A DNA stretch of 64,000 nucleotides. It comes from Allobosea sp. WAO. GTDB lineage: Bacteria > Pseudomonadota > Alphaproteobacteria > Rhizobiales > Beijerinckiaceae. The notes below the pieces were generated by a model. That model was not told the origin of the DNA and did no database searches. It saw only the letters and a list, made by a program, of their open reading frames with translations. The stretch covers positions 434,001 through 498,000 of the forward strand of contig NZ_JXTJ01000006.1 of the NCBI RefSeq assembly GCF_001509835.1. The letters run 5' to 3'. A program made the translations under genes and the position numbers. Each line of letters starts with the position of its first letter. The stretch's first letter is position 1. Positions 1 to 64,000 of the stretch are shown one piece after another.

Positions 1-40
1 CGGCGCTGTCATCCATCCGAATTTCGCGCCCAAGGCCTGA
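1..40 (+). CDS. pntAA: NAD(P) transhydrogenase subunit alpha part 1, 3' end only
   Basis: The reading frame starting at base 2 gives the last twelve residues [12 protein letters not shown] before a TGA at 38-40. Position directly before pntAB and pntB, and resemblance to the C-terminus of the NAD(H)-binding subunit of split alphaproteobacterial transhydrogenases, support the call. Only the tail is in the window, so the domain itself cannot be checked. Confidence 0.6.
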
Positions 41-65
41 GCGGCCGACCAGGGAGTGTCACATC

Positions 66-497
66 ATGGCTAATCCGACCCCCGAACAGGCGCTCGAACA
101 GGCCCGCTCGGCCGCCGCGCTTGCCAAGCAGGCCGCCGAGCTCGCCGAGAAGTACGCGGAGCAGGCGGCCCATGCCGCGGGCGCCGCGACCGGCGTCGAC
201 CCGACGGTTTTCCGCCTCGCGATCTTCGTCCTCGCCGTCTTCGTCGGCTACTACGTGGTCTGGTCGGTGACGCCGGCCCTGCACACGCCGCTGATGTCGG
301 TCACCAACGCGATCTCCTCGGTCATCGTCGTCGGCGCGCTGCTCGCCGTCGGCGTCCAGGCGGCGCCCGCGATGGGCGACGGGCCGCTCTGGGCCAAGGT
401 GTTCGGCTTCATCGCCCTGGTACTCGCCTCGGTGAACATCTTCGGCGGCTTCCTCGTCACCGAGCGGATGCTCGCGATGTACAAGAAGAAGGGCTGA
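66..497 (+). CDS. pntAB: NAD(P) transhydrogenase subunit alpha part 2 (membrane)
   Basis: A 143-residue membrane component of the proton-translocating nicotinamide nucleotide transhydrogenase. This enzyme uses the proton gradient to move hydride from NADH to NADP+ in the inner membrane. The first ~45 residues form an Ala/Glu/Lys-rich soluble helix. Three or four hydrophobic segments follow (roughly residues 55-73, 79-102 and 113-136), as usual for the separate PntAB polypeptide of alphaproteobacteria. The start has GGGAG about ten bases upstream. pntB begins four bases after the stop, so the three pnt genes form one operon and are probably translationally coupled. Confidence 0.93.
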
Positions 498-501
498 GCG
501 C

Positions 502-1908
502 ATGGCCGCGAACCTCTCCGCCCTGCTCTACGTCGTTTCCGGCGTCCTCTTCATCATGGCCCTGCGCGGGCTGTCGCACCCGACGACCTCGCGCCAGGGC
601 AACCGCTACGGCATGATCGGCATGGCGATCGCCGTGCTGACCACGGTGATCTTCTATCCGCCGGCCGGCTTCTCCGGCTGGCTGCTCGTCATCCTCGGCA
701 TCGCGATCGGCGGCGGCTTCGGCGCCTACATGGCCAAGCGCGTGCAGATGACGCAGATGCCGCAGCTCGTCGCCTTCTTCCACTCGCTGGTCGGCCTCGC
801 CGCCGTGCTGGTGGCGGCCGCCGCGCTCTATGCGCCGGAAGCGTTCGGCATCGGCCAGGTCAACAAGATCAAGGCCGCCAGCCTGTTCGAGATGGGGCTC
901 GGTGTCGCGATCGGCGCGATCACCTTCACCGGCTCGATCATCGCCTTCCTCAAGCTCGACGGGCGGATGAGCGGCAAGCCAATCATGCTGCCGCAGCGCC
1001 ACGCCATCAATATCGGCCTCGGCATTGCGCTCTTCGTGCTGCTCATGTTCTTCCTGAAGAGCGAGAACCATGCCGTCTTTTGGCTGATCGTTCTGGTCTC
1101 CTTCGCGCTCGGCATCCTGCTGATCATCCCGATCGGCGGCGCTGACATGCCGGTCGTCGTGTCGATGCTGAACTCCTATTCGGGTTGGGCAGCGGCGGGT
1201 ATCGGCTTCACGCTCGGCAACATGGCGCTGATCATCACCGGCGCGCTGGTCGGCTCCTCCGGCGCGATCCTGTCCTACATCATGTGCAAGGCGATGAACC
1301 GGAGCTTCATCTCCGTCATCCTCGGCGGCTTCGGCGGCGATGAAGCCGCGGCCGGCGCGGGTGGCGCGGTCGAGGCGCGCCCGGTCAAGCAGGGCTCGCC
1401 GGACGACGCCGCCTACATCATGAAGAATGCCGGCAAGGTGCTGATCGTGCCGGGGTACGGCATGGCGGTGGCGCAGGCCCAGCACGCGCTGCGCGAGATG
1501 GCCGACCTCCTCAAGAAGGAGGGCGTCGAGGTCAAGTACGCCATCCACCCGGTGGCGGGCCGCATGCCCGGTCATATGAACGTGCTGCTGGCTGAGGCCA
1601 ACGTGCCCTATGACGAGGTCTTCGAGCTCGAGGACATCAACTCGGAATTCGGCCAGGCCGACGTCGCCTTCGTCATCGGCGCCAACGACGTCACCAACCC
1701 GGCCGCCAAGACCGACAAGACCTCGCCGATCTACGGCATGCCGATCCTCGACGTCGAGAAGGCCAAGACCGTGCTGTTCATCAAGCGCGGCATGGCGGCG
1801 GGCTATGCCGGCGTCGAGAACGAGCTGTTCTTCCGGCCCAACACGATGATGCTGTTCGGCGACGCCAAGAAGGTCACCGACGAGATCGTCAAGGCGATGG
1901 CGCACTGA
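502..1908 (+). CDS. pntB: NAD(P) transhydrogenase subunit beta
   Basis: A 468-residue beta subunit. About nine membrane segments fill residues 1-270 and form the proton channel with PntAB. A linker follows, then the NADP(H)-binding domain III from about residue 310, with the dinucleotide motif GYGMAV at 318-323 and the conserved segments GANDVTNPAA and MPILDVEKA. Length and order match the family. It is the last gene of the pnt operon and is followed by a clear intrinsic terminator. It supplies NADPH for biosynthesis and redox defence. Confidence 0.96.
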   Translation: MAANLSALLYVVSGVLFIMALRGLSHPTTSRQGNRYGMIGMAIAVLTTVIFYPPAGFSGWLLVILGIAIGGGFGAYMAKRVQMTQMPQLVAFFHSLVGLAAVLVAAAALYAPEAFGIGQVNKIKAASLFEMGLGVAIGAITFTGSIIAFLKLDGRMSGKPIMLPQRHAINIGLGIALFVLLMFFLKSENHAVFWLIVLVSFALGILLIIPIGGADMPVVVSMLNSYSGWAAAGIGFTLGNMALIITGALVGSSGAILSYIMCKAMNRSFISVILGGFGGDEAAAGAGGAVEARPVKQGSPDDAAYIMKNAGKVLIVPGYGMAVAQAQHALREMADLLKKEGVEVKYAIHPVAGRMPGHMNVLLAEANVPYDEVFELEDINSEFGQADVAFVIGANDVTNPAAKTDKTSPIYGMPILDVEKAKTVLFIKRGMAAGYAGVENELFFRPNTMMLFGDAKKVTDEIVKAMAH

Positions 1909-1933
1909 GCCGCCCGCCATAGCAATGTCGCAA

Positions 1934-1962
1934 AGGGCCGGCTTCGATGCTGGCCCTTTTTT
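1934..1962 (+). terminator. Intrinsic terminator of the pnt operon
   Basis: A hairpin AGGGCCGGC / GCTGGCCCT with a six-base loop is followed by six T residues, 25 bases after the pntB stop. Confidence 0.85.
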
Positions 1963-1974
1963 GTTGGAAACTCC

Positions 1975-2457
1975 ATGCCTGAATTGCTGATCCGCTCGTT
2001 CCAACCGCAGGACCGCGAGGCGGTCATCGCCCTGCATTGGGAACTCAATCGCCATGAGCAGACCGTCTCCGGCGACCGGGCGCTCGACCGCGAGGATGCC
2101 GAGGCCTGCCTCGCCGATGATGAGAAGCAGATGGCGGCGCGCGGCGGCGTCGCGCTGGTCGCCGTGGTCGACGGTGCGATCGCCGGCTATGTCTGCTGCG
2201 TCCTTACCGATGGCGGGCCGTTCCTGCGCGCCGATCTGCGGCACCAAGCCTATGTCACGACCCTGGTGGTCGGCGAACCCTATCGCGGACGCGGCGTCGC
2301 CGCGGCCCTTCTGGATGAGGCGGAGGGCTATGCGCGCGAGCAGGGCGTCGCTGCGCTGGGGGTCGGTGTGCTCGCCGGCAATGCGGGCGCCGAACGGCTC
2401 TACCAGCGCTTCGGCTTCCAGCCGCACGCCGTCGAAATGGTCAAGCGGCTGCGATGA
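1975..2457 (+). CDS. GNAT family N-acetyltransferase
   Basis: A 160-residue single-domain acetyltransferase of the GNAT superfamily. The acetyl-CoA pyrophosphate loop appears as YRGRGVAAAL at residues 103-112, preceded by the beta strand VTTLVV. The C-terminal LYQRFGFQP is the usual motif-B strand/helix. The substrate cannot be told from sequence. It begins only 12 bases after the pnt terminator and overlaps the next gene by four bases (ATGA), so the two are likely co-translated. Confidence 0.85.
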   Translation: MPELLIRSFQPQDREAVIALHWELNRHEQTVSGDRALDREDAEACLADDEKQMAARGGVALVAVVDGAIAGYVCCVLTDGGPFLRADLRHQAYVTTLVVGEPYRGRGVAAALLDEAEGYAREQGVAALGVGVLAGNAGAERLYQRFGFQPHAVEMVKRLR

Positions 2458-3317
2458 GGCGGTTCCTCGCCATCACCACGATTGCTCTGGCGAGCGCCTA
2501 TGCCGGCGTGCTGGGGCTGCTCTACATCAAGCAGCGCGATCTGCTCTATCCGCGCAATCCGGCGCGAGCCGAGATCGCGGCGGCCAATCTGCCCGGCGTC
2601 GGCGAGGCCCGGCTGACCACGGCGGATGGCGAGACGCTGATCGCCTGGGTGGTGCCGCCGCGCGAGGGCAAGCCCGTGCTGCTGTTCTTCCATGGCAATG
2701 CGGGCAATTTCGGTCCGGGCCGGCAGGCCCGGTTCCGGGCGCTGACTGAGGACGGCACCGGGCTGTTCGCGGTGAACTATCGCGGCTATGGCGGTTCGAC
2801 GGGCGCGCCGAGCGAGGCGGGGCTGGAGCAGGACGCGCTCGCGGCCTATGACGCGGCTGCGGCTCGTTTCGGAGCCGACAGGCTGGTCGGATATGGCGAA
2901 TCGCTCGGCACCGGGGTGGTGCTCAAGCTCGCCGCCAGCAAGCCGCTCAGGGCCGTGATCCTCGAGGCGCCCTACATGTCGACCGCCGCGGTGGCGCAGC
3001 AGGTCTATCCCTTTGTGCCGGTCGCCTTGATGATGCACGACCAGTTCCGCTCGGATCTTGCGATCGGCAAGGTGCGCGGGCCGGTGCTGTTCCTGCATGG
3101 CGCGCGCGACACGGTCATTCCCTACAGCCAGGGCGAGGCGTTGTTTGCGCTGGCGAACGCGCCGAAGCGCTTCGTCCGCTTCCCGGAAGGCAATCACGGG
3201 AACCTAGTGTCGCAGGGGGCTGTGCCGGAAATCCGGCGCTTCCTAGCCGATCAGGCGGCGGGCGCGCTGCCGGCGAGCGACGTGGTTCTGGCTACGCAGG
3301 ACGAGCCGCGGCAGTAG
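2454..3317 (+). CDS. alpha/beta hydrolase, Bem46/ABHD13 type
   Basis: A 287-residue protein with an N-terminal hydrophobic anchor (residues 4-24) and an alpha/beta-hydrolase domain. The oxyanion-hole motif HGNAGN is at residues 80-85 and the nucleophile elbow GESLG at 148-152 (Ser150). The candidate catalytic His lies in EGNHGNL near the C-terminus, with Asp in GARDTVIP. It is probably membrane-tethered and periplasm-facing or peripheral; the substrate is unknown. It overlaps the upstream GNAT gene by four bases. Confidence 0.85.
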   Translation: MRRFLAITTIALASAYAGVLGLLYIKQRDLLYPRNPARAEIAAANLPGVGEARLTTADGETLIAWVVPPREGKPVLLFFHGNAGNFGPGRQARFRALTEDGTGLFAVNYRGYGGSTGAPSEAGLEQDALAAYDAAAARFGADRLVGYGESLGTGVVLKLAASKPLRAVILEAPYMSTAAVAQQVYPFVPVALMMHDQFRSDLAIGKVRGPVLFLHGARDTVIPYSQGEALFALANAPKRFVRFPEGNHGNLVSQGAVPEIRRFLADQAAGALPASDVVLATQDEPRQ

Positions 3318-3390
3318 GAAGCAATTTGCAGGGAAGCGCGCCGATCCGACCGGCCTCTTGGAATGGCAGGCCGGAAAGGCATTTCTCGGT

Positions 3391-3417
3391 TGCCCGGCCG
3401 GAAATCCCGACCGGGCA
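3391..3417. terminator. Hairpin between convergent genes
   Basis: An inverted repeat TGCCCGG / CCGGGCA (with inner CCGG pairing) sits between the convergent hydrolase and TPR genes. It has no T tract, so it may be a weak bidirectional terminator or an mRNA-stabilising hairpin. Confidence 0.4.
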
Positions 3418-3424
3418 GGGTGGC

Positions 3425-4282
3425 TCACATCCGGAAGATGCCGCCGCCGCCGAGGCGGGCCTGGCCGGCGCGGGCCGTCTGGTTGTTGCCGTCGAGGCCG
3501 AGCGCGCGCTGGTAGGCCTCGCTCGCCTCGTTCTTCTTGCCGAGTTTCTCGAAGGCGAAGCCGCGGCCGGCCCAGGCGGCGGCATTGCGGTTGTCGACGT
3601 TGAGGGCGGCGGTGAAGTCCTCCAGCGCCGATTCGTATTTGCCGAGCGCGTTGAGGCTCTCGCCACGGGCGATGTAGGGCGGGGCGTTGTAGGGGTTGCG
3701 GTCGATCACCGAGTCGAAATCGGTGACAGCGTGCTGGTGCTGGCCTTCCTTCTGGTAGACCAACCCGCGGGCATGGAAAGTCTCGGCCGATTCCGGGTTG
3801 AGACGAATCGCGGTGTTGAGGTCAGCCAGCGCCTGCTGGCTGTTGCCCTGGGCACGCAGCAGGTTGGCGCGGCCGACATAGGCCGGGCCGTAGTTCGGAT
3901 TGGCAGTGGTGGCGCGGGTGAAGTCCTGCAGCGCCGCGTCGTTGCGGCCGGTCTGGCGCAAAGCGAGCGCCCGGTTGGTGAAGGCCGGGGCGAAGTTCGG
4001 GTCGAGCTGGGTCGCCTTGCTGAAATCAGAGATCGCGTCCGAATAGCGGCCGATGCGGGCATAGGCGGCACCGCGGGTATTGTAGGCCTGAGGGTCGTTC
4101 GGGTTGCGGTTGATGACCTCGGTCAACGAGCCGATGTTGACGCTGGCGTTTTCCGTGTTCTCGGTCTGCAGTTCGGCGATCCCGGCGCCGGAATTCATGC
4201 TGACCGTGTCGCAGCCGGCGAGCGCGGCGGCGAGGCCAAGCGCGGTCAGCCAGTTCCTGCCTCGGAAGATGCTCTGTCTCAT
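3425..4282 (-). CDS. TPR-repeat lipoprotein
   Basis: A 285-residue lipoprotein. The N-terminal signal ends in a lipobox LAGC with the lipidated Cys at position 24. Six tandem 34-residue tetratricopeptide repeats follow from about residue 60, with repeating features such as NPNYGPAYVGRANLL. The C-terminus is Gly-rich (LGGGGIFRM). TPR lipoproteins scaffold envelope complexes, and this one resembles the NlpI/PilF-like group, but no partner is evident. It is transcribed alone, facing away from rpsU. Confidence 0.85.
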   Translation of the reverse strand: MRQSIFRGRNWLTALGLAAALAGCDTVSMNSGAGIAELQTENTENASVNIGSLTEVINRNPNDPQAYNTRGAAYARIGRYSDAISDFSKATQLDPNFAPAFTNRALALRQTGRNDAALQDFTRATTANPNYGPAYVGRANLLRAQGNSQQALADLNTAIRLNPESAETFHARGLVYQKEGQHQHAVTDFDSVIDRNPYNAPPYIARGESLNALGKYESALEDFTAALNVDNRNAAAWAGRGFAFEKLGKKNEASEAYQRALGLDGNNQTARAGQARLGGGGIFRM

Positions 4283-4382
4283 CGCTCTCGGTCTTGCCCC
4301 TTTTCGTAGCGCCAGCTCTCGGCGAAACGTTCGTCTCCGATCAAACGCCCGAAGCGTGACAACTTTTGGTTAATGATGCCGG

Positions 4383-4412
4383 AAAAAGCAACGACGCCCG
4401 CAAAAGCGGGCG
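4383..4412 (-). terminator. Intrinsic terminator of rpsU
   Basis: Read on the minus strand, CGCCCGC-TTTT-GCGGGCG is followed by a short spacer and five T residues, about 30 bases downstream of the rpsU stop. Confidence 0.7.
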
Positions 4413-4443
4413 GGCGTCAGGCATCATGGACTTGGCTTGCCGG

Positions 4444-4707
4444 TCAGGGCTGGGCGGGGCGCGATGCGGTCGCTGCGGGGCGCTTCGGCTTCACCGGCGC
4501 GGGCAGCAGGCCCTCGCGCTGGAGCTTCTTGCGCATCAGCTTGCGGGCGCGGCGGACGGCCTCGGCCTTTTCGCGTGCCTTCTTTTCGGAGGGCTTCTCG
4601 TAGTGACCGCGGAGCTTCATCTCGCGGAATACGCCTTCACGCTGCAGCTTCTTCTTCAGCGCGCGGAGAGCCTGGTCGACATTATTGTCGCGAACGAGAA
4701 TCTGCAC
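4444..4707 (-). CDS. rpsU: 30S ribosomal protein S21
   Basis: An 87-residue basic protein. Residues 1-65 match bS21: [17 protein letters not shown], then the KKKLQREG and [14 protein letters not shown] segments. S21 sits near the 3' end of 16S rRNA in the small subunit and helps initiation. The C-terminal extension ([15 protein letters not shown]) makes it longer than the ~71-residue enterobacterial form; such basic tails are common in alphaproteobacteria. A hairpin with T tract follows on the minus strand. Confidence 0.93.
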
Positions 4708-4869
4708 GTTTTTGGTCCGTGGTTACTGGTTGGCCTGGATCGCCGGCGGAGCCCCCTCGAGGAAAACCGCCTAGAAGGCCGTGCCGTTACCAGAATTCCG
4801 GCACCCTGTCCACGCTGCAGGGCGGCGAAGCCTGCGATGACACTGGGATTATCGGCAGTCTCGGTCGGT

Positions 4870-5970
4870 TCAGGCGCTTTCGGGGACGACGCGCGTGACA
4901 TGGCCCATCTTGCGGCCGGGCCTGGCCTCGCGCTTGCCGTAGAGGTGCAGATGGGCGTTCGGCTCGGCCAGAATGGCACGCCAGTCATGGACCCGGTCGC
5001 CGATCAGGTTTTCCATGGTGACATGCCCGCGCCGGGTCGCGGCACCAAGCGGAAAGCCGCAGACGGCGCGGACATGCTGGTGGAACTGCGAGGTCTGCGC
5101 GCCTTCGCTGGTCCAGTGCCCGGAATTATGGACGCGCGGGGCGATTTCGTTGACCACGACCTGCTCGCCCGTGGCGTCCTCGACGATGAAGAACTCGACC
5201 GCGAAGACGCCGACATAGGCGAGCGCCTCGCCGATGCGCCTTGCGGCGTCGATCGCGGCAGCGCTCGCCGCGGCGCCGATCCGCGCGGGAACGCGGGTCA
5301 GCGCCAGGATGTGATCGCGATGCTCGTTCTCGCAAACGTCGAAGGCGGCGAAGCTGCCGTCGCTGCCGCGCGCGGCGACGACCGAGACCTCGCGGGCGAA
5401 GCTGACGAAACCTTCGAGGATCGCGGGGAAGTGCCCGATCTCCTCCCACGCCTGCGCGAGGTCAGTGTCGGCGGCGATCTTGACCTGGCCCTTGCCGTCA
5501 TAGCCGAAGCGGCGGGTCTTCAGCACGCTGGGCCGGCCGAGCGCGGCGACGGCCTGCTCGAGATCGCCGAGCGAATCGACCTGGCGGAAGGGCGCGACGG
5601 CGAGGCCGAGTTCGGAGACGAAGCGCTTCTCGGTGAGCCGGTCCTGCGTGACCGCCAGGGCCCGGGCGCCGGGATGCAGCGGGGTGCGCGCGGCGAGGAA
5701 GGCGGCGGTGGCGGCCGGCACGTTCTCGAATTCGTAGGTCACGACATCGACGGCATCGGCAAACGCCGCCAGCGCTGCCTCGTCCTCATAGGCGCCGATG
5801 GTGTGGCGGGCCGCGACCTCATAGGCAGGGCTGTCGGGCTCGGGCGCGAAGATATGGGCGCGCACGCCGAGATCTGCCGCCGCAAGCGCCAGCATGCGGG
5901 CGAGTTGGCCGCCGCCGAGGATGCCGAGCACGGCGCCGGGGGCAAGGCCAGTGGGATCGGGCCGGCTCAT
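4870..5970 (-). CDS. purK: 5-(carboxyamino)imidazole ribonucleotide synthase
   Basis: A 366-residue ATP-grasp enzyme that carboxylates AIR to N5-CAIR with ATP and bicarbonate in purine synthesis. The N-terminal Rossmann-like motif GGGQLARM is at residues 19-26. The ATP-grasp core contains [12 protein letters not shown], and the metal-binding [15 protein letters not shown] is near residue 270. Its start overlaps the purE stop (ATGA), so it is the second gene of purEK. Confidence 0.95.
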
Positions 5971-6464
5971 TGGCCGTCCACCGGCTGCAGCGCGACCGCC
6001 TCGCTCTGGCGCCGACGCCAGGCGTCGAGGCGCTCCGCGAGGGGGGCGTCGTTGAGGGCCAGTACGGCTGCGGCGAGCAGCGCGGCGTTGACGGCGCCGG
6101 CACGGCCGATGGCCAGGGTTCCGACCGGGATGCCGGCCGGCATCTGCACGATCGAGAGCAGGCTGTCCTGTCCGGAGAGCGCCTTCGATTCGACCGGTAC
6201 GCCGAATACCGGCAGCGGCGTCAGAGAGGCCGCCATGCCGGGCAGATGGGCGGCGCCACCGGCACCGGCGATCACGACCTTGTAGCCCTTGGCCTTGGCG
6301 CCCTTGGCGAAGTCGAACAGGCGCTCGGGTGTGCGATGCGCCGAGACGATCAGAGCCTCATGCCCGATATCAAGCGCCGACAGCGTCTCGGCGGCGTGGC
6401 GCATGGTCGCCCAGTCGGACTGGCTGCCCATGATGATGGCGACGGGAGGGGTCGGCTCGGCCAT
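5967..6464 (-). CDS. purE: N5-carboxyaminoimidazole ribonucleotide mutase
   Basis: A 165-residue class I PurE that converts N5-CAIR to CAIR. It shows the phosphate-binding MGSQSDW (12-18), SAHRTP, and the active-site GGAAHLPGM with its conserved His. It precedes and overlaps purK by four bases, forming the usual purEK operon. Pairing with purK supports the bacterial N5-CAIR route rather than the direct-carboxylating class II type. Confidence 0.95.
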
Positions 6465-6565
6465 GAAATGCTCGCTTCCCGGAGGGGAGGGGAAGGGCGC
6501 GATCTAGACCGGTAGACGCGCTGCAAGCAAGGGCGGAATCGGCGACAGGGCCGAATCCTTCCCGC

Positions 6566-6799
6566 TCAGGCGATGATGTCGGGGGTGAGCTGGTCTTCGA
6601 GATGGGCGATGCGGTCACGCAGATAGAGCTTGCGCTTCTTCAGGCGCTGGACCTGGATCTGGTTGATGGCACCGAGCCGCTCGAGCGCGTCGATGGCGCT
6701 GTCGAGATCGCGGTGCTCGTCCCGCAGCCGCGCGAGCTCCACCATAAGGACCTCGACTTCCTCGGCGCTCAACTCGAATCCCATAAGCCGTCTCAACAT
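6566..6799 (-). CDS. YdcH family protein (DUF465)
   Basis: A 77-residue, mostly helical protein of the DUF465/YdcH family. It shows LARLRDEHRDLDSAIDAL followed by QRLKKRKLYLRDRIAHLE, the family's Lys/Arg-rich coiled-coil hairpin. The function of the family is not established. A second, shorter paralogue is transcribed divergently 215 bases away. Confidence 0.85.
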   Translation of the reverse strand: MLRRLMGFELSAEEVEVLMVELARLRDEHRDLDSAIDALERLGAINQIQVQRLKKRKLYLRDRIAHLEDQLTPDIIA

Positions 6800-7014
6800 C
6801 GCCGCGATCGGTGCCGACTATGCGCAGGCCGGAGCGGCGCGGCAAGAGCGCTGCGACGGTGACGCAGGAGTGACTCGCTCATATTCGCGGGCCTCGGGAA
6901 AGGTCCCGGAAGGGATCACAGAAACTCATGCTGCGCTGCACGGCTGCCCCGCAGACGTGAAGCCGGCTCTGTGTCAGACTCGTTCTTGCCAGAACGCTCA
7001 TCAGGAGGATCCAG

Positions 7015-7203
7015 ATGTCGCTGCAGACCCATCTCGCCGAGCTCGAGCGCAAGCATCGCCAGCTTGAGGAGGCCATCGCCCAGGCGGTCGCCAGCCCCTC
7101 GTCGGACGATCTCGGCGTGGCCGAACTCAAGCGGAAGAAGCTGCTGCTGAAGGACGAGATCGAGCGCGTGCGGCAAACCATGCCGGCACCGACGTTGCAC
7201 TGA
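7015..7203 (+). CDS. YdcH family protein (DUF465), second copy
   Basis: A 62-residue paralogue of the neighbouring minus-strand DUF465 protein. The shared pattern is LxxLERKHRQLEEAIAQA plus LKRKKLLLKDEIERVR. A good ribosome binding site (CAGGAGG, about eight bases upstream) supports the ATG. An intrinsic terminator follows, so it is a monocistronic unit. Confidence 0.88.
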   Translation: MSLQTHLAELERKHRQLEEAIAQAVASPSSDDLGVAELKRKKLLLKDEIERVRQTMPAPTLH

Positions 7204-7255
7204 ATTCCAAGCGGGCCGGTGCGGCTCGCATCGATCCGGCGTCAAGACGCCATTA

Positions 7256-7283
7256 CCGGCCCCGCGAGGGGCCGGCTTTTTTT
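7256..7283 (+). terminator. Intrinsic terminator
   Basis: CCGGCCCC-GCGA-GGGGCCGG followed by CT and a run of seven T residues, about 50 bases after the second DUF465 gene. Confidence 0.85.
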
Positions 7284-7427
7284 GGGCAGTACAGGGAGAT
7301 CCGAATCCTCAGATGAGCTGTCCGGTTTCCATGGCGAGCCTCTCTCCATAGAGCGGCCATCTCACCGGCCAGGCGTCGCGAGGCTCCCGGTATCACAGAT
7401 GTCAGAGTGAGAAAGCAGGAGCATTCG

Positions 7428-7643
7428 ATGACCGTCGAGAAGGTGAAGGGCCCGGCCTCGTATTTCCCCTCGATCGAGAAGACCTATGGCCAACCTGTCG
7501 ACCATTGGTTCGCGCTCCTGGCCGCCTCGACGGACAAGAAGCACGGCGAGATGGTCGCCATGCTCAAGTCGGAGCATGGGCTGGGCCATGGCCACGCCAA
7601 TGCCCTGGTCGCCTACTATCGCGCCAAGAATATGGGCGGCTAG
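7428..7643 (+). CDS. DUF4287 domain-containing protein
   Basis: A 71-residue protein when started at the ATG at 7428, which has AGCAGGA eight bases upstream; the frame is open to a GTG at 7407. It matches DUF4287 with SYFPSIEKTYGQPVDHWF, HGEMVAMLKSEHGLGHGHANALV and a terminal AYYRAK. The family is small, cytosolic and of unknown function, sometimes fused to DUF5655 domains. It stands alone here. Confidence 0.87.
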   Translation: MTVEKVKGPASYFPSIEKTYGQPVDHWFALLAASTDKKHGEMVAMLKSEHGLGHGHANALVAYYRAKNMGG

Positions 7644-7781
7644 CTTCGGGTTTCGCAGTGCGCTGCTCTGTCTTCCGCTTTCGGGGCGCACGCGACTGTT
7701 CCAACAGCGCGCGTCGGCGTTTGGCGCGACATCATCCCGGCGCCGCCACACAGTACGCGGCGATGCCGCCTTGGAATGCGC

Positions 7782-8669
7782 TCAGCCGCCTGATGCCTCG
7801 CACTTCAGCCAGTCGATGAACGCAGCGAGCGGTGGGCGGCTCGCCGCATCAGGCAGGGTCACGACATAATAGGCGAAGGCGGCCGGCCATGGCTGGTCGA
7901 GCGCCAGAGCGAGGCGACCCGCGGCGATTTCCTGCCTGGCATAAATATCGCGCACCAGCGCTACGCCCTGGCCGGACTCGGCTGCGCGGATCAGCAGGAA
8001 GTCGTCGTCGAAGGATGGGCCGCGCTCGGCGCGTGCGTCGTCCGCCACACCCAGCGCCTTGAACCAGAGCGGCCAGTCGGCCCGGTCGGAATCCTGAAGC
8101 AGCGGATAGGCGAGGCAGTCGGCGGGTTCGCGGATCGGCGGCCCTTCCGCTAGCAGGCTTGGGCTTGCGACGGGCAGGAACACCGGCGCCATCAGATGCT
8201 CCGAGACCAAGCCGGGATAGCTGCCCAGCCCGTGGCGGATCGCAATGTCGACCCTATCCCGACGGTGGTCGACAAGGCCGGGCGTCGCCTCGACACGAAT
8301 TTCAATGTCGGGGTGCTCGCGGTTGAAGCGGCCGAGACGCGGCACCAGCCAGGAGGCTGCGAAGGAGGGAACCGTGCTGACCGTCAGGGTCTGCCGGGCG
8401 CTGATCGTCTCCAGGGCCTCGAGGCTGCTTCCGATTTGTTCGAACGCCCGCAACAGCGCCGGGTGGACCTTGGTGCCAGCCTCGGTGAGCTGCACGCCAT
8501 AGCGCGTGCGCGTGAACAGCGTGACGCCGACCCTCTCTTCCAGTTGCCGGATCTGCTGGCTGACCGCGCCGGAGGTGACGCCCATCGCCTCGGCCGCGCG
8601 CTTGACGCTGCCATGGCGGCCGGTCTCGGCGAATGCGCGTAGCGCAAGGAGCGGGAGGACGGGATTCAT
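7782..8669 (-). CDS. LysR family transcriptional regulator (GcvA-like)
   Basis: A 295-residue LysR regulator. The N-terminal winged helix-turn-helix (residues 5-62) contains RHGSVKRAAEAMGVTSGAVSQQIRQLE. The effector domain carries the GcvA-like segment VSTVPSFAASWLVPRLGRF. It is transcribed divergently from the GST/LLM pair 213 bases away, which by the usual LysR arrangement is the likely target. AT-rich intergenic sequence at 8675-8700 (CCTACTAAATCCTAGG) would suit a LysR operator. Confidence 0.9.
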   Translation of the reverse strand: MNPVLPLLALRAFAETGRHGSVKRAAEAMGVTSGAVSQQIRQLEERVGVTLFTRTRYGVQLTEAGTKVHPALLRAFEQIGSSLEALETISARQTLTVSTVPSFAASWLVPRLGRFNREHPDIEIRVEATPGLVDHRRDRVDIAIRHGLGSYPGLVSEHLMAPVFLPVASPSLLAEGPPIREPADCLAYPLLQDSDRADWPLWFKALGVADDARAERGPSFDDDFLLIRAAESGQGVALVRDIYARQEIAAGRLALALDQPWPAAFAYYVVTLPDAASRPPLAAFIDWLKCEASGG

Positions 8670-8882
8670 AATGTAGCCCTACTAAATCCTAGGTGCAGAT
8701 ACCATCGTTTCAGAATCCATTTCAGCTTCGATACCTATTCATCCAAGGGTGTTGGAAGGGATTTAGCAGGCCTCTCTTCTGGTAGCGAGTTCTTCCGATC
8801 GTTGCTGTTGGGCCGCGGTCTCTCGCCTTCACCTCAAATCTGATGGAGCCGGCGCCGCGGAGCTGCCGGCAGGAAGCATGAG

Positions 8883-9506
8883 ATGATCGACCTCTATACG
8901 GACTCTTCGCCGAACGGCTTCAAGGCGACGATCGCGCTTGAAGAACTGGCGCTGCCCTACCGCCTGCACCATGTGAAAATCGACGACGGCGCGCATCGCC
9001 GGCCCGAATTCCTGGCGCTCAACCCGCATGGACGCATCCCGGTCATCCGCGATGCCGAAACCGGCGTCACATTGTTCGAATCCGCGGCCATCCTCCTCTA
9101 TCTCGCCGACAAGTCTGGCCGATTGCTGCCGCAAGAGACGACGGCGCGCTGGGAGGCGATCAAGTGGCTGCAGTTTCATGCCGCGAGCATGGGGCCGCTG
9201 CTCGGCCAGCGCGTGCATTTCGAGATGTTCGCTGAGGAGAAGCTGCCGGCGGCCATCGAGCGCTATCGGCGTTTGACGGAAGAGGCCTTTTCGACGCTCG
9301 ATTCGCGGCTGGCCGATGCCAGCTGGCTCGCTGGCGACGAGTATTCGATCGCCGATATCGCGACCTTCGGCTGGACCCATATCGCGGCAATCTGCGGCTT
9401 CAGCTTCGCCCTCCACCGCAATCTCTTGCGCTGGCACGAGCACGTCGCCGCGCGCCCGGCGGTCCAGCGGGGCATTGCGCTTCCCGCCCCGGCAACAGGC
9501 CCGTGA
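8883..9506 (+). CDS. Glutathione S-transferase family protein
   Basis: A 207-residue two-domain GST. The thioredoxin-fold half has SSPNGFKATIALEEL, NPHGRIPVI (cis-Pro strand) and ESAAILLYLAD. The helical half runs from about residue 85. The SSPNG start resembles the Nu/YfcG-like bacterial class, which can act as disulfide reductases. It overlaps the alternative GTG of the following monooxygenase gene and lies opposite a LysR regulator. Confidence 0.88.
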   Translation: MIDLYTDSSPNGFKATIALEELALPYRLHHVKIDDGAHRRPEFLALNPHGRIPVIRDAETGVTLFESAAILLYLADKSGRLLPQETTARWEAIKWLQFHAASMGPLLGQRVHFEMFAEEKLPAAIERYRRLTEEAFSTLDSRLADASWLAGDEYSIADIATFGWTHIAAICGFSFALHRNLLRWHEHVAARPAVQRGIALPAPATGP

Positions 9507-9529
9507 GCCCTTTCGAAGAGGTCGATCCC

Positions 9530-10579
9530 ATGAACATCGCCACAAGGCCCGTGTCGTCCGGGCAAAGCCATGGCGGCGCGTCCGCGGAAGCCTTTGTCCA
9601 GCATCCCGGATATCGCCGGATGTTCGCGCCGGGCCAGCTCACCCTGGGGATTTTCCTGCCGCTGCGCTTCTTCCAGGGCGACATGCGCGTGCTCGAGGGG
9701 CAGGCCGAGCTCGTCGCCAATATCGACCGGCGCGGCTTCGCTGCCGTCTGGGTTCGCGACGTGCCGCTCTTCGATCCCGGTTTCGGCGATGCTGGCCAGG
9801 TCTTCGACCCGTTCACCTACCTGGCCTATCTCGCTGCGCGAACGGAGCGCGTGGCCCTGGCGACCGGAAGCGTGATCTTCTCGCTGCGCCATCCGATCGA
9901 TCTCGCCAAGATGGCCACGACCATCGACCATCTGTCCGGTGGACGTCTGGTCCTCGGTGTCGCCTCGGGCGACCGGCCCGTGGAATTTCCAGCCTATGGC
10001 ATCGACATCGAGACGCGTGGGGAACGCTTCGCCGAGGCGGTGACATACTTCCGGAAGCTGGTCGGACCCGGCCAGTCCTCGATCGTCTCGCCGCTTGGGC
10101 GGATGAGCGGCGTCGATTTCCTGCCCAAGGCGGTCTTCGGCGGCATTCCGCTCCTCGTCACCGGGTCGAGTCGGCAGGTGCTGTCATGGGTGGCCGAACA
10201 TGCCGACGGCTGGCTGACCTATCCGCATGCGACGCACTTGCCGGAAGGTCCGCGCCAACTTGCGCAGAAGGTCAGGGCCTGGCGTGAGCTCATCCCGGAC
10301 GGAGGCTTCCGGCCGCATGTGACAAACGAATGGATCGACCTGGTCGACGACCTGCATTTCCCGAGAACGCCGCTACAGGGTGGCTTTGTCCTGCGGACCG
10401 GGCGCAAAGGCCTGATCGACCTGCTCGGCGAGTGGCGGGAGGCCGGCGTCAATCACGCCGCGCTCGGCATGCAGTTCGCCGAGCGTCCGGCTGCGGAGAT
10501 CGTTCAGGAGCTGGCAGAGGAGGTTTTGCCGCTATTCCCTTCCCATGAGGGCACAGCGCCTTCGAGCGTGAAGTGGTGA
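9530..10579 (+). CDS. LLM class flavin-dependent oxidoreductase
   Basis: A luciferase-like monooxygenase of about 349 residues, predicted (beta/alpha)8 barrel using reduced flavin. Motifs include LTLGIFLPLRFFQGD, DRRGFAAVWVRDVP, LATGSVIFSLRHPIDLAKMA and GGRLVLGVASGDRPVEF. The ATG at 9530 is preferred because AGAGG lies upstream; a GTG at 9503 overlapping the GST stop is the alternative. It resembles the BA3436-type luciferase-like oxidoreductases. The substrate is unknown. Pairing with a GST and a LysR regulator suggests an inducible detoxification or xenobiotic unit. Confidence 0.88.
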   Translation: MNIATRPVSSGQSHGGASAEAFVQHPGYRRMFAPGQLTLGIFLPLRFFQGDMRVLEGQAELVANIDRRGFAAVWVRDVPLFDPGFGDAGQVFDPFTYLAYLAARTERVALATGSVIFSLRHPIDLAKMATTIDHLSGGRLVLGVASGDRPVEFPAYGIDIETRGERFAEAVTYFRKLVGPGQSSIVSPLGRMSGVDFLPKAVFGGIPLLVTGSSRQVLSWVAEHADGWLTYPHATHLPEGPRQLAQKVRAWRELIPDGGFRPHVTNEWIDLVDDLHFPRTPLQGGFVLRTGRKGLIDLLGEWREAGVNHAALGMQFAERPAAEIVQELAEEVLPLFPSHEGTAPSSVKW

Positions 10580-10848
10580 GCGTCCGGCATGGGGACAACG
10601 ATCCGATTCCGGACCCGGCTGAACATGCTCTGTGAGCGAGATCACGGTCATTGGAGCGGTCGAGGATCATGGTGAGGGCGGGTTCCTGCCCGCAGATCAA
10701 TCGTATGGTGTGACGCAGACGCTGTTTCGCCCGTGACCCGCCCGACAGAGTGGGCCGCGGCCAAGGAGTGCTGCGCTCTACACCCGGTCCCGATCGCGGG
10801 TCGGCCCGTTCGTTCACATGCCAAAACCCCGGTGGAGGAGTGACTTCG

Positions 10849-11052
10849 ATGGCCGAGACCAGAATGCCAAAGCCCATGCGCCTCCTTGGAGCCTGCGCGC
10901 TCGCTGCCGCAGTGCTCTTCATTGTGGCGCAGCATGCGTCGGCCCCTTTCGGGGCGTTCCTGGCGGCGACGACGACAGAGATGATGTCGCCGCTCGACAT
11001 CATGACCATTCAGGACAAGCCGCTGCCACTCGATGAGTGGGACGCCTCGTAA
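10849..11052 (+). CDS. Small exported or membrane-anchored protein, 67 residues
   Basis: I do not recognise a named family. The ATG at 10849 is chosen because GGAGGAG lies nine bases upstream. A basic N-terminus (MRLL preceded by KP) is followed by a hydrophobic stretch (about residues 11-28) that could be a signal peptide or anchor. The short mature part ends in PLPLDEWDAS. Similar short Rhizobiales proteins end in an acidic-aromatic tail, so this may belong to such a group. A 15-bp perfect hairpin follows 10 bases after the stop. Confidence 0.6.
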   Translation: MAETRMPKPMRLLGACALAAAVLFIVAQHASAPFGAFLAATTTEMMSPLDIMTIQDKPLPLDEWDAS

Positions 11053-11062
11053 AGCCGAGGTA

Positions 11063-11097
11063 TCCCCCCTCATCCGCCAACAGCGGATGAGGGGGGA
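11063..11097. terminator. Perfect 15-bp inverted repeat; rest of gap to 11402 empty
   Basis: TCCCCCCTCATCCGC and its exact complement flank a five-base loop CAACA, immediately after the small protein gene. It lacks a T tract, so it is either a terminator-like or mRNA-protecting hairpin or a repeat unit. The remaining ~300 bases to the acyl-CoA synthetase stop hold nothing I can support. Confidence 0.6.
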
Positions 11098-11402
11098 CAT
11101 CGGAGGCCGGCCGCCCTTGTCGGCGGCGCATCGCCCTGCCGATGAAGAGGCGGCATGCCCTGAGAACACACCGGATAGGCCGGTGAGATGACGAAGCTGC
11201 CAGGCACTTCCCGGTCATCCCGCCGCTGGCCGGCGGCGCTGCGCTCGATGAATGACGGCGCCTTGGGCGCCGACAGGATTATGCCGCCTGGGTAGCGGTC
11301 GGTAGATGCGATGCCGAGGGACGCTCTAGAGCGCCGCCTGGATTGGTGAAGTCGCTCCGCTCTTGGGGCGGCTGCGGCAGATTCCTAGCCGGAGGCGGGG
11401 CG

Positions 11403-13031
11403 CTACAGCGCCCGCGCCATCTCTCTGAGCTTGAATTTCTGGATCTTGCCGGTCGAGGTCTTCGGGACCTCGATGAAGACCACGGTGCGCGGGCACTTGA
11501 ACGAGGCGAGCAGGGTCTTGCACCAGGCGATGATCTCGTCCTGAGTCGCCGTCTTGCCGGGTTTCAGCTCGACGAAGGCGCAGGGCGTCTCGCCCCATTT
11601 CTCGTCGGGCCTGGCGACAACGGCCGCCGCCTGCACCGAAGGGTGCTTGTAGAGCGCGTCCTCGACCTCGATCGAGGAGATGTTCTCGCCGCCGGAGATG
11701 ATGATGTCCTTGGAGCGGTCCTTGAGCTGGATGTAGCCGTCGGGATGGATGACGCCGAGGTCGCCGGAATGGAACCAGCCGCCCTCGAAGGCCGCCTTGG
11801 TCGATTTCGGGTTCTTGAGATAGCCCTTCATCACGACATTGCCGCGGAACATCACCTCGCCGAGGGTCTGGCCATCGCGCGGGACAGGCTTCATCGTCTC
11901 GGGATCGAGCACGTCGAGCCCTTCCAGCGCCGGGTAGCGCACGCCCTGGCGGGCCTTCAGCGCCGCCTGCTCGGAGCCGGGCAGTGCGTCCCAGTCGCTA
12001 TTCCATTCGTTGACGACGGCGGGGCCGTAGACCTCGGTCAGCCCGTAGAGGTGGACGACGTTGAAACCGGCCTGCGCCATGCCGGCGAGCACGGCTTCCG
12101 GCGGCGGCGCGGCCGCTGTGAAGAAGTTGACCTTCTGCGGGAAGCTGCGGCGTTCGGCGTCGGGCGCGTTGAGCAGCGCCGACATCACGATCGGCGCCCC
12201 GCACATATGGGTGACGCCATGGTCGGCGAGCGCGTCGTACATCGCCTTGGCGCGGACCTGGCGCAGGCAGACATGGGTGCCGGCGAGCAGCGAGATCGTC
12301 CAGGGGAAGCACCAGCCATTGCAGTGGAACATCGGCAGGGTCCAGAGATAGACCGGGTGCCGGCCCATGCCGCCGGTGAGCACGTTCGAGGTCGCGAGCA
12401 GGTTGGCGCCGCGATGGTGGTAGACCACTCCCTTGGGGTCGCCCGTGGTGCCGGAGGTGTAGTTCAGCGCGATCGCATCCCACTCGTCCGTCGGCATCAG
12501 CCAGTCGAAATCGGGATCGCCCTCGGCGAGGAAGTCCTCGTATTCGACGCTGCCAAGGCGCTCGCCCGGGCCGTCATAAACCGGGTCGTCATAGTCGATG
12601 ACCAGCGGCTTCACCTTGCAGAGCGCCAGCGCCTCCTTGACCGTCCTCGAGAATTCGCGGTCGGCGATCAGCACCTTGGCGCCGCCATGGTCGAGCGAGA
12701 AGGCGATGATCGCGGCGTCGAGCCTCGTGTTCAGCGTGTTCAGGACGGCACCGCACATCGGCACGCCGTAATGGCATTCGAGCATGGCCGGCGTGTTCGG
12801 CAGCATCGCCGCGACGGTGTCGTTCTTGCCGATGCCGTGCCGGGCCAGCGCCGAGGCGAGCCGGCGGGTGCGGGCATAGAGTTCGGCGTAATTGCGCCGC
12901 AGCGGGCCGTGGACGACGGCGATCTGCTGCGGGAAGACGGCGGCGGCGCGCTCTAGGAAGGGCAGCGGCGAGAGCGGCTGGAAGTTCGCGGGGTTGCGGT
13001 CGAGATCGGTATCGTAAGGCGATGCGGTCAT
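11403..13031 (-). CDS. Acyl-CoA synthetase (AMP-forming)
   Basis: A 542-residue adenylate-forming ligase starting at MTASPYDTDL; the open frame extends upstream but without homologous sequence. The AMP-binding P-loop YTSGTTGDPKG is near residue 180. The A5 region LYGLTEVYG follows. The C-terminal subdomain ends with the catalytic-Lys motif KTSTGKIQK. The layout resembles the bacterial group related to plant acyl-activating enzymes for short/medium acids. It activates a carboxylate to its CoA thioester via acyl-AMP; the exact acid is not readable. Confidence 0.92.
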   Translation of the reverse strand: MTASPYDTDLDRNPANFQPLSPLPFLERAAAVFPQQIAVVHGPLRRNYAELYARTRRLASALARHGIGKNDTVAAMLPNTPAMLECHYGVPMCGAVLNTLNTRLDAAIIAFSLDHGGAKVLIADREFSRTVKEALALCKVKPLVIDYDDPVYDGPGERLGSVEYEDFLAEGDPDFDWLMPTDEWDAIALNYTSGTTGDPKGVVYHHRGANLLATSNVLTGGMGRHPVYLWTLPMFHCNGWCFPWTISLLAGTHVCLRQVRAKAMYDALADHGVTHMCGAPIVMSALLNAPDAERRSFPQKVNFFTAAAPPPEAVLAGMAQAGFNVVHLYGLTEVYGPAVVNEWNSDWDALPGSEQAALKARQGVRYPALEGLDVLDPETMKPVPRDGQTLGEVMFRGNVVMKGYLKNPKSTKAAFEGGWFHSGDLGVIHPDGYIQLKDRSKDIIISGGENISSIEVEDALYKHPSVQAAAVVARPDEKWGETPCAFVELKPGKTATQDEIIAWCKTLLASFKCPRTVVFIEVPKTSTGKIQKFKLREMARAL

Positions 13032-13149
13032 CGGGGCGCTCTTCTGCCGGAATGTCGCCGCAGCTTTAGCCGCTGGGGCGCAGCCATGTAATCCATCCCT
13101 TTTGCGGATGCGGCGCAATGTCCGGCCGGAAGGGGAGCGGGGAGGCGGC

Positions 13150-13908
13150 TCAGCCGAAGAGCGGCCGCACTCCTTCGTAGACCAACTTCAGGCCAACCGC
13201 GACCAGCAGCCAGTAGATCAGGGTGTAGAAGCGCTCGGCCGGGACGCGCCGCACCAGCCAGACGCCGGCGAGGGTGGAGAGGATCGCGACCGGGAAAAGC
13301 ACGGCCGAGGCGGTGAGGTTCTGCGGGCTGAACTGGCCGAGGATGAAATAGGGCAGCACCTTGATCCAGTTCATCAGCGCGAAGAACAGCGCTCCGGTGC
13401 CGACGAAGACCGCCGGCGGCAGGCGCTGCGGCATCACATAGATCTGGAAGGGGGGGCCGCCGGCATGGGCGATCATGCTGGTGAAGCCACAGACCACGCC
13501 CCAGAAGCTGCCGGCCGCGTAGTTGGCCTGCGTGACCGGGGCCTTCGCGGCTTTGCCGCCAAGCAGGCGCCGAAGCGCGAAGCCGATCGAGATCACCCCG
13601 ACCGCGAAACCGACCACAGCGTCGGAGACCTTTGCCGCCAGCAGATAGCCGGCGAGCACGCCGAGCAGCATGCCTGGGATCAGGGTCGCGAGGTTTCGTC
13701 GGTCGAATTCGTGGCGATAGGACCAGACGGTGACGACGTCCTGGATGATCAGGATCGGCAGCATGATCGCGGCTGCCTGCACCGGCGAGACGATCAGCGC
13801 CATCAGGGGGAGCGAGAGCAGGCCAAGCCCCGAGAAGCCGCCCTTTGACAGGCCCATCAGGATGACGGCCGGGACCATGACGGCGAAGAAGGTGAGATCG
13901 AAGTTCAT
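13150..13908 (-). CDS. TSUP (TauE/SafE) family membrane permease
   Basis: A 252-residue integral membrane protein with about eight hydrophobic segments, started at MNFDLTFFAVMV (ATG at 13906-13908). The family signature is visible as GLSKGGFSGLG near residue 20 and, in the second half, WGVVCGFTSMIAHAGGPPFQIY. TSUP proteins export or import sulfonates, sulfite and related anions. It is divergent from prpE with a 209-base gap and precedes the acyl-CoA synthetase on the same strand. Confidence 0.92.
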   Translation of the reverse strand: MNFDLTFFAVMVPAVILMGLSKGGFSGLGLLSLPLMALIVSPVQAAAIMLPILIIQDVVTVWSYRHEFDRRNLATLIPGMLLGVLAGYLLAAKVSDAVVGFAVGVISIGFALRRLLGGKAAKAPVTQANYAAGSFWGVVCGFTSMIAHAGGPPFQIYVMPQRLPPAVFVGTGALFFALMNWIKVLPYFILGQFSPQNLTASAVLFPVAILSTLAGVWLVRRVPAERFYTLIYWLLVAVGLKLVYEGVRPLFG

Positions 13909-14117
13909 GGGGCGAAGTTCATGGCCTACCGACAGCTGCGGCCGGGCGGCCGGCGGGTGCAGCGCGTCCCATACGGGGTGCGCTGAAAGTCTGACATCCG
14001 GGCGCTTGCGCCGGGGGGGAGAGAGTGGGCACGATCCTCCGCGCCAAATCCGGCCCCCAGACGGCCCGCCCGGAGCCAAGCTCTAGGCCGAAAATCCGGC
14101 GAAGAGGAACGCATTTC

Positions 14118-16034
<1,917 letters not shown>

Positions 16035-16061
16035 AGCCGCACCAGCTCCGGAACCTGGATC

Positions 16062-16173
16062 TTCATCCTGAGGAGCGCCGCAGGCGCGTCTCGAAGGATG
16101 CTCCAGATGGCTCCGGAGACTTCTCAAACATCCTTCGAGACGCTGCTTCTTGCGAAGCAGCTCCTCAGGATGC
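16062..16173. repeat. Dispersed palindromic repeat family A, copy 1
   Basis: Outer arms TCATCCTGAGGAGC and GCTCCTCAGGATG bracket inner arms GCGTCTCGAAGGATG and CATCCTTCGAGACGC, so the element can fold into one long hairpin. Copies at 22913-23031 and 62921-63035 share the arms but differ in the centre. It fills the gap between convergent genes. Confidence 0.85.
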
Positions 16174-16188
16174 GAGCTGTCTTGCGGC

Positions 16189-17082
16189 TCAGAACCCGAT
16201 CGTCGCGCCGTTCCAGCGCAGCAGGCGGCCAGGGAGTTCGAGCCGCATCAGATCTTCGCCGATGATTAGTGGGCCGGCATAGCCGCCAGCGCGGATCTCG
16301 CCAGTGAGGGCGGCGGTGTCGGCGCCGGGCGGGACGAGATGGGTGAGGGCCAGGGCCTTCACGCCGGAGCGCGAGGCGAGCCCCGCCACGACCGCCGGCG
16401 TCATGTGATAGCTCTTTACCGAGGCGACGGTCTCAGCCGAGCGCACGCCGGCGACGACCGGCATCTGGCTGTCGATGAAGACCTCGCAGACCAGGAGCTC
16501 GCAGCCCTGCGCCGCTTGCTCCAGCGAAGGCGTCAGCCTGGTGTCGCCGGAGAAAACGATGCGGCCTGCATGCGCCGTGAGGGCTAGGCCGAAGGCCGGC
16601 TCCACTGGGTGGTGATCGACCAGGAAGGCTTCGATCTCGAGGCCGCCGAGGCCGGCGATCGGCCCTTCATGCAGCTCCTCGAAGACGACCTCCAGGCCTG
16701 TGGCGTCCGGCCGCTTCTCGAAGGCGATGCGCAGGGTACGCTCGCGGGCGAAGGCCTCGTATTGCCCGCGCATGTTGGCGAGCGCCGGGGCAGGGGCGAG
16801 CACGCGCCAGGGCCGATCGCGGCCCTGATGCCAGGAGGAGACGACGAGCTGGTAGAAATCGACCAGATGATCGGAATGCTCATGCGTGACGATCAGCGCG
16901 TCGATGCGGGCGCCGGCATGGCCGGCGGCGACGAGGCGCTGGCTGACGCCCGAGCCGCAATCGATCAGGACGCTGGTTCCGCCGGCCTCGACGAGATGCG
17001 CCGGGCCGGCCCGGCGCAGGCTGACCGGCGGCGCACCGGTTCCGAGGAAGGTGAAGGCGAGTGCATTATCGGCGGGCGTCAT
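16189..17082 (-). CDS. MBL-fold metallo-hydrolase (RNase Z/AtsA-like)
   Basis: A 297-residue metallo-beta-lactamase-fold hydrolase, started at MTPADNALAF. The metal-binding motif THEHSDH is at residues 66-72, preceded by LGTGAPPVS, the glycine-rich strand of the ElaC/arylsulfatase-like branch. FSGDTRLTPS provides the next ligand Asp, and a late LTHLVPPG supplies the last His. It binds two zinc ions; the substrate is not clear. Confidence 0.85.
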   Translation of the reverse strand: MTPADNALAFTFLGTGAPPVSLRRAGPAHLVEAGGTSVLIDCGSGVSQRLVAAGHAGARIDALIVTHEHSDHLVDFYQLVVSSWHQGRDRPWRVLAPAPALANMRGQYEAFARERTLRIAFEKRPDATGLEVVFEELHEGPIAGLGGLEIEAFLVDHHPVEPAFGLALTAHAGRIVFSGDTRLTPSLEQAAQGCELLVCEVFIDSQMPVVAGVRSAETVASVKSYHMTPAVVAGLASRSGVKALALTHLVPPGADTAALTGEIRAGGYAGPLIIGEDLMRLELPGRLLRWNGATIGF

Positions 17083-17169
17083 CGCCGGAGAGTGGCAAAG
17101 CGGCGCCTGTCCGGCAAGCTGGAGCGGCCCGCGGGCCGCTCCCATTCTGTCGCCCGACGGGAGGACGGC

Positions 17170-17901
17170 TCAGAGGTCGTCGTCGTCCTCGTCGACCGGA
17201 CGCTTCATCTGCTTGAGCTTGGCGAAGACGGAGTCGACGTCGATCGCCGCCTCTTCCTCGCGCTTGGGCTTGCTCATGTCGGCGAAGGGCTGGCTCGACG
17301 GCACCGGCTCGGGAGCGGTGGTCTCCTCGGCCGAAAGCAGGGTCGAGCCGGTCTCGGCGGCGAGGGCGGCCGGGCGATCCTTGGCGGCGCGGGCGACTTC
17401 GAAGTCAAGGTCGATCTGCGAGGCGAGGCCGAGGCTGACCGGGTCGACCGGGCTGAGCGTCTGGGCGTTCCAGTGGGTGCGGTCGCGGATCTGCGCGATG
17501 GTCGATTTGGTTGTGCCGACCAGACGGATGATCTGCGCGTCCTTGAGCTCGGGATGGTTGCGGAGCAGCCAGAGGATGGCGTTCGGCCGGTCCTGGCGCT
17601 TCGACACCGGGGTGTAGCGCGGCCCTTTGGCGCGCTTGACTTCCGGCACCTTGACCTTGCGCTCGGCGAGCTTGAGGCGGTGGTTCGGGTTCTTGGCGGC
17701 GCGCTCCAGCTCCTCGCGGGTCAGCTGCCCGGAGGTGATGGGGTCGAGACCCTTGATGCCGGCGGCGACCTCGCCATCGGCGATGCCGCGCACTTCGAGC
17801 GGGTGGAGTTTACAGAACTCGGCGATCTGCTCGAAGGTCAGCGAGGTGTTCTCGACCAGCCAGACCGCGGTGGCCTTCGGCATCAGCGGCGATGTTGACA
17901 C
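17170..17901 (-). CDS. trcR: Cell cycle transcriptional regulator TrcR (DUF1013)
   Basis: A 243-residue DUF1013 protein. The GTG at 17899-17901 gives the family-typical N-terminus (V/M)STSPLMPKATAVWLVENT and has GGAGA upstream. The N-terminal half is helix-turn-helix-like (FEQIAEFCKLHPLEVRGIADGE). A second region RNHPELKDAQIIRLVGTTKSTIAQI looks like another DNA-binding helix pair. The C-terminus is acidic (VDEDDDDL). TrcR is conserved in alphaproteobacteria and tied to cell-cycle transcription and RNA polymerase binding. rcdA lies 2 kb away. Confidence 0.9.
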   Translation of the reverse strand: MSTSPLMPKATAVWLVENTSLTFEQIAEFCKLHPLEVRGIADGEVAAGIKGLDPITSGQLTREELERAAKNPNHRLKLAERKVKVPEVKRAKGPRYTPVSKRQDRPNAILWLLRNHPELKDAQIIRLVGTTKSTIAQIRDRTHWNAQTLSPVDPVSLGLASQIDLDFEVARAAKDRPAALAAETGSTLLSAEETTAPEPVPSSQPFADMSKPKREEEAAIDVDSVFAKLKQMKRPVDEDDDDL

Positions 17902-18070
17902 GGGCTCGTCTCCTGAAGTGTCGCGGGCAAAAGCTCTCATGCGCCGACCGGCCGCCCCGGCCGGTCATCCAAATCATCGACGATGAACAGGATTGCGGCG
18001 TTATAGGGAAAGCCGTGATCGCTGTCCATGGAAACCATGTGCCGCGTGCCAGGTCCCTGGCCGGGAATTC

Positions 18071-19069
18071 TCAGACCGTCAGCACGATCTTGCCAATATG
18101 CGCGTTGCTCTCCATCAGCGCGTGCGCCTCTGCGGCTTGCGCCAGCGGGAAACGGGCGTGGATCACCGGCTTGCAGCGCCCTTGAGCCAGGAGGGGCCAG
18201 ACCTTCTCCTCCAGTTCGCGGGCGATCGCCGCCTTCTCGGAAATCGTGCGCGGGCGTAGCGTCGAGCCGGTATGGGTCAGGCGCTTGAGCATGAGGCGGC
18301 TGAAGTCGGCCTCGGCCTTCGATCCGTTGAGGAAGGCGATCTGGACGATGTGCCCCTGGTCGGCAGCGGCGGCGTAGTTGCGCGAGATGTAGTCGCCGCC
18401 GACCATGTCGAGGATCAGGTCGACGCCGCGCTTGCCCGTCGCGGCCTTGGCGGCGACGACGAAGTCCTCGGTGCGGTAGTTGATGGCGTGGTCGGCGCCG
18501 AGCTCGCGGCAGGCCCGGCATTTCTCGTCGGAGCCGGCGGTCGCCAGCACGGTCGCGCCGAAGGCCTTGGCGAGTTGGATCGCCGTGGTGCCGATGCCGG
18601 AGGTTCCGCCATGGACCATGAAGCTCTCGCCGCTCTTCAGGCCGCCGCGCTGGAAGACATTGCTCCAGACGGTGAAGTAGGTCTCCGGGATGGCGCCGGC
18701 CTCCTCGAGCGACAATCCGGCTGGAATCGGCAGGGCGTTGCTTTCATGGACGGTGACATACTGGGCATAGCCGCCGCCGGCGACGAGTCCGCAGAGCTGG
18801 TCCCCCAGCCGGAAGCGCGAGACGCCTTCGCCGAGGCCGACCACAGTGCCGGCGAATTCGAGACCCGGAATGTCGGAGGCGCCGGGCGGGGGGGCATAGC
18901 CGCCCATGCGCTGCAGCACGTCCGGCCGGTTGATGCCGGCGAAGGCGACCGCGACGAGCACTTCCCCGGGGCCGGGCTGCGGCAGCGGCCGTTGCTGCGG
19001 CTTCAGGACCTCCGGTCCGCCCGGCGCGTCGAAGCCGATCGCGGTCATGGTCTGCGGCAGGGCGGTCAT
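18071..19069 (-). CDS. NAD(P)H-quinone oxidoreductase (QOR/PIG3 type)
   Basis: A 332-residue medium-chain dehydrogenase/reductase without zinc ligands. The N-terminal GroES-like domain includes GINRPDVLQRMGGY, the PIG3-type active-site signature. The Rossmann motif GGTSGIGTTA is at 154-163. The protein should reduce quinones with NADPH. It is divergent from the DUF1192 gene. Confidence 0.92.
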   Translation of the reverse strand: MTALPQTMTAIGFDAPGGPEVLKPQQRPLPQPGPGEVLVAVAFAGINRPDVLQRMGGYAPPPGASDIPGLEFAGTVVGLGEGVSRFRLGDQLCGLVAGGGYAQYVTVHESNALPIPAGLSLEEAGAIPETYFTVWSNVFQRGGLKSGESFMVHGGTSGIGTTAIQLAKAFGATVLATAGSDEKCRACRELGADHAINYRTEDFVVAAKAATGKRGVDLILDMVGGDYISRNYAAAADQGHIVQIAFLNGSKAEADFSRLMLKRLTHTGSTLRPRTISEKAAIARELEEKVWPLLAQGRCKPVIHARFPLAQAAEAHALMESNAHIGKIVLTV

Positions 19070-19212
19070 GGCGCTCTCCTGGTAGGGTGTCGGTCGGCCT
19101 TGGCATACGCGACCGTTCGCGGCGTCCTCGCGCGTTCGGTCTTTAAACAGGCATCATTTTTCCGGCCGATGGTCTAGTCTGCGCGCCGCAACCGATGCAA
19201 GGCGAGGCTGCG

Positions 19213-19413
19213 ATGGCTGGATTTCTCGACGACGACCGCCCGGCGCCCAAGCGCGCCCATGAAATCGGGCAGGACCTCTCGCAACTTTCGGTGGCGGAGA
19301 TCGACGAGCGGATCGGCCTGCTCGAAGCCGAGATCGTCCGGCTCCGCGAGGCGAGGGAGAAGAAGAACGCCTCGCGCTCGGCGGCCGACGCCTTCTTCCA
19401 GAAGCGGGGCTGA
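19213..19413 (+). CDS. DUF1192 domain-containing protein
   Basis: A 66-residue protein started at MAGFLDDDRP (ATG 19213). The DUF1192 pattern is LSQLSVAEIDERIGLLEAEI followed by VRLREAREKK. It is predicted to be a short helical hairpin or coiled coil. The function is unknown; it occurs next to rcdA/DUF1465 and rpmE in many Rhizobiales, as here. It has GGCGAGG-like spacing upstream but no strong Shine-Dalgarno. Confidence 0.87.
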   Translation: MAGFLDDDRPAPKRAHEIGQDLSQLSVAEIDERIGLLEAEIVRLREAREKKNASRSAADAFFQKRG

Positions 19414-19672
19414 AGCGACAAGGCGCGCCCGACCTCTGAAATGGTGGCGCGAGAACGTCCAGCGCACCGCGCTGCACGGCGCCGACCGCAAGGCTGTTCG
19501 AAGACCAGCCGCCATCGCGGCAAGCAACCGACGCGCCGATGCCTGAGCGAGTGCCGATCGGGCAGGGACGACGTGCCGATTTCTGACGATTCCGTTCCGA
19601 AGCTGGCTTGTGGTGGGGCCTGACGCGGCAAGGCGCGCGAGCGCCGCGGAATCGCCAATACGGGCCGCGGCA

Positions 19673-19706
19673 TTAACCGGCCCTTAACGATTCCAAAGTA
19701 TGAATC
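19673..19706 (+). promoter_or_regulatory. CtrA-type site overlapping two GANTC methylation sites
   Basis: TTAA-N7-TTAAC at 19673-19688 is a perfect match to the CtrA consensus. GATTC (19689-19693) directly follows it and GAATC (19702-19706) overlaps the probable -10 region (TATGAA, 19699-19704); both are CcrM GANTC sites. TTAA is scarce elsewhere in this GC-rich window. The arrangement reads as a CtrA/GcrA-type promoter driving the sRNA candidate that begins near 19711. Confidence 0.65.
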
Positions 19707-19710
19707 TGAT

Positions 19711-19803
19711 CGTCCAGTTTGTCTGGATGTCGAGTGGCTCCTGCCCACTCTGTTTGACGCCTCCCTGTTGACCTTCGAGCCGCCTTCGGGGCGGCTCTTT
19801 TTT
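19711..19803 (+). ncRNA. Candidate small regulatory RNA, ~90 nt
   Basis: Downstream of the CtrA/GANTC promoter lie three consecutive hairpins ending in an intrinsic terminator. Hairpin 1 is TCCAG/CTGGA (19713-19727). Hairpin 2 is GAGTGG/CCACTC (19732-19750) with loop CTCCTGC. A single-stranded linker holds CCTCCC (19760-19765). Hairpin 3 is the terminator. The two CU-rich motifs are anti-Shine-Dalgarno sequences, as exposed in trans-acting alphaproteobacterial sRNAs. No open frame fits. Membership in the CcnA/EcpR1 group of cell-cycle sRNAs is possible but unverified. Confidence 0.5.
19777..19803 (+). terminator. Intrinsic terminator of the sRNA candidate
   Basis: GAGCCGCC / GGCGGCTC with a five-base loop, then six T residues. 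The nearest upstream gene ends 360 bases earlier, so a transcript starting in between is needed to explain it. Confidence 0.85.
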
Positions 19804-19858
19804 GTTCGGGCCTTGCGGAGCGGCGCTCGCTGCGTGGGCGGCCGTGAACCTGCCATTA

Positions 19859-19880
19859 TTAAGGTTAACGAGGCCTTACC
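19859..19880 (+). promoter_or_regulatory. Second CtrA-type site, upstream of rcdA
   Basis: TTAA-N7-TTACC at 19865-19880 differs from the CtrA consensus by one base, and a further TTAA lies just before it at 19859-19862. A possible -10 (GCTATG, about 19896) follows. The site is ~100 bases before the rcdA start. In Caulobacter, rcdA is known to be CtrA-activated, which fits. Confidence 0.55.
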
Positions 19881-19983
19881 GCGGCCGCGACAAATGCTAT
19901 GGCGCTATCCTTGCGGGGCTTCTGGCACGAACCGGCGCTGCGTCCCGCTTACGCACGCCATTGTGCCGAATGGAGACGCTGCA

Positions 19984-20508
19984 ATGACCGATTTCCCCAT
20001 GCTGAGGCTGCCGGCCGAAGACGGAGCGATTTCGTTCGCGCGCAACTTCGTCAAGTCCGACGCCTTCATGCAGCTCTTTCGCGAGGGCATGGGGCTGGTC
20101 GAGTCGACGGCGAACTATCTCGACGGGGACGGGCGGCAGGAGTCGGCGGCACTGCCGCGCGAAGTCTCGCTGATCTACGCAACCGAGAGCATGCGGCTGA
20201 CGACGCGGCTGATGCAGATCGCGTCCTGGCTGCTGGTGCAGCGCGCCGTCGCCGAGGGTGAGATGACGGCCGAGCAGGCGCGGACCGAGAACAACAAGGT
20301 CCGCATCGCCGAGCCGATGCTTCAGCCGACCAGCGCCGAGGCCGCCCGCCTGCCGGAGCGCCTGCGCGACCTGATCGCCCATTCGATGCGCCTGCAGGAC
20401 CGGATTTCCCGTATCGAGACCCAGATGACGGCGGCTCCCGCTACGGCGGCCAACCCGGTGCGCGGGCAGCTCGCGAATTTGCAGGCCCGGCTCGCCCTGC
20501 AGGGCTGA
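19984..20508 (+). CDS. rcdA: Protease adaptor RcdA (DUF1465)
   Basis: A 174-residue DUF1465 protein started at MTDFPMLRLP (ATG 19984). The long helices FREGMGLVESTANYLDG and ESMRLTTRLMQIASWLLVQRAV match the three-helix RcdA core. The C-terminal ~20 residues are Ala/Pro-rich and likely flexible. In Caulobacter, RcdA is a ClpXP adaptor, recruited through CpdR, that promotes CtrA and other substrate degradation. The upstream CtrA sites suggest the same negative feedback. Function here is by homology only. Confidence 0.82.
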   Translation: MTDFPMLRLPAEDGAISFARNFVKSDAFMQLFREGMGLVESTANYLDGDGRQESAALPREVSLIYATESMRLTTRLMQIASWLLVQRAVAEGEMTAEQARTENNKVRIAEPMLQPTSAEAARLPERLRDLIAHSMRLQDRISRIETQMTAAPATAANPVRGQLANLQARLALQG

Positions 20509-20655
20509 GCGCAGCCACTCCCAAATCCTGACATGTGAAGGCTGCCGGCGCCGGCGTACCCCTGCAGCTGGGCGAGGGGGCGCTGGCGTGTCCGGTTCGG
20601 CGCGCAGTGTGGGCCAGTTCTGTGCAATTCGTCCGCGGCCATTCGTCGCCGCAAA

Positions 20656-20687
20656 GCAAAAAGCCCGGCCGCGAGGCCGGGCTTTTC
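20656..20687. terminator. Bidirectional terminator between rcdA and rpmE
   Basis: AAAAGCCCGGCC-GCGA-GGCCGGGCTTTT is symmetric and carries A/T runs on both sides, so it can end both converging transcripts. Confidence 0.85.
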
Positions 20688-20729
20688 GGTGTCGAGCATC
20701 CGGCCCCATCGGGGTCGGAAAGCCGGGAA

Positions 20730-20963
20730 TTACTTCTTGCCGAGGGCGCCGAGCGCGCCGAAGCGCGAATTGAAGCGCGAGACGCGGCCGCCGCGGTCCA
20801 GCATGTGCTGGGTGCCGCCGGTCCAGGCCGGGTGGGTCTTCGGGTCGATGTCGAGGTTCAGCGTGTCGCCCTCCTTGCCGAGGGTCGAACGCGTGAAGTA
20901 TTCGGTGCCATCGGTCATGACGACCTTGATGGTGTGGTAGTCGGGATGAATGCCGGTCTTCAT
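20730..20963 (-). CDS. rpmE: 50S ribosomal protein L31
   Basis: A 77-residue bL31 started at [19 protein letters not shown] (ATG 20961-20963). The family segments HPAWTG and [10 protein letters not shown] are present. The zinc-ligand cysteines of the CxxC-type L31 are absent, so this is the zinc-independent form. It is transcribed alone towards rcdA and ends at the shared terminator. Confidence 0.93.
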
Positions 20964-21103
20964 GGCGAATTCCTCAAGTTTCGAAAAGCGGGCGGCCGGA
21001 ACGCGGCGCGCATCGCCGGCTCTTCGAACAATTCGTACGAGCCTGTCGTGAAGTCGCGTGGCCATAGCGCAGCCTTGGCTGCGGTGCAAGCTTTTCGGGA
21101 TAT

Positions 21104-22888
21104 GTGAGAGTGGCGAAAGAACTGGTGGAAGACCGCAAGCAGCGCCCGGATTTCAGCGCGCTGCGTTCGTTCTGGCCCTATGCAAAGGCGCAGAAGCGGC
21201 GGATCGCCTTCGCTTTGGTGGCCTTGGTCGTCGCATCGGGTGCGACCCTAGCGCTGCCGCTGGCGGTCCGGCGGGTTATCGATGCCGGTTTCTCCGGCGG
21301 CGAGCAGCAGCTCGCCAATTCCTATTTCGCCCTGCTGATCGGCGTCGTCGCGGTGCTGGCGCTAGCGAGCTCGGCACGATTCTACCTCGTCATGACGGTC
21401 GGCGAGCGCATCGTCTCGAATCTGCGCGCCGATGTGTTCCGGCATCTGACGCGGCTCGAGCCGGCCTTCTTCGATGCCAGCCGGGCGGGCGACCTCGTCT
21501 CGCGGCTGACTGCCGACACCACCCAGATCAAGTCGACCTTCGCCTCGACGGCCTCGATCGCGCTGCGCAACGCCATCATGTTCCTCGGCGCGCTCGCCAT
21601 GATGGTCGCGACCAGCCCGCGGCTTTCGGCGATCGTGATCGGCGCGATCCCGCTGGTCGTCCTGCCGCTCGTGTTCTCGGGCCGCACCGTGCGCAAGCGC
21701 TCGCGGGCGGCGCAGGACAGGCTGGCCGACGCCTCGGCCTTCGCCTCGGAAGCGGTCGGCGCGATCCGCACCATGCAATCCTTCGGGGCTGAGCGCGACA
21801 CGGCGAAGCGCTTCCAGGATGCGTCCGAGGATGCCTATGCCGCCTCGCGCGATGCCACCCGCTCGCGGGCCTGGCTCTCGGGCTTCGCAATCTTCCTGGT
21901 CAGCGCCAGCGTCGTGATGGTGCTCTGGGCCGGTGCGACCGAGGTCTTCGCTGGGCGGATGAGCGGCGGGCGCCTGTCGCAGTTCGTGCTCTATGCCGTG
22001 CTGGCTGCGAGCTCGCTCGGCCAGCTCTCCGAGGTCTATGGAGATATCTCCGCCGCTGCGGGAGCGGCCGGGCGGCTCGGCGAGATCCTGGCGACGAAGC
22101 CGGCGATCGCGGCTCCCGCCCATCCCAAGCCGATGCCGCAGCCCGCGGTCGGGGCGCTGTCCTTCGAGAACGTCTCCTTCCGCTATCCCGGACGGACGAA
22201 TCTCGCTCTGGCCGATCTCGACATCAGCGTCCGACCGGGCGAGCGCATTGCGCTGGTCGGCCCGTCCGGCGCCGGCAAGAGCACGGTGCTGCAACTGGCG
22301 CTGCGCTTCTACGATCCCTTCGCCGGCCGCGTCGTCGTCGACGGCGTCGCCGGGCCGGAGGCCGACCCGACCGACTGGCGCAGCCGCTTCGCGCTGGTGC
22401 CGCAGGAGCCGACGGTGTTCGGCGTCTCGGTGGCCCAGAACATCACCTATGGACGCCCTGGCGCCAGCCGTGCCGAGATCGAGGAGGCGGCGAAGCTCGC
22501 CGCCGCCGACGATTTCATCCGCGCCCTGCCGGAAGGCTACGACACGGTGATCGGCGAGCGCGGCGTGACGCTCTCGGGTGGCCAACGCCAGCGCCTCGCT
22601 ATCGCCCGCGCGGTTCTCAAGGACGCGCCGATCCTGCTGCTGGACGAGGCGACCTCGGCACTCGATTCCGAAAGCGAGCGGGCGGTGCAGGACGCGCTCG
22701 ACCGGCTGATGCAGGGCCGTACCACACTGGTCGTCGCCCATCGGCTCGCGACCATCCTCTCAGCCGACCGCATCCTGGTGATGGAGGAGGGCCGCGTGGT
22801 CGAGGAGGGCACCCACGCCGCCCTCGTCGCCAAGGGCGGGCTCTATGCCCGGCTCGCGGCGCTGCAATTCGGGCGCGAGGCGGCTTAG
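21104..22888 (+). CDS. ABC exporter, fused permease/ATPase (MsbA/ABCB type)
   Basis: A 594-residue half-transporter. Six membrane helices fill residues ~20-310. The ATPase has Walker [10 protein letters not shown] (386-394), signature [13 protein letters not shown], Walker [13 protein letters not shown] and the H-loop VVAHRL. It should dimerise in the inner membrane and export lipids or drugs. A GTG start is used; 21104 or 21110 are both possible and neither has a clear ribosome binding site. Its neighbourhood next to rpmE is common in Rhizobiales. A palindromic repeat follows the stop. Confidence 0.93.
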
Positions 22889-22912
22889 TGTCTGACTGGG
22901 AATTCCCTGAGC

Positions 22913-23031
22913 CCTCATCCTGAGGAGCCATTCCGGGAGGAATGGCGTCTCGAAGGATGTTCCAGGAGGCTCCGGAGTCCGCCGGGAACGCCCTTCGAGA
23001 CGGCCCTTCGGGCCTCCTCAGGACGGGGGCT
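22913..23031. repeat. Dispersed palindromic repeat family A, copy 2
   Basis: Same outer arms (CTCATCCTGAGGAGCC ... GGCCTCCTCAGGA) and inner arms (GCGTCTCGAAGGATG ... CCCTTCGAGACGG) as the copies at 16062 and 62921. The tip segments GCCATTCC/GGAATGGC form a local hairpin. Confidence 0.8.
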
Positions 23032-23072
23032 GGAGATTCGAGTCAGACTTGGGAGGCAGCTCAGTCAGCTAT

Positions 23073-23104
23073 CGTCCCGGGCGCAGCGCGCCCCGGGACG
23101 ACGG
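23073..23104. repeat. Palindromic repeat family C, short copy
   Basis: CGTCCCGGGCGC and GCGCCCCGGGACG form a compact palindrome just before the SDR stop. A related motif opens the longer element at 24766. Confidence 0.6.
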
Positions 23105-23116
23105 GCAACCGATCGT

Positions 23117-23872
23117 TCAGCCGTGCTGCGCGTTCAGCTGGGCGAAGATCGCTGCGACCTGGCCTTTCTCGGCGGCGAAGCGCAGCGGCTTGCAGCGCTC
23201 CACGATGATCTCGCCCGAGGCCGGAGCGCTTTCGAGCAGCGCCATCACCTCTGCAATGAACTCGGCGAGCGGCATCGCTGCGGGATCGACCGCCTGCTGC
23301 GGGCCGAGCAGCTCGGTCTGCACATAGGGTGGGGCGATCTCGATGACCTCGACCGAGGTCGCCTTGAGCTGCTCGCGCAGCGCAATCGACCAGGAATGGA
23401 TCGCGGCCTTCGTCGCGCTGTAGGTCGGCGTCGTCGCCAGCGGCACGAAGGCGAGGCCGGAGGATACGGTCAGGATCGCGGCGCGCTCCTGCTTCAGGAG
23501 ATGCGGCAGCAGCGCCGAGGTGAGCCTGATCGGTCCGAGCAGATTGGTCGAGATCGTGTCCTCGGCGGTGGCGAGGAAGTCGCCGGCCGCGATGGCCTCG
23601 CTGCGCATGATGCCGGCATTGTGGATGACGCCATTGAGCGCCGGAAAGCTCTCGACCGCCTGCCGGGCGAAGGCGGCGACATCGTCCTTGTCCTGGATGT
23701 CGAGCAGAAGCGCTTCCATCCCCGGATTGGCCGAGGTCACCTCATTGAGCAGCGCCTCACGCCGGCCGGCGATGACGACCTGATTGCCGGCCCGATGCAG
23801 GGCTTCGGCCAGAGCCCGGCCGATGCCGGAGCCGCCGCCGGTGATGAGGATGGTGTTGCCGGTGATGTTCAT
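23117..23872 (-). CDS. SDR family oxidoreductase (DltE-like)
   Basis: A 251-residue classical short-chain dehydrogenase. The NAD(P)-binding motif TGGGSGIG is at 11-18, NNAG-like HNAG at ~84-87, and the active-site YSATK at 151-155 with an upstream Ser in VSSGLAF. It resembles the DltE subgroup. It is divergent from an HxlR regulator, a common pairing for an inducible oxidoreductase. Confidence 0.9.
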   Translation of the reverse strand: MNITGNTILITGGGSGIGRALAEALHRAGNQVVIAGRREALLNEVTSANPGMEALLLDIQDKDDVAAFARQAVESFPALNGVIHNAGIMRSEAIAAGDFLATAEDTISTNLLGPIRLTSALLPHLLKQERAAILTVSSGLAFVPLATTPTYSATKAAIHSWSIALREQLKATSVEVIEIAPPYVQTELLGPQQAVDPAAMPLAEFIAEVMALLESAPASGEIIVERCKPLRFAAEKGQVAAIFAQLNAQHG

Positions 23873-23906
23873 CGCAGATCCCTTTCCTGGTTGCGAGACA
23901 ACAGCT

Positions 23907-23958
23907 GGTGTCGATACTCTCTGGTAGAAAGAAGGCGCCTAAAGGTTCGATACGCACC
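23907..23958. promoter_or_regulatory. Possible HxlR operator region
   Basis: TCGATAC occurs twice (23911-23917 and 23947-23953), flanked on the outside by GGTG and CACC. The two half-sites lie in the 103-base gap between the divergent SDR and HxlR genes. Operator function is inferred from position and repetition. Confidence 0.3.
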
Positions 23959-23975
23959 AAAAGGAGAGTGTCGGC

Positions 23976-24392
23976 ATGCATGCGATCCGCGAGGCGATGG
24001 CGACGATGCACAAGCGCAGCGAGGAGATCCCGCCGGTCTCGAAGGCGGTGGAATCGCTGGTGCGACAGGTGATCGCGCAGGTCGCCGACAAATGGACGAT
24101 GCTGGTGCTGGAGGCGCTGGAGGAGCACGGCACGCTGCGCTTTGGCGAATGCGGGCGCATCGTCGGCGGCATCAGCCAGAAGATGCTGACCAAGACACTG
24201 CGCGAGATGGAGCGCGACGGGCTGGTAGTCCGCACCGTCCATCCGGTGATCCCGCCGCATGTCGACTACACGCTGACCGAACTCGGCCGCGAACTCAGCG
24301 CGGCCTTCTGCGGGGTCTGGACCTGGGCGGAGACGTACCATGCCGAAGTCTCGGCGGCGCGTCGGGCCTTTCGGGAGCGGGAGGAGGGGTAG
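23976..24392 (+). CDS. HxlR family transcriptional regulator
   Basis: A 138-residue winged-helix regulator. The HxlR signature appears as VADKWTMLVLEALEEHGTLRFGE, then GGISQKMLTKTLREMERDGLVVR and the wing VPPHVDYTLTELGREL (with I for V). AAAAGGAGAG upstream supports the ATG. These proteins commonly sense electrophiles or quinones and control the divergent gene, here the SDR. Confidence 0.92.
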   Translation: MHAIREAMATMHKRSEEIPPVSKAVESLVRQVIAQVADKWTMLVLEALEEHGTLRFGECGRIVGGISQKMLTKTLREMERDGLVVRTVHPVIPPHVDYTLTELGRELSAAFCGVWTWAETYHAEVSAARRAFREREEG

Positions 24393-24433
24393 GGGACTTG
24401 TCTTCGTGCCGGGAGGCGTGAACGGCGCCTTGT

Positions 24434-24532
24434 TCGTCATGGTCGGACTTGTCCCGACCATCCACGTCTTCGCTTGGCTGGTCGATCGCGGTGGTCAAGA
24501 CGTGGATGCTCGCCACGAGGGTGGTATGACGA
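24434..24532. repeat. Composite palindromic repeat family B, copy 1
   Basis: Two palindromic blocks, GGTCGGACTTGTCCCGACC and GCTCGCCACGAGGGTGG (degenerate), are joined by inverted ACGTCTT / AAGACGT arms. The same architecture occurs in the opposite orientation at 30122-30217, and a half element at 32141-32176. Confidence 0.8.
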
Positions 24533-24538
24533 GCTGGA

Positions 24539-24709
24539 TCAGCGTGCGGCCAAGCCTTCGCAACGCAACTGGTCGCGGCTGCCATCGTAGCGCCGGCGAT
24601 TGCCATGCCGCATGTTCTTATGATCGGCGCAGCAGCCATTCGCCTTGTGCGGCTTGCAGAGCAGGCAGCCGGCGCGGGCGCTCTTTGGCCGTTTTCGCTT
24701 ATGGTGCAT
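24539..24709 (-). CDS. Small conserved Cys-rich basic protein, 56 residues
   Basis: Started at the ATG at 24707-24709, which has a near-perfect AGGAGGGG site five bases upstream. The protein opens with HHKRKRPKSARAGCLLCKPHK, i.e. a basic segment and a CxxC pair, followed by more Cys and His. Short proteins with the KRKRPK...AGCLxCKPxK pattern are conserved in several proteobacteria without known function; zinc or RNA binding would suit. It lies between repeat elements of families B and C. Confidence 0.7.
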   Translation of the reverse strand: MHHKRKRPKSARAGCLLCKPHKANGCCADHKNMRHGNRRRYDGSRDQLRCEGLAAR

Positions 24710-24765
24710 CGTCCCCTCCTGTTGGCTGAATATCACAATCAGCCCGCCGGTAGCAGGAGCGCGGC

Positions 24766-24873
24766 CGTCCCGGGCGACCGAAGGGTGCCCCGGGACACAT
24801 CCCGGAACTTCACTCGGAGAGGCTCCGGAATGGATCCCGGATCGGCGCGGCTTCGCCGCTTGTCCGGGATGAC
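24766..24873. repeat. Palindromic repeat family C, long copy
   Basis: It opens with CGTCCCGGGCGACCGAAGGG and closes with GTCCGGGATGACC. Internal inverted segments include TCCGGAATGGATCCCGGA and CGGCTTCGCCG. Elements of this make-up are widespread in intergenic DNA of related genera (from memory, not searched). Confidence 0.6.
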
Positions 24874-24895
24874 CCATGTTGAGGATGGCGCCTCG

Positions 24896-27265
24896 CTACC
24901 CCGCCTTCTGGACAAAGCTGTCCAGCACCATCTTCCGGCCGGCCTTGTCGAAGTCGACCGTCAGCTTGTTGCCATCGACGCTCGCCACCGAGCCGGGGCC
25001 GAACTTGACGTGGAAGACGCGGGCGCCGGTGTCGAAGGCGGAGCTTCCCGTCGACTTCGCCGTCAGCTCGCCCTCGATCAGCATCGGGCCGCGCTGGCGG
25101 CCTGAACCGAAGCCGCGCTGGCCGGCGTCGGAGAAGCCGGAGCTGCCGCCGCCCGAGTTGAACTTGGCCTTGTTCTCCTGGGCGCGCTGCCAGCCCGGCG
25201 TCTGGTAGGAGGAGCCGAAGCTCTCCATGCGCTCGAAGCGCGAGGCGCCGTAGCCGCCCTGGCTGTAGGCGGTGGGGGCCTGGACGACTTCGACATGGTC
25301 CTCGGGCAGTTCGTCGATGAAGCGCGAGGGCAGGCTCGACTGCCAGAGGCCGTGGATGCGGCGATTCGAGGCGAAATAGAGCTTGAGGCGCTTGCGGGCC
25401 CGGGTCAGGCCGACATGGGCGAGGCGGCGTTCCTCCTCCAGCCCAGCGCGGCCGTTCTCGTCTAGGGCGCGCTGGCTCGGGAACAGCCCTTCCTCCCAGC
25501 CGGGCAGGAAGACGGTGTCGAATTCCAGCCCCTTGGCGGCGTGCAGCGTCATGATCGAGACGCGGGCGCCGCCATCGCCGCTATCGGCGTCCATCACGAG
25601 CGAGACGTGCTCGAGAAAGGATGGCAGATCGGGGAATTCGTCGAGCGAGCGGACCAGCTCCTTGAGGTTTTCCAGGCGCCCGGCGGCGTCGGCCGAGCGG
25701 TCCTTCTGCCACATCTCGGTGTAGCCGCTCTCTTCCAGAACCAGCTCGGCGAGCTCGCCCTGCTGCATCGCCTCGGCCTTGCTTTGCCAGCGGGCGAAGG
25801 CCTCGACCAGCTCGCGCAAGGCAGTGCGGGCCTTGGGCTTCAATTCCTCGGTCTCGACCACGGCCCGCGCCGACTGCATCAGCGAGAAATCGGTGGCGCG
25901 CGCATGGTTGTGCAGGATCTGGATGGTGGCGTCGCCGAGGCCGCGCTTGGGCACATTGACGATGCGTTCGAAGGCGAGGTCGTCGGTGGGCGAGACCACG
26001 CAGCGCAGATACGCCATGGCGTCGCGGATCTCGGCGCGCTCATAGAAGCGCGGGCCACCAATGACGCGATAGGGCACGCCGACATGGATGAGCCGTTCCT
26101 CCATCTCGCGCATCTGCGCGGAGATGCGGACCAGGATCGCGACCTCGGCGAGGTTCTCGCCCTTGGACTGCATCGCCTCGATCTCGTCGGAGATCAGCCG
26201 CGCCTCCTCCTGGCTGTCCCAGGCGCCGGTGATGGTGACCTTCTCGCCGGCCTCGTCCTCGGTGCGCAGCGTCTTGCCGAGGCGGCCCTCATTGCGGGCG
26301 ATCAGCTTGGCGGCGGTGGCGAGGATATGGCCGGTCGAGCGGTAATTGCGCTCGAGGCGGACCACGGTCGCGCCGGGGAAATCGTGCTCGAAGCGCAGGA
26401 TGTTGTCGACCTCGGCGCCGCGCCAGCCATAGATCGACTGGTCGTCGTCGCCGACGCAGGCGATGTTGCGTCGGCCCTGCGCCAAGAGGCGCAGCCAGAG
26501 ATACTGGGCGACGTTGGTGTCCTGGTACTCGTCGACGAGGATGTAGCGGAAACGCTCGTGGTAGCTCGCCAGCAGTTCCGGATGCTCACGGAACAGCGTC
26601 AGGCAGTGCAGCAAGAGGTCGCCGAAATCGACGGCGTTCAGCGTCTTCAGCCGGTCCTGATAGGCGGCGTAGAGCTTGCCGCCCTTGCCGTTGGCGAAGA
26701 CGCCGGATTCGCCCGGCGGCACGTCCTTGGGCGCGAGGCCGCGATTCTTCCAGGAGTCGATGAAGCCGGCCAGCATCCGGCCAGGCCAGCGCTTCTCATC
26801 GATCCCCTCGGCCTGGATCACCTGCTTCATCAGGCGGATCTGGTCGTCGGTGTCGAGGATGGTGAAATCGGAGCGCAGGTCGACCAGCTCGGCATGGCGG
26901 CGCAGCAGCTTGGCCGAGATCGAGTGGAAGGTACCGAGCCAGGGCATGCCCTCGGCGACCGGGCCGACGAGATGGGCGACGCGCTCCTTCATCTCGCGCG
27001 CCGCCTTGTTGGTGAAGGTCACGGCGAGGATCTGCGAGGGATAGGCGCGGCCCGTCGCGATCAGATGGGCGATGCGGGTGGTGAGGACGCGGGTCTTGCC
27101 GGTGCCGGCGCCGGCGAGCACCAGCACGGGGCCGTCTGTGGCCTCGACCGCCAGGCGCTGCTCCGGGTTGAGCCCTTGCAGATAGCCGGCCGCAGGCTGC
27201 GCGGCAGCGCGCGCGGCGAGGCCACCGGGGCGGGGCAGGGGGGCGGAGGTGAACTGGTCTGACAA
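24896..27265 (-). CDS. uvrD: ATP-dependent DNA helicase UvrD/PcrA
   Basis: A 789-residue superfamily 1A helicase. After a ~30-residue extension come the Q motif (LNPEQRLAVE) and Walker A GAGTGKT at 52-58. Then motif Ia VTFTNKAAREMKERV, Walker B VDEYQDTN, motif III GDDDQSIYGWRGA, motif IV LERNYRST and motif V HAAKGLEFDTVF. The C-terminal ~50 residues (GARVFHVKFGPGSV) match the Tudor-like domain that contacts RNA polymerase. It acts in nucleotide excision and mismatch repair and in RecA removal. Confidence 0.95.
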   Translation of the reverse strand: MSDQFTSAPLPRPGGLAARAAAQPAAGYLQGLNPEQRLAVEATDGPVLVLAGAGTGKTRVLTTRIAHLIATGRAYPSQILAVTFTNKAAREMKERVAHLVGPVAEGMPWLGTFHSISAKLLRRHAELVDLRSDFTILDTDDQIRLMKQVIQAEGIDEKRWPGRMLAGFIDSWKNRGLAPKDVPPGESGVFANGKGGKLYAAYQDRLKTLNAVDFGDLLLHCLTLFREHPELLASYHERFRYILVDEYQDTNVAQYLWLRLLAQGRRNIACVGDDDQSIYGWRGAEVDNILRFEHDFPGATVVRLERNYRSTGHILATAAKLIARNEGRLGKTLRTEDEAGEKVTITGAWDSQEEARLISDEIEAMQSKGENLAEVAILVRISAQMREMEERLIHVGVPYRVIGGPRFYERAEIRDAMAYLRCVVSPTDDLAFERIVNVPKRGLGDATIQILHNHARATDFSLMQSARAVVETEELKPKARTALRELVEAFARWQSKAEAMQQGELAELVLEESGYTEMWQKDRSADAAGRLENLKELVRSLDEFPDLPSFLEHVSLVMDADSGDGGARVSIMTLHAAKGLEFDTVFLPGWEEGLFPSQRALDENGRAGLEEERRLAHVGLTRARKRLKLYFASNRRIHGLWQSSLPSRFIDELPEDHVEVVQAPTAYSQGGYGASRFERMESFGSSYQTPGWQRAQENKAKFNSGGGSSGFSDAGQRGFGSGRQRGPMLIEGELTAKSTGSSAFDTGARVFHVKFGPGSVASVDGNKLTVDFDKAGRKMVLDSFVQKAG

Positions 27266-27394
27266 GGGGCTGGCTTGGGTTCGCTGCGTGATCGTGATTC
27301 GTTCACGGTCAATATAGGGGCAGGCGTCGTGGATTGCTCGCCGTCAGGAATGGTTTTCCGCGACGGCGAGCAGGCCATCATAAACCCCGCTGCA

Positions 27395-28336
27395 TCAACG
27401 TGCTGGCAGGAGATATCGCAGACCTTGCGTGAAGCCGCGTGGGGCGACGGTGAGATGGTCTTCGTCGTTGAGGACGACGGACTTCAAGCTCAGGTTAGGA
27501 TACTTCCGGTCCTTCAGCGCCTTCTCCAGCGCTTGGTTGTCGGCGACCATGTCGACGCTCTGGCTGTAGCGCCGGTCGCCTTTGCGCAGCGCCTCGTACT
27601 CGCCGACATAGAGGAAGACCTTGGCCGGCAGATCGCGGTTCTTGGCGGCGTAGCTCGCCTCCAGGCCCAAAGTGTGGCGCTTGTCGTACCAGAGCGACGG
27701 GCTGCCGAGGACGTAGCCGCTGAACAGGCCGGGCTCGGTAAAGAGGATTTGTGCGCCAAGCAGCGATCCGTAGGAGTGTCCGAGAAAGAGCGTCCGGGCC
27801 GGATCGGTGCGGTAGCGGTTGGCGATGAACGGCTTCACCTGATCGCGCAGATAGGTCTGGTAGGCCTGCCCCTGGCCATGGATCGCGCCTGAGGGTGCGG
27901 TACTCGGTCCGTTCGGCGTCGGGGTGTAGTCGCGCCGGCGGCTGACCGCGCCATCCTCGCCCTTGGCATAGGACAGGCCGACCAGGATGAACTCCTCGAT
28001 CCTGGAGCCGTCGAGATTCAGGCGGCGGTTGATCTGGCGGATGATCGGGAAGGCGTAGTCGGCATCGGTGACGTAGAGCACGGGATATTTCCGCTGCGGC
28101 TCCCTGGCATAGGACGGCGGCAGGGCGACGAAGACCTGATAGCCGCGGCGCGAGACCGGATCGGGCACGTCCCAGACCTCGCTGTCGGCGATCTCATAGG
28201 GGCGGCCTTCGCCGGGTTGTATCTTCGCAGCGGATTGGGGCTGGGCTTTTGCCGGAATGGCGGCAAGGCCGAAGCCGGCGCCAAGCGTGATGACAAGGGT
28301 ACTCAGGACGCGTCGCAGCACGTGAAGGCTCTCCAT
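27395..28336 (-). CDS. Exported alpha/beta hydrolase of the esterase (Fes/IroE) family
   Basis: A 313-residue protein started at MESLHVLRRVLSTLV. A signal peptide is evident (hydrophobic residues ~8-24, ending AIPAKA). The PF00756-type esterase domain shows the nucleophile elbow GHSYGSLLG and a late His in NDEDHLTV. KYPVLYVTDADYAFP is the strand before the lid. Relatives include siderophore esterases and S-formylglutathione hydrolase-like enzymes, but no iron-uptake genes lie nearby. Divergent from the aidB-like gene. Confidence 0.85.
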   Translation of the reverse strand: MESLHVLRRVLSTLVITLGAGFGLAAIPAKAQPQSAAKIQPGEGRPYEIADSEVWDVPDPVSRRGYQVFVALPPSYAREPQRKYPVLYVTDADYAFPIIRQINRRLNLDGSRIEEFILVGLSYAKGEDGAVSRRRDYTPTPNGPSTAPSGAIHGQGQAYQTYLRDQVKPFIANRYRTDPARTLFLGHSYGSLLGAQILFTEPGLFSGYVLGSPSLWYDKRHTLGLEASYAAKNRDLPAKVFLYVGEYEALRKGDRRYSQSVDMVADNQALEKALKDRKYPNLSLKSVVLNDEDHLTVAPRGFTQGLRYLLPAR

Positions 28337-28471
28337 AGGCTGCGCCAGTGGCGGCGCGCGGTGAAGTGCCGGGTGAACTCGGGCGGCAATCGGGCAGGTT
28401 CGCAATTCCAGGGCATCGGCATAGTCTGCTGGTTAATGACGGGGGCGGTTCGCGGATCGGAAGGGAAGCTC

Positions 28472-30115
28472 ATGGCCCAGGCATCGCACGCCCACCAGGT
28501 CACCAATCAGGTGCCGCCGCTGGCCGATTACGACGCCTATGCCGCCGATCCGGTGCTGAAGGCGGCGATCGCGGCCTTCGATGCCGGCTGGGCCGATGAG
28601 CGGCTGCACGAGGCCGGGCGGACGGTCGGCGCGGCCGAGACGATCGAGATGGCGCGGCTCGCCAACCGGCACGGACCGGAGCTGCGCAGCCATGACCGCT
28701 TCGGCAATCGCATCGACCAGATCGAGTTCCACCCGGCCTGGCACGCGCTGATGGCCCGCGCCATCGGCCAGGAGACGCATGCTCTCGCCTGGAACCGGCC
28801 GGGGCCGGGGGCGCAGGTGGCGCGGGCCGCCCTGCAATATCTCTGGTATGGCTGCGAGAGCGGCATCTGCTGCCCGATCTCGATGACCTATTCTGCCATC
28901 CCCGTGCTGAAGCAGGACCGGGCGCGCTGGGCGCAGTGGGGCGCGCTGATCTCCTCGAAGACCTACGACAAGACTCAGGGGCCGGCCGCCGGCAAGACAG
29001 GGGCGACCGTCGGCATGGCGATGACCGAGACGCAAGGCGGCTCGGACCTGCGCCAGACCCAGACCATCGCCTATGACAATCGCGACGGCACCTATTCGCT
29101 GCACGGCAGCAAATGGTTCTTCTCGGTGCCGCATTCCGACGTCTTCCTGACATTGGCGCGGAATGAAGAGGGCATCTCCTGCTTCGTCGTGCCGGGCTGG
29201 CGGCCGGATGGCGAGCGCAACGGCATCGCGATCCAGCGCCTGAAGGACAAATGCGGCAACCGCTCGAACGCCTCCTCCGAGGTCGAGTTCCGCGGCGCGA
29301 TCGGCCATATGCTCGGTGATCCCGGCCGGGGCCTGCGCACCGGCCTGTCGATGAACCACAATACCCGGCTCGACATCGCCGCGGCCTCGGCCGGGCTGAT
29401 GCGGCAGGCGGTGATGCTCGCCGGCCATCATGCCCAGCATCGCACCGCCTTCCAGCGCCTGCTGATCGACCAGCCGATCATGCAGAACGTCCTCGCCGAT
29501 CTCGCGATCGAGGCGGAGGCGGCCGCCTGGCTCGCCTTCCGGCTCTTCGCCGCGGTCGACCGGCAGGAGCAGTCGGAAAGCGAGAAGCTGCTGGCCCGGA
29601 TCGGTGCGCCGCTGGCGAAATACTGGGTGGCGAAGCGCACGCCGGCCGTCGTGGTCGAGGCGCTGGAATGCCATGGCGGCAACGGCTTCATCGAGGAGAA
29701 CCCGATGGCGCGGCATTATCGCGAGGCGCCGCTGAACTCGGTCTGGGAGGGCTCGGGCAACGTCATCTGCTTGGACGTGCTGCGTTCGCTCGAGCGCGAG
29801 CCGGGCTCGCTGCAGGCCTTGCGGGCGGAGCTGCACGCGGTCTCCGGCCAGGACCGGCGCTATGACGCGGCGCTGCAGACGCTCGACAACGATCTGCACG
29901 ACCTCATCCGCCATGAAGGCCAGGCGCGCCTGCTGACCGAGCGGCTGGCGCTGATGCTGCAGGGCGCGCTGCTGATCCGGCATGCGCCGCATGCGGTGGC
30001 GGACGCCTTCGTCGCGACGCGGCTCGGCGGGCACTGGTCCGGCCATTTCGGCGACCTGCCGCTGGCTGTCGATGCGGTGACGCTGGCGCGCCGGGCGGTG
30101 CCGGAGGTGGCTTAG
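28472..30115 (+). CDS. aidB: AidB-family acyl-CoA dehydrogenase
   Basis: A 547-residue flavoprotein, close in length to E. coli AidB (541). The N-terminus HQVTNQVPPLADYDAY and the segment HDRFGNRIDQIEFHPAWHALM are AidB hallmarks. The flavin-binding region MTETQGGSDLRQTQT and the dehydrogenase core ALECHGGNGFIEENP follow. AidB binds DNA and is part of the adaptive response to alkylation in E. coli; no ada or alkB is seen here, so a plain acyl-CoA dehydrogenase role is also possible. Confidence 0.85.
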   Translation: MAQASHAHQVTNQVPPLADYDAYAADPVLKAAIAAFDAGWADERLHEAGRTVGAAETIEMARLANRHGPELRSHDRFGNRIDQIEFHPAWHALMARAIGQETHALAWNRPGPGAQVARAALQYLWYGCESGICCPISMTYSAIPVLKQDRARWAQWGALISSKTYDKTQGPAAGKTGATVGMAMTETQGGSDLRQTQTIAYDNRDGTYSLHGSKWFFSVPHSDVFLTLARNEEGISCFVVPGWRPDGERNGIAIQRLKDKCGNRSNASSEVEFRGAIGHMLGDPGRGLRTGLSMNHNTRLDIAAASAGLMRQAVMLAGHHAQHRTAFQRLLIDQPIMQNVLADLAIEAEAAAWLAFRLFAAVDRQEQSESEKLLARIGAPLAKYWVAKRTPAVVVEALECHGGNGFIEENPMARHYREAPLNSVWEGSGNVICLDVLRSLEREPGSLQALRAELHAVSGQDRRYDAALQTLDNDLHDLIRHEGQARLLTERLALMLQGALLIRHAPHAVADAFVATRLGGHWSGHFGDLPLAVDAVTLARRAVPEVA

Positions 30116-30121
30116 CCTCAC

Positions 30122-30217
30122 CCGTCACGCTCGCCCTTGTGGCGAGCGTCCACGTCTTGAACACCGCCCTACCCGAAAGAAGACGTGGATGGTCGGGACA
30201 AGCCCGACCATGACGGG
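30122..30217. repeat. Composite palindromic repeat family B, copy 2
   Basis: Blocks GCTCGCCCTTGTGGCGAGC and GGTCGGGACAAGCCCGACC are linked by inverted CCACGTCTT / AAGACGTGG arms. It has the same parts as the 24434 copy in reverse orientation. It begins six bases after the dehydrogenase stop. Confidence 0.85.
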
Positions 30218-30319
30218 TATGTGCCATAAGCATTCTTGATCCTGGCATCCAAACTCCGGATTTCTGTCGCGCCGGCCATTCTGCGAGCCTGTTCCGTATG
30301 TCATGCGAGGCATTCGGAT

Positions 30320-31192
30320 ATGGACAGGCGGCAACTGACCGGCATTCTCCTGCTCGTGATCGCGCTCCAGATCCTGCCGGTCTCGGATACGCTCGCGAAA
30401 CATCTCTCCGCGTCTTTGCCGGTTCTGCAGGTGATCTGGGCGCGCTTCTTCTTCCACTGCCTGGCGACGGGTCTCTATAGCGCCTGGCGATATGGCCCGC
30501 GCTTGCTCCTGCCCACCGTCTCCTGGGCACTGACCGCCAGGAGCGCCGCGCTCTTCCTCGCGATCGCGCTGTTTTATTTCGCGATCCACCAGATGCCGCT
30601 GACCACGGCCCTGACCTTGTGGTTCGTCGCGCCATTCCTGCTGACGATACTCGCCATGGTCGTCTTCAAGGAAAAGGTCGCTCCGGCACAATGGCTGGCG
30701 ATCGCCGTCGGTTTCCTCGGCATCGTCCTGGCGATCAGGCCTAGCGCAGACAGCTGGCACTGGACTTATCTGGTCGGCCTTGCGGCCGGCGTGGGCTATG
30801 CCGTCTTCCTGCTGCTGACGCGGGTGATCGGGAGCCGGATACCGGCGATCGTCACGGTTTACCAGACCGGGCTCGTCGGCTGCGTCCTGTCGAGCATTGC
30901 GGTCATCCCGCTCTGGCAGTCGCCGAGCGCAACCCAGTGGCTGCAGCTGATGGCGACCGGCTGCGTCGCCGCCATCGCGCATTTCCTGATCGTCAAGGCG
31001 TTTGAGCGGGCAGAGGCGAGCGTACTCGCACCCTTCAACTATGCGGAGGTGATCACCGCGACCATTCTCGGTGTGCTCGTCTTCGGCGACGTACCGGACC
31101 GCTGGGCCTATGTCGGGCTCGCAATCATCATCCTGAGCGCGATCGCGGTGGTGCCGCGCGAGCCGCGGCGCAAGGTGGTGCCTCAGACGTGA
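30320..31192 (+). CDS. DMT/EamA family transporter
   Basis: A 290-residue membrane protein started at MDRRQLTGILLL (ATG 30320). Ten predicted helices form two EamA repeats. Motifs such as PVSDTLAKHLS in helix 1 and PFNYAEVITATILGVLVFGD in the second repeat are typical of RhaT/RarD-like permeases. It likely moves a metabolite across the inner membrane. It overlaps the convergent LysR gene by ten bases, so the two mRNAs have complementary 3' ends. Confidence 0.88.
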   Translation: MDRRQLTGILLLVIALQILPVSDTLAKHLSASLPVLQVIWARFFFHCLATGLYSAWRYGPRLLLPTVSWALTARSAALFLAIALFYFAIHQMPLTTALTLWFVAPFLLTILAMVVFKEKVAPAQWLAIAVGFLGIVLAIRPSADSWHWTYLVGLAAGVGYAVFLLLTRVIGSRIPAIVTVYQTGLVGCVLSSIAVIPLWQSPSATQWLQLMATGCVAAIAHFLIVKAFERAEASVLAPFNYAEVITATILGVLVFGDVPDRWAYVGLAIIILSAIAVVPREPRRKVVPQT

Positions 31193-32070
31193 TGGGCTTG
31201 CGGCTCGTATCGGAGGGGTGCAGGCGAGAGGCCGACCCGGATCTCGTCGGCTAGCGCATCGAGGACCGGTGAAGCGCTGTTTCGGTTGAGCTTGAGGCAG
31301 AGATGGACGGACGCGAGCCGGGGCAGGCCTTCCGCCTGATCCAGAATCCGTACTCCGGCCGGGACGAGGCTGCGCTCGACGGCGCTGATGCCCATGCCGG
31401 AGCGGACCGCGACATGAATCGCCCCGATATTGTCGCTGCTGAAGCCGACACGCCAGTCGCGCCCGGCAGCATCAAGAGCGTCCATCATCGTCGTCCGGCA
31501 GACGCAACCTTCGGGAAACACGGCCAGAGGGAGGGGACGGCTCTTTGCCTGTGATGGAGTCGCAGCGATCCAGACCAGTTCCTCCGTCCGGATCAGTTCC
31601 TCCTCCGTGACCATGCCGCGGCAGGCGACGAGCGCGAGATCAATCAGCCCGTCCTTCAGCCTGCGCTCGATGGCAACGCCGTTGTCGCAGACGATGTCGA
31701 CCTGAATCTCGGCATGGGCCTGAGCAAAGCGGCGCAGGATCTCGGGCAGCAGGATGTTGGCATAGTCGTCGGAGGTGCCGATGCGGACTACTCCTGCCAA
31801 ACCGGCCTGGCCGATGCGGCTCATGGCCTCGTCGCTGAGCGAGAGGATGCGCCTGGCGTAGTGGAGAAGGACCTCGCCTTCCCGCGTGAGCTGAACCTGA
31901 CGCCTGGTCCGATCGAAGACCTCCTTGCCGAGCGCCTCCTCCAGCCGCCTGATCTGCATGCTGATGGCCGGCTGGGTCCGGTGCAGCCGGTCGCCGGTGC
32001 GGGTGAAGCTCTGCGTTTCGACGATCGTGACGAAAGTCTTGAGCAGTTCGGTATCGATGGGCGGCCGCAT
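31183..32070 (-). CDS. LysR family transcriptional regulator
   Basis: A 295-residue LysR regulator. The HTH at residues 5-62 includes QSFTRTGDRLHRTQPAISMQIRRLE. The effector domain starts VVRIGTSDDYANILLPEIL, of the type found in regulators acting near transporters or antibiotic genes. The convergent overlap with the EamA transporter is unusual for a LysR target pair, so its target is unknown. Confidence 0.9.
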   Translation of the reverse strand: MRPPIDTELLKTFVTIVETQSFTRTGDRLHRTQPAISMQIRRLEEALGKEVFDRTRRQVQLTREGEVLLHYARRILSLSDEAMSRIGQAGLAGVVRIGTSDDYANILLPEILRRFAQAHAEIQVDIVCDNGVAIERRLKDGLIDLALVACRGMVTEEELIRTEELVWIAATPSQAKSRPLPLAVFPEGCVCRTTMMDALDAAGRDWRVGFSSDNIGAIHVAVRSGMGISAVERSLVPAGVRILDQAEGLPRLASVHLCLKLNRNSASPVLDALADEIRVGLSPAPLRYEPQAHHV

Positions 32071-32140
32071 CCTGGCGCTCCGGCATCAGCTCGGGCGAAG
32101 CTACAGGATGACGAGAGAATGGGCTATCGGCTGGCACTTG

Positions 32141-32176
32141 TCGTCATGGTCGGGACAAGCCCGACCATGATGATGA
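32141..32176. repeat. Repeat family B, half element
   Basis: GTCATGGTCGGGACAAGC with CCGACCATGATGA is the palindromic block shared with the 24434 and 30122 elements, without the second block. Confidence 0.75.
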
Positions 32177-32182
32177 CTGCGT

Positions 32183-32623
32183 TCAACCCGCTTCCGGCGC
32201 GAAATTCATCGCGACGCCGTTGATGCAGTAGCGCAATCCGGTCGGCGGCGGGCCGTCGGGAAAGACATGGCCAAGATGGCCGCCGCAATTGGCGCAGTGC
32301 ACCTCGACCCGGTGCATGCCGAAGCTGTAGTCCTCGCTCTCCTCGACCGCGCCCTGGAGCGGCTGGTCGAAGCTCGGCCAACCGGTTCCGCTCTCGAACT
32401 TCTTGCCGGCCTTGAACAGCGGCTGGTCGCAGCCGGCGCAGGAGAAGGTGCCGGCGCGCTTCTCGAAGTTCAGGGCGCAGGAGCCAGCACGCTCGGTGCC
32501 GTGGCCACGCAGCACGTAATACTGCTCGGGCGTCAGCTTCTCGCGCCATTCTGCATCGCTGAGCTGGAAGGGGAATTCGCGCTCAGGCTTTCCCGTCTTG
32601 GCGAACATGTCCATCAGGCCCAT
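32183..32623 (-). CDS. msrB: Peptide-methionine (R)-S-oxide reductase
   Basis: A 146-residue MsrB started at MGLMDMFAKTG, with AAAGGAG upstream. Two CxxC zinc pairs are visible (FSCAGC and VHCANC). The catalytic Cys is in RYCINGVAMNF, preceded by GHVFPDGPPPTG. It reduces the R-epimer of methionine sulfoxide in proteins with thioredoxin. It is divergent from btaA. Confidence 0.95.
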   Translation of the reverse strand: MGLMDMFAKTGKPEREFPFQLSDAEWREKLTPEQYYVLRGHGTERAGSCALNFEKRAGTFSCAGCDQPLFKAGKKFESGTGWPSFDQPLQGAVEESEDYSFGMHRVEVHCANCGGHLGHVFPDGPPPTGLRYCINGVAMNFAPEAG

Positions 32624-32763
32624 GCGAGGCTCCTTTCCGCGCTGTCTCATCGGGAGTGTGGCGCGGGATATGGGGATTTGTCTTCCTGATTTCACGGGGC
32701 CGGCGCGTCGCCCGCTTCACGTTCTCGTTCGGCGGCGAGCAGGCTCTTCTCCAGCGCTGTCCC

Positions 32764-32781
32764 GCGTCACCCAACCGTCAC
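32764..32781 (+). promoter_or_regulatory. Candidate Pho box upstream of btaA
   Basis: GCGTCAC-N4-CCGTCAC is a 7-4-7 direct repeat with 11-bp period, matching the PhoB consensus CTGTCAY-N4-CTGTCAY at 5 and 6 of 7 positions. A possible -10 (TCTAGT) begins about eight bases downstream and the btaA start is 50 bases downstream. btaAB is PhoB-controlled in Sinorhizobium, which supports the reading. Confidence 0.5.
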
Positions 32782-32830
32782 GCGACTCCTCTAGTCGGCT
32801 CGCCATCGCAACGGTGACATCGAGGCAGGC

Positions 32831-34084
32831 GTGACGCAGACGGTCAGGGCGGTCAAGCGCAACACCAGCCTCGGGCTCAACAATGCGGTCCATCGCAGCA
32901 AGGCGCTGTCGCGCGCCGGGCTCCTGGAGCGGATGTTCACGCTCGCCTTCTCCGGTCTGGTCTATCCGCAGATCTGGGAGGACCCGGTCGTCGACATGGA
33001 GGCGCTGGCGCTGCAGCCGGGCGACCATCTCGTCGCGATCGCGTCGGGCTCCTGCAACATCCTGTCCTATCTCACCGCCGACCCCGCCAGGATCAGCGCC
33101 GTCGATCTCAACGGCGCCCATATCGCGCTCGGCCATCTCAAGCTCGCGGCGCTGGCCGAGATCGAGGACCAGCCGACCTTCCGGCGCTTCTTCGGCGAGG
33201 CGCAGTCCAAGGCGAATGTCGCGCTCTATGACCGCGCGATCGCGCCGCGGCTCGATGCGGTCAGCCGCGGCTATTGGGAAGGGCGGAGCCTGATCGGGCG
33301 GCGGCGGATCGAGGCATTCGCCCGCAATTTCTATCGCCACGGCCTGCTCGGCCGCTTCATCGGCGCCGGTCATTTCCTGGGGCGGCGGCTCGGCTGCGAC
33401 CCGCGCATCATGCTGCAGGCCAAGTCGATGGAGGAACAGCGGGCCCTGTTCGATGCCCATCTCGCTCCTGTCTTCGAGAAGAAGCTGGTGCGCTGGCTGG
33501 TGCGGCAGCCAGCCTCGCTCTACGGGCTCGGCATCCCGCCGGCGCAATACGAGGCGCTGGCGGCCGATGGCGATGCCGGCATCCTCAGTGTGCTGCGCCA
33601 CCGGCTGGAGCGGCTCGCCTGCGGCTTCGACCTGAAATCCAATTACTTCGCCTGGCAGGCTTTCGGTCGCGGCTACGGGCTGGGGCCGGACGCCTCGGTG
33701 CCGCCCTATCTCGAGCCGCGCCATTTCGAGACGGTGCGGGCGCGTGCCGGCCGGGTCGGCTACCATCAGGGCTCGGTCACGGCCTATCTCGCGCAGCAGC
33801 CGGCGGCGAGCTGCCATGGCTATGTCCTGCTCGATGCGCAGGACTGGATGAACGATGCCGAGCTGACGGCGCTGTGGACCCAGATCACGCGGACGGCCGC
33901 GCCGGGAGCGCGGGTGATCTTCCGTACCGCCGCCGACGAGCGCCTGCTGCCGGGGCGGGTGCCGGAGGCGATCCTGTCGCAATGGCAGTATCACGAGGCG
34001 CGCAGCCGCGAACTCGGGGCGCGCGACCGCTCCTCGATCTATGGCGCCTTCCATCTCTACACGCGAAGCGGGGCGCAGGCGTGA
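32831..34084 (+). CDS. btaA: S-adenosylmethionine:diacylglycerol 3-amino-3-carboxypropyl transferase (DUF3419)
   Basis: A 417-residue DUF3419 protein that transfers the aminocarboxypropyl group of SAM to diacylglycerol, the first step of the betaine lipid DGTS. The SAM-binding strand and loop are seen in VAIASGSCNILSYL (Gly-rich, residues ~65-78) and ISAVDLNGAHIALG. FTLAFSGLVYPQIWEDPVVDMEAL (with L/F variation) is the family opening. GTG start with GAGGCAGG upstream. Its stop overlaps btaB by four bases. Such lipids replace phospholipids under phosphate limitation. Confidence 0.9.
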   Translation: MTQTVRAVKRNTSLGLNNAVHRSKALSRAGLLERMFTLAFSGLVYPQIWEDPVVDMEALALQPGDHLVAIASGSCNILSYLTADPARISAVDLNGAHIALGHLKLAALAEIEDQPTFRRFFGEAQSKANVALYDRAIAPRLDAVSRGYWEGRSLIGRRRIEAFARNFYRHGLLGRFIGAGHFLGRRLGCDPRIMLQAKSMEEQRALFDAHLAPVFEKKLVRWLVRQPASLYGLGIPPAQYEALAADGDAGILSVLRHRLERLACGFDLKSNYFAWQAFGRGYGLGPDASVPPYLEPRHFETVRARAGRVGYHQGSVTAYLAQQPAASCHGYVLLDAQDWMNDAELTALWTQITRTAAPGARVIFRTAADERLLPGRVPEAILSQWQYHEARSRELGARDRSSIYGAFHLYTRSGAQA

Positions 34085-34746
34085 GCGCGGCCCGGCAGAG
34101 CGAGGATGCAGCCGGGTTGATGGACCGGATGTATCGTTTCCAGCGGCACATCTACGACGCGACCCGGAAATTCTACCTGCTCGGCCGCGACGGGCTGGTC
34201 GACGGCCTCCAGCCCCCGATGGACGGCAGCGTGCTCGAGATCGGCTGTGGTACTGGCCGCAACCTGATCAGGATCGCCCACGCCTATCCCCATGCGCGCT
34301 GCTACGGGCTCGACGTCTCCGAGGAGATGCTCGCGACGGCGCGCCAGCAGGTGGCGAAGGCCGGGCTTTCCGGCCGCATCACCCTGAGGCAGGCCGATGC
34401 GACGCGTTTCGAGCCGGAAGCGCTGTTCGGCCGGGCCGATTTCGACAGGGTCGTGATCTCCTATGCCCTGTCGATGATCCCGCCCTGGCGCGCGGTGCTG
34501 GCGCAGGCGTTGTCGACGCTGGCGCCGGGCGGCTCGCTCCATATCGTCGACTTCGGCGATCAGGCGCATCTGCCGGGCCCGTTCAAGGTGGTGCTGAACC
34601 GCTGGCTGGCGCTGTTCCATGTCACGCCCCGACCGGAGCTCGGCGCCGAGCTCGAGCGGCTCTGCACCGAGAATGCGGCGAGCGGCGGCACGCGGCGGCT
34701 CTATGGCGGCTATGCCGTGCAAGGGCTCGCGACTCGGCGCGGCTGA
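34081..34746 (+). CDS. btaB: Diacylglyceryl-homoserine N-methyltransferase
   Basis: A 221-residue class I SAM methyltransferase that methylates the homoserine amine three times to give DGTS. The GTG at 34081 overlaps the btaA stop (GTGA). The opening RMYRFQRHIYDATRKFYLLGRD matches BtaB, and SAM motif I is EIGCGTGRN with LDVSEEML after it. DRVVISYALSMIPPW is motif II. The pairing with btaA fixes the function more firmly than sequence alone. Confidence 0.9.
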   Translation: MSAARQSEDAAGLMDRMYRFQRHIYDATRKFYLLGRDGLVDGLQPPMDGSVLEIGCGTGRNLIRIAHAYPHARCYGLDVSEEMLATARQQVAKAGLSGRITLRQADATRFEPEALFGRADFDRVVISYALSMIPPWRAVLAQALSTLAPGGSLHIVDFGDQAHLPGPFKVVLNRWLALFHVTPRPELGAELERLCTENAASGGTRRLYGGYAVQGLATRRG

Positions 34747-34788
34747 GCCATCTGGACGGCGCCGCCTTTGGCCTGATACGCCATCCGG

Positions 34789-35589
34789 ATGAGCGAAACG
34801 CAGGATCAGGCTGGGCCGTCGGAGCGTTTCGAGCGCACCTGCGATCGTCTGCGCCAGCTCTATCACGGCCGCACCCCGGCGGCGTTGCGCTTCCAGTTCG
34901 CGACGCTGATCGTCGATCTCCTGATCATCGGCTTCTTCATCGCGACGCCGCTGCTGCGCGATCGGCCGGCCTTTCTCTGGCTCGACTACGCCGTAGCCAC
35001 CATCGTGCTGATCGAGATCGTGGCGCGGATGCTGGCCTCCTCCAACGTGCCGAGGCTGTTGCGCCAGCCGAGCATGCTGCTCGACCTGTTCATCCTGGCG
35101 ACGCTGCTGGCTCCGCAATGGCTGGAGAATTTCGGCTTCCTGCGCATCCTGCGGCTCTGGTCGCTGTCGCAGCGCAACCTGCTCTGGGGGCAGTTGCGCG
35201 AGACGCGCTATCGCGAATGGGAGGATGTCGCGCGGGCGCTGATCAACCTCATCACCTTCCTCTTCGTGGTCACCGGCTTCGTCTACACCTTCTTCTTCAT
35301 GGGCCGGCCGGGCATCGATGGTTATGTCGAGGCGCTCTATTTCACGGTCGCGACGGTGACGACGACCGGCTTCGGCGACATCACGCTGCCCGGTATCGGC
35401 GGCAAGCTGACCTCGATCGTGGTGATGATCGTCGGCATCTCGCTGTTCGTCCGGCTGGCGCAGGCGGTGTTCCGGCCGCAGAAGGTGACCTTTCCGTGCC
35501 CGCAATGCGCGCTCCAGCGTCACGAGCCCGACGCCGTCCACTGCAAGGCCTGCGGCCATATCCTGAAGATCCCGGATCACGACGACTGA
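34789..35589 (+). CDS. Ion channel (K+ channel family) with C-terminal zinc ribbon
   Basis: A 266-residue membrane protein. Helices at ~40-60, 66-85, 98-118 and 150-172 precede a pore region with selectivity filter TTGFGD at 192-197 and a final helix ~208-225. A voltage-sensor-like segment FLRILRLWSLSQRNLL has few charges. After the pore comes a four-Cys ribbon, C237xxC240 and C252xxC255, in place of an RCK domain. The gate signal is unknown. It begins 42 bases after btaB on the same strand, possibly as an operon extension. Confidence 0.82.
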   Translation: MSETQDQAGPSERFERTCDRLRQLYHGRTPAALRFQFATLIVDLLIIGFFIATPLLRDRPAFLWLDYAVATIVLIEIVARMLASSNVPRLLRQPSMLLDLFILATLLAPQWLENFGFLRILRLWSLSQRNLLWGQLRETRYREWEDVARALINLITFLFVVTGFVYTFFFMGRPGIDGYVEALYFTVATVTTTGFGDITLPGIGGKLTSIVVMIVGISLFVRLAQAVFRPQKVTFPCPQCALQRHEPDAVHCKACGHILKIPDHDD

Positions 35590-35652
35590 GGCGCCCACGG
35601 ATGCTGTTCGCGGTATTGGCGTGGCTGGGCCGCGGCTTTCCCTTCGGCTGCC

Positions 35653-36318
35653 TTACCGGGGCGCGAACGTCGACGTCAGCAATTCGCTCAGTCCCGACCA
35701 GAGGATCTGGACGCCGAGGCAGAACAGGATGAAGGCGGAGAGCCGGACGGCGATTTCCGTGCCGCCTTTCCCGAGCAGCTTCTGCACGCGCACCGCATAG
35801 GCGAAACAGAACCAGATGCTGAGCGCGATTACGAAAATCGCCAGCAGGCTCGCCAGCACGAAGATGAGCTCGCCGGAGGAACCTGTGAACGTCGCGCGCG
35901 ACAGCCCGATGCTGATCGTGACGGCGATGGTGCCGGGGCCCGTCGTCAGCGGCAGGGTCAGCGGGTAGAAGGCCTGGGATATCAGGTCCGTGCGGGCGAC
36001 CTCGCCGGCGGACGTCTCGATATCCTTCTGGCTGCCTTCATTGAGCAGCTTCCAGCCGGATACGGCGACGATCAAACCGCCGGCCACGCGCAGGATGGGG
36101 ATCGAGATCCCATAGAACTGGAGGACGAGCGAGCCGAGAAGGAACGAGCCCATCAGGACGAAGAGCGAGTTCACGGCGATGCGACGTGCGAGAACGCGCC
36201 GGGTTTCCGCGGTTGCGCCGCGCGTCAGCCCGAGGAAGACGAGGGCCGAGCCCGGTGGATTGACCACGGGAAAAATGGCCGCGAGCACGATCAGGAATGT
36301 GTTGACCGCAGCCGGCAT
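35653..36318 (-). CDS. MarC family membrane protein
   Basis: A 221-residue integral membrane protein started at MPAAVNTFLIVLAAIFPVVNPPGSA (ATG 36316-36318; the frame stays open upstream). Six helices, the family motifs FPVVNPPGS and FYPLTLPLTTGPGTIAV are present. MarC proteins were named from the E. coli mar locus, but a role in antibiotic resistance has not held up; transport function is unknown. Confidence 0.9.
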   Translation of the reverse strand: MPAAVNTFLIVLAAIFPVVNPPGSALVFLGLTRGATAETRRVLARRIAVNSLFVLMGSFLLGSLVLQFYGISIPILRVAGGLIVAVSGWKLLNEGSQKDIETSAGEVARTDLISQAFYPLTLPLTTGPGTIAVTISIGLSRATFTGSSGELIFVLASLLAIFVIALSIWFCFAYAVRVQKLLGKGGTEIAVRLSAFILFCLGVQILWSGLSELLTSTFAPR

Positions 36319-36398
36319 GCAAACCTGCCCAGGATCGACAATCCCGGGACTATGGCACGATCGGAGCGCTGTGCCGAATGCGTGGCCGCGTCGTTGGC

Positions 36399-36959
36399 TT
36401 AGTGGCGCGTCTCTTTCTCGCGCTCGCCGCTCATCGACTCGACGGTGATCGCGGTCTTCACCGGCATGCCGATCATTCGGCCGACGATGGCCGGCAGCGG
36501 CATGCGGGCATGTGCGGCCTTCATCAAGGCGAGCCCGGCGAGGATGTCGGCCGGGAAGGGCGTGACCTTGCGGCTCGCCATGTCGACATGGAGCGAGAGG
36601 TTCTCCGAGGTCGCCGCCAGCCAGCCTTCGCTGGCATGGCGCATCTCGAGATAGAAATGCAGCCGCTTCTCGTCGAAGGCGATGAGCTGGGCGGTGACCC
36701 GGATCTGGTCGCTCTCGGTCAGCTCGCGCTTGTAGAGGATGTGGCATTCGGCCGCGAAGACGGAGGCGTTGCGGGTCTCGACATAGTCATGGTTGAGGCC
36801 GATGAGCGAGAACAGCTCGTCCACGGCCCGGTCGAACATCACGTGGTAATAGGCCATGTTGAGATGACCGTTGTAATCGATCCATTGCGGCTCGACGCGC
36901 ATGTTCGACGAGACAAAGGGCGCGAAGAAAAGGGCGGTCGTGCGGGGTTCGTCATGCAT
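36399..36959 (-). CDS. Acyl-CoA thioesterase, hotdog fold
   Basis: A 186-residue 4HBT-type thioesterase started at MHDEPRTTALFFAP, with GAGGAGGCG just upstream. The hotdog signature is RVEPQWIDYNGHLNMAYYHVMFDRAVDEL (split: DYNGHLNMAYY with the catalytic-face Asp/Asn), followed by ILYKRELTESDQIRVTAQL. The family includes betainyl- and carnitine-linked thioesterases; the natural acyl-CoA is not readable. It is divergent from the FAD oxidase gene. Confidence 0.88.
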   Translation of the reverse strand: MHDEPRTTALFFAPFVSSNMRVEPQWIDYNGHLNMAYYHVMFDRAVDELFSLIGLNHDYVETRNASVFAAECHILYKRELTESDQIRVTAQLIAFDEKRLHFYLEMRHASEGWLAATSENLSLHVDMASRKVTPFPADILAGLALMKAAHARMPLPAIVGRMIGMPVKTAITVESMSGEREKETRH

Positions 36960-37135
36960 GGGCGCCTCCTCTTGCTCTCGCTTCACCAATCGCGAGCCTG
37001 CCCCGGAGCCCTGCGCTACAGACCTGCCCGGCTTCGCAGCTTGGCACTTGCCGTTGCTCACGGCGCGCGGGAAAACAGCGCCATGGCGGCTGCTCGAAAG
37101 CCGAACCATTCCAGACTAGGCGATCCTTTCAGGTT

Positions 37136-38581
37136 ATGACAATGCACTCTCCCGACGCGATGGCTCAGACCCCCCCTGTCCCTGCTGCAGAGCTGCCGCC
37201 ATCGGCCGAGGCAATTGCGGCTGTCACGCAGGAACTGGCGGCTCGCTTCGGTAACCGTCTGGTAACCAGTCTGGCAGTTCGTCAGCAGCACGGGCACACC
37301 CTGACCTGGATTCCGAACCAGCCGCCGGACGCAGTGGTCTTCCCGCAGAGCACCGAAGAGGTGTCCGCCATCGTGAAGCTCTGTGCGGCGCATGGGGTTC
37401 CGGTGATCGCGTTCGGCACCGGAACCTCGCTCGAGGGCCATGTCAACGCGCCCTATGGCGGCGTCTGCATCGATATGAGCCAGATGAAGAAGGTCGTGGC
37501 CGTGCATGCGGAAGACCTCGACTGCGTCGTCGAGGCCGGCGTGACGCGCAAGGAACTTAACGAGCATCTGCGCGACCAGGGCCTGTTCTTCCCGATCGAT
37601 CCCGGCGCCGACGCCTCGATCGGCGGCATGGCGGCGACGCGCGCCTCCGGCACCAATGCCGTGCGCTATGGCACGATGAAGGACAATGTGGTCGCGCTGA
37701 CGGCGGTGATGGCCGATGGCGCTATCGTGAAGACGTCGAGCCGGGCCCGGAAAACCTCGGCCGGCTACGACCTGACGCGGCTGCTCGTCGGCTCGGAAGG
37801 CACGCTCGGCATCATCACCGAGGTGACGCTGAAGCTGCACGGTATCCCCGAGGCGATCTCGGCCGGCGTCTGTCCGTTCCCGTCGGTCAAGGCGGCCTGC
37901 GATGCGACCATCGTCACCATCCAGTCCGGCCTGCCGGTGGCGCGGATCGAGCTCGTCGACGACGTGATGATGCGCGGCGTCAACCTGCACTCCAAGCTCG
38001 GCCTGCCGGAGACGACGATGCTGTTCGTCGAGTTCCACGGCTCGGAGGAGGGCGTGAAGGAGCAGGCCGAGCGCTTCGGCGAGATCGCCGCCGAGTTCGG
38101 CGGCGGGCCGTTCGACTGGGCGACCAAGGCCGAGGACCGCTCGAAGCTCTGGCAGGCAAGGCACGACGCCTACTGGGCGGCGCGCACGCTCCGGCCCGGT
38201 GCCGAATCCGTCGCGACCGATGTCTGCGTGCCGATCTCGCGGCTGGCGGACTGCGTCGAGGAGACCAAGCGCGACATCGAGGCGCTCGGGCTGATCGCGC
38301 CGATTGTCGGCCATGTCGGCGACGGCAATTTCCACACCCAGCCGATGGTCGACCTCTCCAATCCCGAGGAAGTCGCGGTCTGCCAGGATTTCATCGACCG
38401 TCTGGTCAAGCGCGCGCTCGCCATGGGCGGCACCTGCACCGGCGAGCATGGCGTCGGCCAGAAGAAGATGAAGTATCTCGAGGCCGAGCACGGCGCGCCG
38501 GCTCTGGCGGTGATGCGCCTGCTGAAGCGTTCGCTCGACCCGCAGAACATCCTCAATCCGGGTAAAATCGTCACGTTGTGA
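37136..38581 (+). CDS. FAD-linked D-2-hydroxyacid (D-lactate/glycolate) dehydrogenase
   Basis: A 481-residue FAD_binding_4 oxidase of the D-lactate dehydrogenase (cytochrome)/GlcD group. The FAD loop is FGTGTSLEGH (near residue 84) with PGADASIGGMAATRASGTNAVRYG. The C-terminal cap domain ends GGTCTGEHGVGQKKM with the conserved His, and GHVGDGNFH holds metal-site His residues. It oxidises a D-2-hydroxy acid and passes electrons to cytochrome c or quinone. As a stand-alone gene without glcE/F it is more likely D-lactate dehydrogenase. Confidence 0.88.
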   Translation: MTMHSPDAMAQTPPVPAAELPPSAEAIAAVTQELAARFGNRLVTSLAVRQQHGHTLTWIPNQPPDAVVFPQSTEEVSAIVKLCAAHGVPVIAFGTGTSLEGHVNAPYGGVCIDMSQMKKVVAVHAEDLDCVVEAGVTRKELNEHLRDQGLFFPIDPGADASIGGMAATRASGTNAVRYGTMKDNVVALTAVMADGAIVKTSSRARKTSAGYDLTRLLVGSEGTLGIITEVTLKLHGIPEAISAGVCPFPSVKAACDATIVTIQSGLPVARIELVDDVMMRGVNLHSKLGLPETTMLFVEFHGSEEGVKEQAERFGEIAAEFGGGPFDWATKAEDRSKLWQARHDAYWAARTLRPGAESVATDVCVPISRLADCVEETKRDIEALGLIAPIVGHVGDGNFHTQPMVDLSNPEEVAVCQDFIDRLVKRALAMGGTCTGEHGVGQKKMKYLEAEHGAPALAVMRLLKRSLDPQNILNPGKIVTL

Positions 38582-38684
38582 AAATATTGGTGGCGGCAGG
38601 AGGGTTATCTCGTCAGGGAGGTCGTGATCCTGCCGCGACTTGGGTGCATGATCGCGCGCGTGATGAACAGAATGTTGCAAGAGC

Positions 38685-42431
<3,747 letters not shown>

Positions 42432-42529
42432 TTCAACGGGCTGGCCAGCCGGTTGAACAATTTCCAACGCCGCGTCAGGATTTCTTTGCAAGTCTTTGAG
42501 TAGATTGGATCTTCTGCTGGCTTGTCGCC

Positions 42530-43138
42530 TCAGCTTCCCCGGATCAGCTTGAAGGCGATCGCCCACATGGTGGCCGCGACGATGCCGTCGAGAATGCGCC
42601 AGGCCGCCGGATTGGCGAAGAGCGGGCGCAGCCAGCGGGCGCCGTAGCCGAGCCCGAAGAAGAACAGGAAGGAGGCGGTCATCGCGCCGGCGGCGAAGAT
42701 CAGCTCCTGCCCGGGAAACTGGCTGGCGATGCTGCCGATGAGCAGGACCGTGTCGAGATAGACATGCGGGTTGAGCCAGGTCAGGGCGGCGCAGGTCGCG
42801 AGGCTCGCCGAGAGGCTGGCGCCGCCGGCGGTGCCGACCGCCAGGGCCTCGGAAGAGCGGAGCGCCGAAAGCAGGCTTCGGGTGCCGTACCAGATGAGGA
42901 AGGCGGCGCCGCCATAGCGTAGCGCCGGCTCGAGCAAGGGCAGCATCGCCGTCGCCTGCCGCAGGCCGATGACGCCGGCGAGGATCAACACCGCATCGGA
43001 GAGGGCGCAGGTCAGGCAGACCGCGAAGACATGTTCGTTACGTAGCCCCTGCCGCAGCACGAAGCTGTTCTGCGCGCCGATCGCGACGATCAGGCTGAGG
43101 CCCATGGTGAAGCCGGTGACGTAGACGGAAAAGGGCAT
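42530..43138 (-). CDS. argO: LysE/ArgO family amino-acid exporter
   Basis: A 202-residue membrane protein with about six helices. The LysE motif is clear in GLSLIVAIGAQNSFVLRQGL, with ALTWLNPHVYLDT in helix 5. It should export arginine, lysine or canavanine. The divergent argP-type regulator 94 bases away is the normal partner. Confidence 0.92.
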   Translation of the reverse strand: MPFSVYVTGFTMGLSLIVAIGAQNSFVLRQGLRNEHVFAVCLTCALSDAVLILAGVIGLRQATAMLPLLEPALRYGGAAFLIWYGTRSLLSALRSSEALAVGTAGGASLSASLATCAALTWLNPHVYLDTVLLIGSIASQFPGQELIFAAGAMTASFLFFFGLGYGARWLRPLFANPAAWRILDGIVAATMWAIAFKLIRGS

Positions 43139-43232
43139 CGTTGCGGGTTCCGGTTTGCCCGCCCCGCCTAGGCTCGATCACGGCCTTAGTGTAGTTAAAT
43201 CTGATAACGCCAATTAAGTCAGGCTAAGGTTC

Positions 43233-44141
43233 ATGCTCGACTATCCGGCGCTGCAGGCCGTGTCCCTCGTCGTTCGCACCGGTAGCTTCGAAAGGGCAGC
43301 TCAGGCCCTGAACGTCACGCCTTCGGCCGTCTCGCAGCGCGTCAAGCAGCTCGAGGAGCGGATGGGCACGGTGCTGATCGTCAGGGGGCAGCCCTGCACG
43401 GCGACCGAGCGGGGCGAATGGCTCTGCCGCCACATGGAGCAGGTCGGGCTGCTCGAGCGGGACCTGATGGAGCGGCTGCCGGCCCTGGCCGAGGACGGTG
43501 CGGCGGTGCAGCGCGTGACCTTGCGGGTCGCGACCAATGCCGACAGCCTCGGAACCTGGTTCTTGCGCGCCGTCGCGACCTTCGCGGAGCACAGCCCGCA
43601 TCTGCTCGACATCGCCGTCGACGATCAGGAGCATACCGCCGAGTGGCTGCGGCGCGGCCGTGTGCTCGCCGCGGTCACGGCACTGGCACAGCCGATCCAG
43701 GGCTGCCGCGTCATGCCGCTCGGCTCGCTCCGCTACCGCGCGACGGCGAGCCCGGATTTCGTCGCGCGGCATTTCCCCGAGGGCGTGACATTGCACGCAC
43801 TCGCGCTGGCACCCTCGCTGGTCTTCAACCAGAAGGACCGGCTGCAGCGCCAGTGGATGCAGCTCGCCTTCGGTGCGAGCCCGGATCATCCCGTCCACTG
43901 GGTGCCTTCGACACAGGGCTTCGTCGATGCAAGCCTTCTGGGCATCGGCTGGTGCGTCAATCCCGAACTTCTCGTGAAGGATCATATCGCCGCCGGGCGG
44001 CTGCGCGAGCTCGAGCTCGGCAGGCCGCTCGACATTCCGCTGTTCTGGCAGGTCAATCGGATCGCGTCGGACCGGCTGGCCGATCTCACGCGCGCCGTGG
44101 TCGAGACGGCACGCCGGGTTCTGATCAACCCGCAGGGCTGA
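43233..44141 (+). CDS. argP: LysR family regulator ArgP
   Basis: A 302-residue ArgP (IciA) regulator. The HTH has GSFERAAQALNVTPSAVSQRVKQLEERMG, and the effector domain carries ATNADSLGTWFLRAV, an ArgP signature. ArgP senses lysine and arginine and activates argO, which is divergent here. The intergenic run GTTAAATCTGATAACGCC may contain the operator. Its last 17 bases overlap the convergent RHH gene. Confidence 0.92.
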   Translation: MLDYPALQAVSLVVRTGSFERAAQALNVTPSAVSQRVKQLEERMGTVLIVRGQPCTATERGEWLCRHMEQVGLLERDLMERLPALAEDGAAVQRVTLRVATNADSLGTWFLRAVATFAEHSPHLLDIAVDDQEHTAEWLRRGRVLAAVTALAQPIQGCRVMPLGSLRYRATASPDFVARHFPEGVTLHALALAPSLVFNQKDRLQRQWMQLAFGASPDHPVHWVPSTQGFVDASLLGIGWCVNPELLVKDHIAAGRLRELELGRPLDIPLFWQVNRIASDRLADLTRAVVETARRVLINPQG

Positions 44142-44367
44142 GCGACGCGGCTCCGGCGCGGGCGCGGTAATGCGCGAGGACGTGCAGGCGCAAGGCGGAG
44201 GAGAGGTTGGCCTCGCCGCGGGCGAGGTCGATCTCGGCGACGAGGCTGGCGAGCGGTCGGCCTTCGCCGGCGGCGATCTCCTTCAGCGCCTCCCAGAAGG
44301 GTTCCTCGAGCGAGACGCTGGTGCGGTGGCCGGCGATGGCCAGTGAGCGCTTGCGCAGGGCGCTCAC
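44125..44367 (-). CDS. Ribbon-helix-helix domain protein
   Basis: An 80-residue protein of the RHH_4 type. HRTSVSLEEPFWEALKEIAAGEGRPLASLVAEID forms the strand-helix-helix. It could bind DNA as a dimer. It is the last gene of a sspB-fumC-DUF4169-RHH string and its start overlaps the DUF4169 stop (ATGA). It occurs beside fumC and DUF4169 in many Rhizobiales; no target is known. Confidence 0.88.
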   Translation of the reverse strand: MSALRKRSLAIAGHRTSVSLEEPFWEALKEIAAGEGRPLASLVAEIDLARGEANLSSALRLHVLAHYRARAGAASLSPAG

Positions 44368-44564
44368 GCCTTGTCCTTGTCGTCCTTCGCCGCGTCCAAG
44401 CGGTGACCTTCGAGCCGGGCCGCCTGCAGCGCCTTCTCGGCTTCCGTCAGCTTGCGTTCGGCCTTGGTGCGGCCGAACTCGATCCGGTTATGCGCGGCCT
44501 GCGCTTCGGCCGTCGCGCGGTCGCGGGCCTTGCGGGCGCGGCGAAGATTGACGATGTCGGCCAT
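44364..44564 (-). CDS. DUF4169 family protein
   Basis: A 66-residue, highly charged helical protein. The DUF4169 opening DIVNLRRARKARDRATAEAQA and RTKAERKLTEAE are present. It begins three bases after the fumC stop and overlaps the RHH gene. The function is unknown. Confidence 0.88.
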   Translation of the reverse strand: MADIVNLRRARKARDRATAEAQAAHNRIEFGRTKAERKLTEAEKALQAARLEGHRLDAAKDDKDKA

Positions 44565-44567
44565 CGC

Positions 44568-45962
44568 TCAGGCCGGGCCGAGCATGTGCCCGGGCACGAC
44601 GGTGCGGTCGAACAGCGCCGCGTCGACGCCAGCCCTGAGCGCTTCCTCGCGCAGGGTCGTGCCGTTGTGATGGGCCGCCTTGGCGATGGCGGCGGCCTTG
44701 TCGTAGCCGATCGCGGGGGCGAGCGCCGTTACCAGCATCAGCGAGCGCGACAGCAACTCCTCCAGCCGCTCGCGATTGGGCTCGATGCCCTCGACGCAGT
44801 TGAGGCGGAAGCTCTCGGCTGCGTCCGCCAGAAGGCGCGCCGATTGCAGGAAGGCCTGCGCGATCACCGGCTTGAAGACGTTGAGCTCGAAATGGCCCTG
44901 GCTGGCGGCGAAGGCGATGGTCGCCTGGTTGCCGTGCACTCTGGTCGCCACCATGGTCAGCGCCTCGGCTTGGGTCGGGTTGACCTTGCCCGGCATGATC
45001 GAGGATCCCGGCTCGTTCTCCGGCAGGCTGAGCTCGCCAAGGCCCGAGCGCGGGCCCGAACCCATCAGGCGGATGTCGTTGGCGATCTTGAACAGATCCA
45101 TGGCGAGCGCGGTCAGCGCGCCATGGCTGTAGGTCATCGCGCCATGGCTCGCCAGCGCCTCGAAGAGATTGTCGGCGGTGCGGAAGGGCAGGCCGGTCAG
45201 CCGCGCGATCTCGGATGAGAACGCCTTGGCAAAATCCGGATGGGCGTTGAGGCCGGTGCCGACCGCGGTGCCACCTTGGGCGAGCGCCAGCAGGCCCGGC
45301 AGGGTCTGCTCGATGCGGGCGATGCCGAGCTGGATCTGCGCGACATAACCGGAGAATTCCTGGCCGAGCGTGACTGGCGTCGCGTCCTGCAGATGGGTGC
45401 GGCCGATCTTGACGAGGTCGGCATAGGCCTTGGCCTTGACGTCGAGCGCGTCCTTGAGCCGGGTCAGCGCCGGCAACAGGTCCCGTGAGACCGCGAGCGC
45501 GGCGGCGATATGGATCGCCGTCGGGAAGCTGTCATTGGAGGACTGGCCCTTGTTGACGTGGTCGTTCGGGTGGACCGGGCTCTTGGCGCCGAGACCCGCG
45601 CCGAGGATCTCATTGGCGCGGTTGGCGAGGACCTCGTTGGCGTTCATGTTGGACTGAGTGCCGGAGCCGGTCTGCCAGACCACCAGTGGGAAATGGTCGT
45701 CGAAGCGGCCTGACAACGCCTCATCGGCGGCCTGGACGATGGCGGCCTCGACCTTGGCGTCGAGCAGGCCGAGGCGGGTGTTGACGATGGCCGCAGCCTT
45801 CTTGACCAGCACCAGCGCGTGCACGAGCGGCAGCGGCAGGCGTTCGGCCGGCCCGCCAATGCGGAAATTCTCGAGCGAGCGCTGCGTCTGCGCCGCCCAA
45901 TAGCGATCGGCGGCAACGGAGATCGGACCGAAGGAATCGGTCTCGGAACGATACTCGGTCAT
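44568..45962 (-). CDS. fumC: Class II fumarate hydratase
   Basis: A 464-residue iron-independent fumarase that interconverts fumarate and malate in the TCA cycle. The signature [11 protein letters not shown] is present, with the substrate-binding [13 protein letters not shown] and [15 protein letters not shown]. Length matches E. coli FumC (467). It starts nine bases after the sspB stop, so sspB and fumC are probably co-transcribed. Confidence 0.96.
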
Positions 45963-45971
45963 GGCGGGATC

Positions 45972-46589
45972 TCAGGTTTTCTTGCGGAATGCGTCGAGGC
46001 TGACGACCTGGGCGCCGCCTTCCTCCTCGGTTTCCGCGGGCTTCTCGGCGGCTTCGGCAGGCGTCTCGCCCTCTTCGGCGGCTCCCGCCTTCAGCTTGAC
46101 GGCCGGCAAAGCCTTCTGCGGAGTCTTACCGGCGAGCGCCAGCGGCACTGCGGGGGCGACGCTCGGCTCGGAGCCGGCACCGCGCGGGCCCTTCGGCGCC
46201 TCGGCGGCTTCCGCCTGCGCCTCGCCCGGAGCGTCCTGCGTCTCGAACTTCAGACCGAACTGGACCGACGGATCGAAGAAGGTGGTGATCGCGTCATAGG
46301 GGATCAGCAGACGCTCGGGCACGCCCGAAAAGGACAGCCCGACCTCGAAGGCGTGGTCGCTGACGTTCAGGTCCCAGAACTGGTGCTGGAGCACGATCGT
46401 CATCTCGTCCGGGTGCTTCTCGCGCAGCCGCTGCGACAGGCGCACGCCCGGCGCCGTGGTCCGGAAGGTGATGTAGAAATGATGGTCGCCCGGCAAACCG
46501 TCGCGGCCCGCCTCCGACAGAATCTTGCGGACGACTCCCTTGAGCGCGTCCTGGACCATCAGGTCGTAGCGGAGAATGTCCTGGGTCAT
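45972..46589 (-). CDS. sspB: SspB family ClpXP adaptor (alpha type)
   Basis: A 205-residue protein. The first ~125 residues match the alphaproteobacterial SspB fold: GRDGLPGDHHFYITF, HPDEMTIVLQHQFWDLNV and FSGVPERLLIPYDAITTFFDPS. The rest is a disordered Ala/Glu/Pro-rich linker that ends in VVSLDAFRKKT, the expected ClpX-binding tail. SspB tethers ssrA-tagged proteins to ClpXP. The tmRNA gene that makes the tag is directly upstream on the same strand. Confidence 0.93.
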   Translation of the reverse strand: MTQDILRYDLMVQDALKGVVRKILSEAGRDGLPGDHHFYITFRTTAPGVRLSQRLREKHPDEMTIVLQHQFWDLNVSDHAFEVGLSFSGVPERLLIPYDAITTFFDPSVQFGLKFETQDAPGEAQAEAAEAPKGPRGAGSEPSVAPAVPLALAGKTPQKALPAVKLKAGAAEEGETPAEAAEKPAETEEEGGAQVVSLDAFRKKT

Positions 46590-46694
46590 CGGGTCCGGAT
46601 TCCGTCTAGTCCATCATTGGAGAGCATGGCTCCCGCGAGACGACCGGTTCCCAGTTTTTTGCGCAACGCTCAACCGGCAGGCCGCCCTTCCTCC

Positions 46695-46729
46695 AAAAAA
46701 AGTGGAGGCTTCTGTTGCCAGGCGCCTCC
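46695..46729 (-). terminator. Intrinsic terminator of ssrA
   Basis: Read on the minus strand: GGAGGC, a 14-base loop, GCCTCC, AC and seven T residues, right after the tmRNA coding piece and ~110 bases before sspB. Confidence 0.8.
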
Positions 46730-46784
46730 GAGCCCCGCCTTACGTCGCTAAACGGAAGGACTTAGGTTTGGGAACCAGCACCGC

Positions 46785-46823
46785 TTACGCGGCGACAGCA
46801 ACCCGAGCATTGTTGTCGTTGGC
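46785..46823 (-). CDS. tmRNA proteolysis tag frame
   Basis: Thirteen codons from the resume GCC encode ANDNNARVAVAA and a TAA. With the alanine carried by tmRNA the tag is AANDNNARVAVAA. The ANDN start is the part recognised by alpha-type SspB, and the AVAA end resembles the ClpX signal of the Caulobacter tag (which ends FAVAA). Confidence 0.85.
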   Translation of the reverse strand, partial: ANDNNARVAVAA

Positions 46824-47178
46824 AACTATGCGTTAGCCCTGTAACGGCGGAACAATACCGGGCAAAAAGACGGCCTTTACACCCTCGTCGATCCTATTTC
46901 GCCCCCGCCGCAGCCCTGCACCCCGAGGGCTGCAAGTCTCCTGCCGCTCGCGCCGCAGGGCTGTGGTGGAGGCGCCGGGTACCGCCCCCGGGTCCGAAAG
47001 GCTTATTACGACGTCCGTTTATCGCCATAGCCGTCCTTGCGAACGGCAAAGCGAATATAGGCGCTGTGGTCGCGGGGGGGAAGAGAGCAGGACGGTTTTC
47101 CGGCTCATTTATCGCAAAGCACTGCGAGGGTTGCCCGAAAGAGACGCTTGTTTGCGGCGTTTCCAGACTGGCGAGCCC

Positions 47179-47451
47179 TCAGCGCAGCAGCGAGCCATCC
47201 CCGGCGTTCAGGTCGATCAGCAGTTCGTCGCCGGAAGGATCGCGCCCGGCGATCTCCCAGCGGCCGTCGAGAAGCGATATCTCCTCGACATGGACGAGTC
47301 CGTGGCCGAAGGCGATGATGCGGGCCTGGGCCTCGCTGATCTTGCCTACGGTTGCAGATTTGGTCTCCGGTGGATCTTTTGGGGCGGCGAGGGCCCCGCC
47401 GGCCATCAACGCCGCACTGAAAGCGGCAGCCAGCAACTTCATTCTGCTCAT
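47179..47451 (-). CDS. Small exported PepSY-like protein
   Basis: A 90-residue protein. The signal peptide (KLLAAAFSAALMAGGALA) is followed by a PepSY-like alpha/beta unit: KISEAQARIIAFGHGLVHVEEI and LLDGRWEIAGRDPSGDELLIDLN. PepSY domains are thought to inhibit peptidases or bind ligands in the periplasm. It is transcribed alone, away from thyA. Confidence 0.82.
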   Translation of the reverse strand: MSRMKLLAAAFSAALMAGGALAAPKDPPETKSATVGKISEAQARIIAFGHGLVHVEEISLLDGRWEIAGRDPSGDELLIDLNAGDGSLLR

Positions 47452-47682
47452 GATCCAATCCTCATCAGCACGGGCCGATTGTGCGCAGGCCCGAAGCGCC
47501 CCTTGTCTTCATCGGGCATTCAGATTGGGGCGCAGGTTCGGCATTGCAGCGGGGCAGACCGTCACAGGTGATGCCGTTTTCGTGAGCGCCTGCGTGTTGC
47601 TGCGGGGCCGCATGCGCAAACGTCTCTGGACGGCGCGGCAGCGGCTCTTTTGAAGCGCGCTCGAATCCGGCTAGATGCGGGC

Positions 47683-48477
47683 ATGCGCCAGTATCACGAC
47701 CTCCTGAAACGCGTTCTCGACGAAGGTGTCCGCAAGGACGACCGCACCGGTACCGGCACGCTTGCCGTGTTCGGCCACCAGATGCGCTTCGACCTCGCCG
47801 CCGGCTTCCCGCTGGTGACGACCAAGAAGCTGCATCTGAAGTCGATCATCCACGAGCTGATCTGGTTCCTGCGTGGCGACACCAATGTGCGCTACCTGCA
47901 GGATAACGGTGTCACGATCTGGGACGAATGGGCCGATGCGAACGGCGATCTCGGCCCGGTCTATGGCAGGCAATGGCGCTCCTGGCCGGCGCCCGACGGG
48001 CAGACCATCGACCAGATCGCCTGGCTGGTGAACGAGATCCGCCGCAACCCGGATTCGCGCCGCCTGATCGTCTCGGCCTGGAACCCGGCCGACATCCCAA
48101 AGATGGCGCTGGCGCCCTGCCATTGCCTGTTCCAGTTCTTCGTCGCGGACGGCAAGCTCTCCTGCCAGCTCTATCAGCGCTCGGCGGACGTCTTCCTCGG
48201 CGTGCCCTTCAATGTCGCGAGCTATGCGCTTTTGACCCATATGGTCGCGCAGGTGACGGGGCTCGGCGTCGGCGAGTTCGTCCACTCCTTCGGCGACACG
48301 CATCTCTACGTGAACCATCTCGATCAGGCGAAGCTGCAGCTTTCGCGCGAGCCGCGGGCGCTGCCGACGCTGAAGCTCAATCCGGCAGTGACGAAGCTCG
48401 AGGAGTTCCGCTTCGAGGATATCGCGATCGAAGGCTATGACCCGCATCCCGGCATCAAGGCGCCGATCGCGGTATGA
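47683..48477 (+). CDS. thyA: Thymidylate synthase
   Basis: A 264-residue ThyA, the same length as the E. coli enzyme, started at [12 protein letters not shown] (ATG 47683; the frame is open upstream). The catalytic Cys146 is in LAPCHC, and [19 protein letters not shown] and [11 protein letters not shown] bind phosphate. It makes dTMP from dUMP using methylene-THF. It overlaps the following GNAT gene by four bases. Confidence 0.96.
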
Positions 48478-48956
48478 CGCTCTCCATTCGCCCCGCCCGG
48501 CCCGAGGACGCCGGCCTCGTACTCGGCTTTATCCGCGAGCTCGCAGAATACGAGAAGCTGCTGCACGAGGTCGTGGCCAGCGAGGCCGACATCGCCAGGG
48601 CGCTGTTCGAGCCCGAGCCCAAGGTCTTCTGCGATATCGCCGAATGGGACGGGAAGCCGGCCGGCTTCGCGATCTGGTTCTACACCTATTCGACCTTCAC
48701 CGGCCGGCACGGCATCTGGCTCGAGGATCTGTTCGTGCGGCCCGAGCATCGCGGGCAAGGCATCGGCAAGGCGCTGATGGTGCGTCTCGCCAGGCGCTGC
48801 GTCGATGAAGGGCTCTCGCGCTTCGCCTGGTGGGTGCTGAACTGGAACGAGCCCTCGCGGGTGTTCTACCGCTCGATCGGGGCGGTGGCGCAGGACGAAT
48901 GGACGGTGAAGCGCCTCGACGGCGAAGCGCTGGCGAGGCTGGCGCAAGGTGGCTAA
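48474..48956 (+). CDS. GNAT family N-acetyltransferase (SSAT-like)
   Basis: A 160-residue GNAT protein. The acetyl-CoA loop [11 protein letters not shown] is at ~96-106, after [11 protein letters not shown]. The overall pattern ([31 protein letters not shown] near the end) resembles diamine/thialysine acetyltransferases of the SSAT group. It overlaps thyA upstream by four bases and folA downstream by eight, so all three are likely co-translated. Confidence 0.88.
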
Positions 48957-49488
48957 GCCGGTGTCCGCAGAGGTGGCGAAACTCCCGGTCGTGCTCGTCG
49001 CGGCGGTCGCTGACAACGGCGTGATCGGCAGCGAGAACAGCCTGATCTGGCGCCTGAAGACCGATATGCGGCGCTTTCGCGCGCTGACCATGGGCTGCCC
49101 GATCATCATGGGGCGCAAGACCTTCCTCTCGATCGGCAAGCCGCTGCCGGGTCGGCACACCGTGGTGCTGACGCGCGATCCGGATTTCCGGGCCGAAGGG
49201 GTCGAAGTCGCGACTTCGCTGGAGGAGGCGCTGGCGCTGGCGCAGCGGCTCGGGGCCGAGAAGGGCTCTGGCGCCGTGATCATCGGGGGAGGCAGCGAGA
49301 TCTATGCGCTTGCCCTGCCGCTGGTCGACCGGCTGGAGCTGACCTTCGTCCATGCCGCGCCGGAGGGCGACGCCGAGTTTCCGTCCTGGGACCGCGACGC
49401 CTTTCGCGAGACGTCGCGCAGCGACCATCCCGCTTCGGCGGAAGATGAGCACGCTTTCAGTTTCGCCAGCTTCGAGCGCCGCATTTGA
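48949..49488 (+). CDS. folA: Dihydrofolate reductase
   Basis: A 179-residue DHFR. AAVADNGVIGSENSLIWRLKTDM holds the substrate-binding region, MGRKTFLSIGKPLPGR binds NADPH, and GGGSEIYALALP is the late glycine motif. It regenerates tetrahydrofolate oxidised by ThyA. The GTG at 48949 overlaps the GNAT gene; a later GTG at 48961 is possible. Confidence 0.95.
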   Translation: MAKPVSAEVAKLPVVLVAAVADNGVIGSENSLIWRLKTDMRRFRALTMGCPIIMGRKTFLSIGKPLPGRHTVVLTRDPDFRAEGVEVATSLEEALALAQRLGAEKGSGAVIIGGGSEIYALALPLVDRLELTFVHAAPEGDAEFPSWDRDAFRETSRSDHPASAEDEHAFSFASFERRI

Positions 49489-49656
49489 GCCCTTTCGAGC
49501 GCCGGCGCGACAAATGGCTTACGACGAAAGGGGCTTGCGTCGTTGACGAATCCGTGGCCGATGCCCAAGTCACAGCGCATCGCGCCGCCCGGCGCTGACA
49601 ATGAACTGCCGTTCGGTTATTGCACGGTCGGTATTAAAGTGAGGAACGGCTGAAGA

Positions 49657-50829
49657 ATGCCTTGGAGCAACCAGAGCGGCGGTAGCGGGGGAAGCGGCGG
49701 CGGAGGTGGTCCTTGGGGCCAGCGCGGCGGCGGCGGCGGCAATGGCGGCGGTCCTTGGGGCGGCGGTCCTTCGGGCGGCGGCACGCCTCCCGATCTCGAG
49801 GAAATCATCCGGCGCGGCCAGGACCGGCTGAAGAACTTCATGCCCGGCGGCAATCTCGGCGGGCGCGGCGCGCTCCTGATCGGCCTCGGCCTCGTGCTCG
49901 TCTGGCTCGCTACCGGCGTCTATACGGTGCGCCCGAACGAGGTCGGCCTCAACCTGATCTTCGGCAAATATGTCGGCAAGACCGGCCAGGGCCTGAACTA
50001 CAACCTGCCTTACCCGATCGGCAGCGTGATCAAGCCCCAGGTCACCAACGTCATCACCACCGAGGTCGGCTTCCGGACCGTCGAATCCGTGCGCGCTTCG
50101 CGCCAGAGCGACGTGCCCGAGGAAAGCCTGATGCTGACCGGCGACGAGAACATCGTCGACATCGACGTGATCGTGCAGTGGCAGATCGACCCGGGTGCGC
50201 CCGAGGCCTTCGTCTTCAACATCCAGGACCCGCCGGGAACCGTGAAGGCCGTGGCCGAGAGCGCGATGCGCGAGGTCATCGGCCGGCGCAACATCCAGCC
50301 GGTGCTGACCACCGACCGCGCCCAGATCGAGACCGAGGTGCGCCAGCTGATGCAGGACACGCTCAACTCCTATCGGGCTGGCGTGCAGATCAGGCTTGTC
50401 CAGCTCCAGAAGGTCGATCCGCCGCAGCAGGTCATCGACGCCTTCCGCGACGTCCAGGCGGCGCGCGCCGACCAGGAGCGCCTGCGCAACGAGGCCGAGA
50501 CCTATGCCAACCGGGTCGTGCCGGAATCGCGCGGTCGCTCGGCGCAACTGATCCAGTCCGCCGAAGCCTTCAAGGACCAGACGGTCAATGAGGCGCTCGG
50601 CCAGATCAGCCGCTTCACCGCGGTCTACGAGCAGTACAAGAACGCGCCGGGCGTGACCCGCGAGCGTCTCTTCATCGAAACCATGGAGCGTGTCCTCGGC
50701 GGCATGGACAAGATCATCCTCGATCAGAACAAGTCCGGCAGCGGCGTCGTCCCCTATCTGCCTCTCTCCGAACTTGGGCAGCCCCGTCGTCCGGCCGGCC
50801 AGGCCCAGCAGCAGGGAGCGGTGCGATGA
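49657..50829 (+). CDS. hflK: FtsH protease activity modulator HflK
   Basis: A 390-residue SPFH-family protein. The first ~65 residues are Gly-rich (GGSGGSGGGGG pattern, GPWGQRGGG). A single membrane helix (~residues 69-88) is followed by the SPFH domain beginning VRPNEVGLNLIFGKYVG. HflK and HflC form a large inner-membrane cage around FtsH. Its stop overlaps hflC (ATGA). Confidence 0.95.
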   Translation: MPWSNQSGGSGGSGGGGGPWGQRGGGGGNGGGPWGGGPSGGGTPPDLEEIIRRGQDRLKNFMPGGNLGGRGALLIGLGLVLVWLATGVYTVRPNEVGLNLIFGKYVGKTGQGLNYNLPYPIGSVIKPQVTNVITTEVGFRTVESVRASRQSDVPEESLMLTGDENIVDIDVIVQWQIDPGAPEAFVFNIQDPPGTVKAVAESAMREVIGRRNIQPVLTTDRAQIETEVRQLMQDTLNSYRAGVQIRLVQLQKVDPPQQVIDAFRDVQAARADQERLRNEAETYANRVVPESRGRSAQLIQSAEAFKDQTVNEALGQISRFTAVYEQYKNAPGVTRERLFIETMERVLGGMDKIILDQNKSGSGVVPYLPLSELGQPRRPAGQAQQQGAVR

Positions 50830-51758
50830 ACGGCTTCCTTCGCGTCGGCGCGCTCGCGCTGATCGGCATCGCGGCCGTCGTGTTCTACGTCGCGACCTTC
50901 GTGGTGCAGCAGACCCAGTCGGCCATCGTGCTGCGCTTCGGCGCGGTGCGCAGCGTCGTCACTGCGCCCGGCCTCTATTTCAAGCTGCCGGCGCCCTTCG
51001 AGCAGGTCGTCTATCTCGACAACCGCATCCTCGACCTCGACCTGCCGGCGCAGGAAATCATCGCCGCCGACCAGAAGCGTCTCGTCGTCGACGCCTTCAC
51101 GCGCTACCGGATCTCCGATCCGCTGCGCTTCTACCAGGCGGTCAACAACATCCCGCGCGCCAACTCGCAGCTGGCTTCGATCGTCAACGGTAACGTCCGT
51201 TCGGTGCTGGCCGAGGCGACCTTCACCTCGATGGTTCGCAACGACCGCTCGCGGCTGATGAACCGCATCCGCGACGATGTGAACCGCGAGGCGGCCCGCT
51301 TCGGCATGACCGTCGTCGACGTTCGTCTGCGCCGGGTCGACCTGCCGCAGGCCAACTCGCAGGCGGTGTTCCAGCGCATGCAGACCGAGCGTCAGCGCGA
51401 GGCTGCCGAAGCTCGCGCGCTCGGTGCCCAGCAGGCGCAGGAAATCCGGGCCAGGGCCGAGCGCGAGGCGACGATCATCGTGGCCGAGGCGCAGCGCAAG
51501 TCGGACGAGATTCGCGGCCAGGGCGAAGGCGAACGCAACCGCATCTTCGCCGAAGGCTTCGGCAAGGATCCGGAGTTCTTCGCCTTCTACCGGTCGATGC
51601 AGGCCTATGAAGCAAGCCTGAAGGCCGGGGATACGCGCATGCTGCTCTCGCCGGATTCGCCCTTCTTCCGCTTCTTCAACGATCCGGCCGGCGGCAAGCA
51701 GGGAGCGGCACCCGCCGCTGCCGGCGCTGCTCCGGCGGCCGGCGCCGCCCGGCCCTGA
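50826..51758 (+). CDS. hflC: Protease modulator HflC
   Basis: A 310-residue SPFH protein with an N-terminal membrane helix (residues 7-27), then QQTQSAIVLRFGAVRSVV and the coiled-coil ARAEREATIIVAEAQRKSDEIRG. The C-terminus is a low-complexity Ala/Pro tail. It is the partner of HflK in the FtsH complex. Confidence 0.95.
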   Translation: MNGFLRVGALALIGIAAVVFYVATFVVQQTQSAIVLRFGAVRSVVTAPGLYFKLPAPFEQVVYLDNRILDLDLPAQEIIAADQKRLVVDAFTRYRISDPLRFYQAVNNIPRANSQLASIVNGNVRSVLAEATFTSMVRNDRSRLMNRIRDDVNREAARFGMTVVDVRLRRVDLPQANSQAVFQRMQTERQREAAEARALGAQQAQEIRARAEREATIIVAEAQRKSDEIRGQGEGERNRIFAEGFGKDPEFFAFYRSMQAYEASLKAGDTRMLLSPDSPFFRFFNDPAGGKQGAAPAAAGAAPAAGAARP

Positions 51759-51781
51759 TCTCAAGCGGGCGTCGGGGCGGC

Positions 51782-51967
51782 ATGACGGATTTCCTCGCGG
51801 CATTGGGCCTGGTCTTCGCCATCGAGGGGATTCTGTTCGCTGCCATTCCGCATCTCGCCAAGGATGCGCTGCGCAGCGCGGCCGAGACGCCGCCCGATCG
51901 GATGCGGCTGATCGGCATCGTCTCGGCGATCGTCGGCGTGCTGCTGGTCTGGCTGGTGCGCGGTTAG
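51782..51967 (+). CDS. DUF2065 membrane protein
   Basis: A 61-residue protein with two hydrophobic helices. FLAALGLVFAIEGILFAAIPHLAKDALR and LIGIVSAIVGVLLVWLVRG match DUF2065 (YjeT-like). It sits between hflC and degP as in most alphaproteobacteria and in the hfl region of enterics, so a link to membrane protein quality control is likely but untested. Confidence 0.9.
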   Translation: MTDFLAALGLVFAIEGILFAAIPHLAKDALRSAAETPPDRMRLIGIVSAIVGVLLVWLVRG

Positions 51968-52032
51968 GCCAGCGCTGACATCCGAGAAGCGGCTTTCGCT
52001 TTTCGGCCGGAGGCCGGGAGCGTGGCCGCTTC

Positions 52033-52091
52033 GCCGATCGAGGGCGATCGGCACCAAATTTTGACCGGCAGGCGGTATCCGCCTGCCGGTC
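52033..52091. repeat. Two consecutive hairpins upstream of degP
   Basis: GCCGATCG/CGATCGGC with loop AGGG (52033-52052) is followed by the 13-bp perfect stem GACCGGCAGGCGG / CCGCCTGCCGGTC with loop TAT (52063-52091). They lie between DUF2065 and degP. The first is followed by AAATTTT and may end the hflKC transcript; the second has no T tract. Confidence 0.6.
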
Positions 52092-52228
52092 GCTGCATTC
52101 GGCGGTCAGAAGCGCGTGATCGCGCAATCTTGCGTCGCCCTTCCGCCGCATTTTGGCGTTCTGAGTTGCGTTCAGATTTCGGCTGCGCTGCAATGCCAGC
52201 AAGGCGCGACCTTCTCACGAGGACATCG

Positions 52229-53755
52229 ATGGCAAGCAAACTCTCCCATGCCTCCCGCCTGACGCGCGTCGCGCTCCTCGCCGGTGTCGCGCTCGGGGTG
52301 CCGCTTGCGGCGCCGGCATTCGGCCAGGCGACGGCAGCCTCGCCGCAGGTGCAGGGCCAGATTTCGCTGGCCGACCTTGCCGAGCGCGTGATGCCGGCCG
52401 TGGTCAACATCGCCGCGGTGACGACGAGCGAGACGCGCGGCCGCACCTTGCCGCAGCTGCCGCAGCTGGGCCCCGACACGCCGTTCGGCGATCTGTTCGA
52501 AGAGTTCTTCAACCGCCGCGGCCAGGGCCAGCAGAATCAGCAGGGCGAGCGCCAAGCCCCGCAGCAGCGCCGTTCGCAATCGGCAGGCTCGGGCTTCGTG
52601 ATCGATCCGTCGGGAATCGTGGTGACCAACAACCACGTCATCGGCGATGCCAACGAGATCACGGTGGTGTTCGGTGACGGGCTGCGGCTCAAGGCCGAGG
52701 TGATCGGTAAGGACGCCAAGGTCGACCTCGCCGTGCTGCGGGTGAAGCACGACAAGCCGCTGCCCTTCGTCAAGTTCGGCGATTCCGACAAGATGCGGAT
52801 CGGCGATCCAGTGATGGCGATCGGCAACCCGTTCGGTCTCGGAGGCTCGGTCTCGTCGGGCATCGTTTCGGCGCGCAACCGCGACATCAACCAGGGTCCC
52901 TACGACACCTATATCCAGACCGACGCGGCCATCAACAAGGGCAATTCCGGCGGTCCCCTGTTCAACATGGCCGGCGAGGTCATCGGCATCAACACCGCGA
53001 TCCTGTCGCCGACCGGCGGCTCGGTCGGCATCGGCTTTGCCGTGCCGTCCTCGCTGGCGACGAACATCGTCGACCAGCTCAAGGAGTTCGGCGAGACCCG
53101 GCGCGGCTGGCTCGGTGTGCGCATCCAGAACGTCGATGACGCCACCGCCGAGGCGCTCGGCCTCGGTACGGCGCGCGGCGCTCTCGTCGCTGGCGTCGAC
53201 GACAAGGGCCCGGCCAAGCCGGCGGGCCTCGAGATCGGCGACGTGATCGTCAAGTTCGACGGCAAGGACGTCAAGGATTCGCGCGACCTGCCGCGCATCG
53301 TGGCGGCGACGCCGGTCGGCAAGGACGTGCCGATGCAGGTGATGCGCAAGGGCAAGGAAGTCACCAAGACGGTCAAGCTCGGCCGGCTCGAGGATGGCGA
53401 GAAGGTCCAGCAGGCTTCGGCCAACAACAAGCCGGCAGAAGCTGCCAAGCCGGCCGTGACCTCGGCGCTCGGCCTCGAGCTTTCGGCCCAGAGCGAGGAG
53501 CTGCGCAAGCGCTACTCGATCAAGGACGGGCTGAAGGGCGTCGTCATCACCAAGGTCGACAGCAATTCGAACGCCGCAGACAAGCGCATCCTGGTCGGCG
53601 AGCTCGTCGTCGAGGTCGGCCAGGAGGCGGTGAACTCGCCCGAGGACGTGACCAAGCGTCTCGACGCCCTCAAGAAGGAGGGCAAGAAGTCGGCCCTGCT
53701 GCTGGTCTCGAACGGCCAGGGCGAAGTGCGCTTCGTCGCTGTGTCGATGAACTGA
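52229..53755 (+). CDS. degP: Do-family periplasmic serine protease
   Basis: A 508-residue HtrA/Do protease started at MASKLSHASRL (ATG 52229). Signal peptide to about residue 32 (APAFG). The Q-rich LA loop (95-115) precedes the trypsin-like domain with catalytic His136, Asp166 and Ser240 (GNSGG). Two PDZ domains follow (~280-370 and ~410-500). It degrades or refolds misfolded envelope proteins. The hflKC-DUF2065-degP order is conserved. A terminator follows. Confidence 0.95.
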   Translation: MASKLSHASRLTRVALLAGVALGVPLAAPAFGQATAASPQVQGQISLADLAERVMPAVVNIAAVTTSETRGRTLPQLPQLGPDTPFGDLFEEFFNRRGQGQQNQQGERQAPQQRRSQSAGSGFVIDPSGIVVTNNHVIGDANEITVVFGDGLRLKAEVIGKDAKVDLAVLRVKHDKPLPFVKFGDSDKMRIGDPVMAIGNPFGLGGSVSSGIVSARNRDINQGPYDTYIQTDAAINKGNSGGPLFNMAGEVIGINTAILSPTGGSVGIGFAVPSSLATNIVDQLKEFGETRRGWLGVRIQNVDDATAEALGLGTARGALVAGVDDKGPAKPAGLEIGDVIVKFDGKDVKDSRDLPRIVAATPVGKDVPMQVMRKGKEVTKTVKLGRLEDGEKVQQASANNKPAEAAKPAVTSALGLELSAQSEELRKRYSIKDGLKGVVITKVDSNSNAADKRILVGELVVEVGQEAVNSPEDVTKRLDALKKEGKKSALLLVSNGQGEVRFVAVSMN

Positions 53756-53780
53756 GCCCGGCTATCGACGGAAGATCCCG

Positions 53781-53807
53781 AGGGCGGCCGCAAGGCCGCC
53801 CTTTTTC
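53781..53807 (+). terminator. Intrinsic terminator of degP
   Basis: AGGGCGGCC-GCAA-GGCCGCCCT followed by TTTTCTT, 26 bases after the stop. Confidence 0.85.
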
Positions 53808-53908
53808 TTGGCTGACCAGTGTCTGGCAGATCGGCGTCATCAGCCTTTTGCATTGGCAAGCGGGAACGGCAGCGGCCAGAGTTCCCGCAACTGCGGGAGA
53901 ACTACCGG

Positions 53909-54250
53909 ATGCGGATGAGTGAAATTCCCTTCGGGACGACCGACTGGTCGAGCATCGAGCCCGAATTCCATGCGGGTGAGCAGGGCCAGGCGAGCTGGCG
54001 CACCCGTCGTTTCGGTCCGGCGGACAATGCGATCCGGGTGCGGATGGTCGAGTATTCGCCCGGCTACGTCTCCGACCATTGGTGCGAGAAGGGCCATATC
54101 CTGCTCTGCCTTGAGGGCGAGCTTGAGACCACGCTGGCGGATGGCCGGGTCATGCTGCTGCAGCCGGGGATGAGCTATCAGGTCGCCGATGGCGCCGAGC
54201 CGCATCGGTCCCGGGCGCCGAAGGGCGCGCGGCTGTTCATCGTCGATTGA
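53909..54250 (+). CDS. DHCW-motif cupin fold protein
   Basis: A 113-residue single cupin. The family motif is present as SDHWCEKGHILLCLEGEL, with Asp-His-Trp-Cys in the metal-binding region, and the second cupin strand pair as GMSYQVADGAEPHRS. The catalytic role is unknown. The ATG at 53909 (or 53915) is preceded by GGGAGA, which itself lies in the 3' arm of a stem-loop AGTTCCCGC/GCGGGAGAACT (53880-53903). Confidence 0.87.
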   Translation: MRMSEIPFGTTDWSSIEPEFHAGEQGQASWRTRRFGPADNAIRVRMVEYSPGYVSDHWCEKGHILLCLEGELETTLADGRVMLLQPGMSYQVADGAEPHRSRAPKGARLFIVD

Positions 54251-54292
54251 GCCGGTTGGCAGGCTCGCGCCTGGCCGGGGCGAAGCGTCCGG

Positions 54293-55183
54293 TCAGGTCT
54301 TGACGATTTCCTCGCCGCGATAGCCCTGAGCGTAGAGCAGGGCGGTCAGATCGGCATGGTCCAGTCGAGCGTCGGCCGCGGCGGCGACGGCCGGCTTGGC
54401 GCGGAAGGCGACACCGAGCCCGGCCTCGCCGAGCATGGCGAGATCGTTGGCGCCGTCGCCGACGGCGAGCGTTGCCTCGTTCGGCAGGCTGAAGCGGCTG
54501 CGCAATTCAACCAGCGTATCGAGCTTGGCCTGCTTGCCGAGGATCGGCTCGGCGACCTCTCCCTTCAACATGTGGCCTTCGCCGAGCAGGATGTTCGAGC
54601 GGTCCTCGTCGAAGCCGATCATCCGGCCGATCGGCCCGGTGAAGACGGTGAATCCACCTGAAACCAGTGCGGTGTAGCCGCCACGGGCGCGCATGGTCCG
54701 CACCAGGGCGCTGCCACCCGGCGTCAGCGTGATGCGCTCGGCGATGATCTCGTCGACGACGGTGAGCGGGATGCCCTTGAGCAGTGCGACGCGCTCGCGC
54801 AGCGCCGGCTCGAATTCGAGCTCGCCGCGCATGGCGCGCTCGGTGATAGCGGAGACCTTCTCCTTCAGCCCGACATAGGCGGCAAGCTCGTCGATGCACT
54901 CCTGGCCGATCATGGTCGAATCCATGTCGGCGAGGAACAGGCGCTTGCGCCGCGTCGCCGCCGGCTGGACGAGGATGTCGACGGCGGCGCCGTCGAGCGC
55001 TGCACGCAGCGTCGCTTCGAGCTTGCGCGCATCGCCGGCTTCCGCGAAGAGATCGGCCGCGATCTCGCCATCCAGGCGTTCGATCCGGGCCGGAGCGGGC
55101 GAGGCGGCGCGCAGGCGGGCGAGCAGCGCCTCGTCGAGCAGGGCCTGACCATGGGCGGAGACGAAGGTGGCAACGAGCGTCAT
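54293..55183 (-). CDS. serB: Phosphoserine phosphatase
   Basis: A 296-residue HAD phosphatase started at [12 protein letters not shown] (ATG 55181-55183). The N-terminal ~75 residues are ACT-like. The catalytic motif is DMDST with Asp86 and Asp88. [10 protein letters not shown] gives motif II and [10 protein letters not shown] the metal-binding motif IV. It completes serine synthesis from phosphoserine. It is divergent from miaA with only 18 bases between the proposed starts. Confidence 0.95.
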
Positions 55184-55201
55184 GAGGGAGCCGGGCAGGA
55201 G

Positions 55202-56122
55202 GTGAGATACAGCGCGGTGCTCATCGCAGGTCCGACGGCGAGCGGCAAGTCGGCACTGGCCGTCGCGCTGGCGCAACGCTTCGGCGGCGGCGTGGTCAAT
55301 GCCGACTCGATGCAGGTCTATCGCGATCTCCAGGTGATCACGGCGCGGCCGACGCCGGAGGAGATGGGCGATGTCCCTCACCATCTCTACGGCCATGTCG
55401 ATGGTGCTACGAACCATTCGGTCGCGGCCTATGCCGCTGAGGCTGCTGCGTTGCTTGACACTCTGTCGGCGCAGGGGCGCCTGCCGGTGCTGGTCGGTGG
55501 CACCGGCCTTTATTTCAAGGCGCTGACCGAAGGGCTATCTGCAATTCCGCCGGTGCCCGAAGCGGTCCGCGTCGCATTCAGGGCTCATGCGGCCGAATGC
55601 GCAACCGACGCGCTGCATGCCGAGCTCGCTGATAAAGACCCGGAGATGGCGGCGCGGCTGCGCCCGAGCGATCGGCTGCGGGTAATGCGAGCGCTGGAGG
55701 TAATCGCCGCGACCGGCCGTTCGCTCGCCAGCTTCCAGGGCGAACGCCAGCCGGGACCGCTGGCAGGCCAGAAGCTGCTGCAGATCTTCCTGGCTCCGGA
55801 GCGGGAGCTGGTTCGGGAGCGGATCGACCGGCGCTTCGACGCGATGATGGCGGCAGGAGCGCTGGAGGAGGTCGCGGCGCTGCGTGAAAGGCAGCTCGAT
55901 CCGCTGTTGCCGGTGATGCGTGCCCATGGCGTGCCCGGGCTGATCGCCTATCTCGACGGCACGCTTGCGCTCGAAGAGGCCGTGGCGCGAGGCAAGGCCG
56001 ATACGCGCGCCTATGCCAAGCGCCAGGTCACCTGGTTCCGCCACCAGATGGAAGGCTGGCATGCCGTGGCGCCCGAGGCCGGGCTTGCCTTCGCCCTCGC
56101 CGAACTCGAACCGACGGGCTGA
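55202..56122 (+). CDS. miaA: tRNA dimethylallyltransferase
   Basis: A 306-residue enzyme that prenylates A37 of tRNAs reading UNN codons. The P-loop GPTASGKS is near residue 9 and DSMQVYRDL carries the catalytic Asp region. [10 protein letters not shown] and late [10 protein letters not shown] are family motifs. The GTG at 55202 gives the normal N-terminus; an ATG at 55151 in frame would add 17 residues without family similarity and overlap serB. Confidence 0.93.
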
Positions 56123-56144
56123 GCGGCAGTCCTGAGCCGCGCGG

Positions 56145-57605
56145 TCAGGCGGCGGCGGCGTTCTCGTCCCCGGCGCTGCGGATGCAGTCCCGGCCCTCGT
56201 TCTTGGCCCGGTAGAGCTGCTTGTCGGCGCGGGCGACGAAGGTGTTGAAATCCTCGTCGGGATGTCGCGTGGAGACGCCGATGCTGGCGGTGACCTGAAG
56301 GTCGAGCGTCTCCGAAACCGGCAGATGGGTCCGGCGCAGAGCGGCATGCAGTCGCTCGGCGATGAGCCGCGCCTCGCGCGCTCCCGTGCGCGGCAGAAGC
56401 ACCGCGAATTCCTCGCCGCCGAGGCGGCCGACCAGATCCTGCCCGGCGCGCATCTGGCCTAGCAGGAGATCAGCGAAGGCGCGGATGACGGCGTCTCCGG
56501 CAGCATGGCCGTGGCTGTCGTTGACCTGCTTGAAATGGTCGAGGTCGATGATGAAGAGCGAGGTTTCATCGCCAGAGGCGGCCGCGGCCGCGATTTCGGC
56601 ATTGGCCTTCTCGGTCAGCGAGCGGCGATTGAGCAGCGTCGTCAGCGGATCGGTCTCGGCGAGGCGGCGCAGCTCCTGCTCGCGCTCCTCGCGCTGGCCG
56701 AGCTCGTGGGAAAGGGCGCGCCGCGTTGCGCGCTCCTTGCCGATCTCGAGCGCCAGCGTCGCGGCTCGACTTTGCAGGGTTAGGTTGGCGAGTTTCAGCT
56801 CGGAGATGTCCGTGAGGGTCATCACCAGCCCGTCGCCGAGCGGGGCGAGGGCGATCTGCAGCCAGACCTCGCGTCCGTCGAGCACATGGCAGGTCTCGAA
56901 CATATCGCCACGACGCAGCTCCATGACATAGAGGCAGCGGCGCCAGACCGTGTCGTCGGCGAGGAAGGGCAAGGCCTGGCGCCCGTCGCTGTCTACCAGC
57001 GCACCGTCAGGAGCGCCGGCCATGGCCGCCGCGCGGCGGTTGGCGGTGATGATGACGGTGCGGGCGATGTCGCCTTCATCGTCGCGCACGGCGCGCAGCG
57101 CGACGATGCCGGCCGGCGAGGTATCGAGCACTGTCGTCAGCAGCTCCTCGTGGAAATGCATGGGTTTGCTGAAGACGATGAGGCGGCGCTCGCCATCGGC
57201 GCGTGTCGTCGGCAGAATCAGGCGTTCCCAGAGGCTGACGCGGACGGTCTTGACGGCGCGATGGATCGAGTAGAGCGGCTTGCCGCTGGCCAGCACCTGA
57301 TCATAGCAGGCGATGGTGAAGCGGGAGACGTTGGGCGACATGCCGGAGACCCGTGCGCCGGTCCGGTCGCCGCCCACATTGCGGGCGATGTCGCGGCCGA
57401 AGTGCTCGTAGACGTAATCGCCTTCGGCCGGGGCCATGATCATGATGTCGCGGCTGCAGAAGGAGAGCAACTCGTGGCTGAAGTCCTCGAAGGGCGCGCC
57501 GCCGAGCTCTCCCTGCGCGCTGTGCTCGAAGCGGCGCAGCAGGTCGGCGACTTCGGGAGCGTAGGCTCTCTCGGCGATGTTGTGGGTGTGGACTTCCTGA
57601 TACAT
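56145..57605 (-). CDS. PAS-containing diguanylate cyclase
   Basis: A 486-residue cytosolic signalling protein. A novel-looking N-terminal region (1-155) is followed by a PAS-like domain (~160-280: LDTSPAGIVALRAV), a short coiled coil and a GGDEF domain with active-site GGEEF at 396-400. GGEEF is a competent cyclase motif. The I-site RxxD is not present in the usual place (AGQD), so product inhibition may be weak. No membrane helix is seen. Confidence 0.9.
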   Translation of the reverse strand: MYQEVHTHNIAERAYAPEVADLLRRFEHSAQGELGGAPFEDFSHELLSFCSRDIMIMAPAEGDYVYEHFGRDIARNVGGDRTGARVSGMSPNVSRFTIACYDQVLASGKPLYSIHRAVKTVRVSLWERLILPTTRADGERRLIVFSKPMHFHEELLTTVLDTSPAGIVALRAVRDDEGDIARTVIITANRRAAAMAGAPDGALVDSDGRQALPFLADDTVWRRCLYVMELRRGDMFETCHVLDGREVWLQIALAPLGDGLVMTLTDISELKLANLTLQSRAATLALEIGKERATRRALSHELGQREEREQELRRLAETDPLTTLLNRRSLTEKANAEIAAAAASGDETSLFIIDLDHFKQVNDSHGHAAGDAVIRAFADLLLGQMRAGQDLVGRLGGEEFAVLLPRTGAREARLIAERLHAALRRTHLPVSETLDLQVTASIGVSTRHPDEDFNTFVARADKQLYRAKNEGRDCIRSAGDENAAAA

Positions 57606-57721
57606 CGCGCCCGGCTTCCGTCAGCCGATCGCTATCAGGGGGGTCTTGAGAAAGTGTTCCTTTGCGGCAACAAAAGTACCGGCAAATTATCCGCTGCCAC
57701 GAGATTGCGCGCTGCAAGCCG

Positions 57722-57750
57722 CTTGACCGGCTGGCGGCGCTCGTCTAGCG
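57722..57750 (+). promoter_or_regulatory. Candidate housekeeping promoter of ilvB
   Basis: CTTGAC, a 17-base spacer and CTAGCG fit an alphaproteobacterial sigma-70 promoter, about 33 bases upstream of the leader-peptide ATG. Confidence 0.45.
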
Positions 57751-57782
57751 TCCGCCAAATTCGTTCACTGTAAGGGCGCGAC

Positions 57783-57818
57783 ATGCGCAAGTTCATTCTC
57801 GTAAAGGTGCGCTGGTAG
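57783..57818 (+). CDS. ilvB leader peptide
   Basis: An 11-codon frame, MRKFILVKVRW and TAG, with AAGGG about seven bases upstream. Codons 5-7 are Ile-Leu-Val and codon 9 is Val, the three branched-chain amino acids whose synthesis the downstream operon starts. It is followed by alternative hairpins and a terminator, the layout of translational attenuation control. Confidence 0.8.
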   Translation: MRKFILVKVRW

Positions 57819-57886
57819 GGGCCGGTTTAACAAACCGGGTGTCCCCAACGCCAGCGCACGCCCAGGCCCCTCGGAGGGCCTTTTTT
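57807..57886 (+). promoter_or_regulatory. Transcription attenuator of ilvB
   Basis: GTGCGCTGG inside the leader frame (57807-57815) is complementary to CCAGCGCAC (57851-57859), enclosing a hairpin CCGGTTT/AAACCGG. The terminator AGGCCC/GGGCCT plus T run is at 57864-57886. GGGGCC (57818-57823) can pair with GGCCCC (57865-57870) in the terminator, giving a possible antiterminator. Ribosome position on the leader would decide between them. Confidence 0.7.
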
Positions 57887-57938
57887 ATTGCCTTTTTTCC
57901 AGCTGAACCCGACAAGACAGACCGCGCAGGAGACCGTT

Positions 57939-59702
57939 ATGAGCGAGATGATGACAGGCGCCGAAATGGTCGTTCGCGCCCTTCAGGATCAGGGCGTCGA
58001 GCATCTCTTCGGCTATCCTGGCGGCGCGGTGCTGCCGATTTATGACGCGCTCTTCCAGCAGGAGAAGGTCAAGCACGTCCTCGTCCGGCACGAGCAGGGC
58101 GCTGTCCATGCGGCCGAGGGCTATGCCCGTTCCGCAGCCGGCAAGGTCGGTTGCGTCCTCGTCACCTCGGGTCCGGGCGCGACCAACGCCGTCACCGGCC
58201 TGACCGACGCGCTGCTCGACTCGATCCCGCTCGTCGTCATCACCGGCCAGGTCCCGACGCATCTGATCGGCTCGGACGCCTTCCAGGAATGCGACACGGT
58301 CGGCATCACCCGCTCCTGCACCAAGCACAACTATCTGGTGAAGAGCATCGCCGACCTGCCGCGTGTCCTGCACGAGGCCTTCTATGTCGCCGCCAACGGT
58401 CGGCCCGGCCCGGTCGTGATCGACATCCCCAAGGACATCCAGTTCGCGACCGGCGCCTATAGCCGTCCGCGCGACAACCAGCACAAGACCTACCGTCCGA
58501 CGGTCAAGGGCGACCTCAACAAGATCAAGGCTGCGGTCGAGCTGATCGCCAAGGCCAAAAAGCCGGTGTTCTACACAGGCGGCGGCGTCATCAATTCCGG
58601 CCCGCACGCCTCGGCGCTGCTGCGCGAGCTCGCGCGGTTGACCGGCTACCCGGTGACCTCGACGCTGATGGGGCTCGGCGCCTTCCCGGCGGCCGACAAG
58701 CAGTGGCTAGGCATGCTCGGCATGCACGGCACCTACGAGGCGAACCTCGCCATGCATGACTGCGACGTCATGATCAATATCGGCGCGCGCTTCGACGACC
58801 GGATCACGGGGAGGCTCGACGCCTTCTCGCCGCACTCGAAGAAGATCCACATCGACATCGATCCGTCCTCGATCAACAAGAACGTCAAGATCGACATCGG
58901 CATCGTCGGCGACTGCGCCCATGTCCTCGAGGACATGGTCCGGATCTGGCGCGAGACCTCGCCGCAGATCGACAAGACGGCGCTGACCGCCTGGTGGACC
59001 CAGATCGACGGGTGGCGGGCGCGGAACAGCCTCGGCTACAAGCAGTCCGGCTCGGTGATCAAGCCGCAATATGCGATCGAGCGGCTCTACGAGCTGACGA
59101 AGGATCGTAACACCTACGTCACCACCGAGGTCGGCCAGCACCAAATGTGGGCGGCGCAGTATTTCCGCTTCCAGGAGCCGAACCGCTGGATGACCTCGGG
59201 CGGGCTCGGCACCATGGGCTACGGCCTGCCGGCGGCGATCGGCGTTCAGATGAAGAATCCGGGCGCGCTGGTGATCGACATCGCCGGCGAGGCCTCGATC
59301 CTGATGAACATGCAGGAGATGTCGACGGCGGTGCAGTACCGGCTGCCGGTCAAGATCTTCATCCTGAACAACGAGTACATGGGCATGGTGCGCCAGTGGC
59401 AGGAACTGCTGCATGGCGGGCGCTATTCGGAGAGCTATTCGGCCTCGTTGCCGGACTTCGTCAAGCTGGCCGAGGCCTATGGCGGCAAGGGCATCCGCTG
59501 CTCCGACCCGGCCGATCTCGACGCCGCGATCATGCAGATGATCGAGACGCCCGGCCCGGTGATCTTCGACTGTCTGGTCGCGAAGGAAGAGAACTGCTTC
59601 CCGATGATTCCGTCGGGCAAGGCGCACAACGAGATGATCCTGCCCGATTTCGAGGGCGATACCGGCGAGATCATCGACGCCAAGGGCAAGCAGCTCGTTT
59701 GA
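57939..59702 (+). CDS. ilvB: Acetolactate synthase large subunit
   Basis: A 587-residue ThDP enzyme that condenses pyruvate to acetolactate (or acetohydroxybutyrate) in branched-chain amino-acid synthesis. Started at [11 protein letters not shown]. The catalytic Glu is in [16 protein letters not shown]. The C-terminal ThDP/Mg site reads AGEAS with Glu451 where most relatives have GD(G/A)S, followed by [12 protein letters not shown]. Expression is probably set by the upstream attenuator. The regulatory subunit ilvN is 1.56 kb downstream. Confidence 0.95.
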
Positions 59703-59709
59703 TCGGGCG

Positions 59710-59819
59710 GCGTCATGCCCGGGCCTGACCCGGGCATCTCAGGTAGGGCGAGGCGCCGGTCGGCGCCTCCTCTTCATCAGCGTCTCGGGTCTGCGTTTCG
59801 CTGGGCCCGAGCATGACGG
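59710..59819. repeat. Palindromic repeat family D
   Basis: CGTCATGCCCGGG and CCCGAGCATGACGG form the outer arms. GCCCGGGCCTGACCCGGGC and GGCGCCGGTCGGCGCC are inner palindromes. It fills the gap between ilvB and the racemase gene. Confidence 0.7.
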
Positions 59820-59839
59820 CCTCGGCACAGGGGGAGCAG

Positions 59840-60553
59840 ATGGCGACCATCGGCCTGATCGGCGGGATGAGCTGGGAATCGACGGCGGTCTATTACCGGC
59901 TGCTGAACGAGGGCGTGCGGACGCGCCGGGGCGGGCTGCATTCGGCCGATGTCCTGATGCATTCGGTCGATTTCTCTCCGATCGCCGAGATGCAGGCGGC
60001 CGGGGATTGGGCGGCGGCCGGCGCGGCGATGGCCAACAGCGCCCGTCGCCTCGAAAGCGGCGGCGCCTCCTGCATCGTGCTGGCGACGAACACCATGCAC
60101 AAGCTCGCCGACCACATCACCCAGGCGACGAACCTGCCCTTCCTGCATCTCGCCGACGTCACCGCCAAGGCGATCCGCAAGACGCAGAGCCGCCGGCCGC
60201 TCTTGCTGGCGACGCGCTTCACCATGGAACAGCGCTTCTATCGCGACCGGCTCGCCGCCTTCGGCGTCGACGCGCTGGTGCCGGACGAGACCGAGCGACC
60301 CGATGTCCACCGCATCATCTACGAGGAACTCTGCCATGGCCGGATCGATGCGGCCTCGGAGGCGCGTTATCTTGAGATCGTAGACCGGGCGATCCGCGAG
60401 GATGGCGCCGACGGCGTCATCCTAGGCTGCACCGAGATCACGCTCCTGCTGTCGCAGTCCGACTTTGAGATCCCGGTCTTCGACACCACGGCGCTGCATG
60501 TCGAGGCCGCCCTCGATTTCGCCGCCGACATGGCGGAGCAGGTGGCGGCATGA
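59840..60553 (+). CDS. Aspartate/glutamate racemase family protein (YgeA-like)
   Basis: A 237-residue protein started at MATIGLIGGMSWESTAVYY. LRLHSVDF-type segment (HSADVLMHSVDF) and FLHLADVTAKAI match YgeA broad-specificity amino-acid racemases. The second catalytic Cys is present (GCTEITLLL). The first catalytic position reads VLATNTMH, with Ala where E. coli YgeA has Cys, so racemisation by the usual two-Cys mechanism is doubtful. It overlaps the GST gene by four bases. Confidence 0.87.
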   Translation: MATIGLIGGMSWESTAVYYRLLNEGVRTRRGGLHSADVLMHSVDFSPIAEMQAAGDWAAAGAAMANSARRLESGGASCIVLATNTMHKLADHITQATNLPFLHLADVTAKAIRKTQSRRPLLLATRFTMEQRFYRDRLAAFGVDALVPDETERPDVHRIIYEELCHGRIDAASEARYLEIVDRAIREDGADGVILGCTEITLLLSQSDFEIPVFDTTALHVEAALDFAADMAEQVAA

Positions 60554-61257
60554 AGCTGGTCATCGCCAACAAGAACTACTCGTCCTGGTCGCTGCGGCCC
60601 TGGCTGCTGCTGACCGAACTCGGCATTACCTTCGAAGAGGTCTTGATTCCATTCGGGCAAACCTTCGACGATCCCGAATGGAAGCGGGCGATCTCCGCCT
60701 TCACCCCGGCCGGCAAGGTGCCGGCGCTGCTCGATGGCGAGATCCAGGTCTGGGAATCGCTGGCGATCATGGACCATGTCGCCGATCTCAGGCCCGACCT
60801 GCCGGTCTGGCCGCGCGAGCGGGCGGCGCATGCGATGGCGCGCTCGGTCGCGGCCGAGATGCATGCCGGCTTCCAGGCCTTGCGCGGTGCCTGCCCAATG
60901 AATATCGCACGCCAGTTCCACCCGCGCGATCGCGGCGCCAAGGTCGCTGCCGATGTCGCGCGCATCACGGCGATCTGGTGCGATGCGCGGGCGCGCTTCG
61001 GAGAAGGCGGGCCGTTCCTGTTCGGCGCCTTCGGCGCGGCGGACGCGATGTTCGCACCGGTCGTAGCGCGCTTCACCAGCTACAGTATCGACCTCGATCC
61101 GGTCAGCGCCGCCTATGCCGAGGCTGTACAGGCGACGCGCGGCTATCAATCCTGGCGCACGGCCGCGCTCGCCGAACTCTGGATCATCGACGAGGACGAG
61201 GCGGATGAGCCGGTCCTCAAGGAATTCCGCCCCCATCTCAGCCGCAGCAAGGCCTAA
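60550..61257 (+). CDS. Glutathione S-transferase family protein
   Basis: A 235-residue GST. The N-terminal half has NKNYSSWSLRPWLLLTELG, the GstA/YfcF-like opening with SSWS as the active-site region, then TPAGKVPALLDGEIQVWESLAI. The helical half follows. It is translationally coupled to the racemase and ends two bases before ilvN, so it is inside the ilv transcription unit. Its link to that pathway is unknown. Confidence 0.88.
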   Translation: MKLVIANKNYSSWSLRPWLLLTELGITFEEVLIPFGQTFDDPEWKRAISAFTPAGKVPALLDGEIQVWESLAIMDHVADLRPDLPVWPRERAAHAMARSVAAEMHAGFQALRGACPMNIARQFHPRDRGAKVAADVARITAIWCDARARFGEGGPFLFGAFGAADAMFAPVVARFTSYSIDLDPVSAAYAEAVQATRGYQSWRTAALAELWIIDEDEADEPVLKEFRPHLSRSKA

Positions 61258-61259
61258 CG

Positions 61260-61796
61260 ATGAACACGACGCATTATCCGACCGCCCCGACCGCCCAGCC
61301 GATCGCCCGCCATACGCTGGCGGTGATCGTCGACAACGAACCCGGTGTTCTCGCCCGCATCGCCGGGCTGTTCTCCGGCCGCGGCTACAACATCGAGAGC
61401 CTGACCGTCTCCGAGACCGAGCATGAGAAGCATATCTCGCGTATCACCGTGGTCACCTCCGGGACCGCCAATGTCATCGACCAGATCAAGGCGCATCTCG
61501 ACCGGCTGGTGCCGGTGCACCGCGTCGTCGACCTGACCTTGCAGGGCGAGGCGCTGGAGCGCGAACTCTGCCTGCTCAAAGTCGTCGGTAAGGGCGATCA
61601 CCGCGTCGAGGCGATGCGTCTGGCCTCGGCCTTCGGCGCCCGCACGCTCGACGCCTCGCTGACGTCCTTCGTCTTCGAGCTCACCGGCTCGACCGAGGAG
61701 ATCGAGCGCTTCATCAAGCTGATGACCGTGGTCGGCCTGACCGAGGTGTCGCGCACGGGCATCGCCGCGATGAGCCGCGGCCCGGACGCGATGTGA
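61260..61796 (+). CDS. ilvN: Acetolactate synthase small subunit
   Basis: A 178-residue regulatory subunit. The ACT domain HTLAVIVDNEPGVLARIAGLFSGRGYNIESLTV (abridged: NEPGVLARIAGLF, GYNIESLTV) binds valine for feedback inhibition. The C-terminal domain activates the large subunit. It completes the enzyme with ilvB, from which it is separated by the racemase and GST genes. Confidence 0.95.
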   Translation: MNTTHYPTAPTAQPIARHTLAVIVDNEPGVLARIAGLFSGRGYNIESLTVSETEHEKHISRITVVTSGTANVIDQIKAHLDRLVPVHRVVDLTLQGEALERELCLLKVVGKGDHRVEAMRLASAFGARTLDASLTSFVFELTGSTEEIERFIKLMTVVGLTEVSRTGIAAMSRGPDAM

Positions 61797-61878
61797 GATC
61801 GGCGAGTGCGATGAAGGAGCCCAGCATGCTTTGTGGACCTGGCTTTCTGGCCTTCGTAGCGGGAAGGGCTGGCGCTTG

Positions 61879-62091
61879 ATGGTCGGCCTCGAACAATTCG
61901 CGCTCGGTCTCGGCATCCTCGGTCTCGCCTGCTTTACCTGGCCGATCCTGCAGCGGCTCACCGGCCGGGCCGAGCCCGAGGCGCTGGGCAGCGGCAGGAG
62001 CCTGCGCTCGCCCTTGTGGTGGGCCGGGTTCGGTCTCACCGTCGTCGCGATCTTCCTGCAGCGGATCGCGGCGCAGCAGGGCGGCGGCTGA
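61879..62091 (+). CDS. Small membrane protein, unknown
   Basis: A 70-residue protein if started at the ATG at 61879, which has GGGAAGGG upstream; a GTG at 61831 would add 16 residues. Two hydrophobic helices (FALGLGILGLACFTWPIL and PLWWAGFGLTVVAIFLQ) flank a short polar loop. No family is recognised. It follows ilvN by 82 bases. Confidence 0.55.
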   Translation: MVGLEQFALGLGILGLACFTWPILQRLTGRAEPEALGSGRSLRSPLWWAGFGLTVVAIFLQRIAAQQGGG

Positions 62092-62169
62092 GCCGCGAGG
62101 CCCTGCTCTTGATTGAGCGCGGTGATCGGCGGCAAATGTGCCGCATGATCCCTCGCGCGTGAGCAGGCG

Positions 62170-62910
62170 ATGTCGATCCAACTCGAAATCCGCAGCTATC
62201 GCGGCGCCGATCGCCATAGCCACGATTACAGCCAGATCCTGCTGCCGATGCAGGGCGCGATGCGGCTCGATGTCGAGGGGCATCGCAGCATCGTTTCGAG
62301 CAATTGCGTCGCCGTCATTCCGTGCGACCATGAGCATGACTTCGAGCCGAGCGTCGATTGCAGCATGCTCATCCTCGATATCGAGGCACAGACCTTCGCC
62401 GGCGAGGCCGTGCCGGCGCTGCTGCGCGAGCCCGTGCCGTCCTTGACGCGGGTCGAGCCCTGGCTGTGGCGGATGTTCCGCCAGCTAGGCGCCGAGGTCG
62501 AGGCTGGGGCGTGCCGGGCGGGCGATGCGGCGCGCATGGCGCTGGCGGGGCTGCAACTTGTCGAGCCGCAGGCTCCGGCCAGGCCGTTGTCGCGCGCGGA
62601 AGGCCGCGTCCTCGATATCGCTCGCGAGACGCGGCCTGGAAGCGTCTCCGAGATGGCGAAGGCGGCGGGCCTCGGCCAGAGCCAGTTTCATGCGCTGTTC
62701 CGGGCGACGACGGGGCAGTCGCCGAGGCAGGCGCAACTGAGCCGGCTGTTCGGAGAGGCGGCGGATCAGTTGGCTACGACGGCGCTGCCGGTCTCCGAGA
62801 TCGCCTACGGGCTCGGCTATCAGAACGCCTCGTCCTTCAACCGGCAGTTCAGGCGGCGCTTCGGCCTGACGCCGTCCGAATTCCGTGCGGCGAGCCGGTC
62901 ACGCGGATGA
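62170..62910 (+). CDS. AraC family transcriptional regulator
   Basis: A 246-residue regulator. The N-terminal half is a cupin-like sensing domain (SHDYSQILLPMQGAMRLDVEG). The C-terminal double helix-turn-helix contains VSEMAKAAGLGQSQFHALFRATTGQSP and the AraC signature SEIAYGLGYQNASSFNRQFRRRFGLTPSEFR. A single-gene unit; the target is unknown. Confidence 0.92.
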   Translation: MSIQLEIRSYRGADRHSHDYSQILLPMQGAMRLDVEGHRSIVSSNCVAVIPCDHEHDFEPSVDCSMLILDIEAQTFAGEAVPALLREPVPSLTRVEPWLWRMFRQLGAEVEAGACRAGDAARMALAGLQLVEPQAPARPLSRAEGRVLDIARETRPGSVSEMAKAAGLGQSQFHALFRATTGQSPRQAQLSRLFGEAADQLATTALPVSEIAYGLGYQNASSFNRQFRRRFGLTPSEFRAASRSRG

Positions 62911-62920
62911 TCCCTCATAA

Positions 62921-63035
62921 CCCTCATCCTGAGGAGCGATCGTAGATCGCGTCTCGAAGGATGCTCCAGCTGGTTCCGGAGCGCCCTGGAGCATCCTTCG
63001 AGACGGCCGCTGATGCGGCCTCCTCAGGATGAGGG
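62921..63035. repeat. Dispersed palindromic repeat family A, copy 3
   Basis: CCCTCATCCTGAGGAGC and CTCCTCAGGATGAGGG form perfect outer arms, GCGTCTCGAAGGATGCTCC and GGAGCATCCTTCGAGAC the inner arms. It is the best preserved of the three copies. Confidence 0.9.
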
Positions 63036-63154
63036 CTCAAGGAGGCGTGGAAAGAAGCGCAGTTTCGGTCAAGTCATTCGGAGCTTCGCCTCATCACGGC
63101 TGTCCGGGCACTCGCTATGGTCGGCGCGACCCCGAGCCATGAGGACTACCCGCG

Positions 63155-63880
63155 ATGAAACTCACCGATTTCAAGGTTCTGACCTTCGACTGCTACGGCA
63201 CGCTGATCGACTGGGAGACCGGGATCTGGAACGCACTGCAGCCGCTGATCAGCGCCGGCCGGATCAACATCGACCGCGAGGAGGCGCTGGCGCGCTTCGG
63301 CACGCTTGAGACTGAGCTGGAGGGGGCGGGACCGTCGCTGCGCTATTCGACGCTGCTCGCCGCCGTCCATGCGCGCCTCGCCAAGGATCTCGGCGTCAAC
63401 ATCCATGCCGACCTGAATGAGCGCTTCGGCGGCTCGGTGCCGGACTGGCCGGCTTTCCCAGACTCGGCCGAGGCGCTCGCCTATCTCAAGCGGCATTACA
63501 AGCTGGTGATCCTGTCGAACGTGGACCGCACGAGCTTCGCAGCCAGCAACCGCAAGCTCGGCGTCACCTTCGATGCGATCTACACCGCGGAGGATATCGG
63601 CTCCTACAAGCCCGATCCGCGCAACTTCGTCCATCTGCTGGCGCATCTGGAAGCCGATCTGGGCCTCAGGGCCGGCGAAGTGCTGCACACCGCGCAGAGC
63701 CTGTTCCATGACCATGTCCCGGCCGAGCGGGCCGGGCTGGCGCGCGCCTGGATCGACCGGCGATCCGGCATGGTGGGGAGTGGGGCGACGAAAATCCCCG
63801 CCAAACGGCCTAGTGTCGATTTCCACTTCAGGAGCCTCGACGAATTGGCGGAGGCGCATCGCGTGGAGATGGGAGGCTGA
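63155..63880 (+). CDS. HAD family hydrolase (haloacid dehalogenase type II-like)
   Basis: A 241-residue HAD-IA protein. Motif I is TFDCYGTLIDWE with nucleophile Asp12. LSNVDRTSFAAS is motif II and YKPDPRNF motif III. The layout resembles 2-haloacid dehalogenase-like proteins, though many of these are phosphatases. ATG start, no clear partner. Confidence 0.88.
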   Translation: MKLTDFKVLTFDCYGTLIDWETGIWNALQPLISAGRINIDREEALARFGTLETELEGAGPSLRYSTLLAAVHARLAKDLGVNIHADLNERFGGSVPDWPAFPDSAEALAYLKRHYKLVILSNVDRTSFAASNRKLGVTFDAIYTAEDIGSYKPDPRNFVHLLAHLEADLGLRAGEVLHTAQSLFHDHVPAERAGLARAWIDRRSGMVGSGATKIPAKRPSVDFHFRSLDELAEAHRVEMGG

Positions 63881-63883
63881 GCG

Positions 63884-64000
63884 TCAGCCGCTGAAGCCGC
63901 CATCCTCGAGGAAGCGCCGTTCCTCGGCCGAGCTCTGCCGGCCGAGGACGGGATTGCGATGCGGGAAACGGCCGAAGTCGCGGATGATGTCGCGATGGAT
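63884..64000 (-). CDS. DUF924 family protein, C-terminal end
   Basis: The last 38 residues of a minus-strand gene that runs off the window. HRDIIRDFGRFPHRNPVLGR followed by SSAEERRFLEDGGFSG matches the C-terminus of DUF924 (TPR-like alpha-solenoid) proteins. The stop is four bases from the dehalogenase stop, convergent. Confidence 0.75.
   Translation of the reverse strand: MHRDIIRDFGRFPHRNPVLGRQSSAEERRFLEDGGFSG

Follow-up and report, generated by a model that had tools for sequence, protein, structure and literature searches.

The rcdA gene in the 64-kb stretch of DNA analysed here (the window) is preceded by two CtrA-type sites, which raises the question of what these sites control, rcdA itself or another transcription unit. 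A sequence-only reading of this DNA had proposed that both sites serve rcdA in a CtrA-RcdA feedback loop, extended by a CcrM/GcrA methylation layer. The gene at 19984-20508 (+) had been named correctly in that reading, since its product matched PF07323 (DUF1465; 4.8e-54) as well as the Protein Data Bank entry 3ctw, titled 'RcdA' (2.5e-32). The upstream neighbour on the same strand is a DUF1192 gene (19195-19413). A second cell-cycle gene was found 2 kb from rcdA, encoding TrcR (PF06242, 'transcriptional cell cycle regulator TrcR') at 17170-17940 on the minus strand.

Both sites were recovered in the window. The first, box 1 (19673-19688, +), is a perfect TTAA-N7-TTAAC (TTAACCGGCCCTTAAC, 0 mismatches), and the second, box 2 (19865-19880, +), reads TTAA-N7-TTACC (TTAACGAGGCCTTACC) with one mismatch. 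CtrA-type motifs with at most one mismatch occurred at these two places only in the 64 kb. Both places also match on the opposite strand, giving four matches versus 0.25 expected, a number that none of 100 shuffles reached. The scarcity of TTAA described earlier was confirmed, with 12 copies in 64 kb versus 46.5 expected from base composition alone, and four of the 12 lie in the 570-base gap before rcdA. In the whole genome (G000), both strands taken together, TTAA-N7-TTAAC was found 22 times versus 5 times for a reversed control pattern. Perfect sites lie ahead of genes encoding FtsK, D-Ala ligase, a flagellar rod protein, a GGDEF-EAL protein and a lytic transglycosylase (sites L020, L014, L016, L002, and L008, respectively). 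These are five of the 20 neighbouring frames scanned, the rest being porins, transport proteins, a sigma-54 activator or unknown. It is plausible that the perfect sites of this genome constitute a CtrA regulon.

A small RNA gene between the two sites

Comparison with Rfam revealed a match to the alphaproteobacterial sRNA family BjrC1505 (RF02356) at 19665-19804 (84.8 bits versus a gathering threshold of 50, E = 1.4e-16), which takes in the promoter as well as the RNA. The RF02356 model has 140 positions, and its consensus positions 1 to about 40 hold UUUAC-N6-UUAAC, a CtrA-type box read as RNA; the 5' third of the model is therefore probably not RNA. Overlooked in the sequence-only reading, a predicted small RNA (sRNA) gene with its own terminator sits between the two CtrA-type sites.

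The BjrC1505-family sRNA, about 94 nt long, was placed at 19710-19803 (+) with a putative 5' end, behind a putative -10 element TATGAA (19699-19704, +) that is invariant in 39 of 39 loci. Fold and alignment both gave hairpin 1 (19711-19729) and hairpin 2 (19732-19750), the latter with a C-rich loop (CUCCUG). They are followed by a near-invariant core complementary to the Shine-Dalgarno sequence (GUUUGACGCCUCCCUGUU, 19752-19769, from the alignment of 38 sequences). An intrinsic terminator (19777-19803), consisting of a stem at 19777-19797 and a T run, lies between box 1 and rcdA and is conserved among the aligned sRNA loci. The predicted RNA (19710-19803) had a fold z-score of -3.74, with one of 200 shuffles folding equally well. 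An alignment (A1) of the window with 37 of 40 loci drawn from 36 family groups (38 sequences) contained three helices, in which 97.9% of the cells are paired and 9 of 19 pairs are changed on both sides. None of 500 shuffles matched A1 in paired cells, two-sided changes or covariation score; four of five covariation measures exceeded all shuffles and the remaining one, further pair types, did not (92 of 500). The ends of the core are paired in a small hairpin in the minimum-energy fold of the window RNA and open in the alignment consensus. A1 omits L147 and L167, where the core pattern was not found, and L173, where the box and the first hairpin are shifted; all three were nonetheless matched by R1, a covariance model of the RNA without the promoter.

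A 23-codon frame opening at 19700 was considered as a small protein within the sRNA and rejected by inspection. It would begin ahead of the putative RNA start, and in relatives it contains indels of 1 and 2 bases (e.g., L066 and L064).

The hairpins, the core and the terminator are common to BjrC1505 and the window sRNA, whereas the Rfam model also spans the promoter and the RNA of about 94 nt does not. In open-licence literature, the name BjrC1505 was found in one paper, as a table entry, and a link of this family to CtrA, rcdA or phages was not found there. The accessible passages of a Methylosinus Term-seq study name EcpR1 and alpha-r45 and not BjrC1505. SorX shares CCUCCCUGUU before the terminator in an alignment; in the window, SorX and mmgR/suhB scored 26.8 and 23.5 bits, below their gathering thresholds of 46.6 and 41, respectively. 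Judged from partial descriptions, PmaR (Agrobacterium, circular chromosome, narrow distribution) and ChvR (Caulobacter, before recF) were rejected as identities, whereas alpha-r45 and others were set aside only because Rfam, searched up to E 0.1, gave no hits in the S. meliloti stretch discussed below. As far as the available excerpts describe them, cell-cycle sRNAs of other species occupy different places. CcnA of Caulobacter crescentus, with 182 nt, is encoded at the replication origin. EcpR1 and GspR of S. meliloti act in trans on cell-cycle mRNAs, as the window RNA may do as well. EcpR1, which is induced by ppGpp, lies between divK-pleD and rpmG, and GspR between SMc03844 and SMc03845, whereas the window sRNA lies beside rcdA. 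An sRNA with a CtrA box is a known kind (compare CcnA); its place here is unexpected and deeply conserved.

Association of box 1 with the small RNA

Two sets of loci were compared. The rcdA-anchored loci are the best 80 of 485 relatives and were chosen only by their rcdA gene. In 77 of these 80, R1 gave a match that precedes rcdA and shares its strand; it missed L108 (short), L114, and L128. Conversely, 38 of 40 sRNA-anchored loci (36 family groups) have rcdA after the sRNA in the same orientation. Nearer rcdA-anchored loci (L053-L090, RcdA 66-84% identical, mostly titled Bosea) were distinguished from farther ones (L091-L132); as only the best 80 of 485 were kept, the two groups are not an even sample.

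Box 1 was scored as the best TTAA-N7-TTAA match in the 75 bases ahead of the R1 start. Of the 38 nearer loci, 34 had a score of 8/8 and the other 4 a score of 7/8. Of the 39 farther loci, 26 scored 8/8, 10 scored 7/8 and 3 scored lower (L113 with 5/8, L119 and L121 with 6/8). The box began at -34 in all 38 nearer loci and at -33 to -35 in 35 of 39 farther loci, with misplaced boxes in L102 (-16), L117 (-39), and L104 (-49). Shuffles were perfect in 0.1% (nearer) and 0.4% (farther) of cases, and a control stretch further upstream reached at best 6/8 in the 77 loci. The conservation of box 1 among close relatives was evident at single positions: in 39 nearer loci, seven half-site positions were invariant and the eighth was kept in 35, and most positions of the spacer, not all, varied.

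R1 matched all 40 sRNA-anchored loci, 37 of which are in the model. Here the box scored 8/8 in 16 and 7/8 in 24 loci, and its position was -33 to -35 in 31 of 40, with misplaced boxes in L173 (-22), L147 (-50), and L164 and L167 (both -68). A stricter first box pattern was found in 25 of the 38 sRNA-anchored loci checked. Because the Rfam model contains the box, loci picked by RF02356 (these 40 and the seven rcdA-less genomes described below) lean towards having it; the 80 rcdA-anchored loci are free of that lean. The genome sets overlap in part (e.g., L098 and L163), so that R1 is not wholly independent of the 80 loci. A perfect box together with an R1 match and a downstream rcdA was also found in S. 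meliloti, Sinorhizobium sp. K101, and Shinella.

The occurrence of the sRNA and of rcdA was then compared between genomes. Of 297 sampled genomes of the order, 245 contained RF02356 and 265 contained DUF1465. In a class-wide sample of 190 genomes, RF02356 was present in 20, including two from the family of the window. The sRNA and rcdA are usually present together, so a functional tie between them is possible. The R1 search took in all 20 listed genomes without a DUF1465 match, with 12 more such genomes beyond these. Seven of the 20 gave an R1 match and 13 did not (G039, G090, G100, G121, and nine others); in most of these 13, scoring stopped at the first 150 candidates, so that the apparent absence of the sRNA is weak evidence. 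Six of the 13 have a size of 1.3-1.4 Mb. These patterns give hints that the sRNA and rcdA have often been lost together.

The seven rcdA-less genomes with an R1 match belong to three genera, four of them with 4-9% contamination, and hold eight sRNA loci. The box scored at least 7/8 in all eight and was perfect in three; it was placed at -34 or -35 in seven loci and at -17 in one (L322). Ribosomal protein L31 lies downstream of the sRNA in seven of the eight, and rcdA was not found within 1,500 bases after the sRNA (526 bases in one locus). Among chromosomal second copies of the sRNA, L285 (7/8), L287 (8/8) and L323 (8/8) carry the box and L286 does not; L323 (G053 contig 3), with its perfect CtrA-type box, comes from a genome without an rcdA match. 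Moreover, rcdA was not found within the stretch in five of ten loci outside the order, one of these stretches ending 167 bases after the sRNA. All five have a box with 7/8 or 8/8, in two of them further upstream at -48 and -51. Thus, where rcdA was not found, the sRNA still had its box.

The GANTC sites followed another pattern. GANTC is depleted in the window (91 versus 329 expected). The sequence-only reading had box 1 touched by two such sites, which holds for GATTC (19689-19693), located immediately 3' of the box, and is loose for GAATC (19702-19706), which overlaps the putative -10 element and lies 13 bases beyond the end of the box. Four GANTC starts within 115 bases are the densest level in the window; however, random placement of 91 sites produced such a cluster somewhere in 4.6% of trials, so that the cluster alone is weak and conservation is what counts. 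Any GANTC at -40 to +5 of the R1 start was present in 39 of 39 nearer and in 5 of 39 farther loci, and among the nearer loci the place of 19689 was filled in 39 of 39 and that of 19702 in 37 of 39. GcrA is encoded in the genome (PF07750, 9.4e-54). The proposed CcrM/GcrA layer thus agrees with the promoters of the nearer relatives and finds no counterpart in most farther loci; a methylation layer would be at most an addition confined to the Bosea lineage.

Control of rcdA and alternative readings

Taken as a whole, the best explanation, which we consider very probable, is that box 1 serves as the CtrA-driven promoter of the terminated BjrC1505 sRNA and that rcdA is served by a separate promoter. 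What is seen in the sequence itself is the box, the family membership, the covarying structure, the terminator, the order with rcdA, and the presence of sRNA and box in seven rcdA-less genomes; CtrA occupancy and activation, the start site, an effect of methylation, the mode of action and the targets are predictions. The earlier claim that the strong site feeds rcdA was not borne out, as box 1 stands at promoter distance from an sRNA whose terminator (19777-19803) precedes rcdA, and as it is kept in the seven genomes without an rcdA match.

A better candidate for an rcdA promoter element is box 2. Among 76 loci (L088, where the gap is too short, was omitted), the best box between the sRNA and rcdA was perfect (8/8) in 4, scored 7/8 in 55 and did not exceed 6/8 in 17. 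In most of the 37 nearer loci, the distance from the start of box 2 to rcdA is 115-119 bases. Weaker than box 1 but nearest to rcdA, box 2 appears the likelier rcdA element of the two, and direct control of rcdA by CtrA may therefore still operate here.

Control of rcdA by both boxes, constituting a negative CtrA-RcdA feedback loop as in Caulobacter, seems rather unlikely to us. It agrees with the position of RcdA downstream, with the joint occurrence or absence of the sRNA and rcdA, and with the narrow range of distances between box 2 and the gene in most nearer loci. Passages of published work point in the same direction: the Caulobacter rcdA promoter is described as CtrA-bound and cell-cycle-regulated (PMC4287350), CtrA control of rcdA was predicted for an alphaproteobacterial cluster in 2010 (PMC2877005), and a CtrA motif before an S. 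meliloti rcdA start site was reported (PMC3616915). However, a terminated sRNA lies between box 1 and rcdA, and box 1 persists where rcdA has no match. Furthermore, as stated in the available part of a S. meliloti ChIP-seq study, CtrA sites lie in the rcdA promoter region and rcdA was unchanged on CtrA depletion (PMC4433202). For Hyphomonas neptunium, which belongs to another order, an excerpt describes rcdA as not CtrA-regulated (PMC7200025). Of the loop put forward in the sequence-only reading, the CtrA-type sites stood, being conserved, and the role of box 1 as an rcdA element was not supported; box 2 could make the loop true in part.

The S. meliloti locus shares the layout of the window. 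In CP090106.1 (chromosome-sized, labelled pSymB), DUF1192 is followed by TTAACCGCAAATTAAG, an R1 match, a terminator-like hairpin with a T run, TTAACCCTTTCTTAAG, and DUF1465. The R1 match was modest (36.4 bits, E = 8.9e-6), and Rfam did not find the sRNA in this stretch up to E 0.1. This shared layout may explain the binding of CtrA near rcdA without a response of rcdA, as the accessible part of the study reports it (PMC4433202): two boxes are present there, at 2665-2680 and 2839-2854 of locus L180, and the ChIP signal may come from the sRNA promoter.

A further alternative is that the box is real and has another use, being bound by a different TTAA-binding regulator or by CtrA acting as a repressor of the sRNA. 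The evidence for the box comes from sequence alone and is silent on which protein binds and with what sign. On the other hand, the box has the exact CtrA consensus and spacing, and its 5' base lies at about -38 from the putative start site. In passages on Caulobacter, full CtrA motifs have their 5' base near -35 and are activating in predivisional cells, whereas repressing half-sites lie over the -10 region (PMC4287350). We consider such another use improbable. Finally, we consider it very unlikely that the 'sRNA' belongs to the rcdA transcript as its 5' leader or as an attenuator with regulated read-through. In favour of this reading, the two are adjacent on the same strand in 77 of 80 rcdA-anchored and 38 of 40 sRNA-anchored loci, and an excerpt of PMC10469942 describes several start sites for agrobacterial rcdA and places the CtrA sites there at a greater upstream distance than in Caulobacter. 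Against it, the terminator is conserved, the sRNA is kept without rcdA in seven genomes and (within the stretch) in five loci outside the order, and relatives of the sRNA occur on phage contigs.

Proposed action, phage-borne relatives and significance

According to the preferred reading, in which box 1 belongs to the sRNA, phosphorylated CtrA would bind TTAA-N7-TTAAC over the -35 region and switch the sRNA on when CtrA is active, in predivisional cells or late in the cell cycle. In Bosea and near relatives, CcrM/GcrA timing may be added by the two GANTC sites that follow the box and precede the start site. Transcription would stop at the terminator (19777-19803) and not serve rcdA, which would have its own downstream promoter with the weaker, CtrA-like box 2. 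The C-rich core would pair in trans with ribosome-binding sites, most likely repressing the translation of mRNAs, and CtrA would thereby gain a repressive post-transcriptional arm. A search of 13 genomes for long-seed targets (complement of 16 core bases, at most two mismatches) gave no excess over the control: of 29 matches, 15 lay in sRNA copies, and the remaining 14 compare with 15 for the reversed control. One long-seed match recurs in four genomes of the genus, seemingly at the 3' end of a coding frame. The gcrA leader, read by eye, held no convincing target site for the sRNA.

Relatives of the sRNA were found on phage sequences. A search of IMG/VR with the core pattern gave 59 stretches, 10 of which were matched by R1 at E < 0.003 and eight of these at < 1e-5; these loci were found through the core of R1, a model built in this analysis. 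With the core itself disregarded, a stem before it together with a terminator behind it was found in 8 of the 59, each of which belongs to the 10. A second pattern yielded 28 new stretches, two of which gave weak hits (26.6 and 25.1 bits). A PHROG match was obtained for 14 of 20 proteins neighbouring the phage-borne relatives. Packaging, head, tail or lysis genes were present in 8 of the 10 loci (L259, L257, L269, L225, L233, L230, L281, and L277), L261 had an HNH endonuclease only, and L247, the best sRNA match, a primosomal protein only, in the first 2,653 bases of its contig; L261 and L247 are therefore the less certain phage cases. Among the phage relatives, the Rfam threshold was reached only by L247. 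A C4 antisense RNA (RF01695, 70.6 bits) was observed at 2026-2109 of L257, about 1 kb from the phage-borne relative.

The genome of the window itself holds a second copy of the sRNA on contig 41 (47635-47801; L134, and L283 at 9699-9799), scoring 41.1 bits with Rfam, in a prophage-like region with tape-measure-like and amidase genes on one side and without a CtrA box. The sRNA of L259 (IMG/VR contig 2861304655_000001) is identical to this copy, and that of L281 is identical to one found in another genome of the genus, G005, in a second prophage-like region with tail fibre and baseplate genes. Twelve loci were scored for the box, namely the 10, an additional weak one and the copy of the window's genome; none had a CtrA-like box above 6/8, which is the chance level, and no host neighbour genes were found in 14 stretches. 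In INPHARED, blastn returned 37 records, all from Mycobacterium phages, which were taken as convergent; the 20 matches listed, 26-31 bases long, are made up of the terminator hairpin with a few preceding bases. Searching plasmid DNA with the sRNA gave no match.

It is a tentative and rather doubtful extension of these findings that throughout Hyphomicrobiales the CtrA circuit has this sRNA as a general output, and that phages have repeatedly acquired box-free relatives which could mimic the CtrA-on state at the post-transcriptional level. If this is true, a phage would make the core at any time and the host only when CtrA is active, and the phage could shift host division or replication to its own advantage. 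The phage relatives without a box offer a natural uncoupled version for comparison, and the phage side deserves a study of its own.

For the locus itself, the analysis reassigns the strongest CtrA site from rcdA to the sRNA, very probably as its promoter element. It offers a testable reason for the binding of CtrA near S. meliloti rcdA without a change of rcdA mRNA. Moreover, a widespread sRNA of unknown function gains a likely regulator and hence a likely time of expression in the cell cycle.
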